DNA from: Blattabacterium cuenoti
GTDB lineage: Bacteria > Bacteroidota > Bacteroidia > Flavobacteriales > Blattabacteriaceae
DNA length: 64,000 nt
Reading direction: 5' to 3'
Assembly: GCF_014252335.1 (NCBI RefSeq)
Contig: NZ_CP059218.1
Coordinates: 112,165 to 176,164, forward strand
Shown piece after piece: positions 1-64,000 of this stretch. The notes under the pieces are model-generated. The model had not been told where the DNA came from and did no database searches. It saw nothing but the letters and a program-made list of their open reading frames with translations. Every line of letters begins with the position of its first letter. Within the stretch, counting starts at the first letter, position 1. The position numbers were made by a program, and so were the translations under genes.

Positions 1-83
1 GTACATTTTTTTAATCCTGAAGAACGAGCAATCTCCTGTAATTCAAAAAGTTTTTTACTTTTTAATTCAGTAATATCAAACAT
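1..83 (-). CDS. rho: Transcription termination factor Rho, N-terminal fragment (cut by window edge)
   Basis: Only the first 27 codons are in the window. They begin at an ATG at 83-81 and read MFDITELKSKKLFELQEIAR, followed by SSGLKK. This resembles the start of the Rho N-terminal SAP-like domain in Bacteroidetes Rho proteins, which open with a similar helix ending in LLEIAESL or ELQEIA. Rho is the hexameric RNA helicase that ends transcription at Rho-dependent sites. The neighbouring DUF4293 gene supports the call, because the two are commonly adjacent in this phylum. With so few residues another SAP/Rho_N protein cannot be excluded. The gene faces away from prfA. Confidence 0.6.
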   Translation of the reverse strand, partial: MFDITELKSKKLFELQEIARSSGLKKC

Positions 84-325
84 AAAGTAAGTATAAGTAA
101 TAAGTAATTGGATAAAATTTTATATTATAATAACATGATATACGATATATAATATACTATATACGATAAAATATTATACAAAATAAGATAAATACAATTA
201 TACAAAATTAATTTGAACTTAATTATAACTAATATATTATGCAGAATATAATACAAAATTTTTATACATTTATACAAAAAAATTTTTTAACTTAATATAT
301 AATACTTAATATATAACTAACTAAT
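84..325. other. AT-rich divergent spacer between rho and DUF4293 gene
   Basis: This 242-bp stretch separates two divergently transcribed genes and must hold promoters for both. It is almost pure A/T, with short repeats of TATA and ACTTAATATATAA. No RNA gene or convincing ORF is visible, and no promoter can be singled out because TAnnTTTG-like matches are uninformative at this composition. Confidence 0.5.
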
Positions 326-688
326 ATGTTCTGTAGAATACAAAATATTTATACATTTATATCATCTTTACTAATTTTAATTTCTATATTATTAAATTTT
401 TCTTTTAATATATTTTTTGATTTATTCTTGATTATATGTTTTATATTATCAGTTTCTAGCATGTTATTTTGCAAAAATAATAAATTACAAATAATATTAA
501 ATATTTTAAATATTTTTTTTAATAGTGTAAATAGTATAGTAATTTTATTATTCACTTATTTCAATAAAGAATTAAATAGTTCTCTACTTATTTGTTTACT
601 ATTATTTTCTATATTGTTTTTATTATTATCGAATAAATCAATCAAAAAAAATATAAAAATAATTAAATCATCAAATAGAATACGATAA
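326..688 (+). CDS. DUF4293 family four-helix membrane protein
   Basis: A 120-residue, very hydrophobic protein with four predicted membrane segments (about residues 10-30, 32-48, 57-78 and 85-103). It begins MFCRIQNIYTFISS and ends NKSIKKNIKIIKSSNRIR. Both ends match the pattern of Bacteroidetes DUF4293 proteins, which start M-Q-R-I-Q-T-I and finish with a basic tail such as ANKAIKKDE...KSADRLR. The function of the family is unknown. It lies 11 bp before prfA and is divergent from rho, the usual flavobacterial setting. The opposite-strand frame here is a shadow. The match is from family memory, not a search. Confidence 0.75.
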   Translation: MFCRIQNIYTFISSLLILISILLNFSFNIFFDLFLIICFILSVSSMLFCKNNKLQIILNILNIFFNSVNSIVILLFTYFNKELNSSLLICLLLFSILFLLLSNKSIKKNIKIIKSSNRIR

Positions 689-699
689 TTAATCATGAC

Positions 700-1794
700 A
701 TGATTACAAATTCATCATTGAATAAAAAATTTGAAGTATTTAAAAAAGAATTTGATCAAATTTCAAAATTGATTTCTCTTCCTAACATTATATATAATAA
801 AAAAAAATATCACAAATTATTAAAACAATATAAAAAAATAGAAAAATGGATAAACTATTATAATGAATATAATAATAAATTATCATATTTAAATGAGCTC
901 AATTCTATTTTAGAACATGATACAGATCCAGAAATGATAAATATAGCATCTGCAGAAAAAAAAAATATATTAGAAGAAATATTATATTTTAAAAATAAAT
1001 TAAATCATACTTTTTCATCTTCATCACAATCACAAAATATCAATGATAATAATAGAAATGCTATAGTAGAATTACGTTCAGGAACTGGTGGAAATGAAGC
1101 GTGTCTATTTGTTGAAGAAATATTAAGAATGTATATTATGTATTTTAAACAAATGCATTGGAAATATAAAATAATGCATGCTCAAAAAAGTGGATCCACA
1201 GGATATAAAGAAATTATATTAGAAGTCAGTAGTGGCAGTAATAATAAAGATAATGTGTATGGCAATCTGAAATTTGAATCTGGAGTACATAGAGTGCAAA
1301 GAATTCCAAAAACTGAATCTCAAGGTAGAATTCATACATCAGCAATTACTGTAGCAGTATTACCAGAAATTCAAGAATTAGAAATGAAAATCAATCTAAC
1401 TGATATAAAAAAAGAAACATTTAGATCTAGTGGAGCTGGAGGACAACATGTGAATAAAACAGAATCAGCAGTTAGATTAACTCATATACCAAGTAAAATA
1501 ACTGTTGAATGTCAAGAAGAAAGATCTCAACATAAAAATTTTGAAAAGGCTATGAATGTATTAAGAGCTAGATTATTCCAACAAGAAATGAATAAAAGAT
1601 GTCAAGAAAGATCTTTTCAAAGAAAATGTTTAATCTCTACTGGAGATCGGTCAGTTAAAATCAGAACTTATAACTATCCAAACAAAAGAGTAACAGATCA
1701 TAGAGTAAAAAAATCAATTTATGATATTACAGGATTTATGAATGGAAATATTCAAAAAATGATAGATTGTCTAAAAGAAAAATATATACAATAA
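700..1794 (+). CDS. prfA: Peptide chain release factor 1
   Basis: RF1 reads UAA and UAG stop codons and triggers hydrolysis of the finished peptide from P-site tRNA. The 364-residue length is normal. The anticodon-like tripeptide P-x-T is present as P203-K204-T205 in RIPKTESQGRIHTSA, which marks RF1 rather than RF2 (SPF). The catalytic GGQ loop is at residues 247-249, inside SSGAGGQHVNKTESAVRLTH. The N-terminal coiled region covers about residues 1-110. It follows the DUF4293 gene closely and converges on accC. Confidence 0.97.
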   Translation: MITNSSLNKKFEVFKKEFDQISKLISLPNIIYNKKKYHKLLKQYKKIEKWINYYNEYNNKLSYLNELNSILEHDTDPEMINIASAEKKNILEEILYFKNKLNHTFSSSSQSQNINDNNRNAIVELRSGTGGNEACLFVEEILRMYIMYFKQMHWKYKIMHAQKSGSTGYKEIILEVSSGSNNKDNVYGNLKFESGVHRVQRIPKTESQGRIHTSAITVAVLPEIQELEMKINLTDIKKETFRSSGAGGQHVNKTESAVRLTHIPSKITVECQEERSQHKNFEKAMNVLRARLFQQEMNKRCQERSFQRKCLISTGDRSVKIRTYNYPNKRVTDHRVKKSIYDITGFMNGNIQKMIDCLKEKYIQ

Positions 1795-1827
1795 ACAATA
1801 ATAAATATTTATTTTATATTATATAAA

Positions 1828-3174
1828 TCAATAATTTGATAACATTGTCTCTATAAAATTAATATTATAATCTCCTTGTATAAAAAAATGATTTTTCATC
1901 ATTTGTATATGAAAAGGAATAGTGGTACTAATACCTTCTATGACAAATTCATCTAATGATCTACGCATTTTTTCAATAGTTTCTTTTCTACTATTTGCTG
2001 TAGTAATAATCTTTGCAATCATAGAATCATAATAATGTGGCACATTATATCCAGCATAAATATGAGTATCAATACGAACTCCTTTACCACCAGGTAAATG
2101 CATTTGAGTAATTTTTCCTGGATATGGACGAAATTCTTGTTTAGATTCTTCTGCATTAATTCTACACTCAATTGAATATTTGTTTGGATAAAAATTTTTT
2201 CCTGATATTTTTTTGCCATTTGCTATAAATATTTGTTCTTGAACAAGATCTAATCCAGTTATTTCTTCAGTAATAGCATGTTCTACTTGTATTCTGGTAT
2301 TCATTTCCATAAAATAAAAATTTGTATTTTTATCTACTAAAAATTCAACTGTTCCTATTCCTTCATAATTAATAAATTCAGCTGCCTTAACTGCTTGTTC
2401 TCCCATTGTTTTTCTTAAATACGGAGTTAAAAAAGGTGACGGAGCTTCTTCTACTAATTTTTGATTTCTTCTCTGTATAGAACAATCTCGTTCTGATAAA
2501 TGGCATGTTTGTCCATATTTATCACTAATAATTTGTATTTCTATATGTCTTGGATTAATAATTAATTTTTCTAAATATAAATCTGGTTTTCCAAAACATA
2601 TTAAAGATTCTTTTTGAGCATTTTCCCAAGATTTTTTTAAATCATTCTTTTTAAAAACAGATCTTATTCCTTTTCCTCCTCCTCCAGAAACTGATTTGAT
2701 CACAATAGGATATCCTATTTTTTCTGCAAGATTTTCTACTTCTTTATATGAATATTTTTCTTTTAAACATTCAGTTCCAGGAATACATAAAATACCAGCT
2801 TTTTTCATAGTTTGTTTAGCTAAAATCTTATTTCCCATTTGAATAATATGATTTGGTAAAGGCCCTATAAATTTAATTTTATGTTTCTTACACATATAAG
2901 AAAAATATGCATTTTCAGATAAAAAACCATATCCTGGATGAATTGCATCAGAATTAGTTATTTCTGCGGCTGAAATAATATTTGGAACATTTAAATATGA
3001 TAAATATGGAGATGGAGGACCAATACAAACAGCTTCATCTGCAAAATATACATGAAGACTATATTTATCTGCCGTAGAATATACTGCTACCGTTTTTATT
3101 CCCATTTCTTTTACTGTTCTTATAATTCTTAAAGCAATTTCTCCACGATTTGCAATTAATATTTTTTTAAACAT
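1828..3174 (-). CDS. accC: Acetyl-CoA carboxylase, biotin carboxylase subunit
   Basis: AccC carboxylates the biotin on AccB using ATP and bicarbonate, the first half of malonyl-CoA synthesis. The 448-residue length is typical. The start MFKKILIANRGEIALRII is the family signature. The ATP-grasp glycine loop SGGGGKGI is at residues 163-170, and the motif EMNTRIQVEHAITE of the active site follows around 290-305. It sits 21 bp downstream of accB in the same direction, so accB-accC is very likely one transcript. AccD is far away at 45475-46314, and accA is not in the window. Confidence 0.97.
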   Translation of the reverse strand: MFKKILIANRGEIALRIIRTVKEMGIKTVAVYSTADKYSLHVYFADEAVCIGPPSPYLSYLNVPNIISAAEITNSDAIHPGYGFLSENAYFSYMCKKHKIKFIGPLPNHIIQMGNKILAKQTMKKAGILCIPGTECLKEKYSYKEVENLAEKIGYPIVIKSVSGGGGKGIRSVFKKNDLKKSWENAQKESLICFGKPDLYLEKLIINPRHIEIQIISDKYGQTCHLSERDCSIQRRNQKLVEEAPSPFLTPYLRKTMGEQAVKAAEFINYEGIGTVEFLVDKNTNFYFMEMNTRIQVEHAITEEITGLDLVQEQIFIANGKKISGKNFYPNKYSIECRINAEESKQEFRPYPGKITQMHLPGGKGVRIDTHIYAGYNVPHYYDSMIAKIITTANSRKETIEKMRRSLDEFVIEGISTTIPFHIQMMKNHFFIQGDYNINFIETMLSNY

Positions 3175-3195
3175 ACAAAATCAAGAAATAGATGA

Positions 3196-3648
3196 TTAAT
3201 TATTATTAATTTTAATAAGAAATAAAGGTTGATTATAATCAACTGGGGTGGAATCTTCAACAAATATTTTTACAATTTTACCTTCAACTTCCGATTCAAT
3301 ATCATTAAATAATTTCATTGCTTCTATAATACAAATTTTGGTTCCTATCTTAACATTATCACCAATTTTTACAAAAGGATCTTGATTAGGATTTGATCTT
3401 CTATAAAATGTTCCAATCATTGGAGATTTAATTGTAAAATATCCATTATTATTAAAATTTTTTTCTGAATCTGAAACAGAATAATATTGTTCTTGATTAT
3501 TATTTTGATTAACTAATTTATAATTTTTTTTTTTTAAAAAAATGTTGTTTTTAATAGAAATTGTAGTTTTTCCTATTTGTATTTTGATTTCATCAATTTC
3601 GTATTTATAAACTACTTTAATCAAAGATTTAATTTCTTTTAAATCCAT
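3196..3648 (-). CDS. accB: Acetyl-CoA carboxylase, biotin carboxyl carrier protein
   Basis: AccB carries biotin between the two half-reactions of acetyl-CoA carboxylase. The biotinyl domain fills the C-terminal half, and the attachment motif EAMKL puts the biotinylated lysine at K112. A low-complexity Asn/Gln linker (about 47-70) separates it from the N-terminal segment. I chose the ATG at 3648-3646, giving 150 residues starting MDLKEIKSLIKVVYKYEI. The open frame extends three codons further to a TTG, but homologues start MDLKEI. It lies between rpmF (18 bp upstream) and accC. Confidence 0.95.
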   Translation of the reverse strand: MDLKEIKSLIKVVYKYEIDEIKIQIGKTTISIKNNIFLKKKNYKLVNQNNNQEQYYSVSDSEKNFNNNGYFTIKSPMIGTFYRRSNPNQDPFVKIGDNVKIGTKICIIEAMKLFNDIESEVEGKIVKIFVEDSTPVDYNQPLFLIKINNN

Positions 3649-3666
3649 AATTTTCAATGAAACATA

Positions 3667-3855
3667 TCATTTTTGGTTTTTAATAAAAATTACTTTTCCT
3701 TTATAAATAAGTTGTTTGTTTTTCCAATATGCATGATGATATAAATATTTTTGATTAGTTAAAGAACATTTAGACAATAAAGGTATGTTTACTTTTAAAT
3801 GAGTTCTTCTTTTATTTCGTCTTGATTTAGATTGTCTTCTTTTAGGATGTGCCAT
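3667..3855 (-). CDS. rpmF: 50S ribosomal protein L32
   Basis: A small basic protein of 62 residues with the L32 opening MAHPKRRQSKSRRNKRRTH and the Bacteroidetes-style C-terminal half YLYHHAYWKNKQLIYKG. It is part of the large subunit near the exit tunnel. It is the first gene of an rpmF-accB-accC run on the minus strand; rpmF next to fatty-acid genes is common in bacteria. The start is 63 bp from the chosen proS start on the opposite strand, so the two promoters share this gap. Confidence 0.93.
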   Translation of the reverse strand: MAHPKRRQSKSRRNKRRTHLKVNIPLLSKCSLTNQKYLYHHAYWKNKQLIYKGKVIFIKNQK

Positions 3856-3918
3856 AATAAAAATTATAATAAATTACTAAGTTACTATAATAATGAAATT
3901 ATTTTTATATTTATTAAT

Positions 3919-5406
3919 ATGAATTATTCGTTAACCAAACAAAGCCAAGATTATTCTAAATGGTATAATGATATTATTATTAAATCTGAATTAGCAGAAT
4001 TTTCAGGAGTTCGTGGTTTTATGATTATTAAACCATATGGATTTTCTATTTGGGAAAACATGAAAAAAGAATTAGATAAAATGTTGAAAGAATCTGGACA
4101 TGAAAATATTTATTTTCCACTTGTAATTCCAAAATATTCTTTATTTTTTGATGAAAAAGAAAATAACCACTTTCATAATAAAGAATGTGCAGTCATCACT
4201 CATTATAGATTAAAAAAACAACAATATAAAAATCAATTTGAAATAGATGATGATGCTAAATTAAAAGAAGAATTAATTATTAGACCAACTTCAGAAAGCA
4301 TTGTTTGGCCAACCTATAAAAGGTGGATACAATCTTATAGAAACTTACCTATTCTTTTCAATCAATGGGGAAATGCTGTAAGATGGGAGATGAAAACACG
4401 ATTATTTATTAGAACTTCAGAATTTTTATGGCAGGAAGGACATACAGCTCACGCTACAAAAGAAGAAGCTATGTATGAAGCTAAAAAAATATTAAATATA
4501 TATACTAATTTTTCTGAAAAATTTTTAGCTATTCCAGTTATACAAGGAATAAAACCAAATATGGATAAATTTTCTGGATCTGATATCACTTATTGTATTG
4601 AATCTATCATGCAAGATGGAAAAGCTTTACAAATCGCTACTTCTCATTTTTTAGGACAAAATTTTTCAAAAGCCTTTAATGTCAAGTTTATGACTAAAAA
4701 TGGAAATACAGAATACGTATGGGGGACTTCTTGGGGGATATCTACACGATTAATAGGAGCATTAGTAATGTTACATTCAGATGATCATGGTTTAATTTTA
4801 CCTCCAACAATATCCCCAATACAAGTTATTATTATTCCTATTTTTAAAAATCAAACAGAATTTAATCAAATAAACACAATAGTTTATAGACTAAAAAATA
4901 ATTTAGAAAAACAAGGAATTAGAGTAAAATATGATAAAAATCAATATATGACTCCAGGATGTAAATTCCACAAATATGAAATGAAAGGAATACCAATCAG
5001 AATTAGCATAGGACCACATGAAATTAATAATCAAATAGTAGAATTATTCAGAAGAGATACATATAAAAAAGATTATATGTCATTAGATAAAATAGCATCG
5101 TTGATATCTACACTTCTTAAAAAAATTCAAACAAATATATATGAAAAAGCTGTCAATAGAATAAATAATTTATCTTACACATTAGATAATTATGATGAAT
5201 TTAAACAAAAAATACGTAATACAGGAGGATTTATATTTGCTCATTGGGATGGAACAATAAAGACAGGAAAACAGATTCAAGAAGAAACAGAAGCAACAAT
5301 TCGTTGTATTCCTATTAATAATAATGATAATTTAAAAATTGGTGGTAAATGTATTTATTCTGGTAATCCATCTGATCAAAGAGTAATTTTTGCCAAATCT
5401 TACTAA
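3919..5406 (+). CDS. proS: Prolyl-tRNA synthetase (short, eukaryote/archaea-like type)
   Basis: ProRS charges tRNA-Pro. At 495 residues it belongs to the shorter ProS class without the inserted editing domain of E. coli ProS. The start MNYSLTKQSQDYSKWYNDII, followed by SGVRGFMIIKPYGFSIWE, and the class II motifs RPTSESIVWPTYKRWIQSYR and TSEFLWQEGHTAH are characteristic. The open frame runs 29 codons further upstream into rpmF, but the ATG at 3919 matches homologue starts and leaves room for a promoter. It converges with pyrD, with 11 bp between the stops. Confidence 0.95.
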   Translation: MNYSLTKQSQDYSKWYNDIIIKSELAEFSGVRGFMIIKPYGFSIWENMKKELDKMLKESGHENIYFPLVIPKYSLFFDEKENNHFHNKECAVITHYRLKKQQYKNQFEIDDDAKLKEELIIRPTSESIVWPTYKRWIQSYRNLPILFNQWGNAVRWEMKTRLFIRTSEFLWQEGHTAHATKEEAMYEAKKILNIYTNFSEKFLAIPVIQGIKPNMDKFSGSDITYCIESIMQDGKALQIATSHFLGQNFSKAFNVKFMTKNGNTEYVWGTSWGISTRLIGALVMLHSDDHGLILPPTISPIQVIIIPIFKNQTEFNQINTIVYRLKNNLEKQGIRVKYDKNQYMTPGCKFHKYEMKGIPIRISIGPHEINNQIVELFRRDTYKKDYMSLDKIASLISTLLKKIQTNIYEKAVNRINNLSYTLDNYDEFKQKIRNTGGFIFAHWDGTIKTGKQIQEETEATIRCIPINNNDNLKIGGKCIYSGNPSDQRVIFAKSY

Positions 5407-5417
5407 TTAATTATTTA

Positions 5418-6374
5418 TTATTTAATTTGCTTCAAATTGCCTTGAAATTCTTTTAAAGAAAAATAATTTTTATTTTTTAATAATTCTATTAATTCAAATA
5501 ATAATCTATGAAATACAGTAATTCCTTCAATCAAAAATTGAGTTCCTATTTGAACAGCAGATGCCCCACATAATATATGCTCAAAAATATCTTTACCATT
5601 TTTGATACCACCACATCCTATAACTGGAATATCTTTTCTAAGATAATTATAAAATTGTCGTACATTAGATAATGCAAATGGTTTGATTCCTATTCCACCT
5701 ATTCCTCCAAATCCTTTATTTGGTCTAATGACTATAGTTTCTGTTTCTACATTAATAAATAAACCATTTGGTAAACTATTAACACAGGTAACAAAATAAA
5801 CTGGATATTTATTCAATATAGAAGAAATTTTTTCTATATCATATTCATTAAAATATGGTGGTAGTTTAATTCCTACAGGATTATTATATAAGTTAAATAA
5901 TTTATCAAAAAAATACGGCATGTTATGAAAATCATAACCCAAAAGTGTTTTTTCACCTAAAATATTTGGACAAGATAAGTTTAATTCTATAGCACTAATG
6001 AAATCAGAATATGGATTTGTTTTTTGTAATAAAACATAAGTTTCTTCAAAAGAAGATCCTGATAAAGATAAAAAAATAGGTTTTTGTAAATGTTGTTTTT
6101 CTAAAAATGAAAGATAAAAATCAATTCCAAGATTAGCTAATCCAACAGAATTGATACTTCCAGTTTTCCATTGAAAACATCTAGGAATAGGATTACCATT
6201 TCTTTTTTTTATAGTACAACTTTTTGTAACTACTGCTCCTGAATAATTATCTTTCATAAGATTCTTTAATTCTTTTTCTGTAGAACAAAAAATGCCTGAT
6301 GCATTCATAATACATGAATCTAGTTTTATTGCATTTATATTAGTGGATATATCTATATCTATTGTTGTCATCAT
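5418..6374 (-). CDS. pyrD: Dihydroorotate dehydrogenase, class 1A-like
   Basis: PyrD oxidises dihydroorotate to orotate in UMP synthesis. The 318-residue protein has the class 1 cysteine base in IELNLSCPN and the sequence MNASGIFCSTEKEL near the start. GGIGGIGIKP and the flavin-site stretch IPVIGCGGIKNGKDIFEHI come later. It lacks the N-terminal membrane helix of quinone-linked class 2 enzymes, so it is probably soluble. Fumarate as acceptor is inferred from the class 1A resemblance. The first two codons are both ATG, so the start is uncertain by one residue. It is divergent from the pyrE-pyrF fusion that uses its product, with 61 bp between. Confidence 0.93.
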   Translation of the reverse strand: MMTTIDIDISTNINAIKLDSCIMNASGIFCSTEKELKNLMKDNYSGAVVTKSCTIKKRNGNPIPRCFQWKTGSINSVGLANLGIDFYLSFLEKQHLQKPIFLSLSGSSFEETYVLLQKTNPYSDFISAIELNLSCPNILGEKTLLGYDFHNMPYFFDKLFNLYNNPVGIKLPPYFNEYDIEKISSILNKYPVYFVTCVNSLPNGLFINVETETIVIRPNKGFGGIGGIGIKPFALSNVRQFYNYLRKDIPVIGCGGIKNGKDIFEHILCGASAVQIGTQFLIEGITVFHRLLFELIELLKNKNYFSLKEFQGNLKQIK

Positions 6375-6435
6375 TTTATAATTTTAAAGTTAATAACAAA
6401 AAATAAAATTTTTAACTTGATAAAAAAGGTTTGTT

Positions 6436-7815
6436 ATGATAAAAGAAAAAGAACAATTTGTTTTAAAAATTTATAATTTAGGAATAATGAAATTTGGAAA
6501 CTTTACTTTAAAAAGTGGATATAGTTCACCTATATATATTGATTTTCGTCCTATTGCTTCAAAACCTAATTTATTAATTAAATTATCAGATTTACTGTTA
6601 CATACAATTTCATATTATAATTTTGAATTAATTTGTGGAGTTCCTTATGCAGCATTACCCATTGCAACTACTTTATCAATTAGATCTAATATTCCTTTGA
6701 TTATTAAAAGAAAAGATAATAAAGGATATGGAACACAAAAAATGATTGAAGGGATTTATAAAAAAGGACAAAATTGTCTTCTTATAGAGGATGTTATAAC
6801 TAGTGGTGATAGTTTATTAAATACAGCAGAAGGGTTGAAAAAAGAAGGATTAGTAATTAACAACATATTATCAATTTTAGATCGTGAACAAGGAGGAATA
6901 GAAAATATAAAAAATAAAGGATTTAAAATTAATACACTATTTAAAATAGGTGAGGTAATCAAAATATTAGAAAATAAAAAATTATTCAAACAACAGGAAT
7001 TATATTATATTAACAAATTTTTAAAACAAAAAAAGAATATTAAATATAAAAATAAAAGACTGTCTTATGAAGAAAAAAAAGAAAATATTTCTCATCCAAT
7101 AGGAAAAAAACTTCTTGATATTACAATTAAAAAGAAAACTAACTTAATTTTTTCTGCAGATCTTATATATTCTAATCAAATTTTGAATTTAGCACATTTA
7201 ATAGGAGATCTAATTTGTGTATTAAAACTGCATGTTGATATTATTCGTGATTTTTCATATTCTTTTATTCAAAAACTAAAAAAAATTGCTATAGAAAAAA
7301 ATTTTTTAATATTTGAGGATAAAAAATTATGTGATGTTGGATACACAAATTACTTACAATTACATCATGGAATACATAAAATTTCTTCATGGGCAGATAT
7401 TGTGTCTACACATCTTATTGCAGGAGAAAATAGCATAAATAATTTATATATTCCATATACTATGGCATTAGTCACTATATCTGAAATGTCATCTTATGAA
7501 AGAATCTCTGATAATCAATTTGTAATAAAATCTTTAAATATTTCTTTGAGAAATTCTACAGTCATTGGGACTGTTGCACAAAGAAAAGTAGATGATAGAT
7601 TATTATTATTTACACCAGGAATTTTATTATCATCTACTCATCTTAGTAATAATAATAATCAACATTTATCATATATTACTCCTTATCAAGCTATAACACA
7701 ATATAAAAGCGATTTTATTATAGTCGGAAAAGCAATTTATAAATCTAAATATCCAACATTTTTTGCAAAAAAATATAGATATGAAGGATGGAAAGCATAT
7801 CAAAATGACTTTTAA
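6436..7815 (+). CDS. pyrEF: Fused orotate phosphoribosyltransferase / OMP decarboxylase (UMP synthase)
   Basis: This 459-residue protein joins the last two steps of UMP synthesis. Residues about 1-190 are OPRT: FGNFTLKSGYSSPIYIDFRP and the PRPP loop LLIEDVITSGDS (residues 115-126). Residues about 220-459 are OMP decarboxylase. The catalytic Asp-x-Lys-x-x-Asp is D295-K297-D300 in FEDKKLCDVG. KLHVDIIRDF, MALVTISEMSS and DFIIVGKAIYKS are the other conserved blocks. The domain order and the FEDxKxxDxG motif resemble eukaryotic UMPS rather than the type usual in Bacteroidetes (family knowledge). The linker is Lys-rich. The gene is divergent from pyrD. Confidence 0.93.
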   Translation: MIKEKEQFVLKIYNLGIMKFGNFTLKSGYSSPIYIDFRPIASKPNLLIKLSDLLLHTISYYNFELICGVPYAALPIATTLSIRSNIPLIIKRKDNKGYGTQKMIEGIYKKGQNCLLIEDVITSGDSLLNTAEGLKKEGLVINNILSILDREQGGIENIKNKGFKINTLFKIGEVIKILENKKLFKQQELYYINKFLKQKKNIKYKNKRLSYEEKKENISHPIGKKLLDITIKKKTNLIFSADLIYSNQILNLAHLIGDLICVLKLHVDIIRDFSYSFIQKLKKIAIEKNFLIFEDKKLCDVGYTNYLQLHHGIHKISSWADIVSTHLIAGENSINNLYIPYTMALVTISEMSSYERISDNQFVIKSLNISLRNSTVIGTVAQRKVDDRLLLFTPGILLSSTHLSNNNNQHLSYITPYQAITQYKSDFIIVGKAIYKSKYPTFFAKKYRYEGWKAYQNDF

Positions 7816-7917
7816 AAAAAAATATTTTTTATTTATATGATAGTAATGAATATAAATTTATTTTATAATTTTAAAATAAACCTCGATATAAAAAAGCGTT
7901 GAATACAGTTTGAAAAT

Positions 7918-8499
7918 ATGAAATGGATAAATTCATTAGTTAGTTGTTTCATGATATTGTTTAGTATTATCGATATTTTAGGTAATGCTCCTATTATTAT
8001 GGGATTTAAATCTAAAGGAAATATTATAGAAACTAAAAAAGTAATTATAACATCCTTGATAATATTTTTATCTTTTCTTTTTTTAGGAGAACCTTTATTA
8101 ATAATTATTGGTATTGATGTTCAATCATTTTCTGTAGCTGGATCTTTTGTATTATTTCTAATTGGATTAGAAATGATATTAGGAATAGATATCCATAAAG
8201 TACAAAAAAATGCACAAACATCTATAGTTCCTATAGCATTTCCTCTTATTGCTGGTCCTGGATCATTAACTACATTGATATCATTGAAAACTACGTATAA
8301 TGTTTCGATTATTATTATGTCTTTGATTTTAAATATGATAGTAGTTTATTTTGTTTTAGAAAAATGTGATATGATTGCGAAAAAATTAGGTGCTAATGGA
8401 TTAGATATTGTAAAAAAAATATTTGGAATTATTTTATTAGCTTTTGCAGTGAAAATTTTTGGAGCTAATATCAGTGATTTATTTCACAAAAAATTTTAA
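7918..8499 (+). CDS. MarC family integral membrane protein
   Basis: A 193-residue membrane protein with six likely helices. The family features are a first helix containing FSIIDILGNAPIIMGF (usually D-P-x-G-N-x-P), the segment LFLIGLEMILGI, and the second-half motif PIAFPLIAGPGSLTTLISL. MarC proteins have no firmly established transport substrate, and the old link to multiple antibiotic resistance was withdrawn. Its 3' end overlaps the 3' end of rnpA on the other strand by 21 bp. Confidence 0.88.
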   Translation: MKWINSLVSCFMILFSIIDILGNAPIIMGFKSKGNIIETKKVIITSLIIFLSFLFLGEPLLIIIGIDVQSFSVAGSFVLFLIGLEMILGIDIHKVQKNAQTSIVPIAFPLIAGPGSLTTLISLKTTYNVSIIIMSLILNMIVVYFVLEKCDMIAKKLGANGLDIVKKIFGIILLAFAVKIFGANISDLFHKKF

Positions 8500-8843
8500 A
8501 TTTATAAAGATTTTCTTCAATGAAAAATTTATTACATGAAATGTTGGTAAAATACTACCTTGATAAATAAAAACTATGTAATAAATTTTGTTATTATGTA
8601 TTTTATTTTCTAAAATATATTTATTTAATACATAAGCTGATCTAAATAATCTTTTTATTTTATTTCGATGAACTGCCTTTTTAAAAACTTTTTTTTTATT
8701 AATATTCCAACAATTTTAGTTTTTAAGTAATTATTTGATTTTTTTTGATCTATTGAAATATATTGCAGTTTTATAGGAAAATTATATAATAATTTTCCAT
8801 ATTTTATAATATTTATAACATTAATTTTTAATGAACTATTCAT
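8479..8843 (-). CDS. rnpA: Ribonuclease P protein component, frameshifted at a run of nine A
   Basis: RnpA binds RNase P RNA and helps cut tRNA 5' leaders. The 5' part (8843 to about 8698) reads [20 protein letters not shown] and on to [10 protein letters not shown] nine-A run on the coding strand (8697-8689) then puts the frame into an early stop at 8657-8655. From 8688 another frame runs open for 69 codons to a TAA at 8481-8479 and begins [19 protein letters not shown], the RnpA signature. With one extra A the gene reads [20 protein letters not shown] without a break, 121 residues in all. The missing base lies exactly in the homopolymer, so slippage rescue, sequencing error or true loss are all possible. 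The start overlaps the end of fbp by 8 bp. Confidence 0.88.
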
Positions 8844-9837
8844 AATAGTTTGTTTTCATAAATGCCTCTAATTTATTAACCATGTTTATAGGGCCACAAA
8901 TAAATGGAGTTCTTTGATGTAACGAACTAGGTTTGATATTCAAAATTCTTGTAGTCCCATCAGAAGCTTTTCCTCCCGCTTGTTCTGTTAAAAATGCTAT
9001 TGGATTACATTCATAAAGTAATCTTAATTTTCCATGTGGACAATCATAATGATTAGGATATATATATATTCCTCCTTGTATCATATTTCTATGAAAATCA
9101 CCTACCAAAGACCCAATATATCTTGCAGTATATGGCCTATTTTCGTTAGTTTCTTGACAATACTTAATAAAATGTTTGATTCCTATAGGAAATTTATCAT
9201 AATTTCCTTCATTAATAGAATATATTTTTTCTTTTTTTGGAAAAGAAATATTTGGGTGAGATAAATAAAAAGTTCCAATAGTAGGATCTAAAGTAAATCC
9301 ATATACACCATTGCCAATTGTATAAACTAATATTGTAGATGATCCATATATAATATATCCTGCAAGAATTTGTCTATATCCTTCTTGCAAAAAATCTTCT
9401 AACGTAATATTAACAGATGATTTTCTTATATATACAGAAAAAATTGTTCCAATAGGAACATTAACATCTATATTAGATGAACCATCTAGTGGATCAAGTA
9501 AAACGATATATTCATTTTTAGAACAATTATCATTTTTTTCTTTGATAATAATAAAATCTTTTTCTTCTTCAGATGCTATTCCACAAACTACATTTCTACT
9601 TTTTAAAGATTCAATAAATACTTTATGTGCATAATTATCCAATTTTTGTTGTTTTTCGCCTTGTATATTTATAATTCCAGTACTCCCTATAATGGTTTTT
9701 GTTAATCCAGCTTTATTCACTTCTTTATTAATAGCTTTTGCTGCTAATTTAATAGAACTAAATAATCTTAATAAGGATTCTGTAGAATACAAGAAACGAT
9801 CTTTATTATCTATAATAAATTCTCCTAATGTATACAT
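8836..9837 (-). CDS. fbp: Fructose-1,6-bisphosphatase, class I
   Basis: Fbp removes the 1-phosphate from fructose-1,6-bisphosphate, the committed step of gluconeogenesis. At 333 residues it is full length. The metal-site motif [20 protein letters not shown] is clear, as are SEEEKDF and the C-terminal block [20 protein letters not shown]. It lies upstream of rnpA on the same strand and is divergent from plsC. Together with fbaA (46319-47389) and the glycerol genes near 60810-64000 it offers a route from glycerol to hexose phosphate. Confidence 0.97.
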
Positions 9838-9904
9838 GATGAAAAAAAATATTTAACTATACTGTTTTTTTTTCAACAAAAAAAGTTATAAATTTTTATT
9901 TGAA

Positions 9905-10696
9905 ATGAAAAAATTTTTTTTTATTATTAGTAATTTTATTAAATTATTGATTTATAATTTATTAATTATTTTATGGCATATTTGGTTTCTATTAATTAAT
10001 ATTATATTAGTTCCGTTTTGGGCAGGTGCTTCAATTCCTTTTTTATTTCATGATAAAAATTATCCAATAGTTTATTGGTTTCATCAAATGTGGGCAAGAT
10101 CTAATCTTTTTTTGATGGGATTTTGGTATGTATTAGAAACTGATAAAGAAATATTAGATAAAAAAAAACAATATGTTATAATTAGTAATCATACTTCTAT
10201 TATGGATATTATGTTAATTTATTCTTTAATGAGACATCATCCTTTAGTATTTGTGGGAAAAGCTGAATTAGCTAAATTACCATTTTTTGGATTTGTTTAT
10301 AAAAATAGTAATATTCTATTAGATAGAAATAGCTTATCAAGTTGTAAAAAAGTTTTTAAAAAAATACAATCTCAAATAGATTATGGCAAAAGTATTTGTC
10401 TTTTTCCAGAAGGAAGGGTTCCAAATCCATCTATTTTATTGGGAAATTTTAAAAGTGGAGCCTTTGCTATTGCTATAATAAAAAAAATTCCTATAGTGAT
10501 ATTTACAATAGCTGATATAAAAACAAAGTTTCCTAAATTTGCATTATTAAAAGGTAAACCAGGCAAAATAAGAATTAAGCAACATCATTCTATTTCTACT
10601 AAGAATTTTTCTTTAAAAGAAAAAAATATTTTAAAACAAAAATGTTTTAATTTAATCAAATTTCAATTAGAACAATTTTATAGTGACAAATATTGA
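9905..10696 (+). CDS. plsC: 1-acyl-sn-glycerol-3-phosphate acyltransferase
   Basis: PlsC adds the second fatty acid to lysophosphatidic acid to make phosphatidic acid at the inner membrane. The 263-residue protein has two N-terminal hydrophobic segments (about 10-45). The acyltransferase motif NHTSIMD is at residues 95-101, with catalytic H96 and D101. The substrate-binding motif FPEGR is at 167-171. Its last 14 bp overlap the GTG start of rnhA, so the two are probably co-translated. It is divergent from fbp with 67 bp between. Confidence 0.92.
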   Translation: MKKFFFIISNFIKLLIYNLLIILWHIWFLLINIILVPFWAGASIPFLFHDKNYPIVYWFHQMWARSNLFLMGFWYVLETDKEILDKKKQYVIISNHTSIMDIMLIYSLMRHHPLVFVGKAELAKLPFFGFVYKNSNILLDRNSLSSCKKVFKKIQSQIDYGKSICLFPEGRVPNPSILLGNFKSGAFAIAIIKKIPIVIFTIADIKTKFPKFALLKGKPGKIRIKQHHSISTKNFSLKEKNILKQKCFNLIKFQLEQFYSDKY

Positions 10697-11159
10697 TACA
10701 ATAAAAAATATTGCTAAAGGAAAAAAAATACATATATATACAGATGGTTCTTCTAAAGGTAATCCAGGACCTGGTGGATATGGTATATTTATAGAAGAAT
10801 TTTTAGAAAATAAAAATTATAAAAGACAAATTATATCTGAAGGATATCGTTATACTACTAATAATAGAATGGAATTATTGTCTGTGATAGTTGGATTAGA
10901 AAAAATTCCTCAAAATAGACAAAATATTACTGTTTTTACAGATTCTAAATACATTATAAATCCAATTAATAAAAATTGGATTTATACATGGGAACAAAAT
11001 AATTTTAAAAATAAAAAAAATATTGATTTATGGATTCGTTTTTTAAAAGTGTTTAAAAAACATTTTATTTTTTTTCAATGGATGAAGTCACATGGATATC
11101 ATTATATTAATGATTATTGTGATCGTCTAGCTGAAATGGCAGTTAAAAAAAAAAATTAA
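10683..11159 (+). CDS. rnhA: Ribonuclease HI
   Basis: RNase HI cuts RNA in RNA:DNA hybrids, for example Okazaki primers. The acidic active-site set is visible: D21 in IYTDGSSKGNPGPGG, E64 in NNRMELLSV, D87 in FTDSKYI and D147 in NDYCDRLAEM, with the flexible histidine in KSHGYH. The length of 158 residues is normal. The start used is GTG at 10683, inside the end of plsC; no ATG precedes the conserved core in this frame, so GTG is the best candidate. The gene converges on the SpoU methyltransferase. Confidence 0.94.
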   Translation: MTNIDTIKNIAKGKKIHIYTDGSSKGNPGPGGYGIFIEEFLENKNYKRQIISEGYRYTTNNRMELLSVIVGLEKIPQNRQNITVFTDSKYIINPINKNWIYTWEQNNFKNKKNIDLWIRFLKVFKKHFIFFQWMKSHGYHYINDYCDRLAEMAVKKKN

Positions 11160-11228
11160 AAATAGATTACATTTATGAAAAACACAAACAAATAAGTTAA
11201 TTGTTCCATTAATTATATTAAATACTAT

Positions 11229-12005
11229 TTATAATATTTTTCTTCTTATTATTTCATATATAATAATAGAAAAAACATTACTAACATTGAGAGAATCTAT
11301 AAATCCAAACATAGGAATTTTCATTATTTTATTCGATTTTTGTAACCAAAACTGAGATAATCCTTTAGTTTCTGATCCTAATACAATAGCTAAAGAAGAA
11401 GAAAAATAAGTTTCATATAAATGTGTTGTTGTATATTTATTAACGTTTGTGCTAGTGGCAATTATTTCAATATTATGTTCTTTTAACCAATTTAAAATGG
11501 ATTGTTTATCTTCTATCATAATGTGTTTAGTAAACACGCTACCTAAACTACATCTAATTACATTTGGATTAAATATGGAAGTTTGTAAATCACAACATAT
11601 AATAAAATGAACTCCAGCAGAATCTGCAGTTCTAAATATTGATCCTAAATTTCCGGGTTTTTCAATTCCATCTAATATTACACTTAAAGAATTTTTAGGA
11701 GGAGTAATATTTCTTAATTTTTTTAAAATTAATTTTTTAAAAAGGCCAATAATTCCTCCTGAATTTTTTCTATATGCTATTTTTTGAAAAATTTTTAAAC
11801 TAATAAAAATAATAATTGAATGAAATGACTGTATAATCTTATAATGATCAAATATATCTTTACAAATAAATATTTTATTGGGTATATAATTTCCTTTGAT
11901 AGCCATTGTAAATTCCATAATTCCTTCAACAAAAAAAAAGTTTTTGTTTTGTTTATAAATTTTTATTAATTTTTTTATTTTTATATTTCTTACTATTTTG
12001 TTCAT
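11229..12005 (-). CDS. SpoU/TrmH family RNA 2'-O-methyltransferase
   Basis: A SPOUT-class enzyme that methylates a ribose 2'-hydroxyl in rRNA or tRNA with S-adenosylmethionine. The three family motifs are present: KPGNLGSIFRTADSAG (motif 1), AIVLGSETKGLS (motif 2) and IPMFGFIDSLNVSNVFSIII (motif 3). The N-terminal half is a substrate-binding region as in RlmB/TsnR relatives; the RNA target cannot be told. I start it at the ATG at 12005-12003 (258 residues, MNKIVRNIKIKKL). The frame is open 20 codons further to 12065, which would overlap the dCMP deaminase gene. The chosen start lies only 14 bp from the deaminase start. Confidence 0.88.
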   Translation of the reverse strand: MNKIVRNIKIKKLIKIYKQNKNFFFVEGIMEFTMAIKGNYIPNKIFICKDIFDHYKIIQSFHSIIIFISLKIFQKIAYRKNSGGIIGLFKKLILKKLRNITPPKNSLSVILDGIEKPGNLGSIFRTADSAGVHFIICCDLQTSIFNPNVIRCSLGSVFTKHIMIEDKQSILNWLKEHNIEIIATSTNVNKYTTTHLYETYFSSSLAIVLGSETKGLSQFWLQKSNKIMKIPMFGFIDSLNVSNVFSIIIYEIIRRKIL

Positions 12006-12019
12006 ATATTGTTCATATA

Positions 12020-12441
12020 ATGAAAATAAATAAAAAATACGATGAAATTTTCTTACAAATTGCAATAAATTTGTCTAAATTATCTATTTGTAAAAAAAAA
12101 AAGTAGGAGCTATTATTGTTAATAAAAATCAAATTATATCAAATGGTTATAATAATACTCCAAAAGAATTTGATACATTATGTGAGGATAAACATGGAAA
12201 CACAAAATGGTATGTATTACATGCAGAAGCTAATGCAATTTTAAAATTATCTTCTTCATCATTATCATGTACAAATTCTTCTTTATATATTACACACTTT
12301 CCATGTAAAGAATGTAGTAAATTAATTTATCAATCTAAAATTCAAAGAATAGTCTATTTATATGACAATGAAAATGATAATATAGAAGAACAATTAATTT
12401 TTTTTAAAAAAGCAAAAATTTTGATTAACAAATTTATTTAA
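12020..12441 (+). CDS. dCMP deaminase family protein, frameshifted at a run of eleven A
   Basis: This family deaminates dCMP to dUMP, the substrate of ThyA. From the ATG at 12020 the frame reads MKINKKYDEIFLQIAINLSK, then LSICKKKK, and stops at TAG just after an eleven-A run (12092-12102). Beginning at 12103 a second frame gives VGAIIVNKNQIISNGYNNTP and continues to the TAA at 12439-12441. It contains the zinc site HAEANAIL and PCKECSKL and the family motif CEDKHGNTKWYVLHAE. Adding one A makes CKKKKVGAIIV, matching the spacing CKRKQVGA of relatives, and gives about 140 residues. Both pieces look well conserved, so the gene is probably recent in its damage or rescued by polymerase slippage. 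It ends 23 bp before a tRNA-Leu. Confidence 0.88.
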
Positions 12442-12464
12442 AATACATCATATTTCATATACAG

Positions 12465-12550
12465 ACCCAGATGGCGGAATAGGTATACGCGCTGAACTCA
12501 AAATTCAGTGATTTAATGATATCATGCGGGTTCAAATCCCGCTCTGGGTA
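12465..12550 (+). tRNA. tRNA-Leu (anticodon CAA)
   Basis: An 86-nt class II tRNA can be folded by eye. The acceptor stem pairs ACCCAGA (12465-12471) with TCTGGGT (12543-12549), followed by discriminator A at 12550. The D stem is GCG/CGC. The anticodon stem CTGAA/TTCAG encloses the loop CTCAAAA, giving anticodon CAA, which reads UUG. A long variable arm follows, then the T arm GCGGG-TTCAAAT-CCCGC. The CCA end is not encoded (CTA follows), so it must be added by the CCA-adding enzyme at 54483-55931. Confidence 0.96.
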
Positions 12551-12569
12551 CTACTAACGATATTAAAAA

Positions 12570-14279
12570 TTAAAATAAAAAATATTTTTGAGAAAGAGGT
12601 AAAATAGAGGATGGTTGAGATGTAATTTTTTTGCCATTTATATACACTCTATAATTTATTGGATCTATTTCTATATTTGGAGTTTCTCCATTTAATATCA
12701 TATCGTGTTTAGATAAATTACTACAGTTTTGAATAATTTTTAATGTTTTTTTAATATTATTTTTTTCTATAAATCCATGATTTATAGCTGAGAGTGAAAT
12801 AAAAACGCTACTTAATTTAGGATTAAAAAAACCAAACATTTTTCTATACATAAATGGTTGAGGAGTTGGAATAGTCGCATTTGGATCCCCAATACTAGCA
12901 TATACAATCATTCCACTTTTAATTACTAATTCAGGTTTAACTCCAAAAAAAGCTGGTTTCCAAACTACTAAATCAGCCATTTTTCCAATTTTAATTGATC
13001 CTACATAATTTGATATTCCATGAGTGATTGCAGGATTAATAGTATATTTAGAAATATATCTTTTAACTCTTATATTATCATTTTCATTTTTATCATCATC
13101 CCCTAAACCACCTCTTTCTTTTTTCATTTTATCTGCCGTTTGCCAAGTTCTTTTTACAATTTCTCCTATTCTTCCCATTGCTTGAGAATCTGAACTAATC
13201 ATACTGATAGCTCCTAAATCATGTAAGACACCTTCTGCACTAATTGTTTCAGATCTAATTCTAGATTGTGCAAAAGACACATCCTCTGGTAGATTAGAAT
13301 CTAAATGATGACATATCATAAGCATATCCAAATGTTCATCCAGTGTATTACAAGTATAAGGAAGAGTCGGACTTGTAGATGAAGGTAAAATATTCGAATG
13401 AGATATTACTTTTAATAAATCTGGAGCATGTCCACCACCTGCACCTTCTGTATGATAAGTATGAATAGTTCTATTATTGAATATTTTTAAAGTATCTTCA
13501 ACATAACCAGATTCGTTTAATGAATCTGTATGAATATTCACTTGAATATCTAGTTTATCTGATATTTTTAAACATTGATCAATTACAGATGGAGTGCAGC
13601 CCCAATCTTCATGAATTTTCAATCCACCAGCACCATATAATACTTGTTCTTCTAAAGCAATAGGATTAGAACTATTTCCACATGCTAAAAACATAAAATT
13701 AATAGGAATATGATCAGTACTATGAAACATATTTTGAATATTCCAAATTCCAGATGTGCAATTAGTTGCAATACTACCAGTTGCTGGACCTGTACCACCA
13801 CCAATTATAGTTGTTGTTCCATTTTCTAATGCAACTTCAAATAATTGAGGACAAATATAATGAACATGACAATCTATACTTCCAGATGTAACAATACAAT
13901 TTTCTGCTGATATAACTTCAGTACCTGATCCAATGTGCATATTATTATGAACTCCATCCATAATATCTGGATTACCAGATTTTCCAATTCCAACAATTAA
14001 TCCATTTCGTATCCCAATATCAGACTTTATAATACCCCAATGATCAATAATAATCGCATTTGTTAATACTAAATCTAAAATGCCATTATCTTTCATTCCT
14101 AATGCATTTTGTCCCATTCCGTTTCTAATTACTTTTCCACCTCCAAAAACACATTCATCACCATATACCGTATAATCTTTTTCAATTTCAATCCATAATG
14201 AAGTATCACCTAATCTAATTTTATCCCCTTTAGTAGGCCCGTACATTTTAGAATAAGATTCTCTATTCATTTTTGTCAT
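12570..14279 (-). CDS. ureC: Urease alpha (catalytic) subunit
   Basis: UreC carries the dinuclear nickel centre that splits urea into ammonia and carbamate. The 569-residue protein has all catalytic residues in place: H138 and H140 (CHVHYI), carbamylated K221 (GLKIHEDWG), H223, H250, H276 ([10 protein letters not shown]), the flap C323-H324 (ICHHLD), R340 and D364 (SSDSQAMGR). They lie at a constant +4 offset from Klebsiella numbering. It follows ureAB by 24 bp. In Blattabacterium urease is known to recycle host nitrogen; the nickel-loading genes ureD, ureE, ureF and ureG are not in this window. Confidence 0.98.
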
Positions 14280-14303
14280 ATTGTGTTGTTTGTATATAAT
14301 TTG

Positions 14304-14927
14304 TTATTTTAAAAATCCAATAATTTTCTTATTACCTCCCATTTGAACTAATGAAATTTTTTTCATTTCTCCTGGTTCAAAACGAATAGATCTTCCAGCA
14401 GCAATATCTAATCTATAACCTTTAGTTCCTTGTCTATCAAAAGATAACATTGAATTAGTATCGTAAAAATGAAAATGTGATCCTATTTGAATAGGTCTAT
14501 TTCCTTTATTTGATACAATTCTTGTTATTCTATGTCTATTAGGAAGTAATGTAATGTCATCTTTAAGTAAATTATACTCTCCTGGTATTGGTATAATTTT
14601 AGTATTTATTTTTTTTAAATTTCTTTTTTTGATTGGATGATGAATTGTTACCAATTTAGTTCCATCTGGAAAAGTTGCTTCTACTTTAATATCTTTAATA
14701 AGTTCATAAATTCCATCCATTACTTGATCATCATACAGAATATTTTTTGCTTCATATATTATGTCTTTTATCATTTTTCCGTCACGTGCACCTTCCATTA
14801 CATAATATGTAATTAGTGCTATAGATTCTGGATAATTTAATTTTAAGCCCCTTTTTAAACGATTTATTGCTAATATACCAGCCATATGAAGAAGAAGTTT
14901 TTCTTTCTCATCAAAAGTTAAATGCAT
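14304..14927 (-). CDS. ureAB: Urease gamma and beta subunits fused in one chain
   Basis: A 207-residue protein combining the two small urease chains. Residues about 1-100 are gamma ([45 protein letters not shown]). After a short Lys-rich linker, residues about 112-207 are beta ([45 protein letters not shown]). Separate genes are the rule, but gamma/beta fusions are known in Helicobacter and are described in Blattabacterium. It is the first gene of the ureAB-ureC pair and is divergent from thrA across a 197-bp AT-rich spacer. Confidence 0.97.
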
Positions 14928-15124
14928 AAATCATATAATTTTATTTGTTATCAATCAAAAATCAAAAATAAAGAATTTTATTTCATTGTTTAATTTAATT
15001 TAATTTATAAAAACTAGATTTTAAATATTTTACTTTTTTTACATAAAAAATTAAATTTTTTTTAATTATACTTATTTTTGTTTCTATTTTTATCAGATAA
15101 AAAATTGGAAAATTTTTATAAAAA

Positions 15125-17575
15125 ATGCAAGTTTTAAAATTTGGAGGTAGTTCTGTTGCTCATGCAGATTCAATTAAACGTATTTGTTATTTATTAGAAC
15201 AAAAAACTGAAGGAAAATATGCAATTGTAGTTTCTGCTTTGGAAAACATTACTGATCAGTTAATACAATGTGGAAAATTTGCTGCTAAAAGACAAAATAT
15301 ATATAAAAATATTATAGAAAAAATAGAAATTCGTCATTTAAATATGATTAGAGAATTATTTCCAATTTCTTATCAAAGTCATGTAATTAGTTGGATAAAA
15401 AAAAAAATTAATAATTTAGAATGTTTATGTGATGGAATTTTTCAAGTAGAAGAATTATCAAAAAGATCTTTAGATAAAATCATGAGTTTTGGAGAACTAA
15501 GTTCTTCTTTTTTAATTGCAGAAAAACTCAAACAAGTTGGATTATATGCCATTTGTAAAGATAGTCGAGATTTAATTATTACTGACGCTAAATTTGGATG
15601 TGCACAAGTTGATTTTTTAACAAGCAATCATCATATTGTTAAATTTTTTAATGAAGAAAAAACTGCTAAATATATTGTATTACCAGGTTTTATAGGCTCC
15701 ACAATCAAACATGAAACTACTACTCTTGGAAGAGGTGGATCTGACTATACAGCTTCTATTGTAGCAGCTGCTATATCTGCAAGTTTTTTAGAAATATGGA
15801 CTGATGTTAATGGTATGATGACCGCAAATCCAAAAATAGTGAATCAAGCATTTACTATTAAAGAAATTTCTTATGAAGAAGCTATGGAATTATCTCATTT
15901 TGGAGCAAAAGTTATTTATCCTCCTACTATACAACCAGCAATGAAAAAAAATATTCCTATCAAAATAAAGAATACTTTTTCTCCAATAGATAAAGGAACT
16001 TTAATTTATGTGAATAAAAATATTAATATCAATCAACCAGTTATTGGTATATCCGGTATTCAATCTGTATCTTTATTGACGTTAGAAGGAAGTGGCATGA
16101 TAGGAATTCCAGGTTATTCAAAACGTTTATTTGAAGCTTTATCAAGAGAACAAATTAATGTTATTTTTATTACACAAAGTTCTTCAGAACATTCAATTAC
16201 AACTGGTATACATGATTTAGATGTAATCAAAGCTAAATCTGTTATAGATAGTGAATTTGCCAAAGAAATACACAAAAAATGTATTGATCCTTTAAGGATA
16301 GAAAAAGATTTATGTATCATTGCAGTAGTGGGGGATAATATGAAAAATCTTCATGGAACTAGTGGAAAAATGTTTTCATCTTTAGGAAGAAATAGTATCA
16401 ATGTCAGAGCGATTGCTCAAGGTTCTACAGAAAAAAATATTTCAGTAGTTATTAAAAAAACTGATTTTAAAAAAGCTTTAAATACTTTGCATGAAGCATT
16501 CTTTGAAAGACCACCTAAACAAATCAATCTTTTTATTTGTGGAGTAGGAAAAGTTGGTAGTAAATTATTAGAACAACTTTATAAACAAACAAATTATCTT
16601 ATTAAAAAATTAAAATTACAAGTTAGAATTATTGGATTAGCAAATAGTCAAAAAATGTTGTTTAATGAAGAAGGTATTAATTTATCACAATGGAAAAATC
16701 ATTTTGAAAATAATGGAGATACTATGAATATATGTTCTTTTATAAAAAAAGTTTGGCAATTTAATTTTAGAAATAGTTTATTCGTAGATAATACAGCAAG
16801 TGAAGATATGGCAATGACTTATGAAAAATTTTTGCAAAATGGAATTGGAGTTATTACTTGTAATAAAATCGCTTGTTCTTCTAATTATGAATATTATAAA
16901 AAATTAAAAAATCTTGCTAGACATTTTCAAGCTCCATTTTTATTTGAAACAAATGTTGGAGCAAGTTTACCAGTAATAAGTACTTTAAACGATCTTATAA
17001 ATAGTGGAGATAAAATTAATAAAATTGAATCTGTATTATCTGGAAGCTTAAATTTTATTTTTAATCATTTTGTAGAAAATAAAACTTTTTTAGAAGTAGT
17101 TAAAGAAGCACAATTTAAAGGATACACAGAACCAGATCCAAGAATAGATTTAAATGGATTAGATGTAATGAGAAAAATTCTTATTTTAGCAAGAGAATGT
17201 GGTAGTCCTTTAGAATTAAGTGATATTATAAACAACTCTTTTTTACCTAAAAGTTGTTTAAATGCAAAATCTATTAATATTCTTTATCAAGAATTACATA
17301 AGTATAGAGATTATTTTATAAAAATAAGAATCAAAGCCGAAAAAAAAGAACAAAAATTACGTTTTATTGCACGTTATGAACAAGGAATAGCAACTGTTGG
17401 ATTAGAATATGTTCCAATAAATCATCCATTTTATCAATTAGATGGAAAAGATAATATGGTATTATATTATACATCTCGTTATGCTAAACAACCATTAATT
17501 ATTAAAGGTGCAGGTGCAGGTGCTGACGTAACAGCTTCTGGTATTTTTTCGGATATTATCAAAGCTACTAAATAA
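15125..17575 (+). CDS. thrA: Bifunctional aspartate kinase / homoserine dehydrogenase
   Basis: ThrA makes aspartyl phosphate and, with its other domain, reduces aspartate semialdehyde to homoserine. At 816 residues it is the usual fused form. The kinase domain covers about 1-290, with KFGGSSVAHADS at 5-16 and GRGGSDYTAS further in. A tandem ACT regulatory region spans about 310-460. The dehydrogenase has the Rossmann motif GVGKVG at 473-478 and ends near 816. Feedback inhibition by threonine is typical of the family. It opens the thrA-thrB-thrC operon, three bases before thrB. No leader peptide rich in Thr/Ile codons is visible upstream. Confidence 0.97.
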   Translation: MQVLKFGGSSVAHADSIKRICYLLEQKTEGKYAIVVSALENITDQLIQCGKFAAKRQNIYKNIIEKIEIRHLNMIRELFPISYQSHVISWIKKKINNLECLCDGIFQVEELSKRSLDKIMSFGELSSSFLIAEKLKQVGLYAICKDSRDLIITDAKFGCAQVDFLTSNHHIVKFFNEEKTAKYIVLPGFIGSTIKHETTTLGRGGSDYTASIVAAAISASFLEIWTDVNGMMTANPKIVNQAFTIKEISYEEAMELSHFGAKVIYPPTIQPAMKKNIPIKIKNTFSPIDKGTLIYVNKNININQPVIGISGIQSVSLLTLEGSGMIGIPGYSKRLFEALSREQINVIFITQSSSEHSITTGIHDLDVIKAKSVIDSEFAKEIHKKCIDPLRIEKDLCIIAVVGDNMKNLHGTSGKMFSSLGRNSINVRAIAQGSTEKNISVVIKKTDFKKALNTLHEAFFERPPKQINLFICGVGKVGSKLLEQLYKQTNYLIKKLKLQVRIIGLANSQKMLFNEEGINLSQWKNHFENNGDTMNICSFIKKVWQFNFRNSLFVDNTASEDMAMTYEKFLQNGIGVITCNKIACSSNYEYYKKLKNLARHFQAPFLFETNVGASLPVISTLNDLINSGDKINKIESVLSGSLNFIFNHFVENKTFLEVVKEAQFKGYTEPDPRIDLNGLDVMRKILILARECGSPLELSDIINNSFLPKSCLNAKSINILYQELHKYRDYFIKIRIKAEKKEQKLRFIARYEQGIATVGLEYVPINHPFYQLDGKDNMVLYYTSRYAKQPLIIKGAGAGADVTASGIFSDIIKATK

Positions 17576-17578
17576 AAT

Positions 17579-18520
17579 ATGAACGGAATAAAAATATTAT
17601 CACCTGCAACTGTAGCTAATTTTGTTTGTGGATTTGATATATTAGGATTCTCACTTCAATTTCCATTTGATGAAATTTTTTTGTATAAATCTAATGATCC
17701 AGGAATTAGAATGAATAGAATATATGGATCAAAATTACCAGAAAATCCAAATAAAAATGTTGCATTTGTTGCTTTACAAGCATTATTAAATAAATACAAT
17801 AATAATAAAAATAAAATAATAGGATTTGAATTGGAATTAATTAAAAATATTCATCCTGGAAGTGGAATTGGTTCTAGTGCAGCTAGTGCAGCAGGAGTAG
17901 TGTTTGGGGCTAATATTTTATTAGGAAATCCTTTTAATACAATGCAACTGATTCGTTTTGCAATGGAAGGTGAACGCGTATCTAGTGGGACAGCACATGC
18001 TGATAATGTATCACCAGCTCTTTTAGGAGGCATTACATTAGTAAGAAGTTACCAACCATTAGACATTACTAAATTACATTGTCCAAGAGAATTATGGGTT
18101 AGCATTATACATCCTAAAATTGAAATTAAAACTTCAGATGCAAGAAATATTTTAAAACAAAAAATATTAATGACAGATGCTATACGTCAATTGGGAAATA
18201 TTGGCGCATTGGTTGCTGGTTTATATCAAGAAAATTACGAATTAATTAGTAGATCTTTAGAAGATGTTATTGTAGAACCTATACGAGCAATATTAATTCC
18301 AGCATTTTACGAACTAAAAATTAAATGTAAAAAAATAGGTGCATTAGGTGGAGGAATATCAGGATCAGGACCATCAGTATTCATGCTAAGTAAAGGAAAT
18401 TATACCGCAAAAAAAGTTACTGAAATGATGAATCGAGTATATGATCCTTTAAGAATAGATTATAAAACGTATACTTCTCCTATTAATAAAAAAGGAGTTC
18501 AATGTATAAAAATGATTTGA
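17579..18520 (+). CDS. thrB: Homoserine kinase
   Basis: ThrB phosphorylates homoserine for threonine synthase. The 313-residue GHMP-family protein starts MNGIKILSPATVANFVCGFD and has the ATP loop HPGSGIGSSAASAAGVV and the C-terminal glycine-rich motif GALGGGISGSGPSVFML. It begins three bases after thrA and ends nine bases before thrC, so translation is probably coupled through the operon. Confidence 0.97.
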   Translation: MNGIKILSPATVANFVCGFDILGFSLQFPFDEIFLYKSNDPGIRMNRIYGSKLPENPNKNVAFVALQALLNKYNNNKNKIIGFELELIKNIHPGSGIGSSAASAAGVVFGANILLGNPFNTMQLIRFAMEGERVSSGTAHADNVSPALLGGITLVRSYQPLDITKLHCPRELWVSIIHPKIEIKTSDARNILKQKILMTDAIRQLGNIGALVAGLYQENYELISRSLEDVIVEPIRAILIPAFYELKIKCKKIGALGGGISGSGPSVFMLSKGNYTAKKVTEMMNRVYDPLRIDYKTYTSPINKKGVQCIKMI

Positions 18521-18529
18521 TGTAATAAT

Positions 18530-19855
18530 ATGTTTTTTTATAGTTTAAAAAATCAAAAATCTAGAATTTCTTTTCAAGAAGCAGTGTTAACAAGTTTAGC
18601 AACAGATGGAACATTATTTTTTCCTGAAAAAATTCCTTTATTAAATTACAATTTTATAGAAAATATATATCAACATGATATATATACTATTGCTATGCAA
18701 GTTATTAAACAATTTGTTGGTAAAGATATATCATATAATGCATTATATGAAATGATAATAAAGACTTTCCATTTTGATATTCCACTGAAAATGATTCATG
18801 ATAATATTTATGTTTTAGAATTATTTCATGGACCAACTTTAGCGTTTAAGGATATTGGAGCTAGATTTATGTCAGAATGTTTAAATTATTTTTATAAAGT
18901 TAAAAAATGTGGATTTTTAACAGTTTTAGTTGCTACTTCTGGAGATACTGGTGGTGCAGTAGCTAAAGGATTTGATCAAATTGATGGAACTGAAGTGATT
19001 ATTCTATATCCATATAAAGGAATAAGTAAATTACAACAACAACAAATTAATACTTTAGGAAACAATATTTTTTCAGTAGAAATACAAGGAAATTTTGATG
19101 ATTGTCAAAATATTGTAAAAAAAGCATTTTTAGATCGGGATATTAAAAAAATATATAATCTTACTTCTGCAAATTCAATTAATATAGCTAGATGGATACC
19201 ACAAATAGTTTATTATTTTTTAGCATATAAACAAATAATAAATATAAATAAAAATATAATTATTTCAATTCCTAGTGGGAATTTTGGTAATATGTTTTCA
19301 GGAATGATTGCAGAAAAAATGGGATTACCTATTAAATATTTTATTGCTTCTACTAATATTAATGACACTATTCCAAGATTTTTACAATCTGGTAAGTATC
19401 ATCCTTTTTTATCTAAGCAAACTATATCAAATGCAATGGATATATCTAATCCAAGTAATTTTGCTAGAATCTGGCATTTATATAAAAAAGATATCAATAA
19501 ATTAAAAAATAAGTTAATAGCATATCCATTTACAGATAAAGACACGTTATCTATAATTAATCTGGTTTGGAAAAAATATCAATATATATTAGATCCACAT
19601 GGCGCTATTGGTTATTTAGGATTAAAAGAATATTTACAAAAAAATAAAAATACGAAACATACTTCAGAAAGTTATATTTTTTTGGAAACGGCTCATCCTG
19701 TCAAATTTGTTGATAAAATGCCTGTTATATTACAAAAAAATATAATGTATTTAAAACAAAAATTTTTTAAAAAAAATATACAAAAGAAAAATACAATATC
19801 TCTTCCTAAAGATTTTAATATTTTTAAAAATTGGTTAATAACACGAACAAATTAA
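18530..19855 (+). CDS. thrC: Threonine synthase
   Basis: ThrC converts phosphohomoserine to threonine with pyridoxal phosphate. The PLP lysine is K107 in GPTLAFKDIGARF, the same number as in E. coli. The phosphate-binding stretch ATSGDTGGAVAKGF follows, and IPSGNFGNMFSG lies near the middle. The 441-residue length is usual for the short class. It closes the thr operon and converges on thyA with 5 bp between stops. Confidence 0.97.
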   Translation: MFFYSLKNQKSRISFQEAVLTSLATDGTLFFPEKIPLLNYNFIENIYQHDIYTIAMQVIKQFVGKDISYNALYEMIIKTFHFDIPLKMIHDNIYVLELFHGPTLAFKDIGARFMSECLNYFYKVKKCGFLTVLVATSGDTGGAVAKGFDQIDGTEVIILYPYKGISKLQQQQINTLGNNIFSVEIQGNFDDCQNIVKKAFLDRDIKKIYNLTSANSINIARWIPQIVYYFLAYKQIININKNIIISIPSGNFGNMFSGMIAEKMGLPIKYFIASTNINDTIPRFLQSGKYHPFLSKQTISNAMDISNPSNFARIWHLYKKDINKLKNKLIAYPFTDKDTLSIINLVWKKYQYILDPHGAIGYLGLKEYLQKNKNTKHTSESYIFLETAHPVKFVDKMPVILQKNIMYLKQKFFKKNIQKKNTISLPKDFNIFKNWLITRTN

Positions 19856-19860
19856 CATTA

Positions 19861-20661
19861 TTATACTGCAACATCTCCTTTAATATGAGGATAAGGATTA
19901 TAATTTTTTAATTCAAAATCTTCAAATTTAAAATCTAAAATATTTGTTTTATCAGGATTTATAATCATAGTTGGCAATATTTTTGGGCTTCTTTTAAGCT
20001 GAATTTTAGTTTGTTCTATATGATTATTATAAATATGAGCATTTCCAATGGTATGAATTAATACTTTTGCTTTTAAATGTACAATTTGAGATATCATTAT
20101 AAGTAATAAAGCATAAGAAGCAATATTAAAAGGCAATCCAATAAATAAATCTGCACTTCTTTGATATAATTGCAAAGATAATTCTTGTTTATTTTTATTC
20201 ACGTAAAATTGAAACATAATATGACATGGAGGTAATTTCATCTGTTTAATCATTCCTACATTCCAAGAAGAAACTATTATACGTCTTGATTCAGGATTGA
20301 ATTTTATCATATTTATAACATTGTCTATTTGATCAATAAATTTTCCATCATATGTTGGCCATTTTCTCCATTGAAATCCATATATTGGGCCAAGTTCTCC
20401 ATTTTCATTCGCCCATTTATTCCAAATAAATACTTTATTTTTATTTAAATAATGTACATTAGTTTTTCCGTTTAAAAACCATAACAATTCATAAATAATT
20501 GCTTTTATATTTACTTTTTTTGTAGTTATTAGTGGAAATCCTTTATTTAAATCAAATTTTAATTGAGCTCCAAATAAACTGATTGTTCCTATTCCTGTAC
20601 GATCTACTTGTTTTGTACCTTTTGTTAATACTTTTCTTAATAAATTTAGATACTGTTTCAT
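19861..20661 (-). CDS. thyA: Thymidylate synthase (ThyA type)
   Basis: ThyA methylates dUMP to dTMP with methylenetetrahydrofolate. The catalytic cysteine is C146 in [13 protein letters not shown], matching E. coli numbering. The dUMP-binding stretch [18 protein letters not shown] and the opening [19 protein letters not shown] are clear. It is 266 residues, close to the E. coli size. Its dUMP would come in part from the frameshifted dCMP deaminase at 12020-12441. It is divergent from prs. Confidence 0.98.
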
Positions 20662-20716
20662 TATTAAATTTTTAATTCTTGAGTATTTTTGTGATAAAAA
20701 GATAAAAAAATTAAAT

Positions 20717-21658
20717 ATGAATCAAAAGGTTCTCTTTTTTTCTACAAGAAGTGGATTAAAATTATCAAAACATATAGCTTATCATTATGGTAAGTTATTA
20801 GGAAAAATTAATTTTTTAGAATTTAGTGACGGAGAATATACACTGTATTTTGAAGAATCCGTTCGTGGTGCTAGAGTTTTTTTAATTGGATCTACTTTTC
20901 CTCCAGTAGATAATTTAATGGAATTGTTATTAATGTGTGATGCAGCAAAAAGGGCATCTGCTCATAATATTACATTAGTTATACCATATTTTGGATGGGC
21001 CAGACAAGATCATAAAGATAGACCTAGAACTCCAATTGCTTCTAAATTAGTTGCTAATTTAGTAGTTGCATCAGGTGCAACTAGAGTTATGACTATGGAT
21101 TTACATGCAGATCAGATTCAAGGATTTTTTGATATTCCAGTAGATCATTTATATGCTTCTAGAATATTTATTGAATATATAAAAAATTTGAATATGGATC
21201 AATTAACTATTGCTTCTCCTGATATGGGGGGTGCAAAAAGAGCCAGAAGTTATGCTGGGTACTTAAGAACAAATGTAGTGATTTGTTATAAAGAAAGAAA
21301 AAAAGCAAATGAAATTGAATTTATGAATTTAATTGGTGATGTAAAAGGAAAAAATATCATATTAATAGATGATATCGTAGATACTGCTGGTACTCTTACT
21401 GAAGCTGCTAATCTTATTCAACAAAAAGGGGCAAAAAGTGTTAGAGCTATCGCTACACATCCTATTTTATCTGGTAATTCATATAATAAAATTAAACACT
21501 CTTATATTAAAGAATTGGTAGTCACTGATACAATTCCCATAAATAATCATAACAATACAATAGATAAAATAAAAGTATTATCTTGTGCACCGTTATTTGC
21601 AGAAGTTATGAAATCTGTACATAATGAAGAATCTATAAGTAAGAAATTTATTATATGA
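20717..21658 (+). CDS. prs: Ribose-phosphate pyrophosphokinase
   Basis: Prs makes PRPP, which is used by PurF, the OPRT domain of the pyrE-pyrF fusion and others. The protein has 313 residues. The signature [20 protein letters not shown] and the PRPP loop [18 protein letters not shown] are intact, as is [20 protein letters not shown] near the start. The stop overlaps the rplY start in an ATGA arrangement, which suggests coupled translation. Confidence 0.97.
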
Positions 21659-22257
21659 AATATATAAATGTATATGGTAAAAAAAGACATACAGGAAAAA
21701 AAGCATCACAATTAATTAGAAAATATGGTGAGATCCCTTGCATTTTATATGGAAAATATATAGATAGACCCATACCATTTTCAATCTCTTTAGATTCTAT
21801 GAATAAATTTATATATCAATCTAATATATATTATATTATTCTACAAATAGAAGGTGAAAAAGAAAAAATCACAGCTGTTAAAAAAGAAATTCAATTTGAT
21901 CCTGTTAGTGATAAAATTATACATGTAGATTTTTTTAAAATCAATGAAAATAAACCTATCATTTTAGATATTCCTATTCAATCTGTTGGAAGATCCATTG
22001 GAGTTGCTAAAGGTGGGGTGTATTACTCCTTAATAAGGACATTAAAAGTTAAAACTTTACCAAAATTTTGTCCAGAATATATAGAATTTGATATTAGTTA
22101 TTTAGATATTGGAGATAAAATTATTGTAAAAGATATTTATAAAAATAAAAAATATATAATTTTGCATTCTATGAATACTTTGATTGCAAAAGTGAAACCA
22201 ACACGTACAATTGATAATAAAGAAACATTAGAAGAAAACAATAAAGAAAATAAATAA
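21655..22257 (+). CDS. rplY: 50S ribosomal protein L25/general stress protein Ctc
   Basis: L25 binds 5S rRNA in the large subunit. The 200-residue protein is the long two-domain Ctc form. An N-terminal L25 domain (about 1-95) carries RKYGEIPCILYGK and FDPVSDKIIHVDFFKI, and a C-terminal TL5 beta domain (about 96-190) carries PIQSVGRSIGVAKGGVYY. A Lys/Asn/Glu tail ends it. Prs-rplY order is widespread in bacteria. It overlaps prs by 4 bp. Confidence 0.93.
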   Translation: MKYINVYGKKRHTGKKASQLIRKYGEIPCILYGKYIDRPIPFSISLDSMNKFIYQSNIYYIILQIEGEKEKITAVKKEIQFDPVSDKIIHVDFFKINENKPIILDIPIQSVGRSIGVAKGGVYYSLIRTLKVKTLPKFCPEYIEFDISYLDIGDKIIVKDIYKNKKYIILHSMNTLIAKVKPTRTIDNKETLEENNKENK

Positions 22258-22306
22258 ACAAAATATCAAAAAAACAAATAATAACAATGACCATGATTTA
22301 CAATTT

Positions 22307-22738
22307 ATGCAACTGGCACTTCAAGAAGCTATGATTGCGTTTCATAAAGATGAAGTTCCAATAGGTGCAGTTATTACTTGTAATGATTGTGTGATTGCTA
22401 GAGCACATAATTTAACAGAAAGTTTAAATGATATTACAGCACATGCTGAATTATTAGTAATAAAGTTAGCATCTAATTTTCTTAACAAAAAATATATACA
22501 AGAATGTACTATATATGTTACTATGGAACCATGTATAATGTGTGCTGGTGCGTTATGTTTTTCACAAATTGGACGAGTAATATGTGGAGCAACCAATGTT
22601 AAAAGAGGATTTTTCTCTACTAGATTACTACTTCATCCAAAGACACAATTTATATCTGGCATTATGAAAAATGAATGTAGTGTTATTATAAAAAAATTTT
22701 TTTTATTTAAAAGAACTTATAAATTTTATTTAGATTAA
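22307..22738 (+). CDS. tadA: tRNA-specific adenosine deaminase
   Basis: TadA converts the wobble adenosine of tRNA-Arg(ACG) to inosine. The zinc-site motifs are HAELLVIKLA (HAE) and EPCIMCAGALCF (PCxxC). The ATG at 22307 gives 143 residues starting MQLALQEAMIAFHKDEVPIG. Immediately upstream the same frame reads NNNDHDLQF, resembling the DHEYFMRLALEEA start of relatives, but contains no ATG, GTG or TTG. Either an unusual codon such as ATA is used, or the protein is a few residues shorter than normal. Confidence 0.92.
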   Translation: MQLALQEAMIAFHKDEVPIGAVITCNDCVIARAHNLTESLNDITAHAELLVIKLASNFLNKKYIQECTIYVTMEPCIMCAGALCFSQIGRVICGATNVKRGFFSTRLLLHPKTQFISGIMKNECSVIIKKFFLFKRTYKFYLD

Positions 22739-23118
22739 TTATTGAATAGAATAAATAATAATAGTTGAATAACAAAAAATATAATAGTAATTTGACAGAT
22801 TGATATCCTATCCTACCTATCCAATCCAATATACTTGCATATTTCCAAAAATGTTAAATAATAATTATAACAAACAAAGGAACATTATATATAAACATAT
22901 TCATATTTGCATATTACTTAACCAAAAAGTTATGCAGGAAATAAAATATAATCACCTGGTCATAAACATACTATATTCTGTTTATTCAACATCATAGCTA
23001 ATAAAAAGTAGTATAGTATAAAAAAATAAATGTTGAATAATTTGTACATTTACAAAATTATGACATTTGAATATAATTTATTTTTTAGTATTAAAATATT
23101 TACTCATATTTTTGCTAT
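22739..23118. other. Gene-free AT-rich stretch between tadA and a small ORF
   Basis: No supported gene is seen on either strand. A 65-codon frame at 22800-22997 has no recognisable features and begins in an unusual pyrimidine-rich patch around 22805-22835. An 11-bp inverted repeat, TTATTCAACAT at 22982-22992 and its complement at 23030-23040, could fold with a 37-nt loop. No tRNA or other familiar RNA can be folded by eye. It may be the remains of a lost gene. Confidence 0.4.
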
Positions 23119-23238
23119 ATGAGCTGTTTATTTAAATTAGTTAATACTTTAGGTTGGTTTCCAAATATATTGTTCATCATAATTGCTATTATTTTATTAA
23201 TTTTTTGGTTATATAAAATTTTCTATTTTGTTGATTAA
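23119..23238 (+). CDS. Possible 39-residue single-helix membrane peptide
   Basis: An ATG at 23119 opens a 39-codon frame reading MSCLFKLVNTLGWFPNILFI, followed by IIAIILLIFWLYKIFYFVD. One hydrophobic helix (about residues 17-37) with Trp and Tyr at its ends makes it look like a small membrane protein. Its outline recalls the short flavobacterial DUF6341-type proteins, but the match is too weak to name it. The last 20 codons and the stop lie inside a tandem duplication; the second copy of this segment has no start of its own and differs by one base, synonymous in this frame. Confidence 0.45.
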   Translation: MSCLFKLVNTLGWFPNILFIIIAIILLIFWLYKIFYFVD

Positions 23239-23366
23239 AATAATAGCAAATTTAAATGATAAAAATACGTAATAATTGCTATTATTTTATTAATTTTTTG
23301 GTTATACAAAATTTTCTATTTTGTTGATTAAAATAATAGCAAATTTAAATGATAAAAATACGTAAT
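23179..23366. repeat. 93-bp tandem duplication, two copies
   Basis: Positions 23179-23273 and 23272-23366 are the same over 95 bases apart from one T/C difference (23214 versus 23307), with a period of 93 bases. Each unit contains a 14-base inverted repeat, TTGCTATTATTTTA and its complement, 39 bases apart (23183-23196 with 23236-23249 in copy 1). The right arm of copy 1 starts at the stop codon of the 39-codon frame. The duplication looks recent and ends 14 bp before aroB. Confidence 0.95.
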
Positions 23367-23379
23367 GTAACAATATTAT

Positions 23380-24483
23380 ATGATGCATAAGAATAATAAG
23401 AATAATAATCAAATTATATATTTTAATGAAGATGGATATCAAAAATTATATGAATATTTACTGAATAAAAATCACCGAGATTATGGCAAAAATTTATTCA
23501 TATTAGTAGATGATTTATCTTATAAATATTGTTTTCCTATTTTAATATCTTATCTAAATTTTTTAGATACATCTCATATTATTAAAATCTCACCAGGAGA
23601 ACAAGAAAAAAATTTAAATACTTGCATTTTTATTTGGAAAAATTTTGAAAAATTTAAAGCTAATAGAAGTAGTGTATTAATTAATTTAGGAGGTGGTGTA
23701 ATTACAGATATTGGAGGATTTTCTGCTTCTGTATTTAAGAGAGGAATTAGATTTATTAATATTCCTACAACATTATTGGGCATGGTGGATGCATCTATTG
23801 GAAATAAAACTGGAATAAATTTTGGAAATATTAAAAATGAAATAGGGTCGTTTTATCATCCTGAATTATTAATAATTGATCCTAATTTTTTAAAAACTCT
23901 TTCAAAATATGAAATAATATCAGGACAAGCAGAAATGATCAAACATGGATTAATTTTTGATAAATCTTTTTGGATAAAATTGACAAAAGAATTAGATGAT
24001 AATATTATTCCTACACAAAATTTAATTTATGAATCTATTTTAATAAAAACTAATATAGTGGAAAAAGATCCTACAGAAATTGGATTGAGAAAAATTTTAA
24101 ATTTTGGACATACTATAGGACATGCATTAGAAAGTTTGTTTATGAAAAATCCAAATAAAAAATATTTATTACATGGAGTAGCAATTGCGATGGGTATGAT
24201 TTACGAATCATGGATTTCATACAAAATCAATGATTTACATATCAATGATTATCAAGAAATAAAATATTTTATTTTAAATAAATATTCTTTACAAGAGATA
24301 ATAAATCAACTATCTAATGATGATATAAATGATATTTTATTAATTATGGAACATGATAAAAAAAATGAAAATAATAAATTTTTATTTTCATTATTAAAAG
24401 AAATTGGATATTGCTCTTATAATTGTGCAGTTCCAATTTCATTAATAAAAGAAAGTTTTTTTCAAGTTAAAACTAATCATTGA
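23380..24483 (+). CDS. aroB: 3-dehydroquinate synthase
   Basis: AroB cyclises DAHP to 3-dehydroquinate, the second step of the shikimate pathway. The 367-residue protein has the NAD-binding stretch LINLGGGVITDIGGFSASVF and INIPTTLLGMVDASIGNKTG. GQAEMIKHGLI and the metal-binding RKILNFGHTIGHALES follow. Two ATG codons in a row make the start uncertain by one residue. No other shikimate gene is in the window. It precedes gyrA by 41 bp in the same direction. Confidence 0.96.
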   Translation: MMHKNNKNNNQIIYFNEDGYQKLYEYLLNKNHRDYGKNLFILVDDLSYKYCFPILISYLNFLDTSHIIKISPGEQEKNLNTCIFIWKNFEKFKANRSSVLINLGGGVITDIGGFSASVFKRGIRFINIPTTLLGMVDASIGNKTGINFGNIKNEIGSFYHPELLIIDPNFLKTLSKYEIISGQAEMIKHGLIFDKSFWIKLTKELDDNIIPTQNLIYESILIKTNIVEKDPTEIGLRKILNFGHTIGHALESLFMKNPNKKYLLHGVAIAMGMIYESWISYKINDLHINDYQEIKYFILNKYSLQEIINQLSNDDINDILLIMEHDKKNENNKFLFSLLKEIGYCSYNCAVPISLIKESFFQVKTNH

Positions 24484-24524
24484 AATTGAATAACTACTTT
24501 ATTTAATAAAATATTTTCTACAAA

Positions 24525-26993
24525 ATGAAAAAAGAAAAAAAATTAATATCTATTAACATTGAAGATGAAATGAAATCGTCTTATATAGATTATTCAATGT
24601 CTGTGATTGTAGCTAGAGCACTTCCAGATGTTAGAGATGGATTAAAACCAGTACATAGAAGAGTACTTTATGGAATGTATCAATTAGGAGTCTTTTCTAA
24701 TCAATCTTATAAAAAATCTGCTCGTATTGTTGGAGAAGTATTAGGTAAATATCATCCACATGGAGATATTTCTGTTTACGAAACAATGGTTAGAATGGCA
24801 CAAAAATGGAATATGCGTTATCCTCTGATAGATGGCCAAGGTAATTTTGGATCAATGGATTTTGATCCACCTGCAGCTATGCGTTATACAGAAGTTAAAA
24901 TGCAAAAAATAGCTGAAGAAATGTTATTAGATATAAAAAAAGAAACGGTCAATATGCAATTCAATTTTGATGATTCCATAGAAGAACCACAAGTTTTACC
25001 TACACGTATCCCTAATTTATTAATCAACGGAACATCAGGAATTGCTGTTGGTATGGCCACTAATATGCCACCTCATAATTTAACAGAAACTATTCAAGCT
25101 ATTTGTGCATATATAGATAATAAAAATATATCTATAGAAACAATTATAAAATATATTAAAGCCCCTGATTTTCCAACTGGTGGAGTGATTTATGGATATG
25201 ATGGAGTAAAAAAATCCTTCTATACTGGAAAAGGACGTATAATATTACGAGCAAAGTTTCATTTTGAAGAAATTAATGGGAAAAAATGCATTATAATCGA
25301 TGAAATACCTTACCAAGTTAACAAAGCCGAAATGATCAATAAAACTGTAGAATTAATGAAAGAAGGTAATATGGAAGGAATTTCTCAAATCAGAGATGAA
25401 TCAGATAGAAATGGATTAAGAATTGTTTATATATTAAAACATAATCATAATCCAAATATTTTGTTAAATAATTTATTTAAACATACATCTTTACAAACTG
25501 CTTTTAATGTCAATGCTATAGCATTAGTCAATGGTAAACCAGTACAATTAAATATTAAAGAACTGATTAAACATTTTGTAGATCATAGAGAAAATGTCAT
25601 TATTCGTAGAACTAAATATGAATTAGAAAAAATAATAAATAGAGTACATATTTTAAAAGGTTTGATAATTATATTATCTATCAAAAATAATTTAGATAAA
25701 ATGATTGAATTAATTCAAAGTGCTCAAGATAAAAATGAAGCTATTATAATATTAATGAATAAATTCAATTTATCTAAAGATCAATCAAAATCTATTTTAG
25801 ATATGAAATTACAACATTTCACTTCATTAGAAATTAAAAAAATTCAAATAGAATATGATCAGTCAGTAAAAACAATAGATAATTTGAAAAAAATTTTGGT
25901 AATAGATGATATCAGAATGGATATCATTAAACAAGAATTAAAAGACATAATTCAAAAATATCACGATAAACGTCGTACACAAATAAACTATTCTGATAAA
26001 ATAACACAACATATAGAAGATTTAATTGAAAATGAACAAGTAGTATTAACTATTTCTCATGCTGGATATATAAAAAGAACTTCTTTATCAGAATATAAAC
26101 TTCAAGGAAGAGGTGGGGTAGGTAATATAGGTGCTTTAGTTTCTAAAAAAACAGATTTTTTTAAACATATTCTTATAGCCACAAATCATCAATATCTTCT
26201 TTTTTTTACAGAAAAAGGAAAATGTTTTTGGTTAAGAGTATATGAAGTTCCAGAAGGATCTAAAATTTCTAAAGGAAGGGCAATACAAAATATTATTAAT
26301 TTAGAAGAAAACGATAAGGTAAATGCTTATATATTAACTGGAAATTTAAAAAATCCAGAATATATTAAAGATTATTATGTCATAATGGTAACTAAAAAAG
26401 GTATTGTGAAAAAAACTTCTTTAGAACATTATTCAAGGCCTAGAAAATATGGAATTAATGCAATTGTGATACGTACAGGGGATTATTTATTAGAAGCTAT
26501 TTTAACTAAGGGGAATAGTCATGTTTTTATTGCAGTAAAAAGCGGTAAACTTATTCGTTTTTCAGAAAAAAATATTCGTTCTACTAGACGAAATTCTTCT
26601 GGTGTAATTGGAATACATGTGAAGCATGACAAAGATTACGTTATTGGGATGATTTGTGTCAACCAAGACCAGCAGGATAAAAAATGTTTGTTAGTTGTTT
26701 CGGAAAAAGGATTTGGAAAAAGATCTTATATAACAGAATATCGTACTACTAATCGTGGTGGAAAAGGAATTAAAACGATTAATATTACTTCAAAAACAGG
26801 ATTTTTAATTGCCATAAAAGATGTAACAAATCAAGATGATCTGATGATTATTAAAAAATCTGGAATCATCATTAGGATCCCCATTTTGGATATTAGAATA
26901 ATGGGCAGAAATACTCAAGGAGTAAAATTGATTAATTTAAAAAATCATGATTCTATAGCTGATGTAGATAAAGTTACTAATAACATGAAATAA
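24525..26993 (+). CDS. gyrA: DNA gyrase subunit A
   Basis: GyrA cuts and rejoins DNA during negative supercoiling. The catalytic tyrosine is Y121 in AAMRYTEVK. The 822-residue chain has the breakage-reunion domain (about 1-500) and six C-terminal beta-pinwheel repeats, including the GyrA-box-like QGRGGVGN near residue 528. In the quinolone-resistance region [11 protein letters not shown]82 and E86 stand where most relatives have Ser and Asp. It converges on the tail-specific protease with only 2 bp between the stops. Confidence 0.97.
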
Positions 26994-26995
26994 AT

Positions 26996-29185
26996 TTATT
27001 TATGTTTATGTTTATTGTATTTTATTTTCTCAATATCTTGAAAAATATTAATAGATTCTTCTATATAAATATCTTTTAACAATTTTTGAGACCATTTTGT
27101 TTCTTTGGAATTATTCATAATAATTTTATTTTTATAATTTACGTGATTCTTATGATGCATGGATGATACATGAGAAGTGATATAATTATTTAATTTTTGT
27201 AAGTGTTTATTAATTCTTTCTAGTTTAACATTTTCATTATAAAAATCTTTCCAATGTAATGGCATATGTTTTGTATTTAAACATTTTGTATCTAAATCCA
27301 ATAATTTTTTATAATGATTTATTAAATTAATATGCTTTTTGAAACGTTGCATACTTTTTAATTTTATTTCTTTTATATTAATTGGATATTTCCAACACTT
27401 ATGATAAACTGGAGAAATACAATCCCATTTCATAGCATTATCTTGATTTTCTTTTTTCATTTGAAAATAATAATGATTCAAATGATTAAATGGAATAACA
27501 ATATCTGATTTTACTCCTTGTTTTTGAGTAGAACAACCATTAACTCTATAAAACTTATTAATAGTAAGTTTTAATGATCCTAGATTTTGATAAAATGATT
27601 TTAAAGGGTAAACAACTTGAACAGTTCCTTTTCCATATGTTTGTTCACTACCCACAATAATTCCTCTTTTATAATCTTTAATAGAAGCTGCAAGAATTTC
27701 TGAGGCAGAAGCAGATAAATTATTTGAAATAATTATTAATGGCCCTTTCCAAAGAATATGTTTTTCATAACTTTTTATAATTTGTGTTTGCCCATTAGAA
27801 AATACTATTTGAACTATAGGAGTTCTTCCTAAAAAGTATCCAGCAATTTTTACAACATCATCTAACGATCCACCTCCATTATTTCTAATATCAAAAATTA
27901 AATGTTCTATGTGTTTTCTTTTTAAATCTTTAATAATTTTTTTAATATCTTTGGCTGAATTTCTATCATTTTTATTATCAGGATTAAAATAAAATTCTGG
28001 CAAATATATTAATCCATATCTCTTTTTATTCTTATCTAAGATAATTGCACTTTTTGCCAATGTTTCTTCTTTTTTAATAGTATCTCTGGTGAGTATTACT
28101 TCCTTTAATAATCCATTTTTCTTTAGAATGGTTAATTTTACTTTAGTATTTTTTTTTCCTTTTATCAGACGAATAGAATTTTCTAATAACATTCCTACAA
28201 TATTTTGAGATGGAGAATTGATATTTTTCGATACTCTAATAATTTTATCACCAATTTCTATTTTTTTGCTTTTCCAAGCTGGTCCACCATGAATAATATT
28301 TACTATAGTTGCGTAACCTTTATCATCTTGCAATTCTGCCCCAATTCCATCTATTGATCCTGATATAGTATAATCAAATTCTTCTTTTTCTTTAATAGAG
28401 AAATAATTTGTATGAGGATCATATAATGTAGTCATTATATTAACATATTTAGAAAACCAATCTTCTACTGTTTTAATTTTTAATTTTCTGAAATATTCTT
28501 GTATATCTTCTTTCACTTGTTTTCTACTCCATGCCTCATTTTGCTGAAAAATCTTTTTTATATCATTTAGTGAATAACCAATTTTATTATCAATGGTTTG
28601 AAATATTTTAATCATGGCAAGATATTTTAAATATTTTCGCCATTTATTTTCTAAATCATGTACATTTTTTGGATAAGAAATTTTATCATTTTCAAAAAAA
28701 AATATTTCTTTTTTTTCAAAATCAAAAGGATGCTCTAATAATTTTGAACAAAAATGGTCTATTTCATTAATTCTTTTATAAAAACATTTAATTGATATAT
28801 TAAAAAATGTAGGATCTCCATTTTTCCAAAATTCATCTAATTTATATTTATAAAAAGATAAAGATTTTAAATCTTTTTGTATAAAAAAAAATTGATTTTC
28901 ATCTAAATTATTTAAATAATTATTATATACTTTTCTTGAAAAAGTATTATCAATTTTAATATTATTAAAATGCAACATACTTAATGTTTTATATATGCTT
29001 TGTAATATTAAGTGTTGATTCTTTTCTAGTTGTTTTTCTGTTTTATATTTGTAACAACATTTGTAACAACAATTGAATAAAATAAAACATGAACATATAA
29101 TAATTATATATCTAATTTTAAAAAATTTCTTTTTTTTATGTAAAAATGAAATAAAATTATGTAACATATGTAACAATGTAATCAC
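26996..29185 (-). CDS. prc: Carboxy-terminal processing (tail-specific) protease, S41 family
   Basis: A periplasmic Ser/Lys protease of the Prc/Tsp type, 729 residues. After a basic, hydrophobic N-terminal anchor (about 22-45) there is a helical region, then a PDZ domain (about 270-360). The catalytic serine lies in SASASE (residues 491-496) and the catalytic lysine is K519 in YGKGTVQ. A DUF3340-like C-terminal tail follows, rich in Lys, His and Asn. Four cysteines in CCYKCC follow the anchor, but no proper lipobox is seen. It shares a 54-bp divergent gap with ruvB. Confidence 0.92.
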   Translation of the reverse strand: MITLLHMLHNFISFLHKKKKFFKIRYIIIICSCFILFNCCYKCCYKYKTEKQLEKNQHLILQSIYKTLSMLHFNNIKIDNTFSRKVYNNYLNNLDENQFFFIQKDLKSLSFYKYKLDEFWKNGDPTFFNISIKCFYKRINEIDHFCSKLLEHPFDFEKKEIFFFENDKISYPKNVHDLENKWRKYLKYLAMIKIFQTIDNKIGYSLNDIKKIFQQNEAWSRKQVKEDIQEYFRKLKIKTVEDWFSKYVNIMTTLYDPHTNYFSIKEKEEFDYTISGSIDGIGAELQDDKGYATIVNIIHGGPAWKSKKIEIGDKIIRVSKNINSPSQNIVGMLLENSIRLIKGKKNTKVKLTILKKNGLLKEVILTRDTIKKEETLAKSAIILDKNKKRYGLIYLPEFYFNPDNKNDRNSAKDIKKIIKDLKRKHIEHLIFDIRNNGGGSLDDVVKIAGYFLGRTPIVQIVFSNGQTQIIKSYEKHILWKGPLIIISNNLSASASEILAASIKDYKRGIIVGSEQTYGKGTVQVVYPLKSFYQNLGSLKLTINKFYRVNGCSTQKQGVKSDIVIPFNHLNHYYFQMKKENQDNAMKWDCISPVYHKCWKYPINIKEIKLKSMQRFKKHINLINHYKKLLDLDTKCLNTKHMPLHWKDFYNENVKLERINKHLQKLNNYITSHVSSMHHKNHVNYKNKIIMNNSKETKWSQKLLKDIYIEESINIFQDIEKIKYNKHKHK

Positions 29186-29239
29186 AATTAATGAACAATT
29201 AAAAAAAAATAATAAAAAATATAATGATTTGATAAAATT

Positions 29240-30217
29240 TTGAAAAAGACATTAGATAAAGTGTTTTGTTTAGAAAAGTCTGTAAATCCAAAAAAAATTA
29301 CAGATTTTATTGGTCCAGAGGACTTATTATACAATTTAAAAATTTTTATTCAAGCTGCTAAGGCAAGAAACGAAGCATTAGACCATATTTTATTTCATGG
29401 CCCACCAGGATTAGGAAAAACTACACTTGCTAATATTGTAGCTAATGAATTAGGGGTAAATATTAAAGAAGTATCTGGAGCTATTTTGGATAAACCTGGA
29501 GATTTAGCAGGAGTTCTAATACACTTACATTTAAATGATGTATTATTTATAGATGAAATTCATCGTCTTTCTCCTATAGTAGAGGAATATTTATATTCTG
29601 CTATGGAAAATTATAAAATAGATATTATTATAGATTCTGGATCTAAAGCAAAATCAGTTCAAATTGATTTATCACCATTTACGTTAATAGGTGCAACTAC
29701 AAGAGCTGGATTATTAACAGCTCCTATGCGATCTCGTTTTGGAATTAATATACGTATTAATTATTACAACAAAATATATTTGAAAAATATTATCGATAGA
29801 AGTGCCAAAATATTAAATATACCAATAACTGAAAAAGCTTCTTTTGAAATTGCTGATAGAAGTCGTGGAACACCAAGAATTGCAAATTCATTACTTCGTA
29901 GAGTTCGTGATTTTGCACAAATCAAAGGCACTGGAATTATTAATAGTAATATTTGTCATTTTAGTCTGAAATCATTACATGTAGATAAATATGGTTTAGA
30001 TGAAATGGATAATAAAATTCTTACATATATTATTGATAATTTTGAAGGTGGTCCTGTAGGAATAAAAACAATAGCTACTGCTATAAGTGAAAATTCAAAT
30101 ACTATTGAAGAAGTTTATGAACCATTTTTAATTCAAGAAGGTTATTTAATCAGAACGCCTAGAGGAAGAATTGCTACCAAATTAGCTTATATACATTTAA
30201 AAAAAAATAGATATTAA
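29240..30217 (+). CDS. ruvB: Holliday junction branch-migration ATPase RuvB
   Basis: RuvB is the hexameric motor that moves Holliday junctions together with RuvA. Walker A GPPGLGKT is at residues 54-61, Walker B begins at D105 in LFIDEIHRL, and the sensor stretch LIGATTRAGLLTAPMRSRFG follows. The winged-helix end contains EGYLIRTPRGRIAT. The protein is 325 residues from a TTG at 29240; an ATG at 29224 is out of frame and hits a stop at once, so TTG is the likely start. RuvA and RuvC are not in the window. Confidence 0.96.
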   Translation: MKKTLDKVFCLEKSVNPKKITDFIGPEDLLYNLKIFIQAAKARNEALDHILFHGPPGLGKTTLANIVANELGVNIKEVSGAILDKPGDLAGVLIHLHLNDVLFIDEIHRLSPIVEEYLYSAMENYKIDIIIDSGSKAKSVQIDLSPFTLIGATTRAGLLTAPMRSRFGINIRINYYNKIYLKNIIDRSAKILNIPITEKASFEIADRSRGTPRIANSLLRRVRDFAQIKGTGIINSNICHFSLKSLHVDKYGLDEMDNKILTYIIDNFEGGPVGIKTIATAISENSNTIEEVYEPFLIQEGYLIRTPRGRIATKLAYIHLKKNRY

Positions 30218-30259
30218 ATATTTATTATATTATTATATTAAATAAAAAATGAATTAATT

Positions 30260-31570
30260 ATGCCTTCAAATGTTATTGTTGGACTCCAATGGGGAGACGA
30301 GGGAAAAGGAAAAATTACTGATTTATTATCTGAAAATTCAGATTATGTTGTTCGTTATCAAGGAGGGAATAATTCTGGCCATTCTATACATATTAAAAAT
30401 CATTATTTTGTGCTTCATATCATTCCATCTGGAGTGATTCATCCTTTTATTAAATGTATTATTGGTCCAGGTGTTGTAGTAGATCCAAAATCTTTAATTA
30501 AAGAATTAAATCAATTGGAATCTATAGGAATAAATACTACACAAGTGTTTTTAGCAAAAAGAGCACATGTCACTATGCCTTATCATTATTTATTAGATCA
30601 ATATATTGAAGAATCTTTAGGTAATAAATCAATTGGAACAACTAGACGAGGAATAGGGCCGACATATGCAGATAAAATTGGAAGAATCGGAATTCGTATA
30701 TTAGATTTTTGTAACTTAAAAAAGTTTTATAAAAAATTAAAACAAGTTCTTGATTATAAAAATCAAATTATTACAAAAATATATCAACGAGATCCTTTAT
30801 CTTTGAAATTAATTTATGAAGAATATGTAGAGTACTATAAAGTACTTTCTCCTAGAATTATAGATTCTGTTTATGAAATTCATAATGCATTTCAACAAAG
30901 AAAAAAAATTCTTTTTGAAGGCGCACAAGCTATGCTGTTAGATATTAATTATGGAACATATCCTTATGTCACAACTTCTTCTACATCTACAGGTTCTGTA
31001 TGTTCAGGGGTTGGAATACCTCCACATTATTTAAATAATTTAATAGGAGTAGCAAAAGCTTATTGCACTCGTGTAGGTCATGGGCCTTTCCCTACAGAAA
31101 TTAAGGATACCAAAATAGAAAATTTTTTAAGACAAGTTGGCAATGAATATGGATCAACTACTAATAGAGCAAGAAGATGTGGATGGTTAGATTTATTCTC
31201 TTTAAAATATTCTTGTATGATTAACGGAATTAATGGTTTGATTATTACTAAATTGGATGTTTTAAGCCAACTAGATATTATTAAAGTAGGAGTAGGATAT
31301 ACAATTCATGGTAAACAATTAAAACAATTTCCAGCAGATTTAGAATATCTTGAAGAACAAAATCTAGAATCTATATATGTAGAATTTCCTGGATGGTATA
31401 ATAATATTTCTGATATTTATGATTATGATAATTTACCTCAAAATTGTAAAAAATATATTAACTTTATTGAACAATATTTAAATTTGAAGATTTTTTTGAT
31501 TTCTGTTGGAACTGAACGAAATCAAAACATTATTAAAAACAAATCTTTATTTTTTAAGATATTTTCATAA
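30260..31570 (+). CDS. purA: Adenylosuccinate synthetase
   Basis: PurA joins aspartate to IMP with GTP, the first step from IMP to AMP. Its 436-residue chain has the catalytic loop GLQWGDEGKGKITDLL and GGNNSGHSI near the start. QGGNNSGHS, GTTRRGIGPTYADKIGR and TTNRARRCGWLD are the IMP and GTP sites. It is the first gene of the purine block and ends 10 bp before the GTG start of purB, which completes the AMP branch. Confidence 0.97.
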   Translation: MPSNVIVGLQWGDEGKGKITDLLSENSDYVVRYQGGNNSGHSIHIKNHYFVLHIIPSGVIHPFIKCIIGPGVVVDPKSLIKELNQLESIGINTTQVFLAKRAHVTMPYHYLLDQYIEESLGNKSIGTTRRGIGPTYADKIGRIGIRILDFCNLKKFYKKLKQVLDYKNQIITKIYQRDPLSLKLIYEEYVEYYKVLSPRIIDSVYEIHNAFQQRKKILFEGAQAMLLDINYGTYPYVTTSSTSTGSVCSGVGIPPHYLNNLIGVAKAYCTRVGHGPFPTEIKDTKIENFLRQVGNEYGSTTNRARRCGWLDLFSLKYSCMINGINGLIITKLDVLSQLDIIKVGVGYTIHGKQLKQFPADLEYLEEQNLESIYVEFPGWYNNISDIYDYDNLPQNCKKYINFIEQYLNLKIFLISVGTERNQNIIKNKSLFFKIFS

Positions 31571-31580
31571 AATTACTTTT

Positions 31581-32990
31581 GTGAACGAATATAAAAATCC
31601 ATTAGTTGAACGATATAGCAGTCAAGAAATGATTTATAATTTTTCTCCAAAAAAAAAGTTTTTGACTTGGAGAAAACTGTGGGTAGCTTTAGCAGAAATA
31701 CAAAAAAACTTAGGTATTAATATAACCAATGAACAAATAAATAATTTAAAATCTTGTTTAAAGAATGACATTAATTGGAATATAGTTTCCTTTTATGAAA
31801 CTAAATTTAGGCATGATGTAATGGCTCATTTATATGCTTTTGGAGAACAAGCAAGTTTAGCAAAACCAATTATTCATTTAGGTGCTACAAGCGCGTTTTT
31901 AACGGATAATACAGATATAATTATTATTCGTGACGGATTAAAAATAATTTTACATAAATTAATTATAGTTATTTTTCAACTTAGAAATTTTGCTTTAGAA
32001 TATCATAAACTGCCTACTTTAGCGTTTACTCATTATCAACCCGCACAATTAACTACTGTTGGAAAAAGAGCAACTACTTGGATACAGAGCTTGCTTATGG
32101 ATTTACAAGAATTAGAATTTAGATTAAAAAATATTTGTTTTAGAGGTGCAAAAGGTACGGTTGGTACGTCTGCAAGTTTTAAAGAATTATTTGACGGTAA
32201 TATCGATAAGGTGAAAAAAATGGAAATAGAATTATCCAAACAATTTGGATTTAATCAATTTTATCCAGTAATAAGTCAAACTTATGATAGAAAAATAGAT
32301 ACCCAAATATTAAATTTATTGTCTAATATTTCCCAATCTTCTCATAAATTTAGTAATGATATAAGATTATTACAAAATTTAAAAGAATTAGAAGAACCAT
32401 TTGAAGACCATCAAATTGGATCCAGTGCAATGTCATATAAAAGAAATCCTATATTGAGTGAACGAATATCTTCTTTATCTAAATATGTAATGTCTTTATC
32501 TCATAGTTCAGAAATGGTTGCTGCTACACAATGGTTAGAAAGAACATTAGACGATTCTGCTAATCGTAGATTAGTGATTCCGCAATCTTTTTTAGCAGTA
32601 GATGCAATTTTAATAATATGGAATAACATTTTGGAAAAAATAACTGTATATCCTAAAATGATTGAAAAAAACATTAAGAAAGAACTTCCATTTTTTATTA
32701 CAGAATATATTATTGTAGAAAGTGTTAAAAATGGTGCAGATAGACAAACAATTCATGAAATAATTAGGCACCATTCTATGGAGGTGAATAAAGAAATTAA
32801 ATTCAAAGGGAAAACAAATGATTTTATTCAAAGAATTGTAAATGATAAAAAAATACCAGTTAATGAAAATAAAATCAAACAAATGTTAAATCCAAATAGA
32901 TTTATAGGGTTTTCTTCTATTCAAGTTATAGAATTTATTGAAAATTATGTGAATCCTATTTTAACTAAGTTTCATTATTTATTGGATTGA
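31581..32990 (+). CDS. purB: Adenylosuccinate lyase
   Basis: PurB acts twice in purine synthesis: it releases fumarate from SAICAR and from adenylosuccinate. The fumarase/aspartase superfamily signature is GSSAMSYKRNPILSE. FTHYQPAQLTTVGKRA and ATSAFLTDNTD add support. I start it at GTG 31581 (469 residues, beginning VNEYKNPLVERYSSQEM). The frame continues upstream into purA but that part has no homology pattern. The sequence resembles the longer eukaryote-like branch of the family. Its stop is 14 bp before the purL ATG. Confidence 0.95.
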   Translation: MNEYKNPLVERYSSQEMIYNFSPKKKFLTWRKLWVALAEIQKNLGINITNEQINNLKSCLKNDINWNIVSFYETKFRHDVMAHLYAFGEQASLAKPIIHLGATSAFLTDNTDIIIIRDGLKIILHKLIIVIFQLRNFALEYHKLPTLAFTHYQPAQLTTVGKRATTWIQSLLMDLQELEFRLKNICFRGAKGTVGTSASFKELFDGNIDKVKKMEIELSKQFGFNQFYPVISQTYDRKIDTQILNLLSNISQSSHKFSNDIRLLQNLKELEEPFEDHQIGSSAMSYKRNPILSERISSLSKYVMSLSHSSEMVAATQWLERTLDDSANRRLVIPQSFLAVDAILIIWNNILEKITVYPKMIEKNIKKELPFFITEYIIVESVKNGADRQTIHEIIRHHSMEVNKEIKFKGKTNDFIQRIVNDKKIPVNENKIKQMLNPNRFIGFSSIQVIEFIENYVNPILTKFHYLLD

Positions 32991-33004
32991 TTACTCCAAT
33001 TATT

Positions 33005-36000
33005 ATGAACCTCAAAATTTATATAAAAAAAAAACAAAAATTTGATATTTATTCCAAAGAATTGTATAAAGAATTACAACATCTTTTTAATATATCAAGT
33101 TTATATAAAATTATCGTTTATCAAACATACGACATATTAAATGTCACAAATCCGTCAGTTTTTTTTCAAGATATTATATATAAAGTATTTGTAGATCCTG
33201 TAACCGATGTTTGGTATAAAAAAATCAATTTATTAAATCCATATTTTGAATATAATCTAGGTCAATATAATTCTAGAGCGGAAGCAGCAACACAATGCGT
33301 AAAAATTATTCATCCACAATATAATAATATTGTAGTTAAAACGGGAAAATTAATTGAATTATTTGGAATCAAAAATAAAACAGATTTTTTAAAAATAAAA
33401 AACTACTGTAGTTATAAAATTACAAAAAATAATATAAAAAAAACGAAAAAACAAAATAACATACCATATATTATTAATTTTATACATTTAACTTATTATG
33501 AAATAAAGAATCTACATCAAGACTTTGATTTTTCTATAGATATTGAGGATTTACTATTTATTCAGAAATATTTTCGTTATGAAGTATGCCGTAATCCTAC
33601 AGAATTAGAATTACGAGTTTTAGACACTTATTGGTCAGATCATTGTCGTCATACAACTTTTTTAAGTTCTTTAATTGATATTCAATTTACTGGATATTTA
33701 AAACCAACATATCATAAAATTTTTGATGAATATAAAAAAGATCGTCGTAAATATTGTATTGATAAAAAATCTTTTCCAAATTTAATGGAACTATCAACAC
33801 TACCATCCAAAATAGTATTACAAAAACAACAATCAAATTATTTTGTATCTAAAGAAAAAAATGCATGTACAATATTGATCGATGTAGATATAGATATCTT
33901 TGGTCATAAAAATATAGAAAAATGGTATATTTTATTTAAAAATGAAACTCATAACTATCCTACAGAAATTAATCCATTTTGGGGGGCAGCAACGTGTATA
34001 GGAGGTGCTATTCGTGATCCTTTATCTGGTAGAGCATTTGTGTATCAATCTATTAGATTAAGTGGGGCAGCAAATCCAACGATTAACAAAACATTATATA
34101 ATAAAATTCCACAATATAAAATATGTAGAGATTCTGCTTATGGATATAGTTCTTATGGAAATCAAATTGGGGTAGCTACAAGTCATATAAATGAAATATA
34201 TCACGAAGGATTTAGAGCAAAAAGAATGGAAATAGGTATGGTAATTGGTGCCGTACCAGCTAATTATGTAAATCAAAAAACGCCACAAACGGGTGATATT
34301 ATTGTATTATTAGGAGGTTTAACTGGTAAAGAAGGTATAGGTGGAGCTACCGATTCTTCCAAAAAAAAACATAAACCACAAAATATATTGAAAAATCATT
34401 TATTTTACAAATTAACATTAGATCCAATAACAGAAAGAAAAATTCAAAGATTATTTAGAAAAAAAAAAGTAATCTCATTGATTAAAAAGTGCAATGATTT
34501 TGGTGCTGGAGGTACATCTGTAGCAATTGGAGAATTATGTGATAGTTTAGAATTAAATTTAGATAAAATTCCTATTAAAAAAAATTTTCACACTTTGACA
34601 TCGGTTGAATTAGCGTTATCAGAGTCTCAGGAAAGAATGGCAATTGTGTTGGATCCATCTGATCTAAAAAATTTTATTCATTTTGCTAATGAAGAAAATT
34701 TACGAGCTATTCCTATAGCTACTGTTATGAATAACAAAAAAATAATTTTTTATTATAAAAATAAACAAGTATTAAATTTAAACAGTGATTTTTTGAATAG
34801 TGGTGGAGTTGAAAAAAAAAGAATGGTACATATAAATTCTCCTTTGACCATTTCTCCATTCAAAAAATCAAAAAATGTAATATTTAATAAATACACATTT
34901 TTAAAAACTATATCCAAGTTAAATATTGCTTCTCAAAAAAGTTTAGTAGAGATGTTTGATAGTACTGTTGGGGGAACTACAGTTTTAATGCCATTTGGAG
35001 GAAAATTTCAAATGACACCATCAGAAGGCAGTGTTCATAAAATACCAGTTTTTAATGGAAAAACTAATACTGTTAGTTTAGTTTCTTGGGGTTATCATCC
35101 AGATATTTCTTTATGGAGTCCATTACATGGTGGAGCTTATGCAATAATAGAATGTATTTCTAAAATTGTTTCTATGGGAGGAAATTATAAAAAAACATAT
35201 TTGAGTTTTCAAGAATATTATCAAAAATTAGACAATGATCCTAATAAATGGGGGATTCCTTTTGCTTCTTTGTTAGGTGCATATAAAGCTCAAAAAGAAC
35301 TAGGAATAGTATCTATTGGCGGAAAAGATAGTATGTCAGGGACATATAAAAATATACATGTACCACCAACTTTAGTAGCTTTTGGTGTTTGTATAGGATC
35401 GTCTTTAAATATCATATCTCCTGAATTTAAAAGGGTAGGAAATAAAATATATTTATATCATCATCATCCAAAAAATGATGAAATGCCAGATTTTCAATCA
35501 ATCAAAAATGCATATATACAAGTGCATAAAGAAATTATTTCAGGAAAAATTATTTCTGTTCAAACAGTAAAAGACGGTGGTATTGCTATAGCTATTTCTA
35601 AAATGGCATTTGGAAATCGTTTAGGAGTGATGATTAATTTAAAAACACATCATTTACTTGAAACCCATATAGGATCATTAATTATAGAATCAAATTCTAC
35701 TTTAGAAAATAAAGAATTTATTCTTATAGGACAAATTGTAAATTCTAAATATCTTAACTTTAATTCAGTTAAAATTGATATAGAAGAAGCAATTTTTTAT
35801 TGGGAAAAAACATTAAATCCTATTTATAATAATTCATGTTTGGTAGACAAAAAACTGAATATTAAAAAAAATGTAAATAAAAATTATTTGTATAATACAA
35901 AAATTAAAAATAAAACAATTATTTTTCAATCAAAAGTTAGAGTAAGAGTATTTATTCCTATTTTTCCTGGAACTAACTGTGAATTAGAATCTATACGTGC

Positions 36001-36733
36001 GTTTAAACAAGAAGGAGCTATAGTAATAACGTCTATCTTTAAAAATTTAAAATATAAAGATCTTATTGAGTCTATACAAGAATTAAAAAAAAATATAAAA
36101 TCATCACAAATATTAATGATTTGTGGAGGATTTACTTATGGAGATGAACCAGATGGTGCTGGAAAATTTATAACATCTATTTTACATAATCCATATATAA
36201 AAGAGACCATAGAAGTTTTATTAAAAAAAAATGGATTAATATTAGGTATATGTAATGGATTTCAAGCACTTATCAAGTCAGGATTATTACCATATGGAAA
36301 AATAAAATTAAGAAATTATAAATCTCCTACTTTAACTTATAATGAATTAGGTAAACATGTTTCTCAATGTGTGAGAATTAAAGTAATTTCTGATAATTCG
36401 CCATGGTTAAAAGGAATGAAAAATAAAATTTATATTCAGCCATTATCTCATGGAGAAGGTAGATTTTATGCTAATAAAAAAATTACTGAGATTCTATTCA
36501 AAAAGAATCAAATAGCAACTCAATATGTAAATTTTCAAGGTAATCCTACATTAGACAAAGCATTCAATCCTAATGGATCACTTCAAGCAATAGAAGGATT
36601 ATTAAATAATAATGGACAAATTTATGGAAAAATGACTCATCCAGAACGTTTTCAACATGGATTATTAAAAAATATTCCTAATATTATTAATGAATATTCT
36701 ATTTTTAGAAATGCAGTAGAATATTTTGTATAA
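33005..36733 (+). CDS. purL: Phosphoribosylformylglycinamidine synthase, single-chain PurL
   Basis: This large enzyme converts FGAR to FGAM using glutamine and ATP. At 1242 residues it is the single-chain form, with an N-terminal domain and two PurM-like ATP domains (ETHNYPTEINPFWGAATCIGG; GGKDSMSGTYK). The C-terminal glutaminase (about 990-1242) has nucleophile C1083 in GICNGFQ and SHGEGRF near the end. The ATG at 33005 is preferred to a TTG at 32987 that would overlap purB. Having one chain avoids the need for separate PurS and PurQ. Confidence 0.97.
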   Translation: MNLKIYIKKKQKFDIYSKELYKELQHLFNISSLYKIIVYQTYDILNVTNPSVFFQDIIYKVFVDPVTDVWYKKINLLNPYFEYNLGQYNSRAEAATQCVKIIHPQYNNIVVKTGKLIELFGIKNKTDFLKIKNYCSYKITKNNIKKTKKQNNIPYIINFIHLTYYEIKNLHQDFDFSIDIEDLLFIQKYFRYEVCRNPTELELRVLDTYWSDHCRHTTFLSSLIDIQFTGYLKPTYHKIFDEYKKDRRKYCIDKKSFPNLMELSTLPSKIVLQKQQSNYFVSKEKNACTILIDVDIDIFGHKNIEKWYILFKNETHNYPTEINPFWGAATCIGGAIRDPLSGRAFVYQSIRLSGAANPTINKTLYNKIPQYKICRDSAYGYSSYGNQIGVATSHINEIYHEGFRAKRMEIGMVIGAVPANYVNQKTPQTGDIIVLLGGLTGKEGIGGATDSSKKKHKPQNILKNHLFYKLTLDPITERKIQRLFRKKKVISLIKKCNDFGAGGTSVAIGELCDSLELNLDKIPIKKNFHTLTSVELALSESQERMAIVLDPSDLKNFIHFANEENLRAIPIATVMNNKKIIFYYKNKQVLNLNSDFLNSGGVEKKRMVHINSPLTISPFKKSKNVIFNKYTFLKTISKLNIASQKSLVEMFDSTVGGTTVLMPFGGKFQMTPSEGSVHKIPVFNGKTNTVSLVSWGYHPDISLWSPLHGGAYAIIECISKIVSMGGNYKKTYLSFQEYYQKLDNDPNKWGIPFASLLGAYKAQKELGIVSIGGKDSMSGTYKNIHVPPTLVAFGVCIGSSLNIISPEFKRVGNKIYLYHHHPKNDEMPDFQSIKNAYIQVHKEIISGKIISVQTVKDGGIAIAISKMAFGNRLGVMINLKTHHLLETHIGSLIIESNSTLENKEFILIGQIVNSKYLNFNSVKIDIEEAIFYWEKTLNPIYNNSCLVDKKLNIKKNVNKNYLYNTKIKNKTIIFQSKVRVRVFIPIFPGTNCELESIRAFKQEGAIVITSIFKNLKYKDLIESIQELKKNIKSSQILMICGGFTYGDEPDGAGKFITSILHNPYIKETIEVLLKKNGLILGICNGFQALIKSGLLPYGKIKLRNYKSPTLTYNELGKHVSQCVRIKVISDNSPWLKGMKNKIYIQPLSHGEGRFYANKKITEILFKKNQIATQYVNFQGNPTLDKAFNPNGSLQAIEGLLNNNGQIYGKMTHPERFQHGLLKNIPNIINEYSIFRNAVEYFV

Positions 36734-36746
36734 AAAATTTTTTATT

Positions 36747-37232
36747 ATGAAAGTATTAATTTTTTGTGGCAGTCAATCAGATAAAAAAATTATGAATATT
36801 GCAGAAAATACGCTAAATAAGTTTAATATTGAAAACACAACTTATATTATTTCAGCTCATCGTTTACCGGATGTGTTATCTGACAAAATTAAAGAAATTG
36901 AATACGAACAAAAAACAGATTTAATTATAGCTGGGGCTGGTTTATCTGCACATCTTCCAGGTATAATTGCATCAAAAACAATTATCCCTGTTATTGGCGT
37001 ACCAATTTATAATATTGATAATGGATTATTGGGTGGCCTGGATGCTACTATTTCTATATTGCAAATGCCTAAAGGTGTTCCAGTCGCTACTGTAGGTATA
37101 AATAATGCATATAACGCTGCATTATTAGCTGTCCATATTTTATCTATAAAAGATAAAAATGTAAAAACATCTTTAATAAAATTTAGAATAGAAAATACAA
37201 AATTATTGATGAAACAAATAAAAAATAATTAA
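36747..37232 (+). CDS. purE: N5-carboxyaminoimidazole ribonucleotide mutase
   Basis: PurE forms CAIR. The 161-residue protein starts MKVLIFCGSQSDKKIM and has the active-site motifs SAHRLPD and GAGLSAHLPG, and GVPIYNIDNGLLGGLDATIS. The frame opens at a TTG seven codons earlier, inside the end of purL, but the ATG at 36747 matches relatives. Class I PurE normally works on the product of PurK, and no purK is found in this window. Confidence 0.95.
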   Translation: MKVLIFCGSQSDKKIMNIAENTLNKFNIENTTYIISAHRLPDVLSDKIKEIEYEQKTDLIIAGAGLSAHLPGIIASKTIIPVIGVPIYNIDNGLLGGLDATISILQMPKGVPVATVGINNAYNAALLAVHILSIKDKNVKTSLIKFRIENTKLLMKQIKNN

Positions 37233-37264
37233 GTTGTAATATAAATACAATACAATAATGTATT

Positions 37265-37984
37265 ATGTATAATTATAAAAATAATTTTCTTTTAGAAGGC
37301 AAAACTAAAAAATTATATAAGACGGATAATATTAATGAAATTATTATTCATTATAAAGACATTATTACCTCATTTGATGGAGATAAAACACAAAGTTTAA
37401 ATCAAAAAGGAATTATTAATAATCAAATATCTGCAATAATATTTCATCTTCTAAATTCTTGTGGAATCAAAACTCATTTTATTCGTATAATAAATAATAG
37501 AGAACAGTTATGTCATAAATTAGATTTATTTACATTAGAATTTGTTATTAGAAATATAGTATTTGGTAGTATGTCTAAACGTTTAGGAATAAAAGAAGGA
37601 ATATACATACAAAATCCAATTTTTGAAATTTTTTATAAAAATGATATTTTAAAGGATCCTTTTATTAATCATCATCATGCAGTTTTTTTAAAGATTATTT
37701 CTTATGAAGAATTAAATATTATCAATAAAATATCATTAGAAATAAATAAAATAATTAAAAAATTTTTTTTTGATAAAAATATTATATTAGTTGATTTGAA
37801 ACTAGAATTTGGTAAAAATCATAAAAAAGAAATTGTTCTTGCTGACGAAATTAGTCCTGATACTTGTCGTATTTGGGATAAAACAACAAAACAAAAACTT
37901 GATAAAGATTGTTTTAGAAAAGGATATAGTAATGAAAAAATTATTAATACTTATATGAAAGTTTTAAACAAAATCGACAAATAA
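37265..37984 (+). CDS. purC: SAICAR synthetase
   Basis: PurC couples CAIR with aspartate. The 239-residue protein has the opening LLEGKTKKLYKTDN, the stretch HFIRIINNREQLCHKL, and the signature LVDLKLEFGKN with LADEISPDTCRIWD downstream. The length is normal for the bacterial single-domain form. It lies 32 bp after purE and 14 bp before purF. Confidence 0.96.
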   Translation: MYNYKNNFLLEGKTKKLYKTDNINEIIIHYKDIITSFDGDKTQSLNQKGIINNQISAIIFHLLNSCGIKTHFIRIINNREQLCHKLDLFTLEFVIRNIVFGSMSKRLGIKEGIYIQNPIFEIFYKNDILKDPFINHHHAVFLKIISYEELNIINKISLEINKIIKKFFFDKNIILVDLKLEFGKNHKKEIVLADEISPDTCRIWDKTTKQKLDKDCFRKGYSNEKIINTYMKVLNKIDK

Positions 37985-37998
37985 GAAAGATTTATAAA

Positions 37999-39417
37999 TT
38001 GTTTATCAATAATCAAAAAGAATATTTCGATAGATTTCATGAAGAATGTGGAATTTTTGGAATTTATTCTCCTAATAAAATTGATACATTTTCTTTAATT
38101 CAATTTGGATTATTTGCCTTGCAACATAGAGGACAAGAAGCCTGTGGATTTTCAGTATTGAAAGATGGGTTTATTTTATCTCATAAAAGCGAAGGATTAG
38201 TTTTAGATTGTTTTAGACAAATTTCTAATATTGAATGTTATCATGGAAATGCTGCAATTGGACACACACGATATTCTACAGAAGGTGGCCAAAGCAAAAA
38301 AAATATTCAACCATTTTTTGGTGGTGAAGATGCTTACGGACGAAGTATTATATCTATAGTGCACAATGGAAATTTAACTAATGCTAAAAACATTAGAATA
38401 CAATTAGAGTCAGAAGGATTTAAATTTATATCTGAATATTCTGATTCAGAAGTGATTTTACGTTTAATTCAAAAATATTTGTTATCCAATCATAATAATT
38501 TAGAAAAAGCAATTAGAAAAACTATTTTAAATATAAAAGGAGCATATTCTGTTATAGTTCTCATGAATAATAAAATCGCTGCTTTCAGAGATCCAAATGG
38601 AATAAGACCTTTATGTTATGGAATATTAGATGAAAATACTTATATTTTTAGCTCTGAAACTTGTGGTATAGATTCTATAGGAGGAGTTTATATAAGAGAT
38701 ATTTTTCCTGGAGAAATGATCATAATAGATACCAAGTCTATACGCTTTTCTTTTTTGAAAGAAAAAAGATTAACTAAGTGCAAAATTTGTTCTTTTGAGT
38801 ATATTTATTTTTCTCGTCCAGATTCTTTTATAGAAAATATAAGTGTTTATAAAATACGTGAACAAAGTGGAATAAAACTTTATAAACAGAATCCAATTAG
38901 TGCAGATGTCGTGATAGGAGTTCCAGATTCAGGAGTCCCTTCAGCTATTGGTTATTCCAAAGCATCTGGAATACCATTTAAGCCAATTTTAGTAAAAAAT
39001 AAATATATAGGAAGATCTTTTATTTTACCTAAACAAGAAATTCGTGAAAAAATGGTTAATTTAAAATTAAATTCTATTTTAAATGAAATTATAGGTAAAA
39101 AAATTGTGATTATTGATGATTCAATTGTTCGTGGCACAACCAGTCGTAGACTAGTTCATGTATTAAGAAAAGCAGGTGCGAAAGAAATACATTTTCGAAG
39201 TGCATCACCACCTATTATTGCACCATGTTATTTGGGAGTTGATACACCAAGTAAAGAAGATCTTATTTCCTATAATATGAATCAAAGTGAAATTGCAAAA
39301 ATTTTAGATGTAGATACTTTAGAATTTTTAAGTATGAAAAATTTAATAGAAATTTTAGGTGGAACTAATTATTGTTTTGGTTGTTTTACTGAAACTTATC
39401 CTATTGATAATAAATAA
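37999..39417 (+). CDS. purF: Amidophosphoribosyltransferase
   Basis: PurF commits PRPP to purine synthesis by adding the amide nitrogen of glutamine. From the TTG start at 37999 (472 residues) the glutaminase nucleophile is C17 in HEECGIFGIYSP, leaving a 16-residue leader that would have to be cleaved, as in the B. subtilis type. Cysteines in the places expected for a [4Fe-4S] cluster are seen in TKCKICSF, APCYLGVDTPS and NYCFGCF. The PRPP loop is KIVIIDDSIVRGTTSRRL. PRPP comes from Prs at 20717-21658. Confidence 0.96.
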   Translation: MFINNQKEYFDRFHEECGIFGIYSPNKIDTFSLIQFGLFALQHRGQEACGFSVLKDGFILSHKSEGLVLDCFRQISNIECYHGNAAIGHTRYSTEGGQSKKNIQPFFGGEDAYGRSIISIVHNGNLTNAKNIRIQLESEGFKFISEYSDSEVILRLIQKYLLSNHNNLEKAIRKTILNIKGAYSVIVLMNNKIAAFRDPNGIRPLCYGILDENTYIFSSETCGIDSIGGVYIRDIFPGEMIIIDTKSIRFSFLKEKRLTKCKICSFEYIYFSRPDSFIENISVYKIREQSGIKLYKQNPISADVVIGVPDSGVPSAIGYSKASGIPFKPILVKNKYIGRSFILPKQEIREKMVNLKLNSILNEIIGKKIVIIDDSIVRGTTSRRLVHVLRKAGAKEIHFRSASPPIIAPCYLGVDTPSKEDLISYNMNQSEIAKILDVDTLEFLSMKNLIEILGGTNYCFGCFTETYPIDNK

Positions 39418-39455
39418 AATAAAATGATTGTATATTATGATATAATAAATTCAAT

Positions 39456-40436
39456 ATGAAAGACAGCCTTATATCTCAAATTACCCCTATTGTTAAACCA
39501 ACATATAATCATAATGTAATTAGTGATTTAGATTTTTTTTCGGCACTGTATAGTATACCTATTAATAAATATAAAAATCCTGTTTTAGTTTCTAGCGTTG
39601 ATGGAGTTGGAACTAAAATATGTATAGCTATAAATTATAAAAAATATGATATAATTGGCAAAGATTGTTTTGCTATGTGTATTAATGACGTTTTGTGTCA
39701 CGGTGCCACTCCATTATTTTTTTTGGATTATTTAGCTTGTGGTAAATTAGATGATCAAATTTTCAATAAAATTATACAAGGAATGGCAATTGCTTGTAAA
39801 GAAACTGATACCTGTATGATTGGTGGTGAAACGGCAGAAATGAAAGGATTTTATAAAGAAAATAATTATGAAGTTGCTGGATTCTGTTTGGGAATTGTAG
39901 AACGACATAAAATTATAAATGGAAAAAAATTGATTCAAAATGGAGATATTATAATTGGGCTACCATCTTCAGGAGTTCATAGTAATGGCTTTTCCTTAAT
40001 TAGAAGTATTTTTAATACAGAATATTTATTGAATAAAGAATTTAATCAACAACCATTTTATGAAACACTTTTAGTTCCAACTAAAATTTATTATTCATCC
40101 ATTAAAAAATTGATAAAAAATGTTTATATACATGGATTAGTTCATATTACTGGTGGAGGTATCATTGATAATTTACTTCGTATTTTACCTGAAAATCTAT
40201 TAGCTATAGTATATAAAAATAACATTCCTATTCAACCTGTTTTTAATTATATTAAAAATCAAGGAAAATTATCTGATCAAATAATGTGGAAAACATTTAA
40301 TATGGGAGTAGGAATGATTATAATAGCATCTATACAAGATCAAGTTTATATATTAAATCATTTACGTTCTTCAGGTGATAATCCATTTATATTTGGTAAT
40401 ATATTTAAAGGAAATAAAAAAGTTGTAATAAAATAA
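39456..40436 (+). CDS. purM: Phosphoribosylaminoimidazole synthetase (AIR synthase)
   Basis: PurM closes the imidazole ring to give AIR. The 326-residue protein contains SSVDGVGTKICIAINYKKYD, CINDVLCHGATPLFFLDYLA, GGETAEMKGFY and PSSGVHSNGFSLIR. It starts MKDSLISQITPIVKPTYNHN and so lacks the usual Y-K-x-A-G-V-D-I stretch in front; the upstream frame is closed by a TGA at 39438. It is E. coli-like rather than the longer type seen in many Bacteroidetes. Confidence 0.94.
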   Translation: MKDSLISQITPIVKPTYNHNVISDLDFFSALYSIPINKYKNPVLVSSVDGVGTKICIAINYKKYDIIGKDCFAMCINDVLCHGATPLFFLDYLACGKLDDQIFNKIIQGMAIACKETDTCMIGGETAEMKGFYKENNYEVAGFCLGIVERHKIINGKKLIQNGDIIIGLPSSGVHSNGFSLIRSIFNTEYLLNKEFNQQPFYETLLVPTKIYYSSIKKLIKNVYIHGLVHITGGGIIDNLLRILPENLLAIVYKNNIPIQPVFNYIKNQGKLSDQIMWKTFNMGVGMIIIASIQDQVYILNHLRSSGDNPFIFGNIFKGNKKVVIK

Positions 40437-40445
40437 AAAATATTT

Positions 40446-41024
40446 ATGATTAAAAAAATACTAGCTATTTTAGTTTCAGGAAAAGGATCTAATATGTTAC
40501 ATATTTTAAAATCAATTGATATTGGAATACTGAAAAATTTTCAAGTCAATTTAGTTATTGCAGATAGAGTGTGTTTAGCAATTCAACGAAGTATCCAAAA
40601 AAATATTCCAACTTTTTTATTATATAAATTACATGATCAATCAAATAATATTTTTTATGAAAAAATGCATTTTCTTTTGAAAAAGTACTGTGTAGATATC
40701 ATTGTTTTGTCTGGATTTCTTTCTATTCTTAATAAAGAATTTTGTGATAAATGGCATGATAAAATAATTAACATACATCCATCATTACTACCTAAGTATG
40801 GTGGAAAAGGTATGTATGGAATTAAAGTACATAAAGAAGTTTTAAAAAAAAAAGAAAAATTATCAGGTGCAACGATTCATTATGTAACAAAAGATATAGA
40901 TTTAGGAGATATTATTTTAAATAGATCATGCAAAATATCCAATAACGATACATACATTTCACTAGATAAAAAAATTTCTATAATAGAAAAAGATATTATT
41001 ATACAATCTCTCAAAATAATTTAA
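40446..41024 (+). CDS. purN: Phosphoribosylglycinamide formyltransferase (folate-dependent)
   Basis: PurN formylates GAR using 10-formyltetrahydrofolate. The 192-residue protein has the N-terminal phosphate loop ILVSGKGSNMLHIL and the catalytic block IINIHPSLLPKYGGKGMYG, with the Asn-His pair. GATIHYVTKDIDLGDIIL carries the aspartate. A ten-A run near 40847 is inside the frame and intact. It is ten bases after purM and 40 bases before purH. Confidence 0.95.
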   Translation: MIKKILAILVSGKGSNMLHILKSIDIGILKNFQVNLVIADRVCLAIQRSIQKNIPTFLLYKLHDQSNNIFYEKMHFLLKKYCVDIIVLSGFLSILNKEFCDKWHDKIINIHPSLLPKYGGKGMYGIKVHKEVLKKKEKLSGATIHYVTKDIDLGDIILNRSCKISNNDTYISLDKKISIIEKDIIIQSLKII

Positions 41025-41064
41025 AGATTACACAACACTGTTGTAATGAATATTTATTTATTGT

Positions 41065-42615
41065 GTGTTTATGAAAATGAAAGGTGCTTTAATTAGTGTT
41101 TATAAAAAAAATGAACAAATATTGAACTTTGTTGAGTTTCTCAAGGATAATGGATATCAAATAATGGCTACTGAAGGAACTTATCATTATTTAAAAAAAC
41201 ATGGTATACATAAAGTACAGTCTGTATCACATTTATTTGACTCCAATGAAAAAATATTAGATGGAAGAATTAAAACTCTTCATCCAAACATTTATATAGG
41301 AATATTAGCAAATCGTTCTATTAATAAACATATGGATTTTATGAAAATGAAATCTATAACACCTATTGATATAGTTATAGTCAATTTTTATCCATTTTTT
41401 GAAAAACAAAAAACATATTCTCTTCAATCATTAATTGAATTTATTGACATAGGTGGCCCATCTTTATTAAGAGCTGCAGCAAAAAATTTTTTTTATGTAA
41501 CTCCTATTGCAGATACTGATGATTATATATTAGTAAAACAAGAAATAGAAAAGCATGGTAATATATCTTTTAGTTTGAGAAAAACATTATCAGCAAAAGC
41601 ATTTAATATTACTTCTTATTACGATTTATGTATTTCAAAATTTTTCATGGTAAATCAACAAGAAGATTTTCCTATGTATTTTAATAAAATTTATAAAAAA
41701 GAAATGGATCTCAGATATGGAGAAAATCCGCATCAAAAAGCTGCTTATTATATTAGGCCTACTCATATAGGTACAGGAAGTATGCAAAATTTTAATCAAT
41801 TACATGGTAAATTATTGTCGTTAAATAACTTAAAAGATATGGATGTTGCATGGAAAATTGTATCAGAATTTAATCAACCTACCTGTTGTATAGTTAAACA
41901 TTCTACTCCTTGTGGAGTAGCAATAGGACAAGATATTTTAGACGCTTTTCAAAAAACTTATGAATCGGATAAAATTTCTTCTTTTGGAGGCATTATGGCT
42001 TTCAACATGCCAATAATACATAAAGAATTAGCTATAAATATAAACAATATATTTTTAGAAATAATATTATCTACTGGTTATTCACAAGAAGCATTAGATA
42101 TTTTAAAAACAAAAAAAAACATACGAATTATTCGTATAAATAATAAAATTACAGACACAAAAATAGAATTTTTTCAAATAGATGGAGGAATATTAGTTCA
42201 ACAATATAATAATTGTGATAATAATACTTATAGAATTGTTACTAAAAAACAATTTTCTAATGAAGAAATTTCTTCTTTATTATTTGCAAACAAAATTGTA
42301 AAATTTGTGAAATCTAATGCAATTGTGTTATCTCAAGGAACTCAAACATTAGGTATTTCTGGTGGACAAACAAATCGTATTTGGGCGGCGCGTCAAGCCA
42401 TTCAAAGAGCATTAGAAAAAAAAATAGAAAATATGGTACTTGTTTCTGATGCCTTTTTTCCATTTAGAGATATAGTAGATGAAATCGCTATGTCAGGAAA
42501 AATAAGTGCTATTCTTCAACCAGGAGGATCTATTAGAGATAATGAATCTATAATTGCCTGTGATACATATGGTATCGCAATGGGATTTACTGGAATTAGA
42601 CATTTTAAACATTAA
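41065..42615 (+). CDS. purH: Bifunctional AICAR formyltransferase / IMP cyclohydrolase
   Basis: PurH carries out the last two steps to IMP. The N-terminal cyclohydrolase domain (about 1-190) has GALISVYKK, LDGRIKTLHPNIYIGIL and DIVIVNFYPF. The C-terminal formyltransferase (about 200-516) has DLRYGENPHQKAAYY, CCIVKHSTPCGVAIG with the Lys-His pair, and SDAFFPFRD. Starts at 41065, 41071 or 41077 are all possible; the third is closest to relatives. Confidence 0.96.
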   Translation: MFMKMKGALISVYKKNEQILNFVEFLKDNGYQIMATEGTYHYLKKHGIHKVQSVSHLFDSNEKILDGRIKTLHPNIYIGILANRSINKHMDFMKMKSITPIDIVIVNFYPFFEKQKTYSLQSLIEFIDIGGPSLLRAAAKNFFYVTPIADTDDYILVKQEIEKHGNISFSLRKTLSAKAFNITSYYDLCISKFFMVNQQEDFPMYFNKIYKKEMDLRYGENPHQKAAYYIRPTHIGTGSMQNFNQLHGKLLSLNNLKDMDVAWKIVSEFNQPTCCIVKHSTPCGVAIGQDILDAFQKTYESDKISSFGGIMAFNMPIIHKELAININNIFLEIILSTGYSQEALDILKTKKNIRIIRINNKITDTKIEFFQIDGGILVQQYNNCDNNTYRIVTKKQFSNEEISSLLFANKIVKFVKSNAIVLSQGTQTLGISGGQTNRIWAARQAIQRALEKKIENMVLVSDAFFPFRDIVDEIAMSGKISAILQPGGSIRDNESIIACDTYGIAMGFTGIRHFKH

Positions 42616-42629
42616 CAAATAATTAATTT

Positions 42630-43886
42630 ATGAAAATTTTAATTCTTGGTAGTGGTGGACGTGAACATGCTATGGGTAAAAAATTATTGCAAGATTCACC
42701 AGCCATAAAACTTTATTTTTATCCTGGCAATGGGGGGACAAATCATATAGGCATAAATATTAAATTTGATGATATTGATAACAATAATATAATAGACAAT
42801 ATTTGTTCATTTGTAAAAATTAATAATATAGATCTTACGGTAGTAGGCTCAGAAACATTTTTATTTTATGGAATAGTAAATCGCTTTAAACATTTTGGAT
42901 TACCAATATTAGGCCCAAATTTGTATTCTTTTCAATTAGAAGGAGATAGATTATTTGCCAAATCATTTATGAACAAATATGGAATTAGAACTCCTAAATA
43001 TCATAGTTTTTCTTCATATATAGATGCTTTCAATTTTATCAAAACTACCACATACCCATTAGTTATAAAAACTAATGGAATTGCTGAAGGAAAAGGAGTA
43101 ATTATTATTAATAATAAAATAGAAGCTGAACAAGCATTACATTCTATAATGATAGATAAAAAATTTGGAAAATCAGGAGAAAAAATTATAATAGAAGAAA
43201 AATTAATAGGTAAGGAATCGTCAATTATTTCTATTTTGAACAGTAAACAAATAATTCCTTTTTTATCTGCTATGGATTATAAAAAAATAGGTGAAGCAGA
43301 AACAGGACATAATACTGGTGGAATGGGATCTATTTCACCTAATCCATATATGACAAAAGATATTTGGAGAGATTTTCAAAAACATATATTAGCACCAACT
43401 GTAGAAGGACTGTTTGCAGAAAATTTGATGTTTTCTGGGTTTATTTATTTTGGATTAATGATTACTCCATCGAATAAAATTTATTTATTGGAATATAACA
43501 CTAGGATGGGAGATCCTGAAACTCAATCTTTATTACCAATTATGAATAGTAATTTTTTACAAATTTTACGAGATGCTATGTTAAAAACCAATATAAGAGT
43601 TTTTTGGAAAAACTTATGTTCTTGTTGTGTTGTTTTATCTTCAAAAGGATATCCAAATGAATATAAAACTGGACACATTATACAGGGAATTAATTTATTA
43701 AAAGAACCATTTTTTATTGCTGGTGCTAAACAAGAATATAATAAATGGATAACAGTTGGTGGAAGAGTTTTAAATTTAGTCGGATTAGGAAAATCAATAT
43801 ATGAAGCTAGAATAAATACCTATAATAAAGTAAAACAAATTGTTTTTAAAAATTGTTATTTTAGAAAAGACATTGGATTATTATAA
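42630..43886 (+). CDS. purD: Phosphoribosylamine-glycine ligase
   Basis: PurD joins glycine to phosphoribosylamine with ATP, giving GAR. The ATP-grasp protein of 418 residues starts MKILILGSGGREHAMGKKLL. It contains TNGIAEGKGVIIINN, GHNTGGMGSISPNPYM and the metal site YNTRMGDPETQSLLP. It sits between purH and guaA, 14 and 15 bp away, in line with one long transcript. Confidence 0.97.
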   Translation: MKILILGSGGREHAMGKKLLQDSPAIKLYFYPGNGGTNHIGINIKFDDIDNNNIIDNICSFVKINNIDLTVVGSETFLFYGIVNRFKHFGLPILGPNLYSFQLEGDRLFAKSFMNKYGIRTPKYHSFSSYIDAFNFIKTTTYPLVIKTNGIAEGKGVIIINNKIEAEQALHSIMIDKKFGKSGEKIIIEEKLIGKESSIISILNSKQIIPFLSAMDYKKIGEAETGHNTGGMGSISPNPYMTKDIWRDFQKHILAPTVEGLFAENLMFSGFIYFGLMITPSNKIYLLEYNTRMGDPETQSLLPIMNSNFLQILRDAMLKTNIRVFWKNLCSCCVVLSSKGYPNEYKTGHIIQGINLLKEPFFIAGAKQEYNKWITVGGRVLNLVGLGKSIYEARINTYNKVKQIVFKNCYFRKDIGLL

Positions 43887-43901
43887 TTAATAAATCATAA
43901 A

Positions 43902-45473
43902 ATGAAAAAAGATTTTATATTAATACTAGATTTTGGCTCTCAATATACTCATCTCATAGCGAGAAAAATAAGAGAAATTGGAGTTAATGCAACAATATAT
44001 CCATATCATACTTCTATATTATATATTCAATCCATAATGCCAAATGGTATAATTTTATCAGGAGGACCATTTTCTGTTTATGAAAAGAATCCACCATTAA
44101 TATCACGATCAATTTTTCAATTAAATATTCCTATACTTGGAATTTGTTATGGAATGCAATTGCTTGTATTTCTGTTTGGAGGAAAAATTCTTCCATCCAA
44201 ACATAAAGAATATGGAAAAACCAAGTTTTTCATAAATAATGAAGTAAATAATAATTTATTATTTCATGAAATTCCAAAACAATCTATTGTTTGGATGAGC
44301 CATTATGATGAAATTAAACAAATTACAAACAACTTGAAAATCATTGGATACACCACTTCTTCTTCTATTTCAGCATGTTGTAATTTAGACCAACATATTT
44401 ATGCATTACAATTTCATCCAGAAGTAACTCACACTGAGTTCGGACAAGTAATGATTAAAAATTTTGTTTTCAAAATATGTAAATGTATACCACAATTAAA
44501 ATATAATAATTTTTTTAAACAGTTTATACAAAAAACTATAAACCAAATAAAAACAACAACAAAAAAGAAAAATGTATTATTAGGATTATCAGGTGGTATA
44601 GATTCATATGTTACTGCATATTTACTACATAAATCGATTGGTTCTCATTTATACTGTATTTTTGTAGATACTGGATTATTGATAGAATCTGAAACAAAAC
44701 AAATAATTTTATCATGCAAAAAAATAAATCTTTATATAAAAATTATAGATGCAAAACAACGTTTTGTATCTATTTTAAATGGAGTAATTGATCCAGAAGA
44801 AAAAAGAAAATTAATAGGACAAGAATTTATTAATATTTTTCAGGCAGAAGCAAAAAAAATTAAAAATATAGGATTTATAGCACAAGGAACTATTTATTCA
44901 GATATGATTGAATCATCTATAGATCCCCAATTAACAAAAAATATGAATCATGTAATGATAAAATCTCATCATAATGTTGGTGGAATTCCAAAGGATGTCA
45001 ATATTAAACTTCTTGAACCATTAAAAATGTTATTTAAAGATGAAGTAAAACAAATAGGTGAAGAACTAGGAATTTCGAAAGAAATTTTATATAAACATCC
45101 ATTTCCTGGCCCTGGATTCAGCATTCGGATTATTGGAAAAGTAAATAAAAAAAAAATTGATATTCTTAAAAAGGCAGAAACGATTCTTATACATGAATTA
45201 AAAAAAGCTAATCTTTATCAACATGTAGATCAAGCATTTATAATTTTATTACCAATCAAATCTGTAGGAGTTATGGGAGACAAAAGAACATATGAATATA
45301 CTGCAGTATTACGTGCAATTAATACAAAAGATTTTATGACATCAACTTTTGCTTATCTGCCTTATGAATTTTTAGAAAATATATCAAATAGAATTGTTAA
45401 TGAAGTAGAAGGAATTAATCGTATAGTATATGATATTACTTCCAAACCTCCATCTACTATTGAATGGGAATAG
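43902..45473 (+). CDS. guaA: GMP synthase (glutamine-hydrolysing)
   Basis: GuaA aminates XMP to GMP. The class I glutaminase (about 1-190) has nucleophile C82 in GICYGMQLL and the His/Glu pair in QFHPEVTHTEFG. The ATP pyrophosphatase P-loop SGGIDS is at 230-235. HPFPGPGFSIRIIG and KPPSTIEWE close the dimerisation domain. The protein is 523 residues. It ends the purine block, and its stop is 1 bp from the accD stop on the other strand. The guaB enzyme that makes XMP is not in the window. Confidence 0.97.
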   Translation: MKKDFILILDFGSQYTHLIARKIREIGVNATIYPYHTSILYIQSIMPNGIILSGGPFSVYEKNPPLISRSIFQLNIPILGICYGMQLLVFLFGGKILPSKHKEYGKTKFFINNEVNNNLLFHEIPKQSIVWMSHYDEIKQITNNLKIIGYTTSSSISACCNLDQHIYALQFHPEVTHTEFGQVMIKNFVFKICKCIPQLKYNNFFKQFIQKTINQIKTTTKKKNVLLGLSGGIDSYVTAYLLHKSIGSHLYCIFVDTGLLIESETKQIILSCKKINLYIKIIDAKQRFVSILNGVIDPEEKRKLIGQEFINIFQAEAKKIKNIGFIAQGTIYSDMIESSIDPQLTKNMNHVMIKSHHNVGGIPKDVNIKLLEPLKMLFKDEVKQIGEELGISKEILYKHPFPGPGFSIRIIGKVNKKKIDILKKAETILIHELKKANLYQHVDQAFIILLPIKSVGVMGDKRTYEYTAVLRAINTKDFMTSTFAYLPYEFLENISNRIVNEVEGINRIVYDITSKPPSTIEWE

Positions 45474-45474
45474 A

Positions 45475-46314
45475 TTATATCATCATAGAAATTAATTTAT
45501 ACAGATTATTTTTCAATTCAGTTCTAGAAGAAATTAAATCTATAAATCCATGTTCTAATAAAAATTCAGCAGTTTGAAACCCTTTAGGTAGATCATGCCC
45601 AATAGTTTCTCTAATAACTCGTGGTCCTGCAAAACCAATTAATGCACCAGGTTCTGCAATATTTATATCTCCAAGTAATGCATATGATGCAGTCACCCCA
45701 CCCGTAGTCGGATCAGTCAGAACAGAAATATAAGGTATTCGTGAATCTCTTAATTGAGTTAATCTAGCAATTGTTTTCGCCATCTGCATCAAAGAAAAAG
45801 ATGATTCCATAATTCTAGCACCTCCAGATTTAGAAATCAATACATATGGATATTTATTTTCAATACAATATTTAATTGCTCTAGATATTTTTTCTCCTAC
45901 TACAGAACCCATTGATCCTCCTATAAAAGAAAAATCCATACAAGAAATTACCAAATCTAATCCTTTTATTTTTCCAATTCCTGTTCTAATAGCATCATAT
46001 AATTTGGTTTTTTTTCTAGCATCTATTATCCTCTCTTCATATGTTTTTCTATCTATCCATTTCATAGGATCTTTACTAATTATATTAACATTTATTTCTA
46101 AAAATTTTCCATTTTCAAAAAGAATTTCAAAATATTCTTGACTACGAATTCTTACATGATATCCATCTTCTGGACTAACATAAGCATTCTTTTTAAGTTC
46201 TTCTGTATCTATAATTTTTCCACTTGGTGTCCTGTACCAAAGACCTTTTGGTAATTCTTTTCTATTTTTTGTGGGTGTAATAATATTTCTTTTTTTTCTT
46301 AGAAACCATGCCAT
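45475..46314 (-). CDS. accD: Acetyl-CoA carboxylase, carboxyltransferase beta subunit
   Basis: AccD and AccA transfer CO2 from biotin to acetyl-CoA. The 279-residue protein starts [20 protein letters not shown], and the crotonase-fold core has [37 protein letters not shown] and [17 protein letters not shown]. The four-cysteine zinc ribbon found at the start of E. coli AccD is not visible; [12 protein letters not shown] occupies that place. It is followed upstream by fbaA in the same direction, with 4 bp between them. Confidence 0.96.
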
Positions 46315-46318
46315 GATT

Positions 46319-47389
46319 TTATGATAAAGTGTTAATATTATTCAATAATTTGAAATATTTTTTTAAAAACATGCTAAAATACAGTTCTCCTTCTCTAAGC
46401 CAAACTCTTGGATCATAATATTTTTTATTTGGAATATTATCTCCTTTTGGATTACCTATTTGTTTTTGAATATATTTATTATTTTTATTTATATAATCAC
46501 GTACTCCACAAGTAAAAGCATATTGTAAATCTGTATCTATATTCATTTTAATGACTCCATAATTAATAGCATTTTTAATATCTTGTTTAGAAGATCCTGA
46601 ACCTCCATGAAATACAAACAAAACAGGATTTTTTTTTGTATGAAATTTTTTTTGTATATATTCCTGTGAATTTTTCAATAATATTGGACGTAATATCACA
46701 TTTCCAGGTTTATATACACCATGAACATTTCCAAAAGAAGCAGCTACAATAAAGTTATGACTAATTTTTGTCATTTGTTCATATGCAAATGAAACATCTT
46801 TTGGATGAGTATATAATTTTTCATTTTCTATATTTGAATTGTCAACACCATCTTCTTCTCCACCTGTAATACCCAGTTCTATTTCAATAGTCATTTTCAT
46901 TTTATTCATTATTTCAAAATATTTTTCACACAATTTAATGTTATTTTCTAGAGATTCTTGAGAAAGATCTAACATATGTGAACTAAATAATGTTTTTCCA
47001 AAACGTTTATAATATTTTTTATTTTCATTTAGTAATCCTTCTATCCATGGAAGATCATTTTTTGAACAATGATCAGTATGAAGAATAACTATAGATTTAT
47101 AATGCTGAGATAATTCATGAATATGAAGCGCGCTGGTTACTGATCCTCTAATAGCTGCTAATTGATTATGATTATTCAGTCCTTGTCCAGCATTAAAACG
47201 TGCTCCGCCATTAGATAATTGAATAATTACTGGCGCATGCAAGTTTGATGCTGTTTCCATCACAGCATTCATTGTATTAGTACCAATAACATTAACTGCA
47301 GGTATAGCAAAATTATTTTCTCTAGCGTAATCAAATAGTTCTTTAACTAAATTGCCGGTAGCTACTCCATAAGGAAATTTTTCAGACAT
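46319..47389 (-). CDS. fbaA: Fructose-bisphosphate aldolase, class II
   Basis: FbaA is the zinc aldolase that interconverts fructose-1,6-bisphosphate with DHAP and glyceraldehyde-3-phosphate. The 356-residue protein has the zinc ligands in [11 protein letters not shown] and the signature [35 protein letters not shown] and [14 protein letters not shown] form the DHAP site. In this organism it probably runs toward hexose synthesis, since Fbp is present and no phosphofructokinase is seen here. Confidence 0.97.
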
Positions 47390-47485
47390 TTGTATATATA
47401 TTTAATAATGGATCAACAAATGTAAAAAAGATTTTTTTCTTGAAATTCGTAAAAAACATTTTTATTCATTACCATTTATTTTATT

Positions 47486-50089
47486 TTGACTACATCTATA
47501 TTAAAAATATATAATGCCTCTGCAGGTTCTGGAAAAACAAATTGTTTAGCACAAAATTATTTATACATATTATTACAAAGTGATAATAAAAACGAATTTA
47601 CAAGAATATTATGTTTAACGTTTACTAATAAATCTTCTGAAGAATTAAAAGACAGAATATTACAATGTATTAAATATTTTGCTAAAAACACAGAATATAC
47701 AACTAATAAAGAATACGATTCTTGGAAAAAAAATTTAAAAAACAAATTAAATCTTACTGATCAAGAACTTGAAAAACGTTCTAAAAAAATATTGTTATCT
47801 ATTTTGAATGATTTTTCATCATTTTCTGTACAAACAATAGATAAATTTACTTATCATATTATTCAATCTTTTTTTGTAAATAAAAAATTCAATTTAGAAA
47901 TTAATACCAATGAATTTTTATTAGAAGTATCAGAACAAATATTATATAAACTTAATTATTATAATACAACAAAACAAGTTAATAATTTTTTTTTAAAAAA
48001 ATATTCATTAGAAAAACTACAGTCAGGAAAAAATTGGGATATCAAGTTAGAATTGATGAAAATTTTAAAATTAATAGTGAAAGAAATTCACTATTTACCA
48101 ATGATTGGAATAAAAAAACAATCTACAAAAGATTGGATAAATTTAAAAAATACCTTATTATATAGAACAACTGTTTTTGAAAATGAATGTAAAAAACAAG
48201 GAAATAAATTTATTAATTTTTTAACAAGTACTTCTATTATAAATTCTTCTTTGTATTATAAACTAATTCCAAAATTTTTAAAAAATATTTGCAACATAAA
48301 AAAATCTCCAATTATTGTTTTTGAAAAAATAGAAAATCATACATTATACAATAAGAATGCTAATGTATATCAAAAACAATTAATTAATAAATACCAATCA
48401 CATATTATTGATTTATATAAAAAAGCTGTTTTAATTTATAAATTAGGTATCTCATCATATATTATAGACAAACTAATTTTAAAAAATTTGAATTTATTTA
48501 TTCTAATAGATGAAATAGAGAAAGAATTAGTTTTATTAAAAGAAGATAAAAAAATTTTACTTAATGAAGAATTAAATCAAATACTTTATAATCATATAAT
48601 AAAAAATATTGTTCCACCAATAATTTATGAAAAAATAGGAACACAATACAAACATTATCTGATTGATGAATTTCAAGATATTTCATATTTACAATGGCAA
48701 AATATAAAAATATTAATAGAAAATACATTATCAGAAAACGGAACTGTTATAATTGTAGGAGATCCAAAACAATCAATTTATCGATTTAGAGGAGGAGATT
48801 CAAAATCATTTTTTAATCTTTTATATACTCCTTCTAAATATTATCATAAAAAAATTTTTTATATAAAAACTAATTTTCGTAGTTTTGAAGAAATAGTAAA
48901 ATTTAATAATTTTCTATACTATTCTATATCAAACTTTTTTCAGTCTTCTATTTATAACAAAATATATAAAACATCTACACAAAAAATATTTAAAAAACCT
49001 GGAGGATATGTAAAATTATATTTTATTGGTAAAACACAAACAAATCATAAAAAATATGTTTATGAACATACAGAAAAAATTATTAATAATTTATTAAAAA
49101 ACAAATATAACTTATCAGATATAGCAATTTTAGTAAGAAAAAACGAAGAAGGATATTTTTTGTATGAACAATTAATAAAAAATGGATTTTATGTCAATAC
49201 AAATGTTTCTTTTCTTCTCAAGAATAGTATAGATATTAAAATTATTATACATATTTTTTATCTTTATATCAATCCCAACTGTATTAAACATAGAATTGCT
49301 ATAATTTTATTATTACTGATGAAAAAACAATCAGTGTTATTGAACTATGATATACATGATTTTATTAAAAAAATATTGCATTTACCATTAAATTTATATT
49401 TAATCAATATTATTAATGTCATCATAAAAAGTAAAATAAATAAGATATTTTTCAATTTGGATACAATGTATAATAAATCTCTGTATTATATAGCAGAAAA
49501 AATTATTGATATGTTTGATTTGCTCAATTCAAATAATAAATCATTCATATATTCTTTTTTAAATTTTATTCATAAATCTAAAAAAATTATAGGTAATTCT
49601 ATGATAGATTTTTTAGAATATTGGGAATATAAAAAATGTAAAATTAGTATTACATATACTGATAATATCAATGCCATTCGTGTCATGACTATACATAAAT
49701 CAAAGGGATTACAATTTCCGATTGTTATATTACCTTTTGCTGATTGGAAGATAACATCCAAACTAAAAGAAGGAATATGGATCAACATTAATCCAAAATT
49801 ATATCATGGATTAGATAAAGTGTATTTAGAAATCAATTCTAATTTAGAAACATATATAAAAACACATTATGATTCACATTTATGTAATCTTTATGAAGAT
49901 AGTCTTTATCAATCACAATTTGAAAATACGAACTTATTATATGTAGCTACTACTCGTGCTATAGAGAAATTATTTATTTTTTCTAAACAAGATGATAAAT
50001 CAGTTTATTTTTATCTTAAAACATTATTAAAAGAACAAAAAATGTGGAATAAAAATAAATTTCATTATTCATTTGGAAATATCAAATAA
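47486..50089 (+). CDS. UvrD/RecB-like superfamily I DNA helicase without nuclease domain
   Basis: An 867-residue SF1 helicase. Walker A ASAGSGKT is at residues 11-18, motif II DEFQD at 394-398, then IIVGDPKQSIYRFRGGD (motif III). MTIHKSKGLQFPIVILPFAD is motif V and LLYVATTRAIEKLFIF motif VI near the end. Flavobacterial RecB/AddA-like relatives usually go on for about 150-200 residues with a PD-(D/E)XK nuclease; here the chain stops about 45 residues after motif VI. The start is a TTG at 47486. No partner AddB or RecC gene is nearby. It probably acts in DNA end repair, but this is inferred. Confidence 0.85.
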   Translation: MTTSILKIYNASAGSGKTNCLAQNYLYILLQSDNKNEFTRILCLTFTNKSSEELKDRILQCIKYFAKNTEYTTNKEYDSWKKNLKNKLNLTDQELEKRSKKILLSILNDFSSFSVQTIDKFTYHIIQSFFVNKKFNLEINTNEFLLEVSEQILYKLNYYNTTKQVNNFFLKKYSLEKLQSGKNWDIKLELMKILKLIVKEIHYLPMIGIKKQSTKDWINLKNTLLYRTTVFENECKKQGNKFINFLTSTSIINSSLYYKLIPKFLKNICNIKKSPIIVFEKIENHTLYNKNANVYQKQLINKYQSHIIDLYKKAVLIYKLGISSYIIDKLILKNLNLFILIDEIEKELVLLKEDKKILLNEELNQILYNHIIKNIVPPIIYEKIGTQYKHYLIDEFQDISYLQWQNIKILIENTLSENGTVIIVGDPKQSIYRFRGGDSKSFFNLLYTPSKYYHKKIFYIKTNFRSFEEIVKFNNFLYYSISNFFQSSIYNKIYKTSTQKIFKKPGGYVKLYFIGKTQTNHKKYVYEHTEKIINNLLKNKYNLSDIAILVRKNEEGYFLYEQLIKNGFYVNTNVSFLLKNSIDIKIIIHIFYLYINPNCIKHRIAIILLLLMKKQSVLLNYDIHDFIKKILHLPLNLYLINIINVIIKSKINKIFFNLDTMYNKSLYYIAEKIIDMFDLLNSNNKSFIYSFLNFIHKSKKIIGNSMIDFLEYWEYKKCKISITYTDNINAIRVMTIHKSKGLQFPIVILPFADWKITSKLKEGIWININPKLYHGLDKVYLEINSNLETYIKTHYDSHLCNLYEDSLYQSQFENTNLLYVATTRAIEKLFIFSKQDDKSVYFYLKTLLKEQKMWNKNKFHYSFGNIK

Positions 50090-50101
50090 TTATTTAATTA
50101 T

Positions 50102-50956
50102 TTATAATACGTGTTTTTCCGCGTGATAAGATGAACGAACTAATGGGCCACTTTCTACATATTTGAATCCCATTTTTAATCCAATTTTTTCATATTCTAA
50201 AAATTCTCCTGGAGATACAAAAAAACGTACTGGAAAATGTTTGATAGAAGGTTGCAAATATTGTCCAATTGTTAAAATGTCTACTTTAGAATGTTTTATA
50301 TCTTTCATTGTTGCTAATACTTCTTCTTTTGTTTCACCCAATCCTAACATAATACCGGTTTTTGTCCTAATTTTAGTATTTTTTTCTTTAATATATTTCA
50401 ATACAAAAAGACTCCTATCATATTTTGCTTGAATTCTGACTTCTTTTGTTAGTCTATAAACAGTTTCTAAGTTATGAGAAATGATTTCTGGATTTAATTT
50501 TATGATTCTATCTATTATTTTGTGGTTCCCTTGGAAATCTGGAATTAATGTTTCTATTGTAATTTTAGGATTGAATTGTCTGATTTTTTTTATAGTATTT
50601 TCCCAAATATATGTACCCATATCCTTTAAATCATCTCTATTAACAGAAGTAATAACGACATGATTGAGGTTTAATATTTGAATTGATTTAGCTATTTTTT
50701 CTGGTTCTTTCCAATCAATATTATCAGGTTTTCCAGTTTTTACTCCACAAAATCTACATGATCTAGTACAAATAGATCCTAAAATCATAAAAGTTGCTAC
50801 CCCTTTACCCCAACATTCTCCTATATTTGGACAATTTGCACTTTGACAAATGGTATTTAAATTATGTAAAACAATTAATTTTTTAATTTTTTTATAATTT
50901 GTGCCAATTGAAAATTTAACTTTTATCCAATCCGGTTTTTTTTTCATAATATTCAT
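50102..50956 (-). CDS. lipA: Lipoyl synthase
   Basis: LipA inserts two sulfurs into octanoyl chains on E2 and H proteins by radical SAM chemistry. The auxiliary cluster ligands are C37, C42 and C48 (CQSANCPNIGEC). The radical SAM motif is C63-x3-C67-x2-C70 (ICTRSCRFCGV). The terminal RSSYHAEK supplies the conserved serine. It has 284 residues and converges on the helicase gene. LipB is not in the window. Confidence 0.97.
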   Translation of the reverse strand: MNIMKKKPDWIKVKFSIGTNYKKIKKLIVLHNLNTICQSANCPNIGECWGKGVATFMILGSICTRSCRFCGVKTGKPDNIDWKEPEKIAKSIQILNLNHVVITSVNRDDLKDMGTYIWENTIKKIRQFNPKITIETLIPDFQGNHKIIDRIIKLNPEIISHNLETVYRLTKEVRIQAKYDRSLFVLKYIKEKNTKIRTKTGIMLGLGETKEEVLATMKDIKHSKVDILTIGQYLQPSIKHFPVRFFVSPGEFLEYEKIGLKMGFKYVESGPLVRSSYHAEKHVL

Positions 50957-51033
50957 AAAACTAGTTTTAGTTCCAAAAATATAATTTTATGTTTTTATGA
51001 AAATAATTTTTTTTTTAAATTTGCTAAACCTTT

Positions 51034-52137
51034 ATGGATATAACAGTAAAAAATATTACAGATCAATTAGAAAATTTTGCTCCAATAGAATATTCTGAAC
51101 CGTATGATAATGTTGGATTAATTATAGGATCGTATGAACAAATAGTTAGAAAACTATTGATAACTTTAGATATTACAGAGGAAATAATAGAAGAAGCTAT
51201 AAAGAAGACATGTAATTTAATCATTTCTTTTCATCCTATACTTTTTAAACCAATAAACAAATTAACTGGATTAATTAGTCAAGAAAGAATTATTATTTTA
51301 TCATTAAAAAATAATATATCTATTTACGTTATTCACACCAATTTAGATGTTATATGGAATGGAATTAATTCTTACATATCTAACATATTAGATTTATATA
51401 ATACTAAAGTATTATTTCCTAAAAAAGGCATCATAAAAAAATTAACAACTTATGTTCCTATATCTTATGCAGAAAGAGTTAGAAACTCTTTATTTTCTGC
51501 TGGAGCTGGTGAATTTAACAATTATAGTTGTTGTAGTTATAATTTTGATGGTATTGGAACTTTTCTAGGAAATGAAGATGCTAACCCTACTATTGGTAAA
51601 AAACAACATTTTAATATTGAAAAAGAAACTTGTATAAATGTTATTTTTCCATATCATAAAATTCACTCTATTAAAAACGCTCTTTTTACAAGTCATCCTT
51701 ATGAAGAAGTAGCTTATGAAATTTATAATTTAGAAAATTATAATTCACGTTTAGGAATAGGCATATCCGGTTTTTTAAAGAAAGAAATGAATGAATATGA
51801 TTTTTTACGTTTTTTAAAAACCAAAATGTCATTGTCTTATATAAGACATTCTTTCTTTACTGGTAAAGAATTAAAGAAAATAGCTATAATATCAGGATCA
51901 GGTAGTTTTGGAATTGAACATGCTATAAAAGGAAAATATCAAGTTTTTGTTTCATCTGATTTAAAATATCATGATTTTTTGAAATCAACAAATAAAATTT
52001 TTCTTATTGATATTAATCATTATGAATCTGAAAAATTTAATAAAATAATAATAAAATCTTTTTTACAACAAAGATTTTCCTCAATTGATATTGCAGAATC
52101 CTCAATTTGTACAAATCCAATTCAATATTTTTATTAA
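51034..52137 (+). CDS. Nif3-like dinuclear metal centre protein
   Basis: A 367-residue Nif3/YqfO family protein (annotated elsewhere as GTP cyclohydrolase 1 type 2 homologue). It starts MDITVKNITDQLENFAPIEY and then has YDNVGLIIG. Metal-site blocks are LIISFHPILFKP, IYVIHTNLDVIWNGIN and, near the end, VSSDLKYHDF followed by LIDINHYESEKF. The middle holds the inserted PII-like domain (about 135-235, VPISYAERVRNSLFSAGAGE). The exact reaction is unresolved for the family. It abuts the coiled-coil zinc-ribbon-family gene by 2 bp, a widespread pairing. Confidence 0.93.
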   Translation: MDITVKNITDQLENFAPIEYSEPYDNVGLIIGSYEQIVRKLLITLDITEEIIEEAIKKTCNLIISFHPILFKPINKLTGLISQERIIILSLKNNISIYVIHTNLDVIWNGINSYISNILDLYNTKVLFPKKGIIKKLTTYVPISYAERVRNSLFSAGAGEFNNYSCCSYNFDGIGTFLGNEDANPTIGKKQHFNIEKETCINVIFPYHKIHSIKNALFTSHPYEEVAYEIYNLENYNSRLGIGISGFLKKEMNEYDFLRFLKTKMSLSYIRHSFFTGKELKKIAIISGSGSFGIEHAIKGKYQVFVSSDLKYHDFLKSTNKIFLIDINHYESEKFNKIIIKSFLQQRFSSIDIAESSICTNPIQYFY

Positions 52138-52139
52138 AA

Positions 52140-52928
52140 ATGAAAAACAAAGAAAAAAGTATTCAAGTACAAGTAGTAGATAAATTGAGAAAATTATACA
52201 AACTTCAATTAATAGATACTCGTATAGATGAAATTAAAGAATTTCGTATCAATATACCTATAGAAATTAAGATTATACAAGATGAACTTGAAAAAACAAA
52301 AAAATTATTAGAAAATACTAAAAATCATCTTCATGCTTTGAATGAAGAAATTTTACAAAAACAAAAAGAGATTAAACAATCGGATTTATTAATTATAAAA
52401 TATAAAAAACAAAAAAATAATATAAGAAATGATAAGGAATTATATTCTTTGAATAAAGAAATTGATTATCAAAAATTAGAAATCCAATTATATCACAAAA
52501 AAATCAAAGAAATTACCCAACAAATTAATAATTATAAAATACTTTTGGAACAACAAGAAATAACATTTAAAAATGAAAAAGAACATATCATTCATAAAAA
52601 AATAGAATTAGATCAAATTTATTTAGAAAATGAAAAAGAAGAAGAATTATTAAGAAAACAAGCCAACATACTTTCAAAGGAATTAGATAAAGAATTATTA
52701 CAAACTTATATACGAATAAGACATGGAGTCAAAAATGGAATTGCAGTATCTCCAGTTCAAAGAGGTGCTCCATTAGGATCTTATTTACTTATTACACCAC
52801 AAAAATATTCTGAACTTATGCAAAGAAATAAATTATTAATAGATGAACATAGTGGCAGAATACTAATAGATGAAGAACTAGCTATAGAAGAAAGAAAAAA
52901 ATATTCTCTTTTGAATAAAAAAAAATAA
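52140..52928 (+). CDS. Coiled-coil protein of the C4 zinc-ribbon (zf-RING_7) family, cysteines lost
   Basis: A 262-residue protein with a long coiled coil (about 15-185) and a C-terminal domain that in relatives is a four-cysteine zinc ribbon. Here there is no cysteine in the whole chain. The ribbon region reads RGAPLGSYLL (208-217) and IDEHSGRIL (234-242), where relatives have RGACGGCF and VCEHCGRIL. Thus the four ligands have become P211, S214, D235 and S238. I start it at ATG 52140; the frame runs back into the Nif3 gene. Its position after Nif3 supports the family call. Function is unknown. Confidence 0.85.
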   Translation: MKNKEKSIQVQVVDKLRKLYKLQLIDTRIDEIKEFRINIPIEIKIIQDELEKTKKLLENTKNHLHALNEEILQKQKEIKQSDLLIIKYKKQKNNIRNDKELYSLNKEIDYQKLEIQLYHKKIKEITQQINNYKILLEQQEITFKNEKEHIIHKKIELDQIYLENEKEEELLRKQANILSKELDKELLQTYIRIRHGVKNGIAVSPVQRGAPLGSYLLITPQKYSELMQRNKLLIDEHSGRILIDEELAIEERKKYSLLNKKK

Positions 52929-52935
52929 TAATATT

Positions 52936-53493
52936 ATGGTCATTACTTATTCTGCTTACGATATTAAACATAAACAACTAAAAAATTTTTACTTATTAGA
53001 AACTAAATCTGGTAAACAACAAGATTTAAAAGAGTTTTTTTCTGATATAGGAACTGTAATTATGTTTATTTGCAATCATTGTCCATTTGTTCAACATATT
53101 AATAACCAACTAATTATATTATCTAATGAATATATTAATAAAAATATATCATTTATATCTATTAATTCTAATGATATTAAACAATATCCAGAAGATTCTC
53201 CTGAAAATATGCACAAAGTTGCACATAAATTAGGATATCCTTTCCCTTATTTTTTTGATAAAACACAAGAAGTTGCAAAATATTACGGAGCAACATGTAC
53301 ACCAGAATTTTTTATTTTTGATAAATATCAAAATTTATGTTATTATGGTCAATTTGACGATTCAAGACCAGGAAATAATATTCCAGTATCTGGAATATCT
53401 ATACAAAAAATACTAGATAATATATTAACAAATAAAAAAATAAAATTTATAAAAAAACCAAGTCAAGGATGTAATATTAAATGGACAAAGTAA
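52936..53493 (+). CDS. Thioredoxin-like (AhpC/TSA-related) protein
   Basis: A 185-residue soluble protein with a thioredoxin fold. The redox motif is C46-N-H-C49 in IMFICNHCPFVQHI. DDSRPGN and YYGATCTPEFFIFDKYQNL (cis-proline region) are typical of the PRX-like2 group in Bacteroidetes. No signal peptide is seen, so it is probably cytoplasmic. The substrate is unknown. It begins 7 bp after the preceding gene, and its 3' end overlaps the nrnA 3' end by 17 bp. Confidence 0.88.
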   Translation: MVITYSAYDIKHKQLKNFYLLETKSGKQQDLKEFFSDIGTVIMFICNHCPFVQHINNQLIILSNEYINKNISFISINSNDIKQYPEDSPENMHKVAHKLGYPFPYFFDKTQEVAKYYGATCTPEFFIFDKYQNLCYYGQFDDSRPGNNIPVSGISIQKILDNILTNKKIKFIKKPSQGCNIKWTK

Positions 53494-54496
53494 GATTTTC
53501 TTTATATTTTTTAATAATATTTAAAAAATAATCAATTGATTCAGAAAGACTGGTGTAAGATATTCCTCCTGCTGCGTTTTTATGTCCTCCACCTTGAAAA
53601 TGGGTACGTGCAAATTTATTCACATCAAATGTACCTATTGAACGAAAAGAAATTTTAATTGTTGAAGTTTTATATTCCTCGAAAAAGAACACAGAAAAAA
53701 CAATATTTTTTATTCCTAACCCGTAGGTAACAATCCCATCTGTATCACTTTTATTATATGAATTAATATATCTCATATCTGATTCATTAATACTAGTATA
53801 AGCTGTTCTATATTGATCTATTATCTGAATTTTGTTTAAAGCTTGTGATAATATCTTTAATTTTGATATATTATATGTTACTTTAAGATGGAAATAAATA
53901 TTTTGAATATCAATTCCTTGATCTAGTAATTTAATAGCGATAAAATGAGTTTCGGATGTAACAGATGGAAATCTAAAAAATCCGGTATCAGTTATTATGC
54001 CAACATATAAACAAGTAGCTATATTTTTATCAATTTTATCTAAATTATTCATATTGTATATTAATCTATAAATTAATATACTAGTTGCTGAAACTGTATA
54101 ATCAAACAACATAAAATCAAATTTAGATGGAAAAGGATGATGATCAATTAATATTGTTTTTCCTTTATAATTGGAAAACAAGTATTTCATATTTTTTATT
54201 CTATATAATCTAGATAAATTATTAAAATCAATAACAAATAAATAATCTGAATTAGATACCTTCTTTTTTATAAAACTTTCTGTTTTATCAGAAAAAATAA
54301 TAATATTATCATTTCCTGGAAGCCATCTAAAAAATTCTGAATATTCTGTAGGTGAAATTAAGTAAACATCATGTTGTAATTTCTTTAAATAAAAATATAG
54401 TGCTAAAGAAGATCCTAATGCATCGCCATCTGGGTTAGGATGAATTAATAGTATTATTGTTTTTTTTTCTTTTCCGTCAATATTATATAACCACAT
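53477..54496 (-). CDS. nrnA: DHH-family phosphoesterase (NrnA-like oligoribonuclease / pAp phosphatase)
   Basis: This 339-residue protein has the DHH metal motifs HPNPDGDALGS (H19, D23, D25), the late D90 in LFVIDFNN and D118-H119-H120 in LIDHHPFP. The DHHA1 motif GGGHKNAAGG follows near 305-314. NrnA-type enzymes degrade very short RNAs and can dephosphorylate 3'-phosphoadenosine 5'-phosphate. The gene overlaps the CCA-adding enzyme by 14 bp and is probably co-translated with it. Confidence 0.9.
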   Translation of the reverse strand: MWLYNIDGKEKKTIILLIHPNPDGDALGSSLALYFYLKKLQHDVYLISPTEYSEFFRWLPGNDNIIIFSDKTESFIKKKVSNSDYLFVIDFNNLSRLYRIKNMKYLFSNYKGKTILIDHHPFPSKFDFMLFDYTVSATSILIYRLIYNMNNLDKIDKNIATCLYVGIITDTGFFRFPSVTSETHFIAIKLLDQGIDIQNIYFHLKVTYNISKLKILSQALNKIQIIDQYRTAYTSINESDMRYINSYNKSDTDGIVTYGLGIKNIVFSVFFFEEYKTSTIKISFRSIGTFDVNKFARTHFQGGGHKNAAGGISYTSLSESIDYFLNIIKKYKENLTLSI

Positions 54497-55931
54497 TACT
54501 ACTAATTTTTCTTTTTAATCCTAATTCATCACCTTTTTGTAACATCATTAAATATGCTGAATTATATTCATTATATATCCTTCCTTCTAAAATCGACTCT
54601 TTAATATAATTCTTAATAATTCCTATTTGTTTACATGGAGTAATATCAAAAGCGTTCATAATATCATTTCCTGATATAGGTGATTTCCAATTTTTTATTT
54701 TATCTTGTTTTTCTAATTGTTTTATTCTTCTAACTAAAAGAAAAAAATTTTTTTTATATGTTGTTTGTTTTTTTATATTTTTTGTCGTAATATCCGCTAC
54801 ACATAATCGTATTAAATCATCTATATCATCTCCCATATCAAATAATAATCTACGTATTGCAGAATCACTAGTATTATCAGATATTAATGCTATTGGTCTA
54901 TAACTATTTCTAATAATTTTTGTGACATATTTCATAGGAGATCCTTGTGGTAACTTTAATCTTTTAAATATATTTGAAATCATTCTAGATCCTACTAATT
55001 CATGTGCATGAAAAGACCATCCTATTTTTGGAATAAATTTTTTTGTATTCGTTTTTCCAATATCATGAAGTAAAGCTGCCCACCTTAACCATATAGTATG
55101 ATCTTTATTTTTACTAATATTATCTAATACTTTTAATGTATGAAAAAAATTATCTTTATGTTTATATCCATATTTTGTTTCTATACCTTGTAATACAGAT
55201 AATTCCGGTAATATTTTTTGTAATAATCCAGACTGATATAATAATAATATGCCTACAGAAGGATTTTGAGTTAATATAATTTTATGTAATTCTTCTACAA
55301 TTCTTTCTATAGAAATAATACTAATTCTATGTTTATTTTTTTTAATTGATTGAAAAGAAGATTTATCAATGATAAACTGTAATTGAGTTGCAAATCTGAT
55401 AGCCCTTATCATTCTTAACGGATCATCAGAATAAGTAATATCAGAATTTAATGGGGTTCTTAATATTTTTTTTCTTAAATCTAATAATCCACCAAATGGA
55501 TCAATCAATTGACCATAATTTGTTTTATTTAAACTAATTGCTAAAGCATTAATAGTAAAATCTCTTCTATTTTGATCATCTTGTAAAGAACCAGGTGTTA
55601 TCATAGGATTTCTACTGAAAATATTATAGGATTCTTTTCTAGATCCTACAAATTCTATTTTTTTATTTTTATATTCTAACATAGCTGTCCCAAAACGTTT
55701 AAATATGTTGATTTTTGGAGATGGTGTAATATATTTAGAAACTTCTTTAGCTAATTTAATTCCTTCTCCTATAGTTAAAATATCTAAATCTGTTGCAGAT
55801 GCATATTTGTTAACCCCCAGTAAAAAATCACGTACATATCCTCCTATTACATAAGAATCTTGTTCTATATTTATTGCGGCATGAGTAATTATTTTAAATA
55901 TATTTTCGTTAATAGCTGAAATGAGATTCAT
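54483..55931 (-). CDS. cca: CCA-adding tRNA nucleotidyltransferase with HD domain
   Basis: It adds or repairs CCA at tRNA 3' ends; the tRNA-Leu in this window lacks an encoded CCA. The polymerase beta-like head has GGYVRDFLLG (residues 30-39) and the catalytic pair D48 and D50 in TDLDIL. RRDFTINALA and DPLRMIRAIRFATQL are nucleotide and tRNA sites. The HD hydrolase motif is WAALLHDIGK. I use the ATG at 55931 (482 residues); the open frame starts six codons earlier, but relatives begin near the chosen site. A poly(A) polymerase role is less likely. Confidence 0.93.
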   Translation of the reverse strand: MNLISAINENIFKIITHAAINIEQDSYVIGGYVRDFLLGVNKYASATDLDILTIGEGIKLAKEVSKYITPSPKINIFKRFGTAMLEYKNKKIEFVGSRKESYNIFSRNPMITPGSLQDDQNRRDFTINALAISLNKTNYGQLIDPFGGLLDLRKKILRTPLNSDITYSDDPLRMIRAIRFATQLQFIIDKSSFQSIKKNKHRISIISIERIVEELHKIILTQNPSVGILLLYQSGLLQKILPELSVLQGIETKYGYKHKDNFFHTLKVLDNISKNKDHTIWLRWAALLHDIGKTNTKKFIPKIGWSFHAHELVGSRMISNIFKRLKLPQGSPMKYVTKIIRNSYRPIALISDNTSDSAIRRLLFDMGDDIDDLIRLCVADITTKNIKKQTTYKKNFFLLVRRIKQLEKQDKIKNWKSPISGNDIMNAFDITPCKQIGIIKNYIKESILEGRIYNEYNSAYLMMLQKGDELGLKRKISSNVVI

Positions 55932-55953
55932 GTTCGTTATACAATACAAGTTA

Positions 55954-56532
55954 TTAACGTAATATTGTGATTTGATTAGAAACCAATTTTATAATAGAAG
56001 ATTCATTATACATAGATTTTTCTTGTCTACGAAAATTAACAGCATAATCAATTTTATTCAATATAGATGGATGAATTTCAGAAAAAGATTTTGGAGTTGG
56101 ATCCCCAGATAAATTTGCAGAAGTAGATATTAATGGTTTATCTAAATTTTTGATTAAGTTGTAACAAAATGTATCCATGGTTATACGTATTGCTAAAGTT
56201 TTATCATGTTTTATAAAAATACAGTTAGAAATTATTTTTCTAGGATTGTCATATATTATAGTCATGGGTTTATTTATATTTTGTTCTAGTAATTTCATTA
56301 ATTTATTAGGAATAAATGTGATTAAATCATGTAAACGATTAATATTTTCTACTAAAATAATCATAGGTTTAAACAACTTTCTATTTTTTATTTTATATAT
56401 TTTTTTTACTGCTTGTATATTAAATGGATCACAACCTAATCCCCATACTGTATCCGTAGGATAAAGCAAAGATTTTCCTTGATTTAATATTTTCACACTT
56501 TGTTCTATTTCATTTATAAATGACATGGACAT
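55954..56532 (-). CDS. tsaC: Threonylcarbamoyl-AMP synthase (TsaC/Sua5/YrdC)
   Basis: TsaC makes threonylcarbamoyl-AMP for the t6A modification at position 37 of ANN-reading tRNAs. The 192-residue protein is the short YrdC form. YPTDTVWGLGCDPFNIQAV, KIKNRKLFKPMIILV and PLISTSANLSGDPTP are the substrate-binding motifs. It lies between dapD and the CCA enzyme on the same strand, with two tRNA-maturation genes side by side. Confidence 0.94.
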   Translation of the reverse strand: MSMSFINEIEQSVKILNQGKSLLYPTDTVWGLGCDPFNIQAVKKIYKIKNRKLFKPMIILVENINRLHDLITFIPNKLMKLLEQNINKPMTIIYDNPRKIISNCIFIKHDKTLAIRITMDTFCYNLIKNLDKPLISTSANLSGDPTPKSFSEIHPSILNKIDYAVNFRRQEKSMYNESSIIKLVSNQITILR

Positions 56533-56544
56533 ATTGTAAAAAAA

Positions 56545-57393
56545 TTAAAAAGATAAACGATGTTGTCTTAATACTTCATTTAAAGAAGTTTTTTTATTTG
56601 TGCTATCTTTTCTTTTGCCTATAATTAATGCACATGGAACATGATATATTCCAGAAGGAAATTTTTTTGGATATGTTCCAGGAATAACAACAGATGACTT
56701 AGGTATAAAACCTTTCATTTCAATTGCTCTATCTTCTCTAGTCACATCGAAAATTTTTGTAGATGAAGTTAATACTACATTGGCACCTAAAACCGCTTCT
56801 TTTTCAATAAGCACTCCTTCTACTAAAATACATCTAGAGCCAATAAATACATCATCTTCTATAATAACTGGATTGGATTGTATTGGTTCTAAAACTCCTC
56901 CAATACCAACACCACCACTAATATGTACACGATTGCCTACTTGTGCACAACTACCAACTGTGGCCCAAGTATCTATCATAGTATCTTTTCCTATATAAGC
57001 CCCTATATTAACATAAGAAGGCATTAAAGTGACTCCAGGAGAAATAAATGATCCATAACGAGCAACAGCTGGGGGAACAACTCGCACTCCTTTTTCTTTA
57101 AATTTATTTTTTATAGGTATTTTATCATAAAATTCTAATGGACCAACTTCTATAACATTGATTTCCCTCATTGAAAAAAACATCAGAATTGCTTTTTTGA
57201 CCCATTCATTAACTTTCCATTTTCCCTCCGAAAAATATGAAACTCTAATACATCCTTCATCCATTTTTTTTATAACATACATAACAGTATCTTGAGTATT
57301 TTGTATATTATAACAACTATTCTTGTAATTTTCTTCATTAGCATTCCAAGCAGTTTCAATTTGAAATTTTATTTTCTCTACATTTATTTTCAT
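56545..57393 (-). CDS. dapD: Tetrahydrodipicolinate N-succinyltransferase
   Basis: DapD succinylates tetrahydrodipicolinate on the way to meso-diaminopimelate and lysine. The 282-residue protein has the left-handed beta-helix with GVTLMPSYVNIGAYIG, TMIDTWATVGSCAQVG and HISGGVGIGGVLEP. The last of these is the substrate site. I start it at ATG 57393 (MKINVEKIKFQIETAWN). The open frame has 14 more hydrophobic codons upstream, but relatives do not. ThrA supplies aspartyl phosphate to this pathway. Confidence 0.95.
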   Translation of the reverse strand: MKINVEKIKFQIETAWNANEENYKNSCYNIQNTQDTVMYVIKKMDEGCIRVSYFSEGKWKVNEWVKKAILMFFSMREINVIEVGPLEFYDKIPIKNKFKEKGVRVVPPAVARYGSFISPGVTLMPSYVNIGAYIGKDTMIDTWATVGSCAQVGNRVHISGGVGIGGVLEPIQSNPVIIEDDVFIGSRCILVEGVLIEKEAVLGANVVLTSSTKIFDVTREDRAIEMKGFIPKSSVVIPGTYPKKFPSGIYHVPCALIIGKRKDSTNKKTSLNEVLRQHRLSF

Positions 57394-57452
57394 AGTTAAT
57401 ATTAATGAAATGACAAACAAGATGAAATATAGCAAAAAAAAATAAATTTTTC

Positions 57453-57875
57453 ATGATAATAAAAAAAATATTAGGAATAGATTATGGAAAAGTAATGACT
57501 GGAGTATCAATAACAGATTCTAAACAAATTTTTGCTTTTGGTATTGACTCTGTTTTGACAAAAGATTTAATGATATTCTTAGATACTTTAATGAAAACCA
57601 ATCAAATAGAAATAATTGTGATAGGTTTACCGAAAACTTTAAATAATAAAATTTTTTCCATAGAAAAACTTATTCAAAAATTTATATTTAAATTTTTAAA
57701 AAAATATCCAAATATTATGATAGAAAGGCTAGATGAACGATTTACATCTAAAATTGCTTTTCAAGCTATGATAGATTTAGGATTAACAAAAAAACATAAT
57801 AACAAAAAAACTATTTTACATAAAATTAGTGCTACTCTTATTTTACAGTCTTATCTTTCTAAGAAGAAAAAATAA
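57453..57875 (+). CDS. ruvX: YqgF/RuvX family putative Holliday junction resolvase
   Basis: A 140-residue RNase H-fold protein of the YqgF family, linked to pre-16S rRNA 5' maturation in E. coli and first proposed as a Holliday junction resolvase. KILGIDYGKVMTGVSIT carries the first acidic residue (D10), IEIIVIGLPKTLN the second strand, and ERLDERFTSKIAFQAM the later motif. It starts 60 bp from dapD in the opposite direction and precedes def by 8 bp. Confidence 0.93.
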   Translation: MIIKKILGIDYGKVMTGVSITDSKQIFAFGIDSVLTKDLMIFLDTLMKTNQIEIIVIGLPKTLNNKIFSIEKLIQKFIFKFLKKYPNIMIERLDERFTSKIAFQAMIDLGLTKKHNNKKTILHKISATLILQSYLSKKKK

Positions 57876-57883
57876 TTCAAATT

Positions 57884-58387
57884 ATGATTTTACCTATTGT
57901 TTATTATGGAAATCCTATTTTAAGAAAAAAATGTATAGATATAGATATATCTTCTAGATTAGAAATTAATAAATTAATAAAAAATATGTTTGAAACAATA
58001 ATAGAAGTAAAAGGTATAGGATTAGCTGCTCCTCAAATTGGTCAAAATATTCGTCTGTTTATAGTGAAAATTCCATTATTAAATAATAATATAATCAATC
58101 ATTATAAAGAAGTTTTTATTAATGCAAAAATAATTAAATTACAAGGTAAAAAATATAATTTTCAAGAAGGATGTTTAAGTATTCCAGGAATTGTAGAATC
58201 CATTAAAAGAAAACCTGAAATTATAATAGAATATTATAATAAAAACTGGAAAAAAAAGAAAACAATTTTAAATGGAATATTGGCAAGAGTTATTCAACAT
58301 GAATATGATCATATTGAGGGTAAACTTTTTATAGATTATTTATCTCTCAAAAAACAACAAATGATAGTACATAAATTATTGAAATAA
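57884..58387 (+). CDS. def: Peptide deformylase
   Basis: Def removes the formyl group from new proteins. All three family motifs are present: GIGLAAPQIG, EGCLSIPGI (metal cysteine) and QHEYDHIEG (HExxH). The protein is 167 residues, slightly under the usual size. A flavobacterial ruvX-def pairing is common. The stop lies 4 bp from the rplT stop on the opposite strand. Confidence 0.97.
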   Translation: MILPIVYYGNPILRKKCIDIDISSRLEINKLIKNMFETIIEVKGIGLAAPQIGQNIRLFIVKIPLLNNNIINHYKEVFINAKIIKLQGKKYNFQEGCLSIPGIVESIKRKPEIIIEYYNKNWKKKKTILNGILARVIQHEYDHIEGKLFIDYLSLKKQQMIVHKLLK

Positions 58388-58391
58388 ATTT

Positions 58392-58736
58392 TTACAAAAT
58401 TTGATCTACTATTTTTTTAAAAGAATTTTGATCATTCATAGCTAAATCTGATAAAAATTTTCTATTGATTTGTATATTTTTTTTATACAATTTTTGAATA
58501 AATTTTGAATATGATAACCCATATAAACGAATTCCAGCGTTAATTCGTTGAATCCAAATAGATCTAAAAAATCTTTTTTTTCTTTTTCTTCCATGAAAAG
58601 CATAAACTAAAGATTTTTCCACTGCATTTTTAGCAACTGTATAAACTCTATTTCTTGCTCCATAAAATCCTTTGGATAATTTTAATATTTTTTTTCTTCT
58701 TTTCTTAGAAGAAACAGCATTAGTAGATCTTGGCAT
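58392..58736 (-). CDS. rplT: 50S ribosomal protein L20
   Basis: L20 is an early assembly protein of the large subunit. The 114-residue chain has KRRKKILKLSKGFYGARNRV and SIWIQRINAGIRLYGLSYS. It is last in thrS-infC-rpmI-rplT. In E. coli L20 represses its own operon by binding the mRNA; no such structure could be judged here. Confidence 0.97.
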   Translation of the reverse strand: MPRSTNAVSSKKRRKKILKLSKGFYGARNRVYTVAKNAVEKSLVYAFHGRKRKKRFFRSIWIQRINAGIRLYGLSYSKFIQKLYKKNIQINRKFLSDLAMNDQNSFKKIVDQIL

Positions 58737-58742
58737 AATAAA

Positions 58743-58931
58743 TTAAAATTGTTTTTTTACCTTTTTATAATCAGAATGTTTTAATATAGAGAATTTTCTT
58801 AATTGTCTTTTTCTTTTTTTAGATTTTTTTGTCAGAAGATGATTTTTACAAGATTGTTTTTTTTTAATCAATCCATTAGATGTTCTTTTAAATCTTTTTT
58901 TAGAACCAGATTTAGTTTTTAATTTTGGCAT
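58743..58931 (-). CDS. rpmI: 50S ribosomal protein L35
   Basis: A 62-residue basic protein with the L35 pattern [17 protein letters not shown], followed by [17 protein letters not shown]. It sits 5 bp after infC and 6 bp before rplT. Confidence 0.96.
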
Positions 58932-58936
58932 AAAAA

Positions 58937-59512
58937 TTACATTTTTTTTGGAGCTAATATCATATACATTCTTTTTCCTTCCATAACGGGCATTTGTTCA
59001 ACTTTTCCATATTCTTCAATTTTTTCCGCAAATTTTAAAAGTTTTATTTTTCCTTGATTTTTATATACAATAGATCTTCCCTTGAAAAATACAAATACTT
59101 TTACTTTATCTCCACGCATTAAAAATTTTTCAGCACTTTTAATTTTAACTTTACCATCATGATCTCCAATTTGAGGACCAAATCTTATTTCTTTAGTGTT
59201 TACTTTAACTTGTTTTGACTTAAATCGTTTCTTTTTTTTCTTTTGTTCATAAAGAAATTTTTTATAATCCAGTATTTTACATACTGGAGGATCTGCTTTT
59301 GGATTAACTTCCACTAAATCTAAACCTTTATCAGTTGCTAATTGAATAGCTATTTCTTTGGAAATAATTCCATTCTGTTTAGAATATTCCCCTACTAAAC
59401 GAATTATAACAGCAGTAATATTATCATTAATCTTATGAAATTCTTTTTTATGAGGTAAAAATCGGGATATTCTTTTTCTTTTATTTACTCTTGAAAATTT
59501 TTTTTTTATAAT
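58937..59512 (-). CDS. infC: Translation initiation factor IF-3, AUU start
   Basis: IF-3 keeps ribosomal subunits apart and checks the start codon. The first ATG in frame (59314) would remove the N-terminal domain. Upstream the frame stays open through [30 protein letters not shown] and [20 protein letters not shown], which is clear IF-3 N-domain. The only credible start is an ATT at 59512-59510, giving 191 residues. AUU is the well-known infC start, read poorly when IF-3 is plentiful. The start overlaps the last 7 bases of thrS. A ten-A run follows (59507-59498). Confidence 0.93.
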
Positions 59513-60762
59513 AGCTTTATAATTTTATCAGTTTCTTTAAAAATAAGATTTATTCCGTGATCTATAGAAAATACTCCTAAATGACCTATTCCATGACGAC
59601 GTAAAGATAACATTTTATTTTTTTCTTCTTTATTTCCTAAAATAATCATATATGGTATTTTTTGGTCTTCTGAATCTCTAATTTTTTTGTCCATTTTTTC
59701 GTTTCTTCTGTCAATAAAAACACGAATTTTTAAATTTAACATTAAATTTAAAATTTTTTTGGCATACATAATATATTTATCACTTATAGGAATAATGACA
59801 ACTTGATCTGGAGATAACCATAATGGAAAATTTCCTTGTGTATGTTCTATGATAATGGATAAAACACGTTCTATTGAACCAAATGGAGCACGATGAATCA
59901 TAACTGGACGACATTTATCATTATTTTTGCCAATGTAACATAAATTAAATCTTTCTGGTAAATTATAATCTATTTGAATAGTTCCAAGTTGCCAATATCT
60001 ATTTAAAGAATCCTGAACAAGAAAATCTAATTTTGGACCATAAAAAGCAGCTTCTCCATAATTAGTAATAACATGTATTTTTTTAGCTTTAACTATTTCT
60101 AAAATATATTTTTCTGCTTTATTCCAATTTTGTTCTGTTCCAAGATAATATTTTTTTTTATTAGGATCTCTGAGAGAAATTCTCACTGTATACTTATAAA
60201 ATTCTAAATATTTAAAAATGTTTAAAATTAAATCAAGAACTTTTTGAAATTCTTCACATAATTGATTATCTGTACAAAATATATGTGCATCATCTTGCGT
60301 AAAACACCTTGTTCTTGTCAATCCTTGAAGTTCTCCACTTTGTTCATAACGATAAACTGTTCCAAATTCTGCAAAACGTTTAGGTAAATCTCTATAAGAC
60401 CATTGTTGAGATTTATATACTTCGCAATGATGTGGACAATTCATGGGTTTAATAATAAATTCCTCATTTTGATCAGGTGTTTTAATAGGTTGAAAACTTT
60501 CTGGTCCATATTTACTCCAATGTCCACTTTGAATATATAATTTTTTACTTCCAATATGTGGAGTAATAATCATTTCATAACCAGATTTTTGTTGAATTTT
60601 TGTTAAAAAATTTTCTAGATTGTTTCTTAAAATAACTCCTTTAGGTAACCACATTGGTAACCCTTGTCCAACATTATTGGAAAATATAAAAAGTTTTAAT
60701 TTTTGTCCTAGTTGTTTATGATCAATTAATGGATCGATTGCTGTATAATATTTTTTCATCAA
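59506..60762 (-). CDS. thrS: Threonyl-tRNA synthetase, catalytic core only
   Basis: ThrRS charges tRNA-Thr. This gene codes 418 residues against about 640 in most bacteria. It starts at DPLIDHKQLGQKLKLFIFS, the beginning of the catalytic domain, so the TGS and editing domains are absent. The zinc ligands C109 (MNCPHHCE), H160 (TQDDAHIF) and H290 (MIHRAPFGSIER) match E. coli C334, H385 and H511. The anticodon-binding domain (about 320-418) is present. Only 47 bp separate it from glpF, so no missing part lies upstream. It heads thrS-infC-rpmI-rplT. Confidence 0.95.
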   Translation of the reverse strand: MMKKYYTAIDPLIDHKQLGQKLKLFIFSNNVGQGLPMWLPKGVILRNNLENFLTKIQQKSGYEMIITPHIGSKKLYIQSGHWSKYGPESFQPIKTPDQNEEFIIKPMNCPHHCEVYKSQQWSYRDLPKRFAEFGTVYRYEQSGELQGLTRTRCFTQDDAHIFCTDNQLCEEFQKVLDLILNIFKYLEFYKYTVRISLRDPNKKKYYLGTEQNWNKAEKYILEIVKAKKIHVITNYGEAAFYGPKLDFLVQDSLNRYWQLGTIQIDYNLPERFNLCYIGKNNDKCRPVMIHRAPFGSIERVLSIIIEHTQGNFPLWLSPDQVVIIPISDKYIMYAKKILNLMLNLKIRVFIDRRNEKMDKKIRDSEDQKIPYMIILGNKEEKNKMLSLRRHGIGHLGVFSIDHGINLIFKETDKIIKLL

Positions 60763-60809
60763 AACATAGAAAAAGTTACGTTTTTTAAAATCATATAATT
60801 AAGAAAAAT

Positions 60810-61550
60810 TTATGATAATAATAAATAAAAGATAGAAGCCAAAATACTTCCAAAAATAGCGCCTAATATAGGAATAATTGCATAATTCCAATTACTACTT
60901 TTTACTTTGTCATTAATTGAAATCAATGAATACACAATTCTAGATCCTAAATCACGAGCAGGATTAATAGCATAACCTGTTGGTCCACCTAAAGATAACC
61001 CAATTCCAAAAATAATTATTGATGAAGAAAAAGATTTTAAATACCATACTAAATCAGGATTTGTATGATAAATAGACACTGATTCATCTGTTAAAAGTAA
61101 AATCAAAAAAATAAATATAAAACTAGTTAAACATTCGCTCAATAAATTATAAAAAAAATTACTTATTGCAGGAATTGTAGAAAACACTGATAATTTACAT
61201 TTTTGACTATCAGTTTCTAAAAAATGATCTCTATATAACACCCATACCATGATGGCACCTAATATTGAGCCAATAAATTGAGAAATAATATAACTTGGAA
61301 CTAAGTTCCACTGAAATTTTCCTACTAATGCTAAACTTATTGTTACTGAAGGATTTAAATGAGCACCACTATATGGATAAGAAACTAAAGAACTCATAAA
61401 AACAGCCAATGCCCAACCAAGTGTAATCATTAACCATCCTCTAGATTTATCATTTCCTTTAGTTTTAGATAGAACAACATTAGCAACCACACCATTGCCT
61501 AAAAAAACCAAAATCATGGTACCTATAATTTCAGAAAGTATGTTATTCAT
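60810..61550 (-). CDS. glpF: Glycerol uptake facilitator (MIP family)
   Basis: A six-helix channel of 246 residues that lets glycerol cross the membrane. The second half-helix has NPARD at 196-200, and the Asp after NPAR is typical of aquaglyceroporins rather than water-only channels. The first half-helix has NPS (66-68) in place of NPA. It follows glpK by 29 bp on the same strand, which supports a glycerol role. Confidence 0.93.
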   Translation of the reverse strand: MNNILSEIIGTMILVFLGNGVVANVVLSKTKGNDKSRGWLMITLGWALAVFMSSLVSYPYSGAHLNPSVTISLALVGKFQWNLVPSYIISQFIGSILGAIMVWVLYRDHFLETDSQKCKLSVFSTIPAISNFFYNLLSECLTSFIFIFLILLLTDESVSIYHTNPDLVWYLKSFSSSIIIFGIGLSLGGPTGYAINPARDLGSRIVYSLISINDKVKSSNWNYAIIPILGAIFGSILASIFYLLLS

Positions 61551-61579
61551 TGCAACATATTATATTGTTTTATTACAAA

Positions 61580-63091
61580 TTAATAAAAATTTTTTTTTCC
61601 AGAAGACCATGAACGAGTTGTTTTAACTGCTCTTTTCCATCCTTGTATTCTTTCTAATCGACTAGACATTTTTTTTGGTTTAAAAATACGTTCTAATTGC
61701 CATTGATCTTGAATATCCTTCAAACTACTCCAATAGTTTACTGCTAATCCTGCTAAGTAAGCCGCTCCTGCGGCAGTTAATTCAGAAATTTTTGATTTAA
61801 CAACTCTAACATTTAGTATATCAGATTGAAACTGCATTAATAATTGATTTACAGTAGCTCCTCCATCAACACGAATTTCTTTTATAGAAATTCCTGAATC
61901 TGCTTCCATTGCTTGAAGCACATCCATATTTTGAAAAGCTATACTTTCTAATGCAGCACGTACAAAATGTGCAGAAGATGTCCCTCTAGTTATTCCTACA
62001 ATAGTTCCTCTTGCTTGTTGATCCCAATAAGGTGCACCTAATCCAGAAAATGCTGGTACCATATACATACCTTCAGTATTTTCGACAGAAGAAGCCAGTA
62101 GTTCAGCTTCATTAGAAGAAGAAAGCAAACCTAATCCATCTCTTAACCATTGTATAATAGCACCAGCTATAAAAACACTTCCTTCTAAAGCATATTGAAC
62201 TTTGTCCTTAATTTTCCATGCAATAGTTGTAATTAAATTATTTTGTGAAAATACAGGTTTATTTCCTACATTCATTAACATAAAACAACCTGTTCCATAA
62301 GTATTTTTAACCATTCCTATTTTAGTACACATATGTCCAAACAGTGCTGATTGTTGATCTCCAGCAATTCCAGATATAGGAATTTTGTGAGATAAAATAT
62401 GCCCAGTTGTATATCCCAAAATTTCACTTGAAGATTTAACTTCTGGAAGCATATTGTTTGGAATTTCAAATAATTTAATTAAATCTTGATCCCAATTTAG
62501 AGTATTAATATTAAAAAGCATAGTTCTAGATGCATTTGTCACATCAGTAACATGAATTGCTTTTCCTGTTAAATTCCAAATTAACCAAGAATCTATAGTT
62601 CCAAAAGCTAATAACCCAGAATCTGCTTTGTTTCTAGCTCCTGGAATATTATCCAATATCCATTTTATTTTAGTAGCAGAAAAATATGGATCTATGATAA
62701 GACCTGTTTTATTTCTAATCATTTCAGTTAATCCATCCTTTTTGATTTTATCACAATAATTAGATGTTCTTCTATCTTGCCAAACTATAGCATTAAATAT
62801 CGGTTCTCCTGTTTTTTTATCCCATATAACAGTTGTTTCTCTTTGATTGGTAATTCCTATTGATGCAATATTTTTTCCTTCTAAATTTGCTTTTAAAATT
62901 GCTTCTAATGCTACTGAAGCTTGAGTTGACCATATTTCTTCTGCATTATGTTCTACCCATCCAGGATATGGATAAATTTGAGTAAATTCTCTTTGAGCAA
63001 TAGAAATAATATTTCCAATTTTATCAAAAATAATAGCTCTAGAACTAGTAGTTCCCTGATCTAGTGATAGTACATATTGTTTCATACGCAT
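61580..63091 (-). CDS. glpK: Glycerol kinase
   Basis: GlpK traps glycerol as glycerol-3-phosphate. The FGGY-family protein (503 residues) opens with [20 protein letters not shown] after two extra codons, so the start may be at 63085. [43 protein letters not shown] and [19 protein letters not shown] are all well conserved. It lies between glpD and glpF in one run. Confidence 0.97.
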
Positions 63092-63135
63092 ATAACAAAC
63101 AATTAAGGAATAATTTGATCATAAATAAATTAGAT

Positions 63136-64000
63136 TTATGGATAATAATATTGTATTGCTAATTTTTTAAAATTAGTGACTTGTAATTGTTCCCAATGTT
63201 TATCTTTTGAAAGTTCTTTAGCCATCAATGATGCGATGATAGGGGCTAATTCTATTGCTTTTTTAGCGTTTAGAAATAATAAACGGTACCTTCTAGCTAA
63301 AACATCTTCAATAGTTCTAGCCATTTCATATCGTACCATCCATATTACTTCTGCTTTAATGAAATAATAAGGAAATTGATTAATTAATGGTTCCCCCCAT
63401 ACAGGATTTTCATTAATTAATTTTTGTATTAGATCTCCATGATATGGAGCGATTTTATATGAAGAAAGAGATTGATATATTTTAATTGTTTTTGTTGAAG
63501 AAGGAATATTTTTTAAATTACCAATTTTAATTGCTTGATTTACAACTTCTTCAGCCATTTTTCTATAAGTTGTCCATTTTCCACCTATAATTGTTATTAA
63601 TCCAGAAGGACTAATTATAAGTTTATGAGATCTAGAAATATTTTTAGTAATAGAAGAAGAGAATTTATTAGATACTGCAAGAGGACGCAACCCAGAAAAT
63701 ACACTTAATATATTATGTTTTTTAGGAACATTAATAAAATATTTGTCAAAAGTTTGCAAAATAAAGTTAATTTCCTGTTCTAATGGTTTTGGTTCTAAAA
63801 CAATATTATCCAATAAAGTATCTGTTGTTCCTACTAAAACATGATCATACCATGGAATACTAAAAAGGATTCTTCCATCAGATGTTTTTGGTATTACAAT
63901 GGCATCGGAACTACTAAAAAATGATTTATCTATTACAATATGTGTACCTTGACTAGGTTTTATCACAAAAGGATAAGAAAAATTATCCATTTTAGTAATA
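63136..64000 (-). CDS. glpD: Glycerol-3-phosphate dehydrogenase, C-terminal part (cut by window edge)
   Basis: GlpD is the FAD enzyme at the membrane that oxidises glycerol-3-phosphate to DHAP and feeds electrons to quinone. About 287 C-terminal residues are in the window; the frame is open to the right edge (ITKMDNFSYPF continues). KPSQGTHIVIDKSFF, PWYDHVLVGTTDT, VFSGLRPLAV and IIGGKWTTYRKMAEEVVNQA are GlpD motifs. The ATG at 63990 is internal. It is the first of glpD-glpK-glpF. Confidence 0.95.
   Translation of the reverse strand, partial: ITKMDNFSYPFVIKPSQGTHIVIDKSFFSSSDAIVIPKTSDGRILFSIPWYDHVLVGTTDTLLDNIVLEPKPLEQEINFILQTFDKYFINVPKKHNILSVFSGLRPLAVSNKFSSSITKNISRSHKLIISPSGLITIIGGKWTTYRKMAEEVVNQAIKIGNLKNIPSSTKTIKIYQSLSSYKIAPYHGDLIQKLINENPVWGEPLINQFPYYFIKAEVIWMVRYEMARTIEDVLARRYRLLFLNAKKAIELAPIIASLMAKELSKDKHWEQLQVTNFKKLAIQYYYP

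What the first reader, a model, noticed from the sequence alone, without database searches (positions are those of the whole stretch)
12020..12441. dCMP deaminase gene is one A short in an eleven-A run
Eleven A at 12092-12102 take the frame into TAG. Twelve would give CKKKKVGAIIV, the spacing seen in relatives, and then a complete zinc site (HAEANAIL, PCKECS). Downstream of the run the sequence shows no decay. The product would supply dUMP to ThyA, encoded in this window, so a working enzyme would make sense.
Basis: partly seen in the sequence, partly recalled or inferred. Interest (0 to 1): 0.72.

Follow-up and report, generated by a model that had tools for sequence, protein, structure and literature searches.

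The report
Genus-wide poly(A) frameshift in deaminase gene
A DNA-building-block enzyme gene in a cockroach endosymbiont looks broken by one missing A in a run of eleven, but most species of the genus have the same eleven and keep the rest of the gene under selection, so the cell probably repairs the reading frame while copying the gene into RNA, as already shown for ant and aphid symbionts.

Summary
In detail: A11 at 12092-12102 leads ORF 12020 into TAG (12104), and the rest of a dCMP-deaminase-type protein is open in the -1 frame to 12441. It is not a private mutation and very unlikely a read error. The window lies in a Blattabacterium genome (genus inferred from matching published chromosome lengths). 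Of 49 genomes of the genus, 30 carry pure A11 here, 9 pure A12, 7 an interrupted 12-nt tract (in frame), 2 A10; one is odd. All 80 free-living relatives have the 12-nt spacing. The downstream part is intact in all 49. Off-frame lineages evolve no faster than in-frame ones (p=0.92). Other runs of 11 or more A/T in conserved genes of the same regions are in frame 109:6, against 9:30 here. Every interrupted tract is in frame. Best reading: frame restored by RNA-polymerase slippage on poly(A), as published for Buchnera and Blochmannia; -1 ribosomal frameshifting at A_AAA_AAG is the main rival. rnpA, 3.4 kb away, behaves likewise in 37 of 49 genomes. RNA evidence is lacking. The 'dUMP for ThyA' argument is weakened: relatives carry dUTPase on a plasmid that this assembly seems to lack. 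New member of a known kind.

The parts
12020..12106 (+). 5' part of the deaminase gene (28 codons, N-terminal helix to CKKKK) in the start frame, ending in TAG at 12104-12106
   Evidence: upstream part open through the Cys codon in 48 of 49 genomes
12092..12102 (+). pure A11 tract; 12 nt would be in frame
12097..12103 (+). A_AAA_AAG heptamer in the start frame, directly followed by TAG: potential -1 ribosomal slippery site (rival mechanism)
   Evidence: sequence; frame-0 stop at this position in 28 of 30 A11 genomes
12094..12441 (+). 3' part (catalytic core) in the -1 frame; no ATG/GTG/TTG between the tract and the HAE motif in this genome
12220..12228 (+). HAE zinc-binding/catalytic motif
12301..12315 (+). 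PCKEC zinc ligands
8655..8843 (-). rnpA (RNase P protein) 5' part, start frame: second gene of the window off frame at poly(A)
8689..8697 (-). A9 tract of rnpA on the coding strand, one A short of frame here
8479..8697 (-). rnpA 3' part in the shifted frame ([19 protein letters not shown]...)
   Evidence: PF00825 matched by the intact relative
19861..20661 (-). thyA

Best explanation
A functional dCMP-deaminase-type gene of a Blattabacterium endosymbiont whose reading frame is interrupted in DNA by an off-frame pure poly(A) tract (A11 instead of A12). RNA polymerase slips on the A11 tract and makes a mixed pool of mRNAs; those with one extra A (or two too few) are translated into the full-length enzyme. 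Because slippage rescues enough product, A11 and A12 are close to equal in fitness, so the tract drifts between 11 and 12 and settles mostly on the mutationally favoured 11. A10 is rare and apparently disfavoured. Once a substitution interrupts the tract, slippage stops, and only in-frame 12-nt tracts survive. Shown here: the off-frame run, its genus-wide recurrence, purifying selection on the downstream part, and in-frame status of every interrupted tract. Inferred: the slippage itself and the activity of the enzyme.
For: Downstream domain intact, no stops, in 49 of 49 genomes. Tract states 30 A11, 9 A12, 7 interrupted 12-nt, 2 A10, 1 odd. A11 inferred ancestral (root posterior 0.89; 10 length changes by parsimony). 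Pooled omega 0.30 for ten A11-A11 pairs versus 0.26 for five other pairs; relative rates not raised (MWU p=0.92); focal lineage 1.86, typical. Under simulated neutrality about 19 of 20 A11 branches would have gained a stop; none did. 0 of 32 off-frame tracts interrupted versus 7 of 16 in-frame ones, Fisher p=1.6e-4, not corrected for phylogeny. A11:A12 = 30:9, like intergenic runs (5:2), while A10 is far rarer than expected. No in-frame start codon before HAE in 24 of 30 A11 genomes, including this one. Other conserved-gene runs of 11 or more are in frame 109:6. rnpA shows both +1 and -1 offsets at its run, and its 3 interrupted tracts are in frame. Precedent: transcriptional slippage at poly(A) in Buchnera and Blochmannia (PMC3017870, PMC5009743, citing Tamas 2008 and Wernegreen 2010).
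Against: No RNA, protein or raw-read data were available. Within the focal sister pair (L113/L114) the gene's own dN/dS is about 1.1 (19 non-synonymous, 4 synonymous changes), although it is 0.38 with neighbouring genes' dS. -1 ribosomal frameshifting at A_AAA_AAG_UAG would explain the deaminase as well, and the sole tRNA-Lys found is UUU, as in E. coli. The off-frame/interruption contrast counts related genomes as independent; only 4 interruption events by parsimony.
Confidence: 0.75

Rival explanations
1. Translational repair: -1 ribosomal frameshifting on A_AAA_AAG just before UAG, as at E. coli dnaX, makes the full-length enzyme from an unaltered A11 mRNA.
For: The heptamer lies in frame directly before the stop in 28 of 30 A11 genomes. 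One tRNA-Lys (UUU) found, the condition described for slippery AAG in E. coli (PMC5009743).
Against: Cannot rescue the two A10 deaminase genomes nor the +1-offset rnpA genes. Only 7 nt are needed, yet the first codon of the tract is never AAG in 30 A11 genomes (chance 0.11, weak). No stable downstream RNA structure (z -0.97).
Confidence: 0.13
2. Pseudogene: the gene is dead or dying in A11 lineages and the function is replaced by the plasmid dUTPase or the host.
For: Own dN/dS of the focal pair about 1.1 with few synonymous changes. Relatives have an alternative dUMP route, dut.
Against: No stops downstream in 49 genomes. No rate acceleration in A11 lineages. Neutral simulation expects about 19 of 20 branches broken. 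A11 shared across deep branches.
Confidence: 0.05
3. Sequencing or assembly artefact: the true run is A12 everywhere and long runs are under-called.
For: Pure A12 is near the limit of short-read accuracy; artefacts would also spare interrupted tracts. Among pure runs, A11 and A12 do not cluster significantly on the tree (7 changes versus 8.3 shuffled, P=0.16).
Against: The 30 A11 genomes hold 79 in-frame runs of 11 or more A/T in conserved genes of the same regions, 29 of them 12 or longer. Off-frame ratio at this locus versus other genes: Fisher p=3e-18. Frame state over all 48 classified genomes is clustered on the tree (P=0.0006).
Confidence: 0.04
4. The catalytic domain is translated on its own from an internal start.
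For: The 3' ORF is intact on its own.
Against: A TAA precedes the tract in that frame in this genome, and 24 of 30 A11 genomes, including this one, have no ATG/GTG/TTG before HAE. The N-terminal part is kept open through the Cys codon in 48 of 49 genomes.
Confidence: 0.02

Closest known systems
Poly(A)-tract frameshifts rescued by transcriptional slippage in Buchnera and Blochmannia (Tamas et al. 2008 PNAS; Wernegreen et al. 2010 MBE 'Slip into something more functional'; B. vafer dnaX, dnaG, pth and others, PMC3017870)
   Same: Obligate insect endosymbiont, AT-rich, single indel in an A-run of about 11, both halves conserved, frameshift shared between species, interrupted tract not shifted (noted for B. 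pennsylvanicus dnaX in PMC3017870).
   Different: Different phylum (Bacteroidota), different genes (dCMP deaminase, rnpA), recurrence counted over 49 genomes; no RNA data here.
Thermus thermophilus dnaX (slippage on nine A/T giving a heterogeneous mRNA pool; PMC5009743)
   Same: RNA-polymerase slippage on an A/T run as part of normal expression.
   Different: There the DNA frame gives the long product and slippage the short one; here DNA gives the short one.
E. coli dnaX -1 ribosomal frameshifting (A_AAA_AAG)
   Same: Same heptamer in frame, stop codon beside it, tRNA-Lys UUU.
   Different: No stimulatory structure found here; cannot explain the A10 or rnpA states.
Bge rnpA, described as that genome's only pseudogene and put down to a possible point mutation (PMC2768785)
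   Same: Same gene, same place; off frame in this window too.
   Different: The 49-genome comparison points to poly(A) length changes, off frame in 37 genomes in either direction, rather than a point mutation.
Deoxycytidylate deaminase (PDB 4p9c; PF00383)
   Same: Read-through protein matches residues 7-116 at 93 bits, with HAE and PCxxC.
   Different: Gene split at the tract; NCBIfam ComEB equivalog cut-off not reached.

Membership tests
dCMP deaminase (PF00383 zinc-dependent deaminases) | Pfam profile above curated cut-off | tested here: met
   PF00383 81.8 bits, cut-off 25
dCMP deaminase (PF00383 zinc-dependent deaminases) | HAE and PCxxC zinc site | tested here: met
   Present in the window. 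The stricter pattern HAE.NA plus PC..C holds in 44 of 48 genomes; the other four keep HAE and PC..C
dCMP deaminase (PF00383 zinc-dependent deaminases) | Best solved relatives are dCMP deaminases | tested here: met
   4p9c 1e-25, 2hvv 5e-18, 2w4l 2e-15; TadA only 7e-5
ComEB (TIGR02571) equivalog | Score above cut-off 219 bits | tested here: not met
   79.3 bits
dCMP deaminase (PF00383 zinc-dependent deaminases) | Deamination of dCMP to dUMP | not testable with these tools
   needs an assay
Slippage-rescued endosymbiont poly(A) frameshift | Single indel in a long A-run, gene otherwise intact | tested here: met
Slippage-rescued endosymbiont poly(A) frameshift | Frameshift shared between species with purifying selection downstream | tested here: met
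Slippage-rescued endosymbiont poly(A) frameshift | mRNA pool with heterogeneous A-run lengths | not testable with these tools
   no RNA reads
Programmed -1 ribosomal frameshifting | In-frame slippery heptamer | tested here: met
   A_AAA_AAG 12097-12103, UAG next
Programmed -1 ribosomal frameshifting | Downstream stimulatory structure | tested here: not met
   single-sequence fold z -0.97

The most novel reading that the evidence does not exclude
A11 in the deaminase gene (with the off-frame rnpA tract nearby) is a selected, programmed recoding site kept through the radiation of the genus that sets enzyme dose by slippage efficiency, so off-frame poly(A) would be a regulatory device of Blattabacterium rather than tolerated damage.
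Probability: 0.1. Interest if true: 0.7.

Novelty: new member of a known kind. Interest (0 to 1): 0.5.

Why it matters
In this genus an apparently broken gene, often the basis for calling a pseudogene, is the normal state in most species and still under selection, so metabolic maps drawn from annotation can be wrong. It extends slippage rescue from gammaproteobacterial symbionts to the Bacteroidota with 49 genomes of comparative power, and offers an evolutionary test (off-frame tracts never interrupted, interrupted tracts in frame) that needs no RNA. It also suggests re-reading the published 'pseudogene' rnpA of the German-cockroach symbiont as a poly(A) frameshift.

Tried and rejected
A first scan for off-frame runs used shadow ORFs as queries and wrongly called the deaminase A11 tracts spanned; redone with non-overlapping genes. 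Sole-source-of-dUMP argument: dut, dCTP deaminase and thymidine kinase are absent from the assembly, but so is nrdB while nrdA is present, and nrdB and dut are plasmid genes in Periplaneta strains (PMC6039017), so absence of dut is not evidence. Regulatory RNA: Rfam finds only the tRNA at 12465-12550. Positive selection for A11: not needed, since 30:9 matches intergenic run lengths, though those are few. Tamas 2008, Wernegreen 2010 and Patino-Navarrete 2013 are not held in the library; the first two are known here through citing papers. No structure prediction was run.

Full report
Observation. The coordinates are right. ATG 12020 reads 28 codons to CKKKK and a TAG at 12104-12106; the run is exactly eleven A at 12092-12102. 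The -1 frame is open from the run to 12441 and carries HAE (12220-12228) and PCKEC (12301-12315). The joined protein matches PF00383 (81.8 bits) and, among solved structures, dCMP deaminases best (4p9c, 1e-25). It does not reach the ComEB equivalog cut-off, so the safe name is dCMP-deaminase-type; activity is untested.

Where it is. The window lies at 112165-176164 of a 567,897-bp single-contig genome. Seven genomes of the same genus in the search set have exactly the published chromosome sizes of Blattabacterium strains: 622,952 BNCIN, 629,165 BGIGA, 636,850 Bge, 634,449 BBor, 605,745 BCpu, 587,248 BMda and 632,490 BPAA. The genus is therefore Blattabacterium, an inference from sizes and gene content.

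Genus-wide comparison. All 49 genomes of the genus encode the downstream domain without a stop. Reading the tract in each 20-kb region gives 30 with pure A11, 9 with pure A12, 7 with an interrupted 12-nt tract in frame (for example AAAAAGAAAAAA, AAAAATAAAAAG, AAAAAAAAACAA), 2 with A10, and one odd case (L115, Blatta orientalis by size: A10 with TAG in the start frame). The upstream part is open through the Cys codon in all 48 classified genomes. Eighty free-living or other Bacteroidota relatives all have four residues, typically KRKQ or ERKK, between the same Cys and Val. The 12-nt spacing is thus ancestral to the genus, and CKKKK looks like the AT-driven derivative.

Selection. On a tree of seven neighbouring genes, deaminase branch lengths relative to neighbours are 1.78 in A11 lineages, 2.32 in A12 and 1.57 in interrupted lineages (Mann-Whitney p=0.92, A11 versus in-frame); the focal lineage is 1.86. 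Pooled omega is 0.30 for ten A11-A11 pairs and 0.26 for five other pairs. A neutral simulation on ten A11 pairs expects about 19 of 20 branches to hold a stop; none does. The focal pair alone is noisy: 19 non-synonymous and 4 synonymous changes give 1.1 on its own dS and 0.38 with neighbours' dS. This is the weakest point in the selection case.

Not a read error. In the same 49 regions, runs of 11 or more A/T elsewhere in conserved genes are in frame 109 times and at an edge or off frame 6 times, against 9 and 30 pure runs here (Fisher p=3e-18). The 30 A11 genomes themselves hold 79 in-frame runs of 11 or more, 29 of them 12 or longer. Frame state is clustered on the tree (8 changes versus 13.6 shuffled, P=0.0006), although A11 versus A12 among pure runs alone is not (P=0.16). 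Raw reads were not available.

Mechanism. None of 32 off-frame tracts is interrupted, while 7 of 16 in-frame ones are (Fisher p=1.6e-4; about four interruption events by parsimony, so weaker than the count suggests). That is what rescue by slippage on a pure run predicts: lose the run, lose the rescue, so only in-frame tracts survive. A purely mutational account (interrupted tracts simply do not change length) predicts the same contrast, so it bears on mechanism only together with the evidence for selection. The A11:A12 ratio (30:9) resembles intergenic runs (5:2) and A10 is much rarer than intergenic lengths predict, consistent with 11 and 12 being nearly equivalent and 10 being costly. An internal start is unlikely: in this genome and 23 of the other 29 A11 genomes no ATG, GTG or TTG lies between the tract and HAE. 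The main rival is -1 ribosomal frameshifting on A_AAA_AAG with UAG next (28 of 30 A11 genomes); one tRNA-Lys (UUU) was found (two of 32 tRNA hits were not typed). It does not explain A10 tracts, and no downstream structure is evident (z -0.97).

A second gene. rnpA, 3.4 kb away on the minus strand, is one A short in this window (A9 at 8689-8697; halves 8655-8843 and 8479-8697); its intact relative matches PF00825. It is off frame in 37 of 49 genomes, in both directions (17 and 20), in frame in 10, with 2 unresolved by the script; the three interrupted tracts are all in frame. In the Bge genome rnpA was reported as the only pseudogene and put down to a possible point mutation (PMC2768785); the comparison favours poly(A) length changes. 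Slippage in RNA is the one mechanism considered here that explains both directions at once.

Metabolic argument. ThyA is at 19861-20661. dUTPase, dCTP deaminase and thymidine kinase are not found in the assembly. However, 12 other genomes have a dUTPase above the cut-off, nine on a small extra contig and three in the chromosome; Periplaneta strains carry nrdB and dut on a plasmid (PMC6039017); and this assembly has nrdA but no nrdB. The plasmid is probably just missing, so the deaminase cannot be called the only dUMP source.

Prior knowledge. Off-frame poly(A) tracts kept by selection and rescued by transcriptional slippage are established in Buchnera and Blochmannia (Tamas 2008; Wernegreen 2010; both cited in PMC3017870 and PMC4389277). 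In the searchable library no paper was found that reports this for Blattabacterium, but key papers are not held. Verdict: real, well supported comparatively, mechanism inferred; a new member of a known kind.

Noticed in passing
window 8479-8843 (-): rnpA is off frame at an A9 run in this window and at the same place in 37 of 49 genomes of the genus, in both directions; interrupted tracts are all in frame.
   Followed up: yes
L137 4757-7466 (G016, = BPAA by size); also G015 and G002: dut, an nrdB-like gene and other small ORFs sit in the chromosome between fbp and the deaminase, a few kb upstream of it, which looks like integration of the usual plasmid. The dut match in G016 contains a TAA.
   Followed up: partly
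G000 whole assembly: nrdA present but nrdB and dut absent: the plasmid seems to be missing from this assembly.
   Followed up: yes
L117 8791, L128 8658, L157 8674: RNase H gene off frame at A10, A13 and A12 runs in three genomes.
   Followed up: partly
L115 (G045, = Blatta orientalis strain by size): Deaminase tract is A10 preceded by an extra A that makes TAG in the start frame; downstream still intact.
   Followed up: no
L140, L141, L158, L161: The Asn of HAExNA is replaced by Asp, Lys, Asp and Ser in the deaminase of these four genomes; HAE and PCxxC kept.
   Followed up: no
PMC6039017, Periplaneta strains: metG, gltX, atpG and dnaN are listed as pseudogenes; such essential genes could also be poly(A) frameshifts and deserve the same check.
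   Followed up: no
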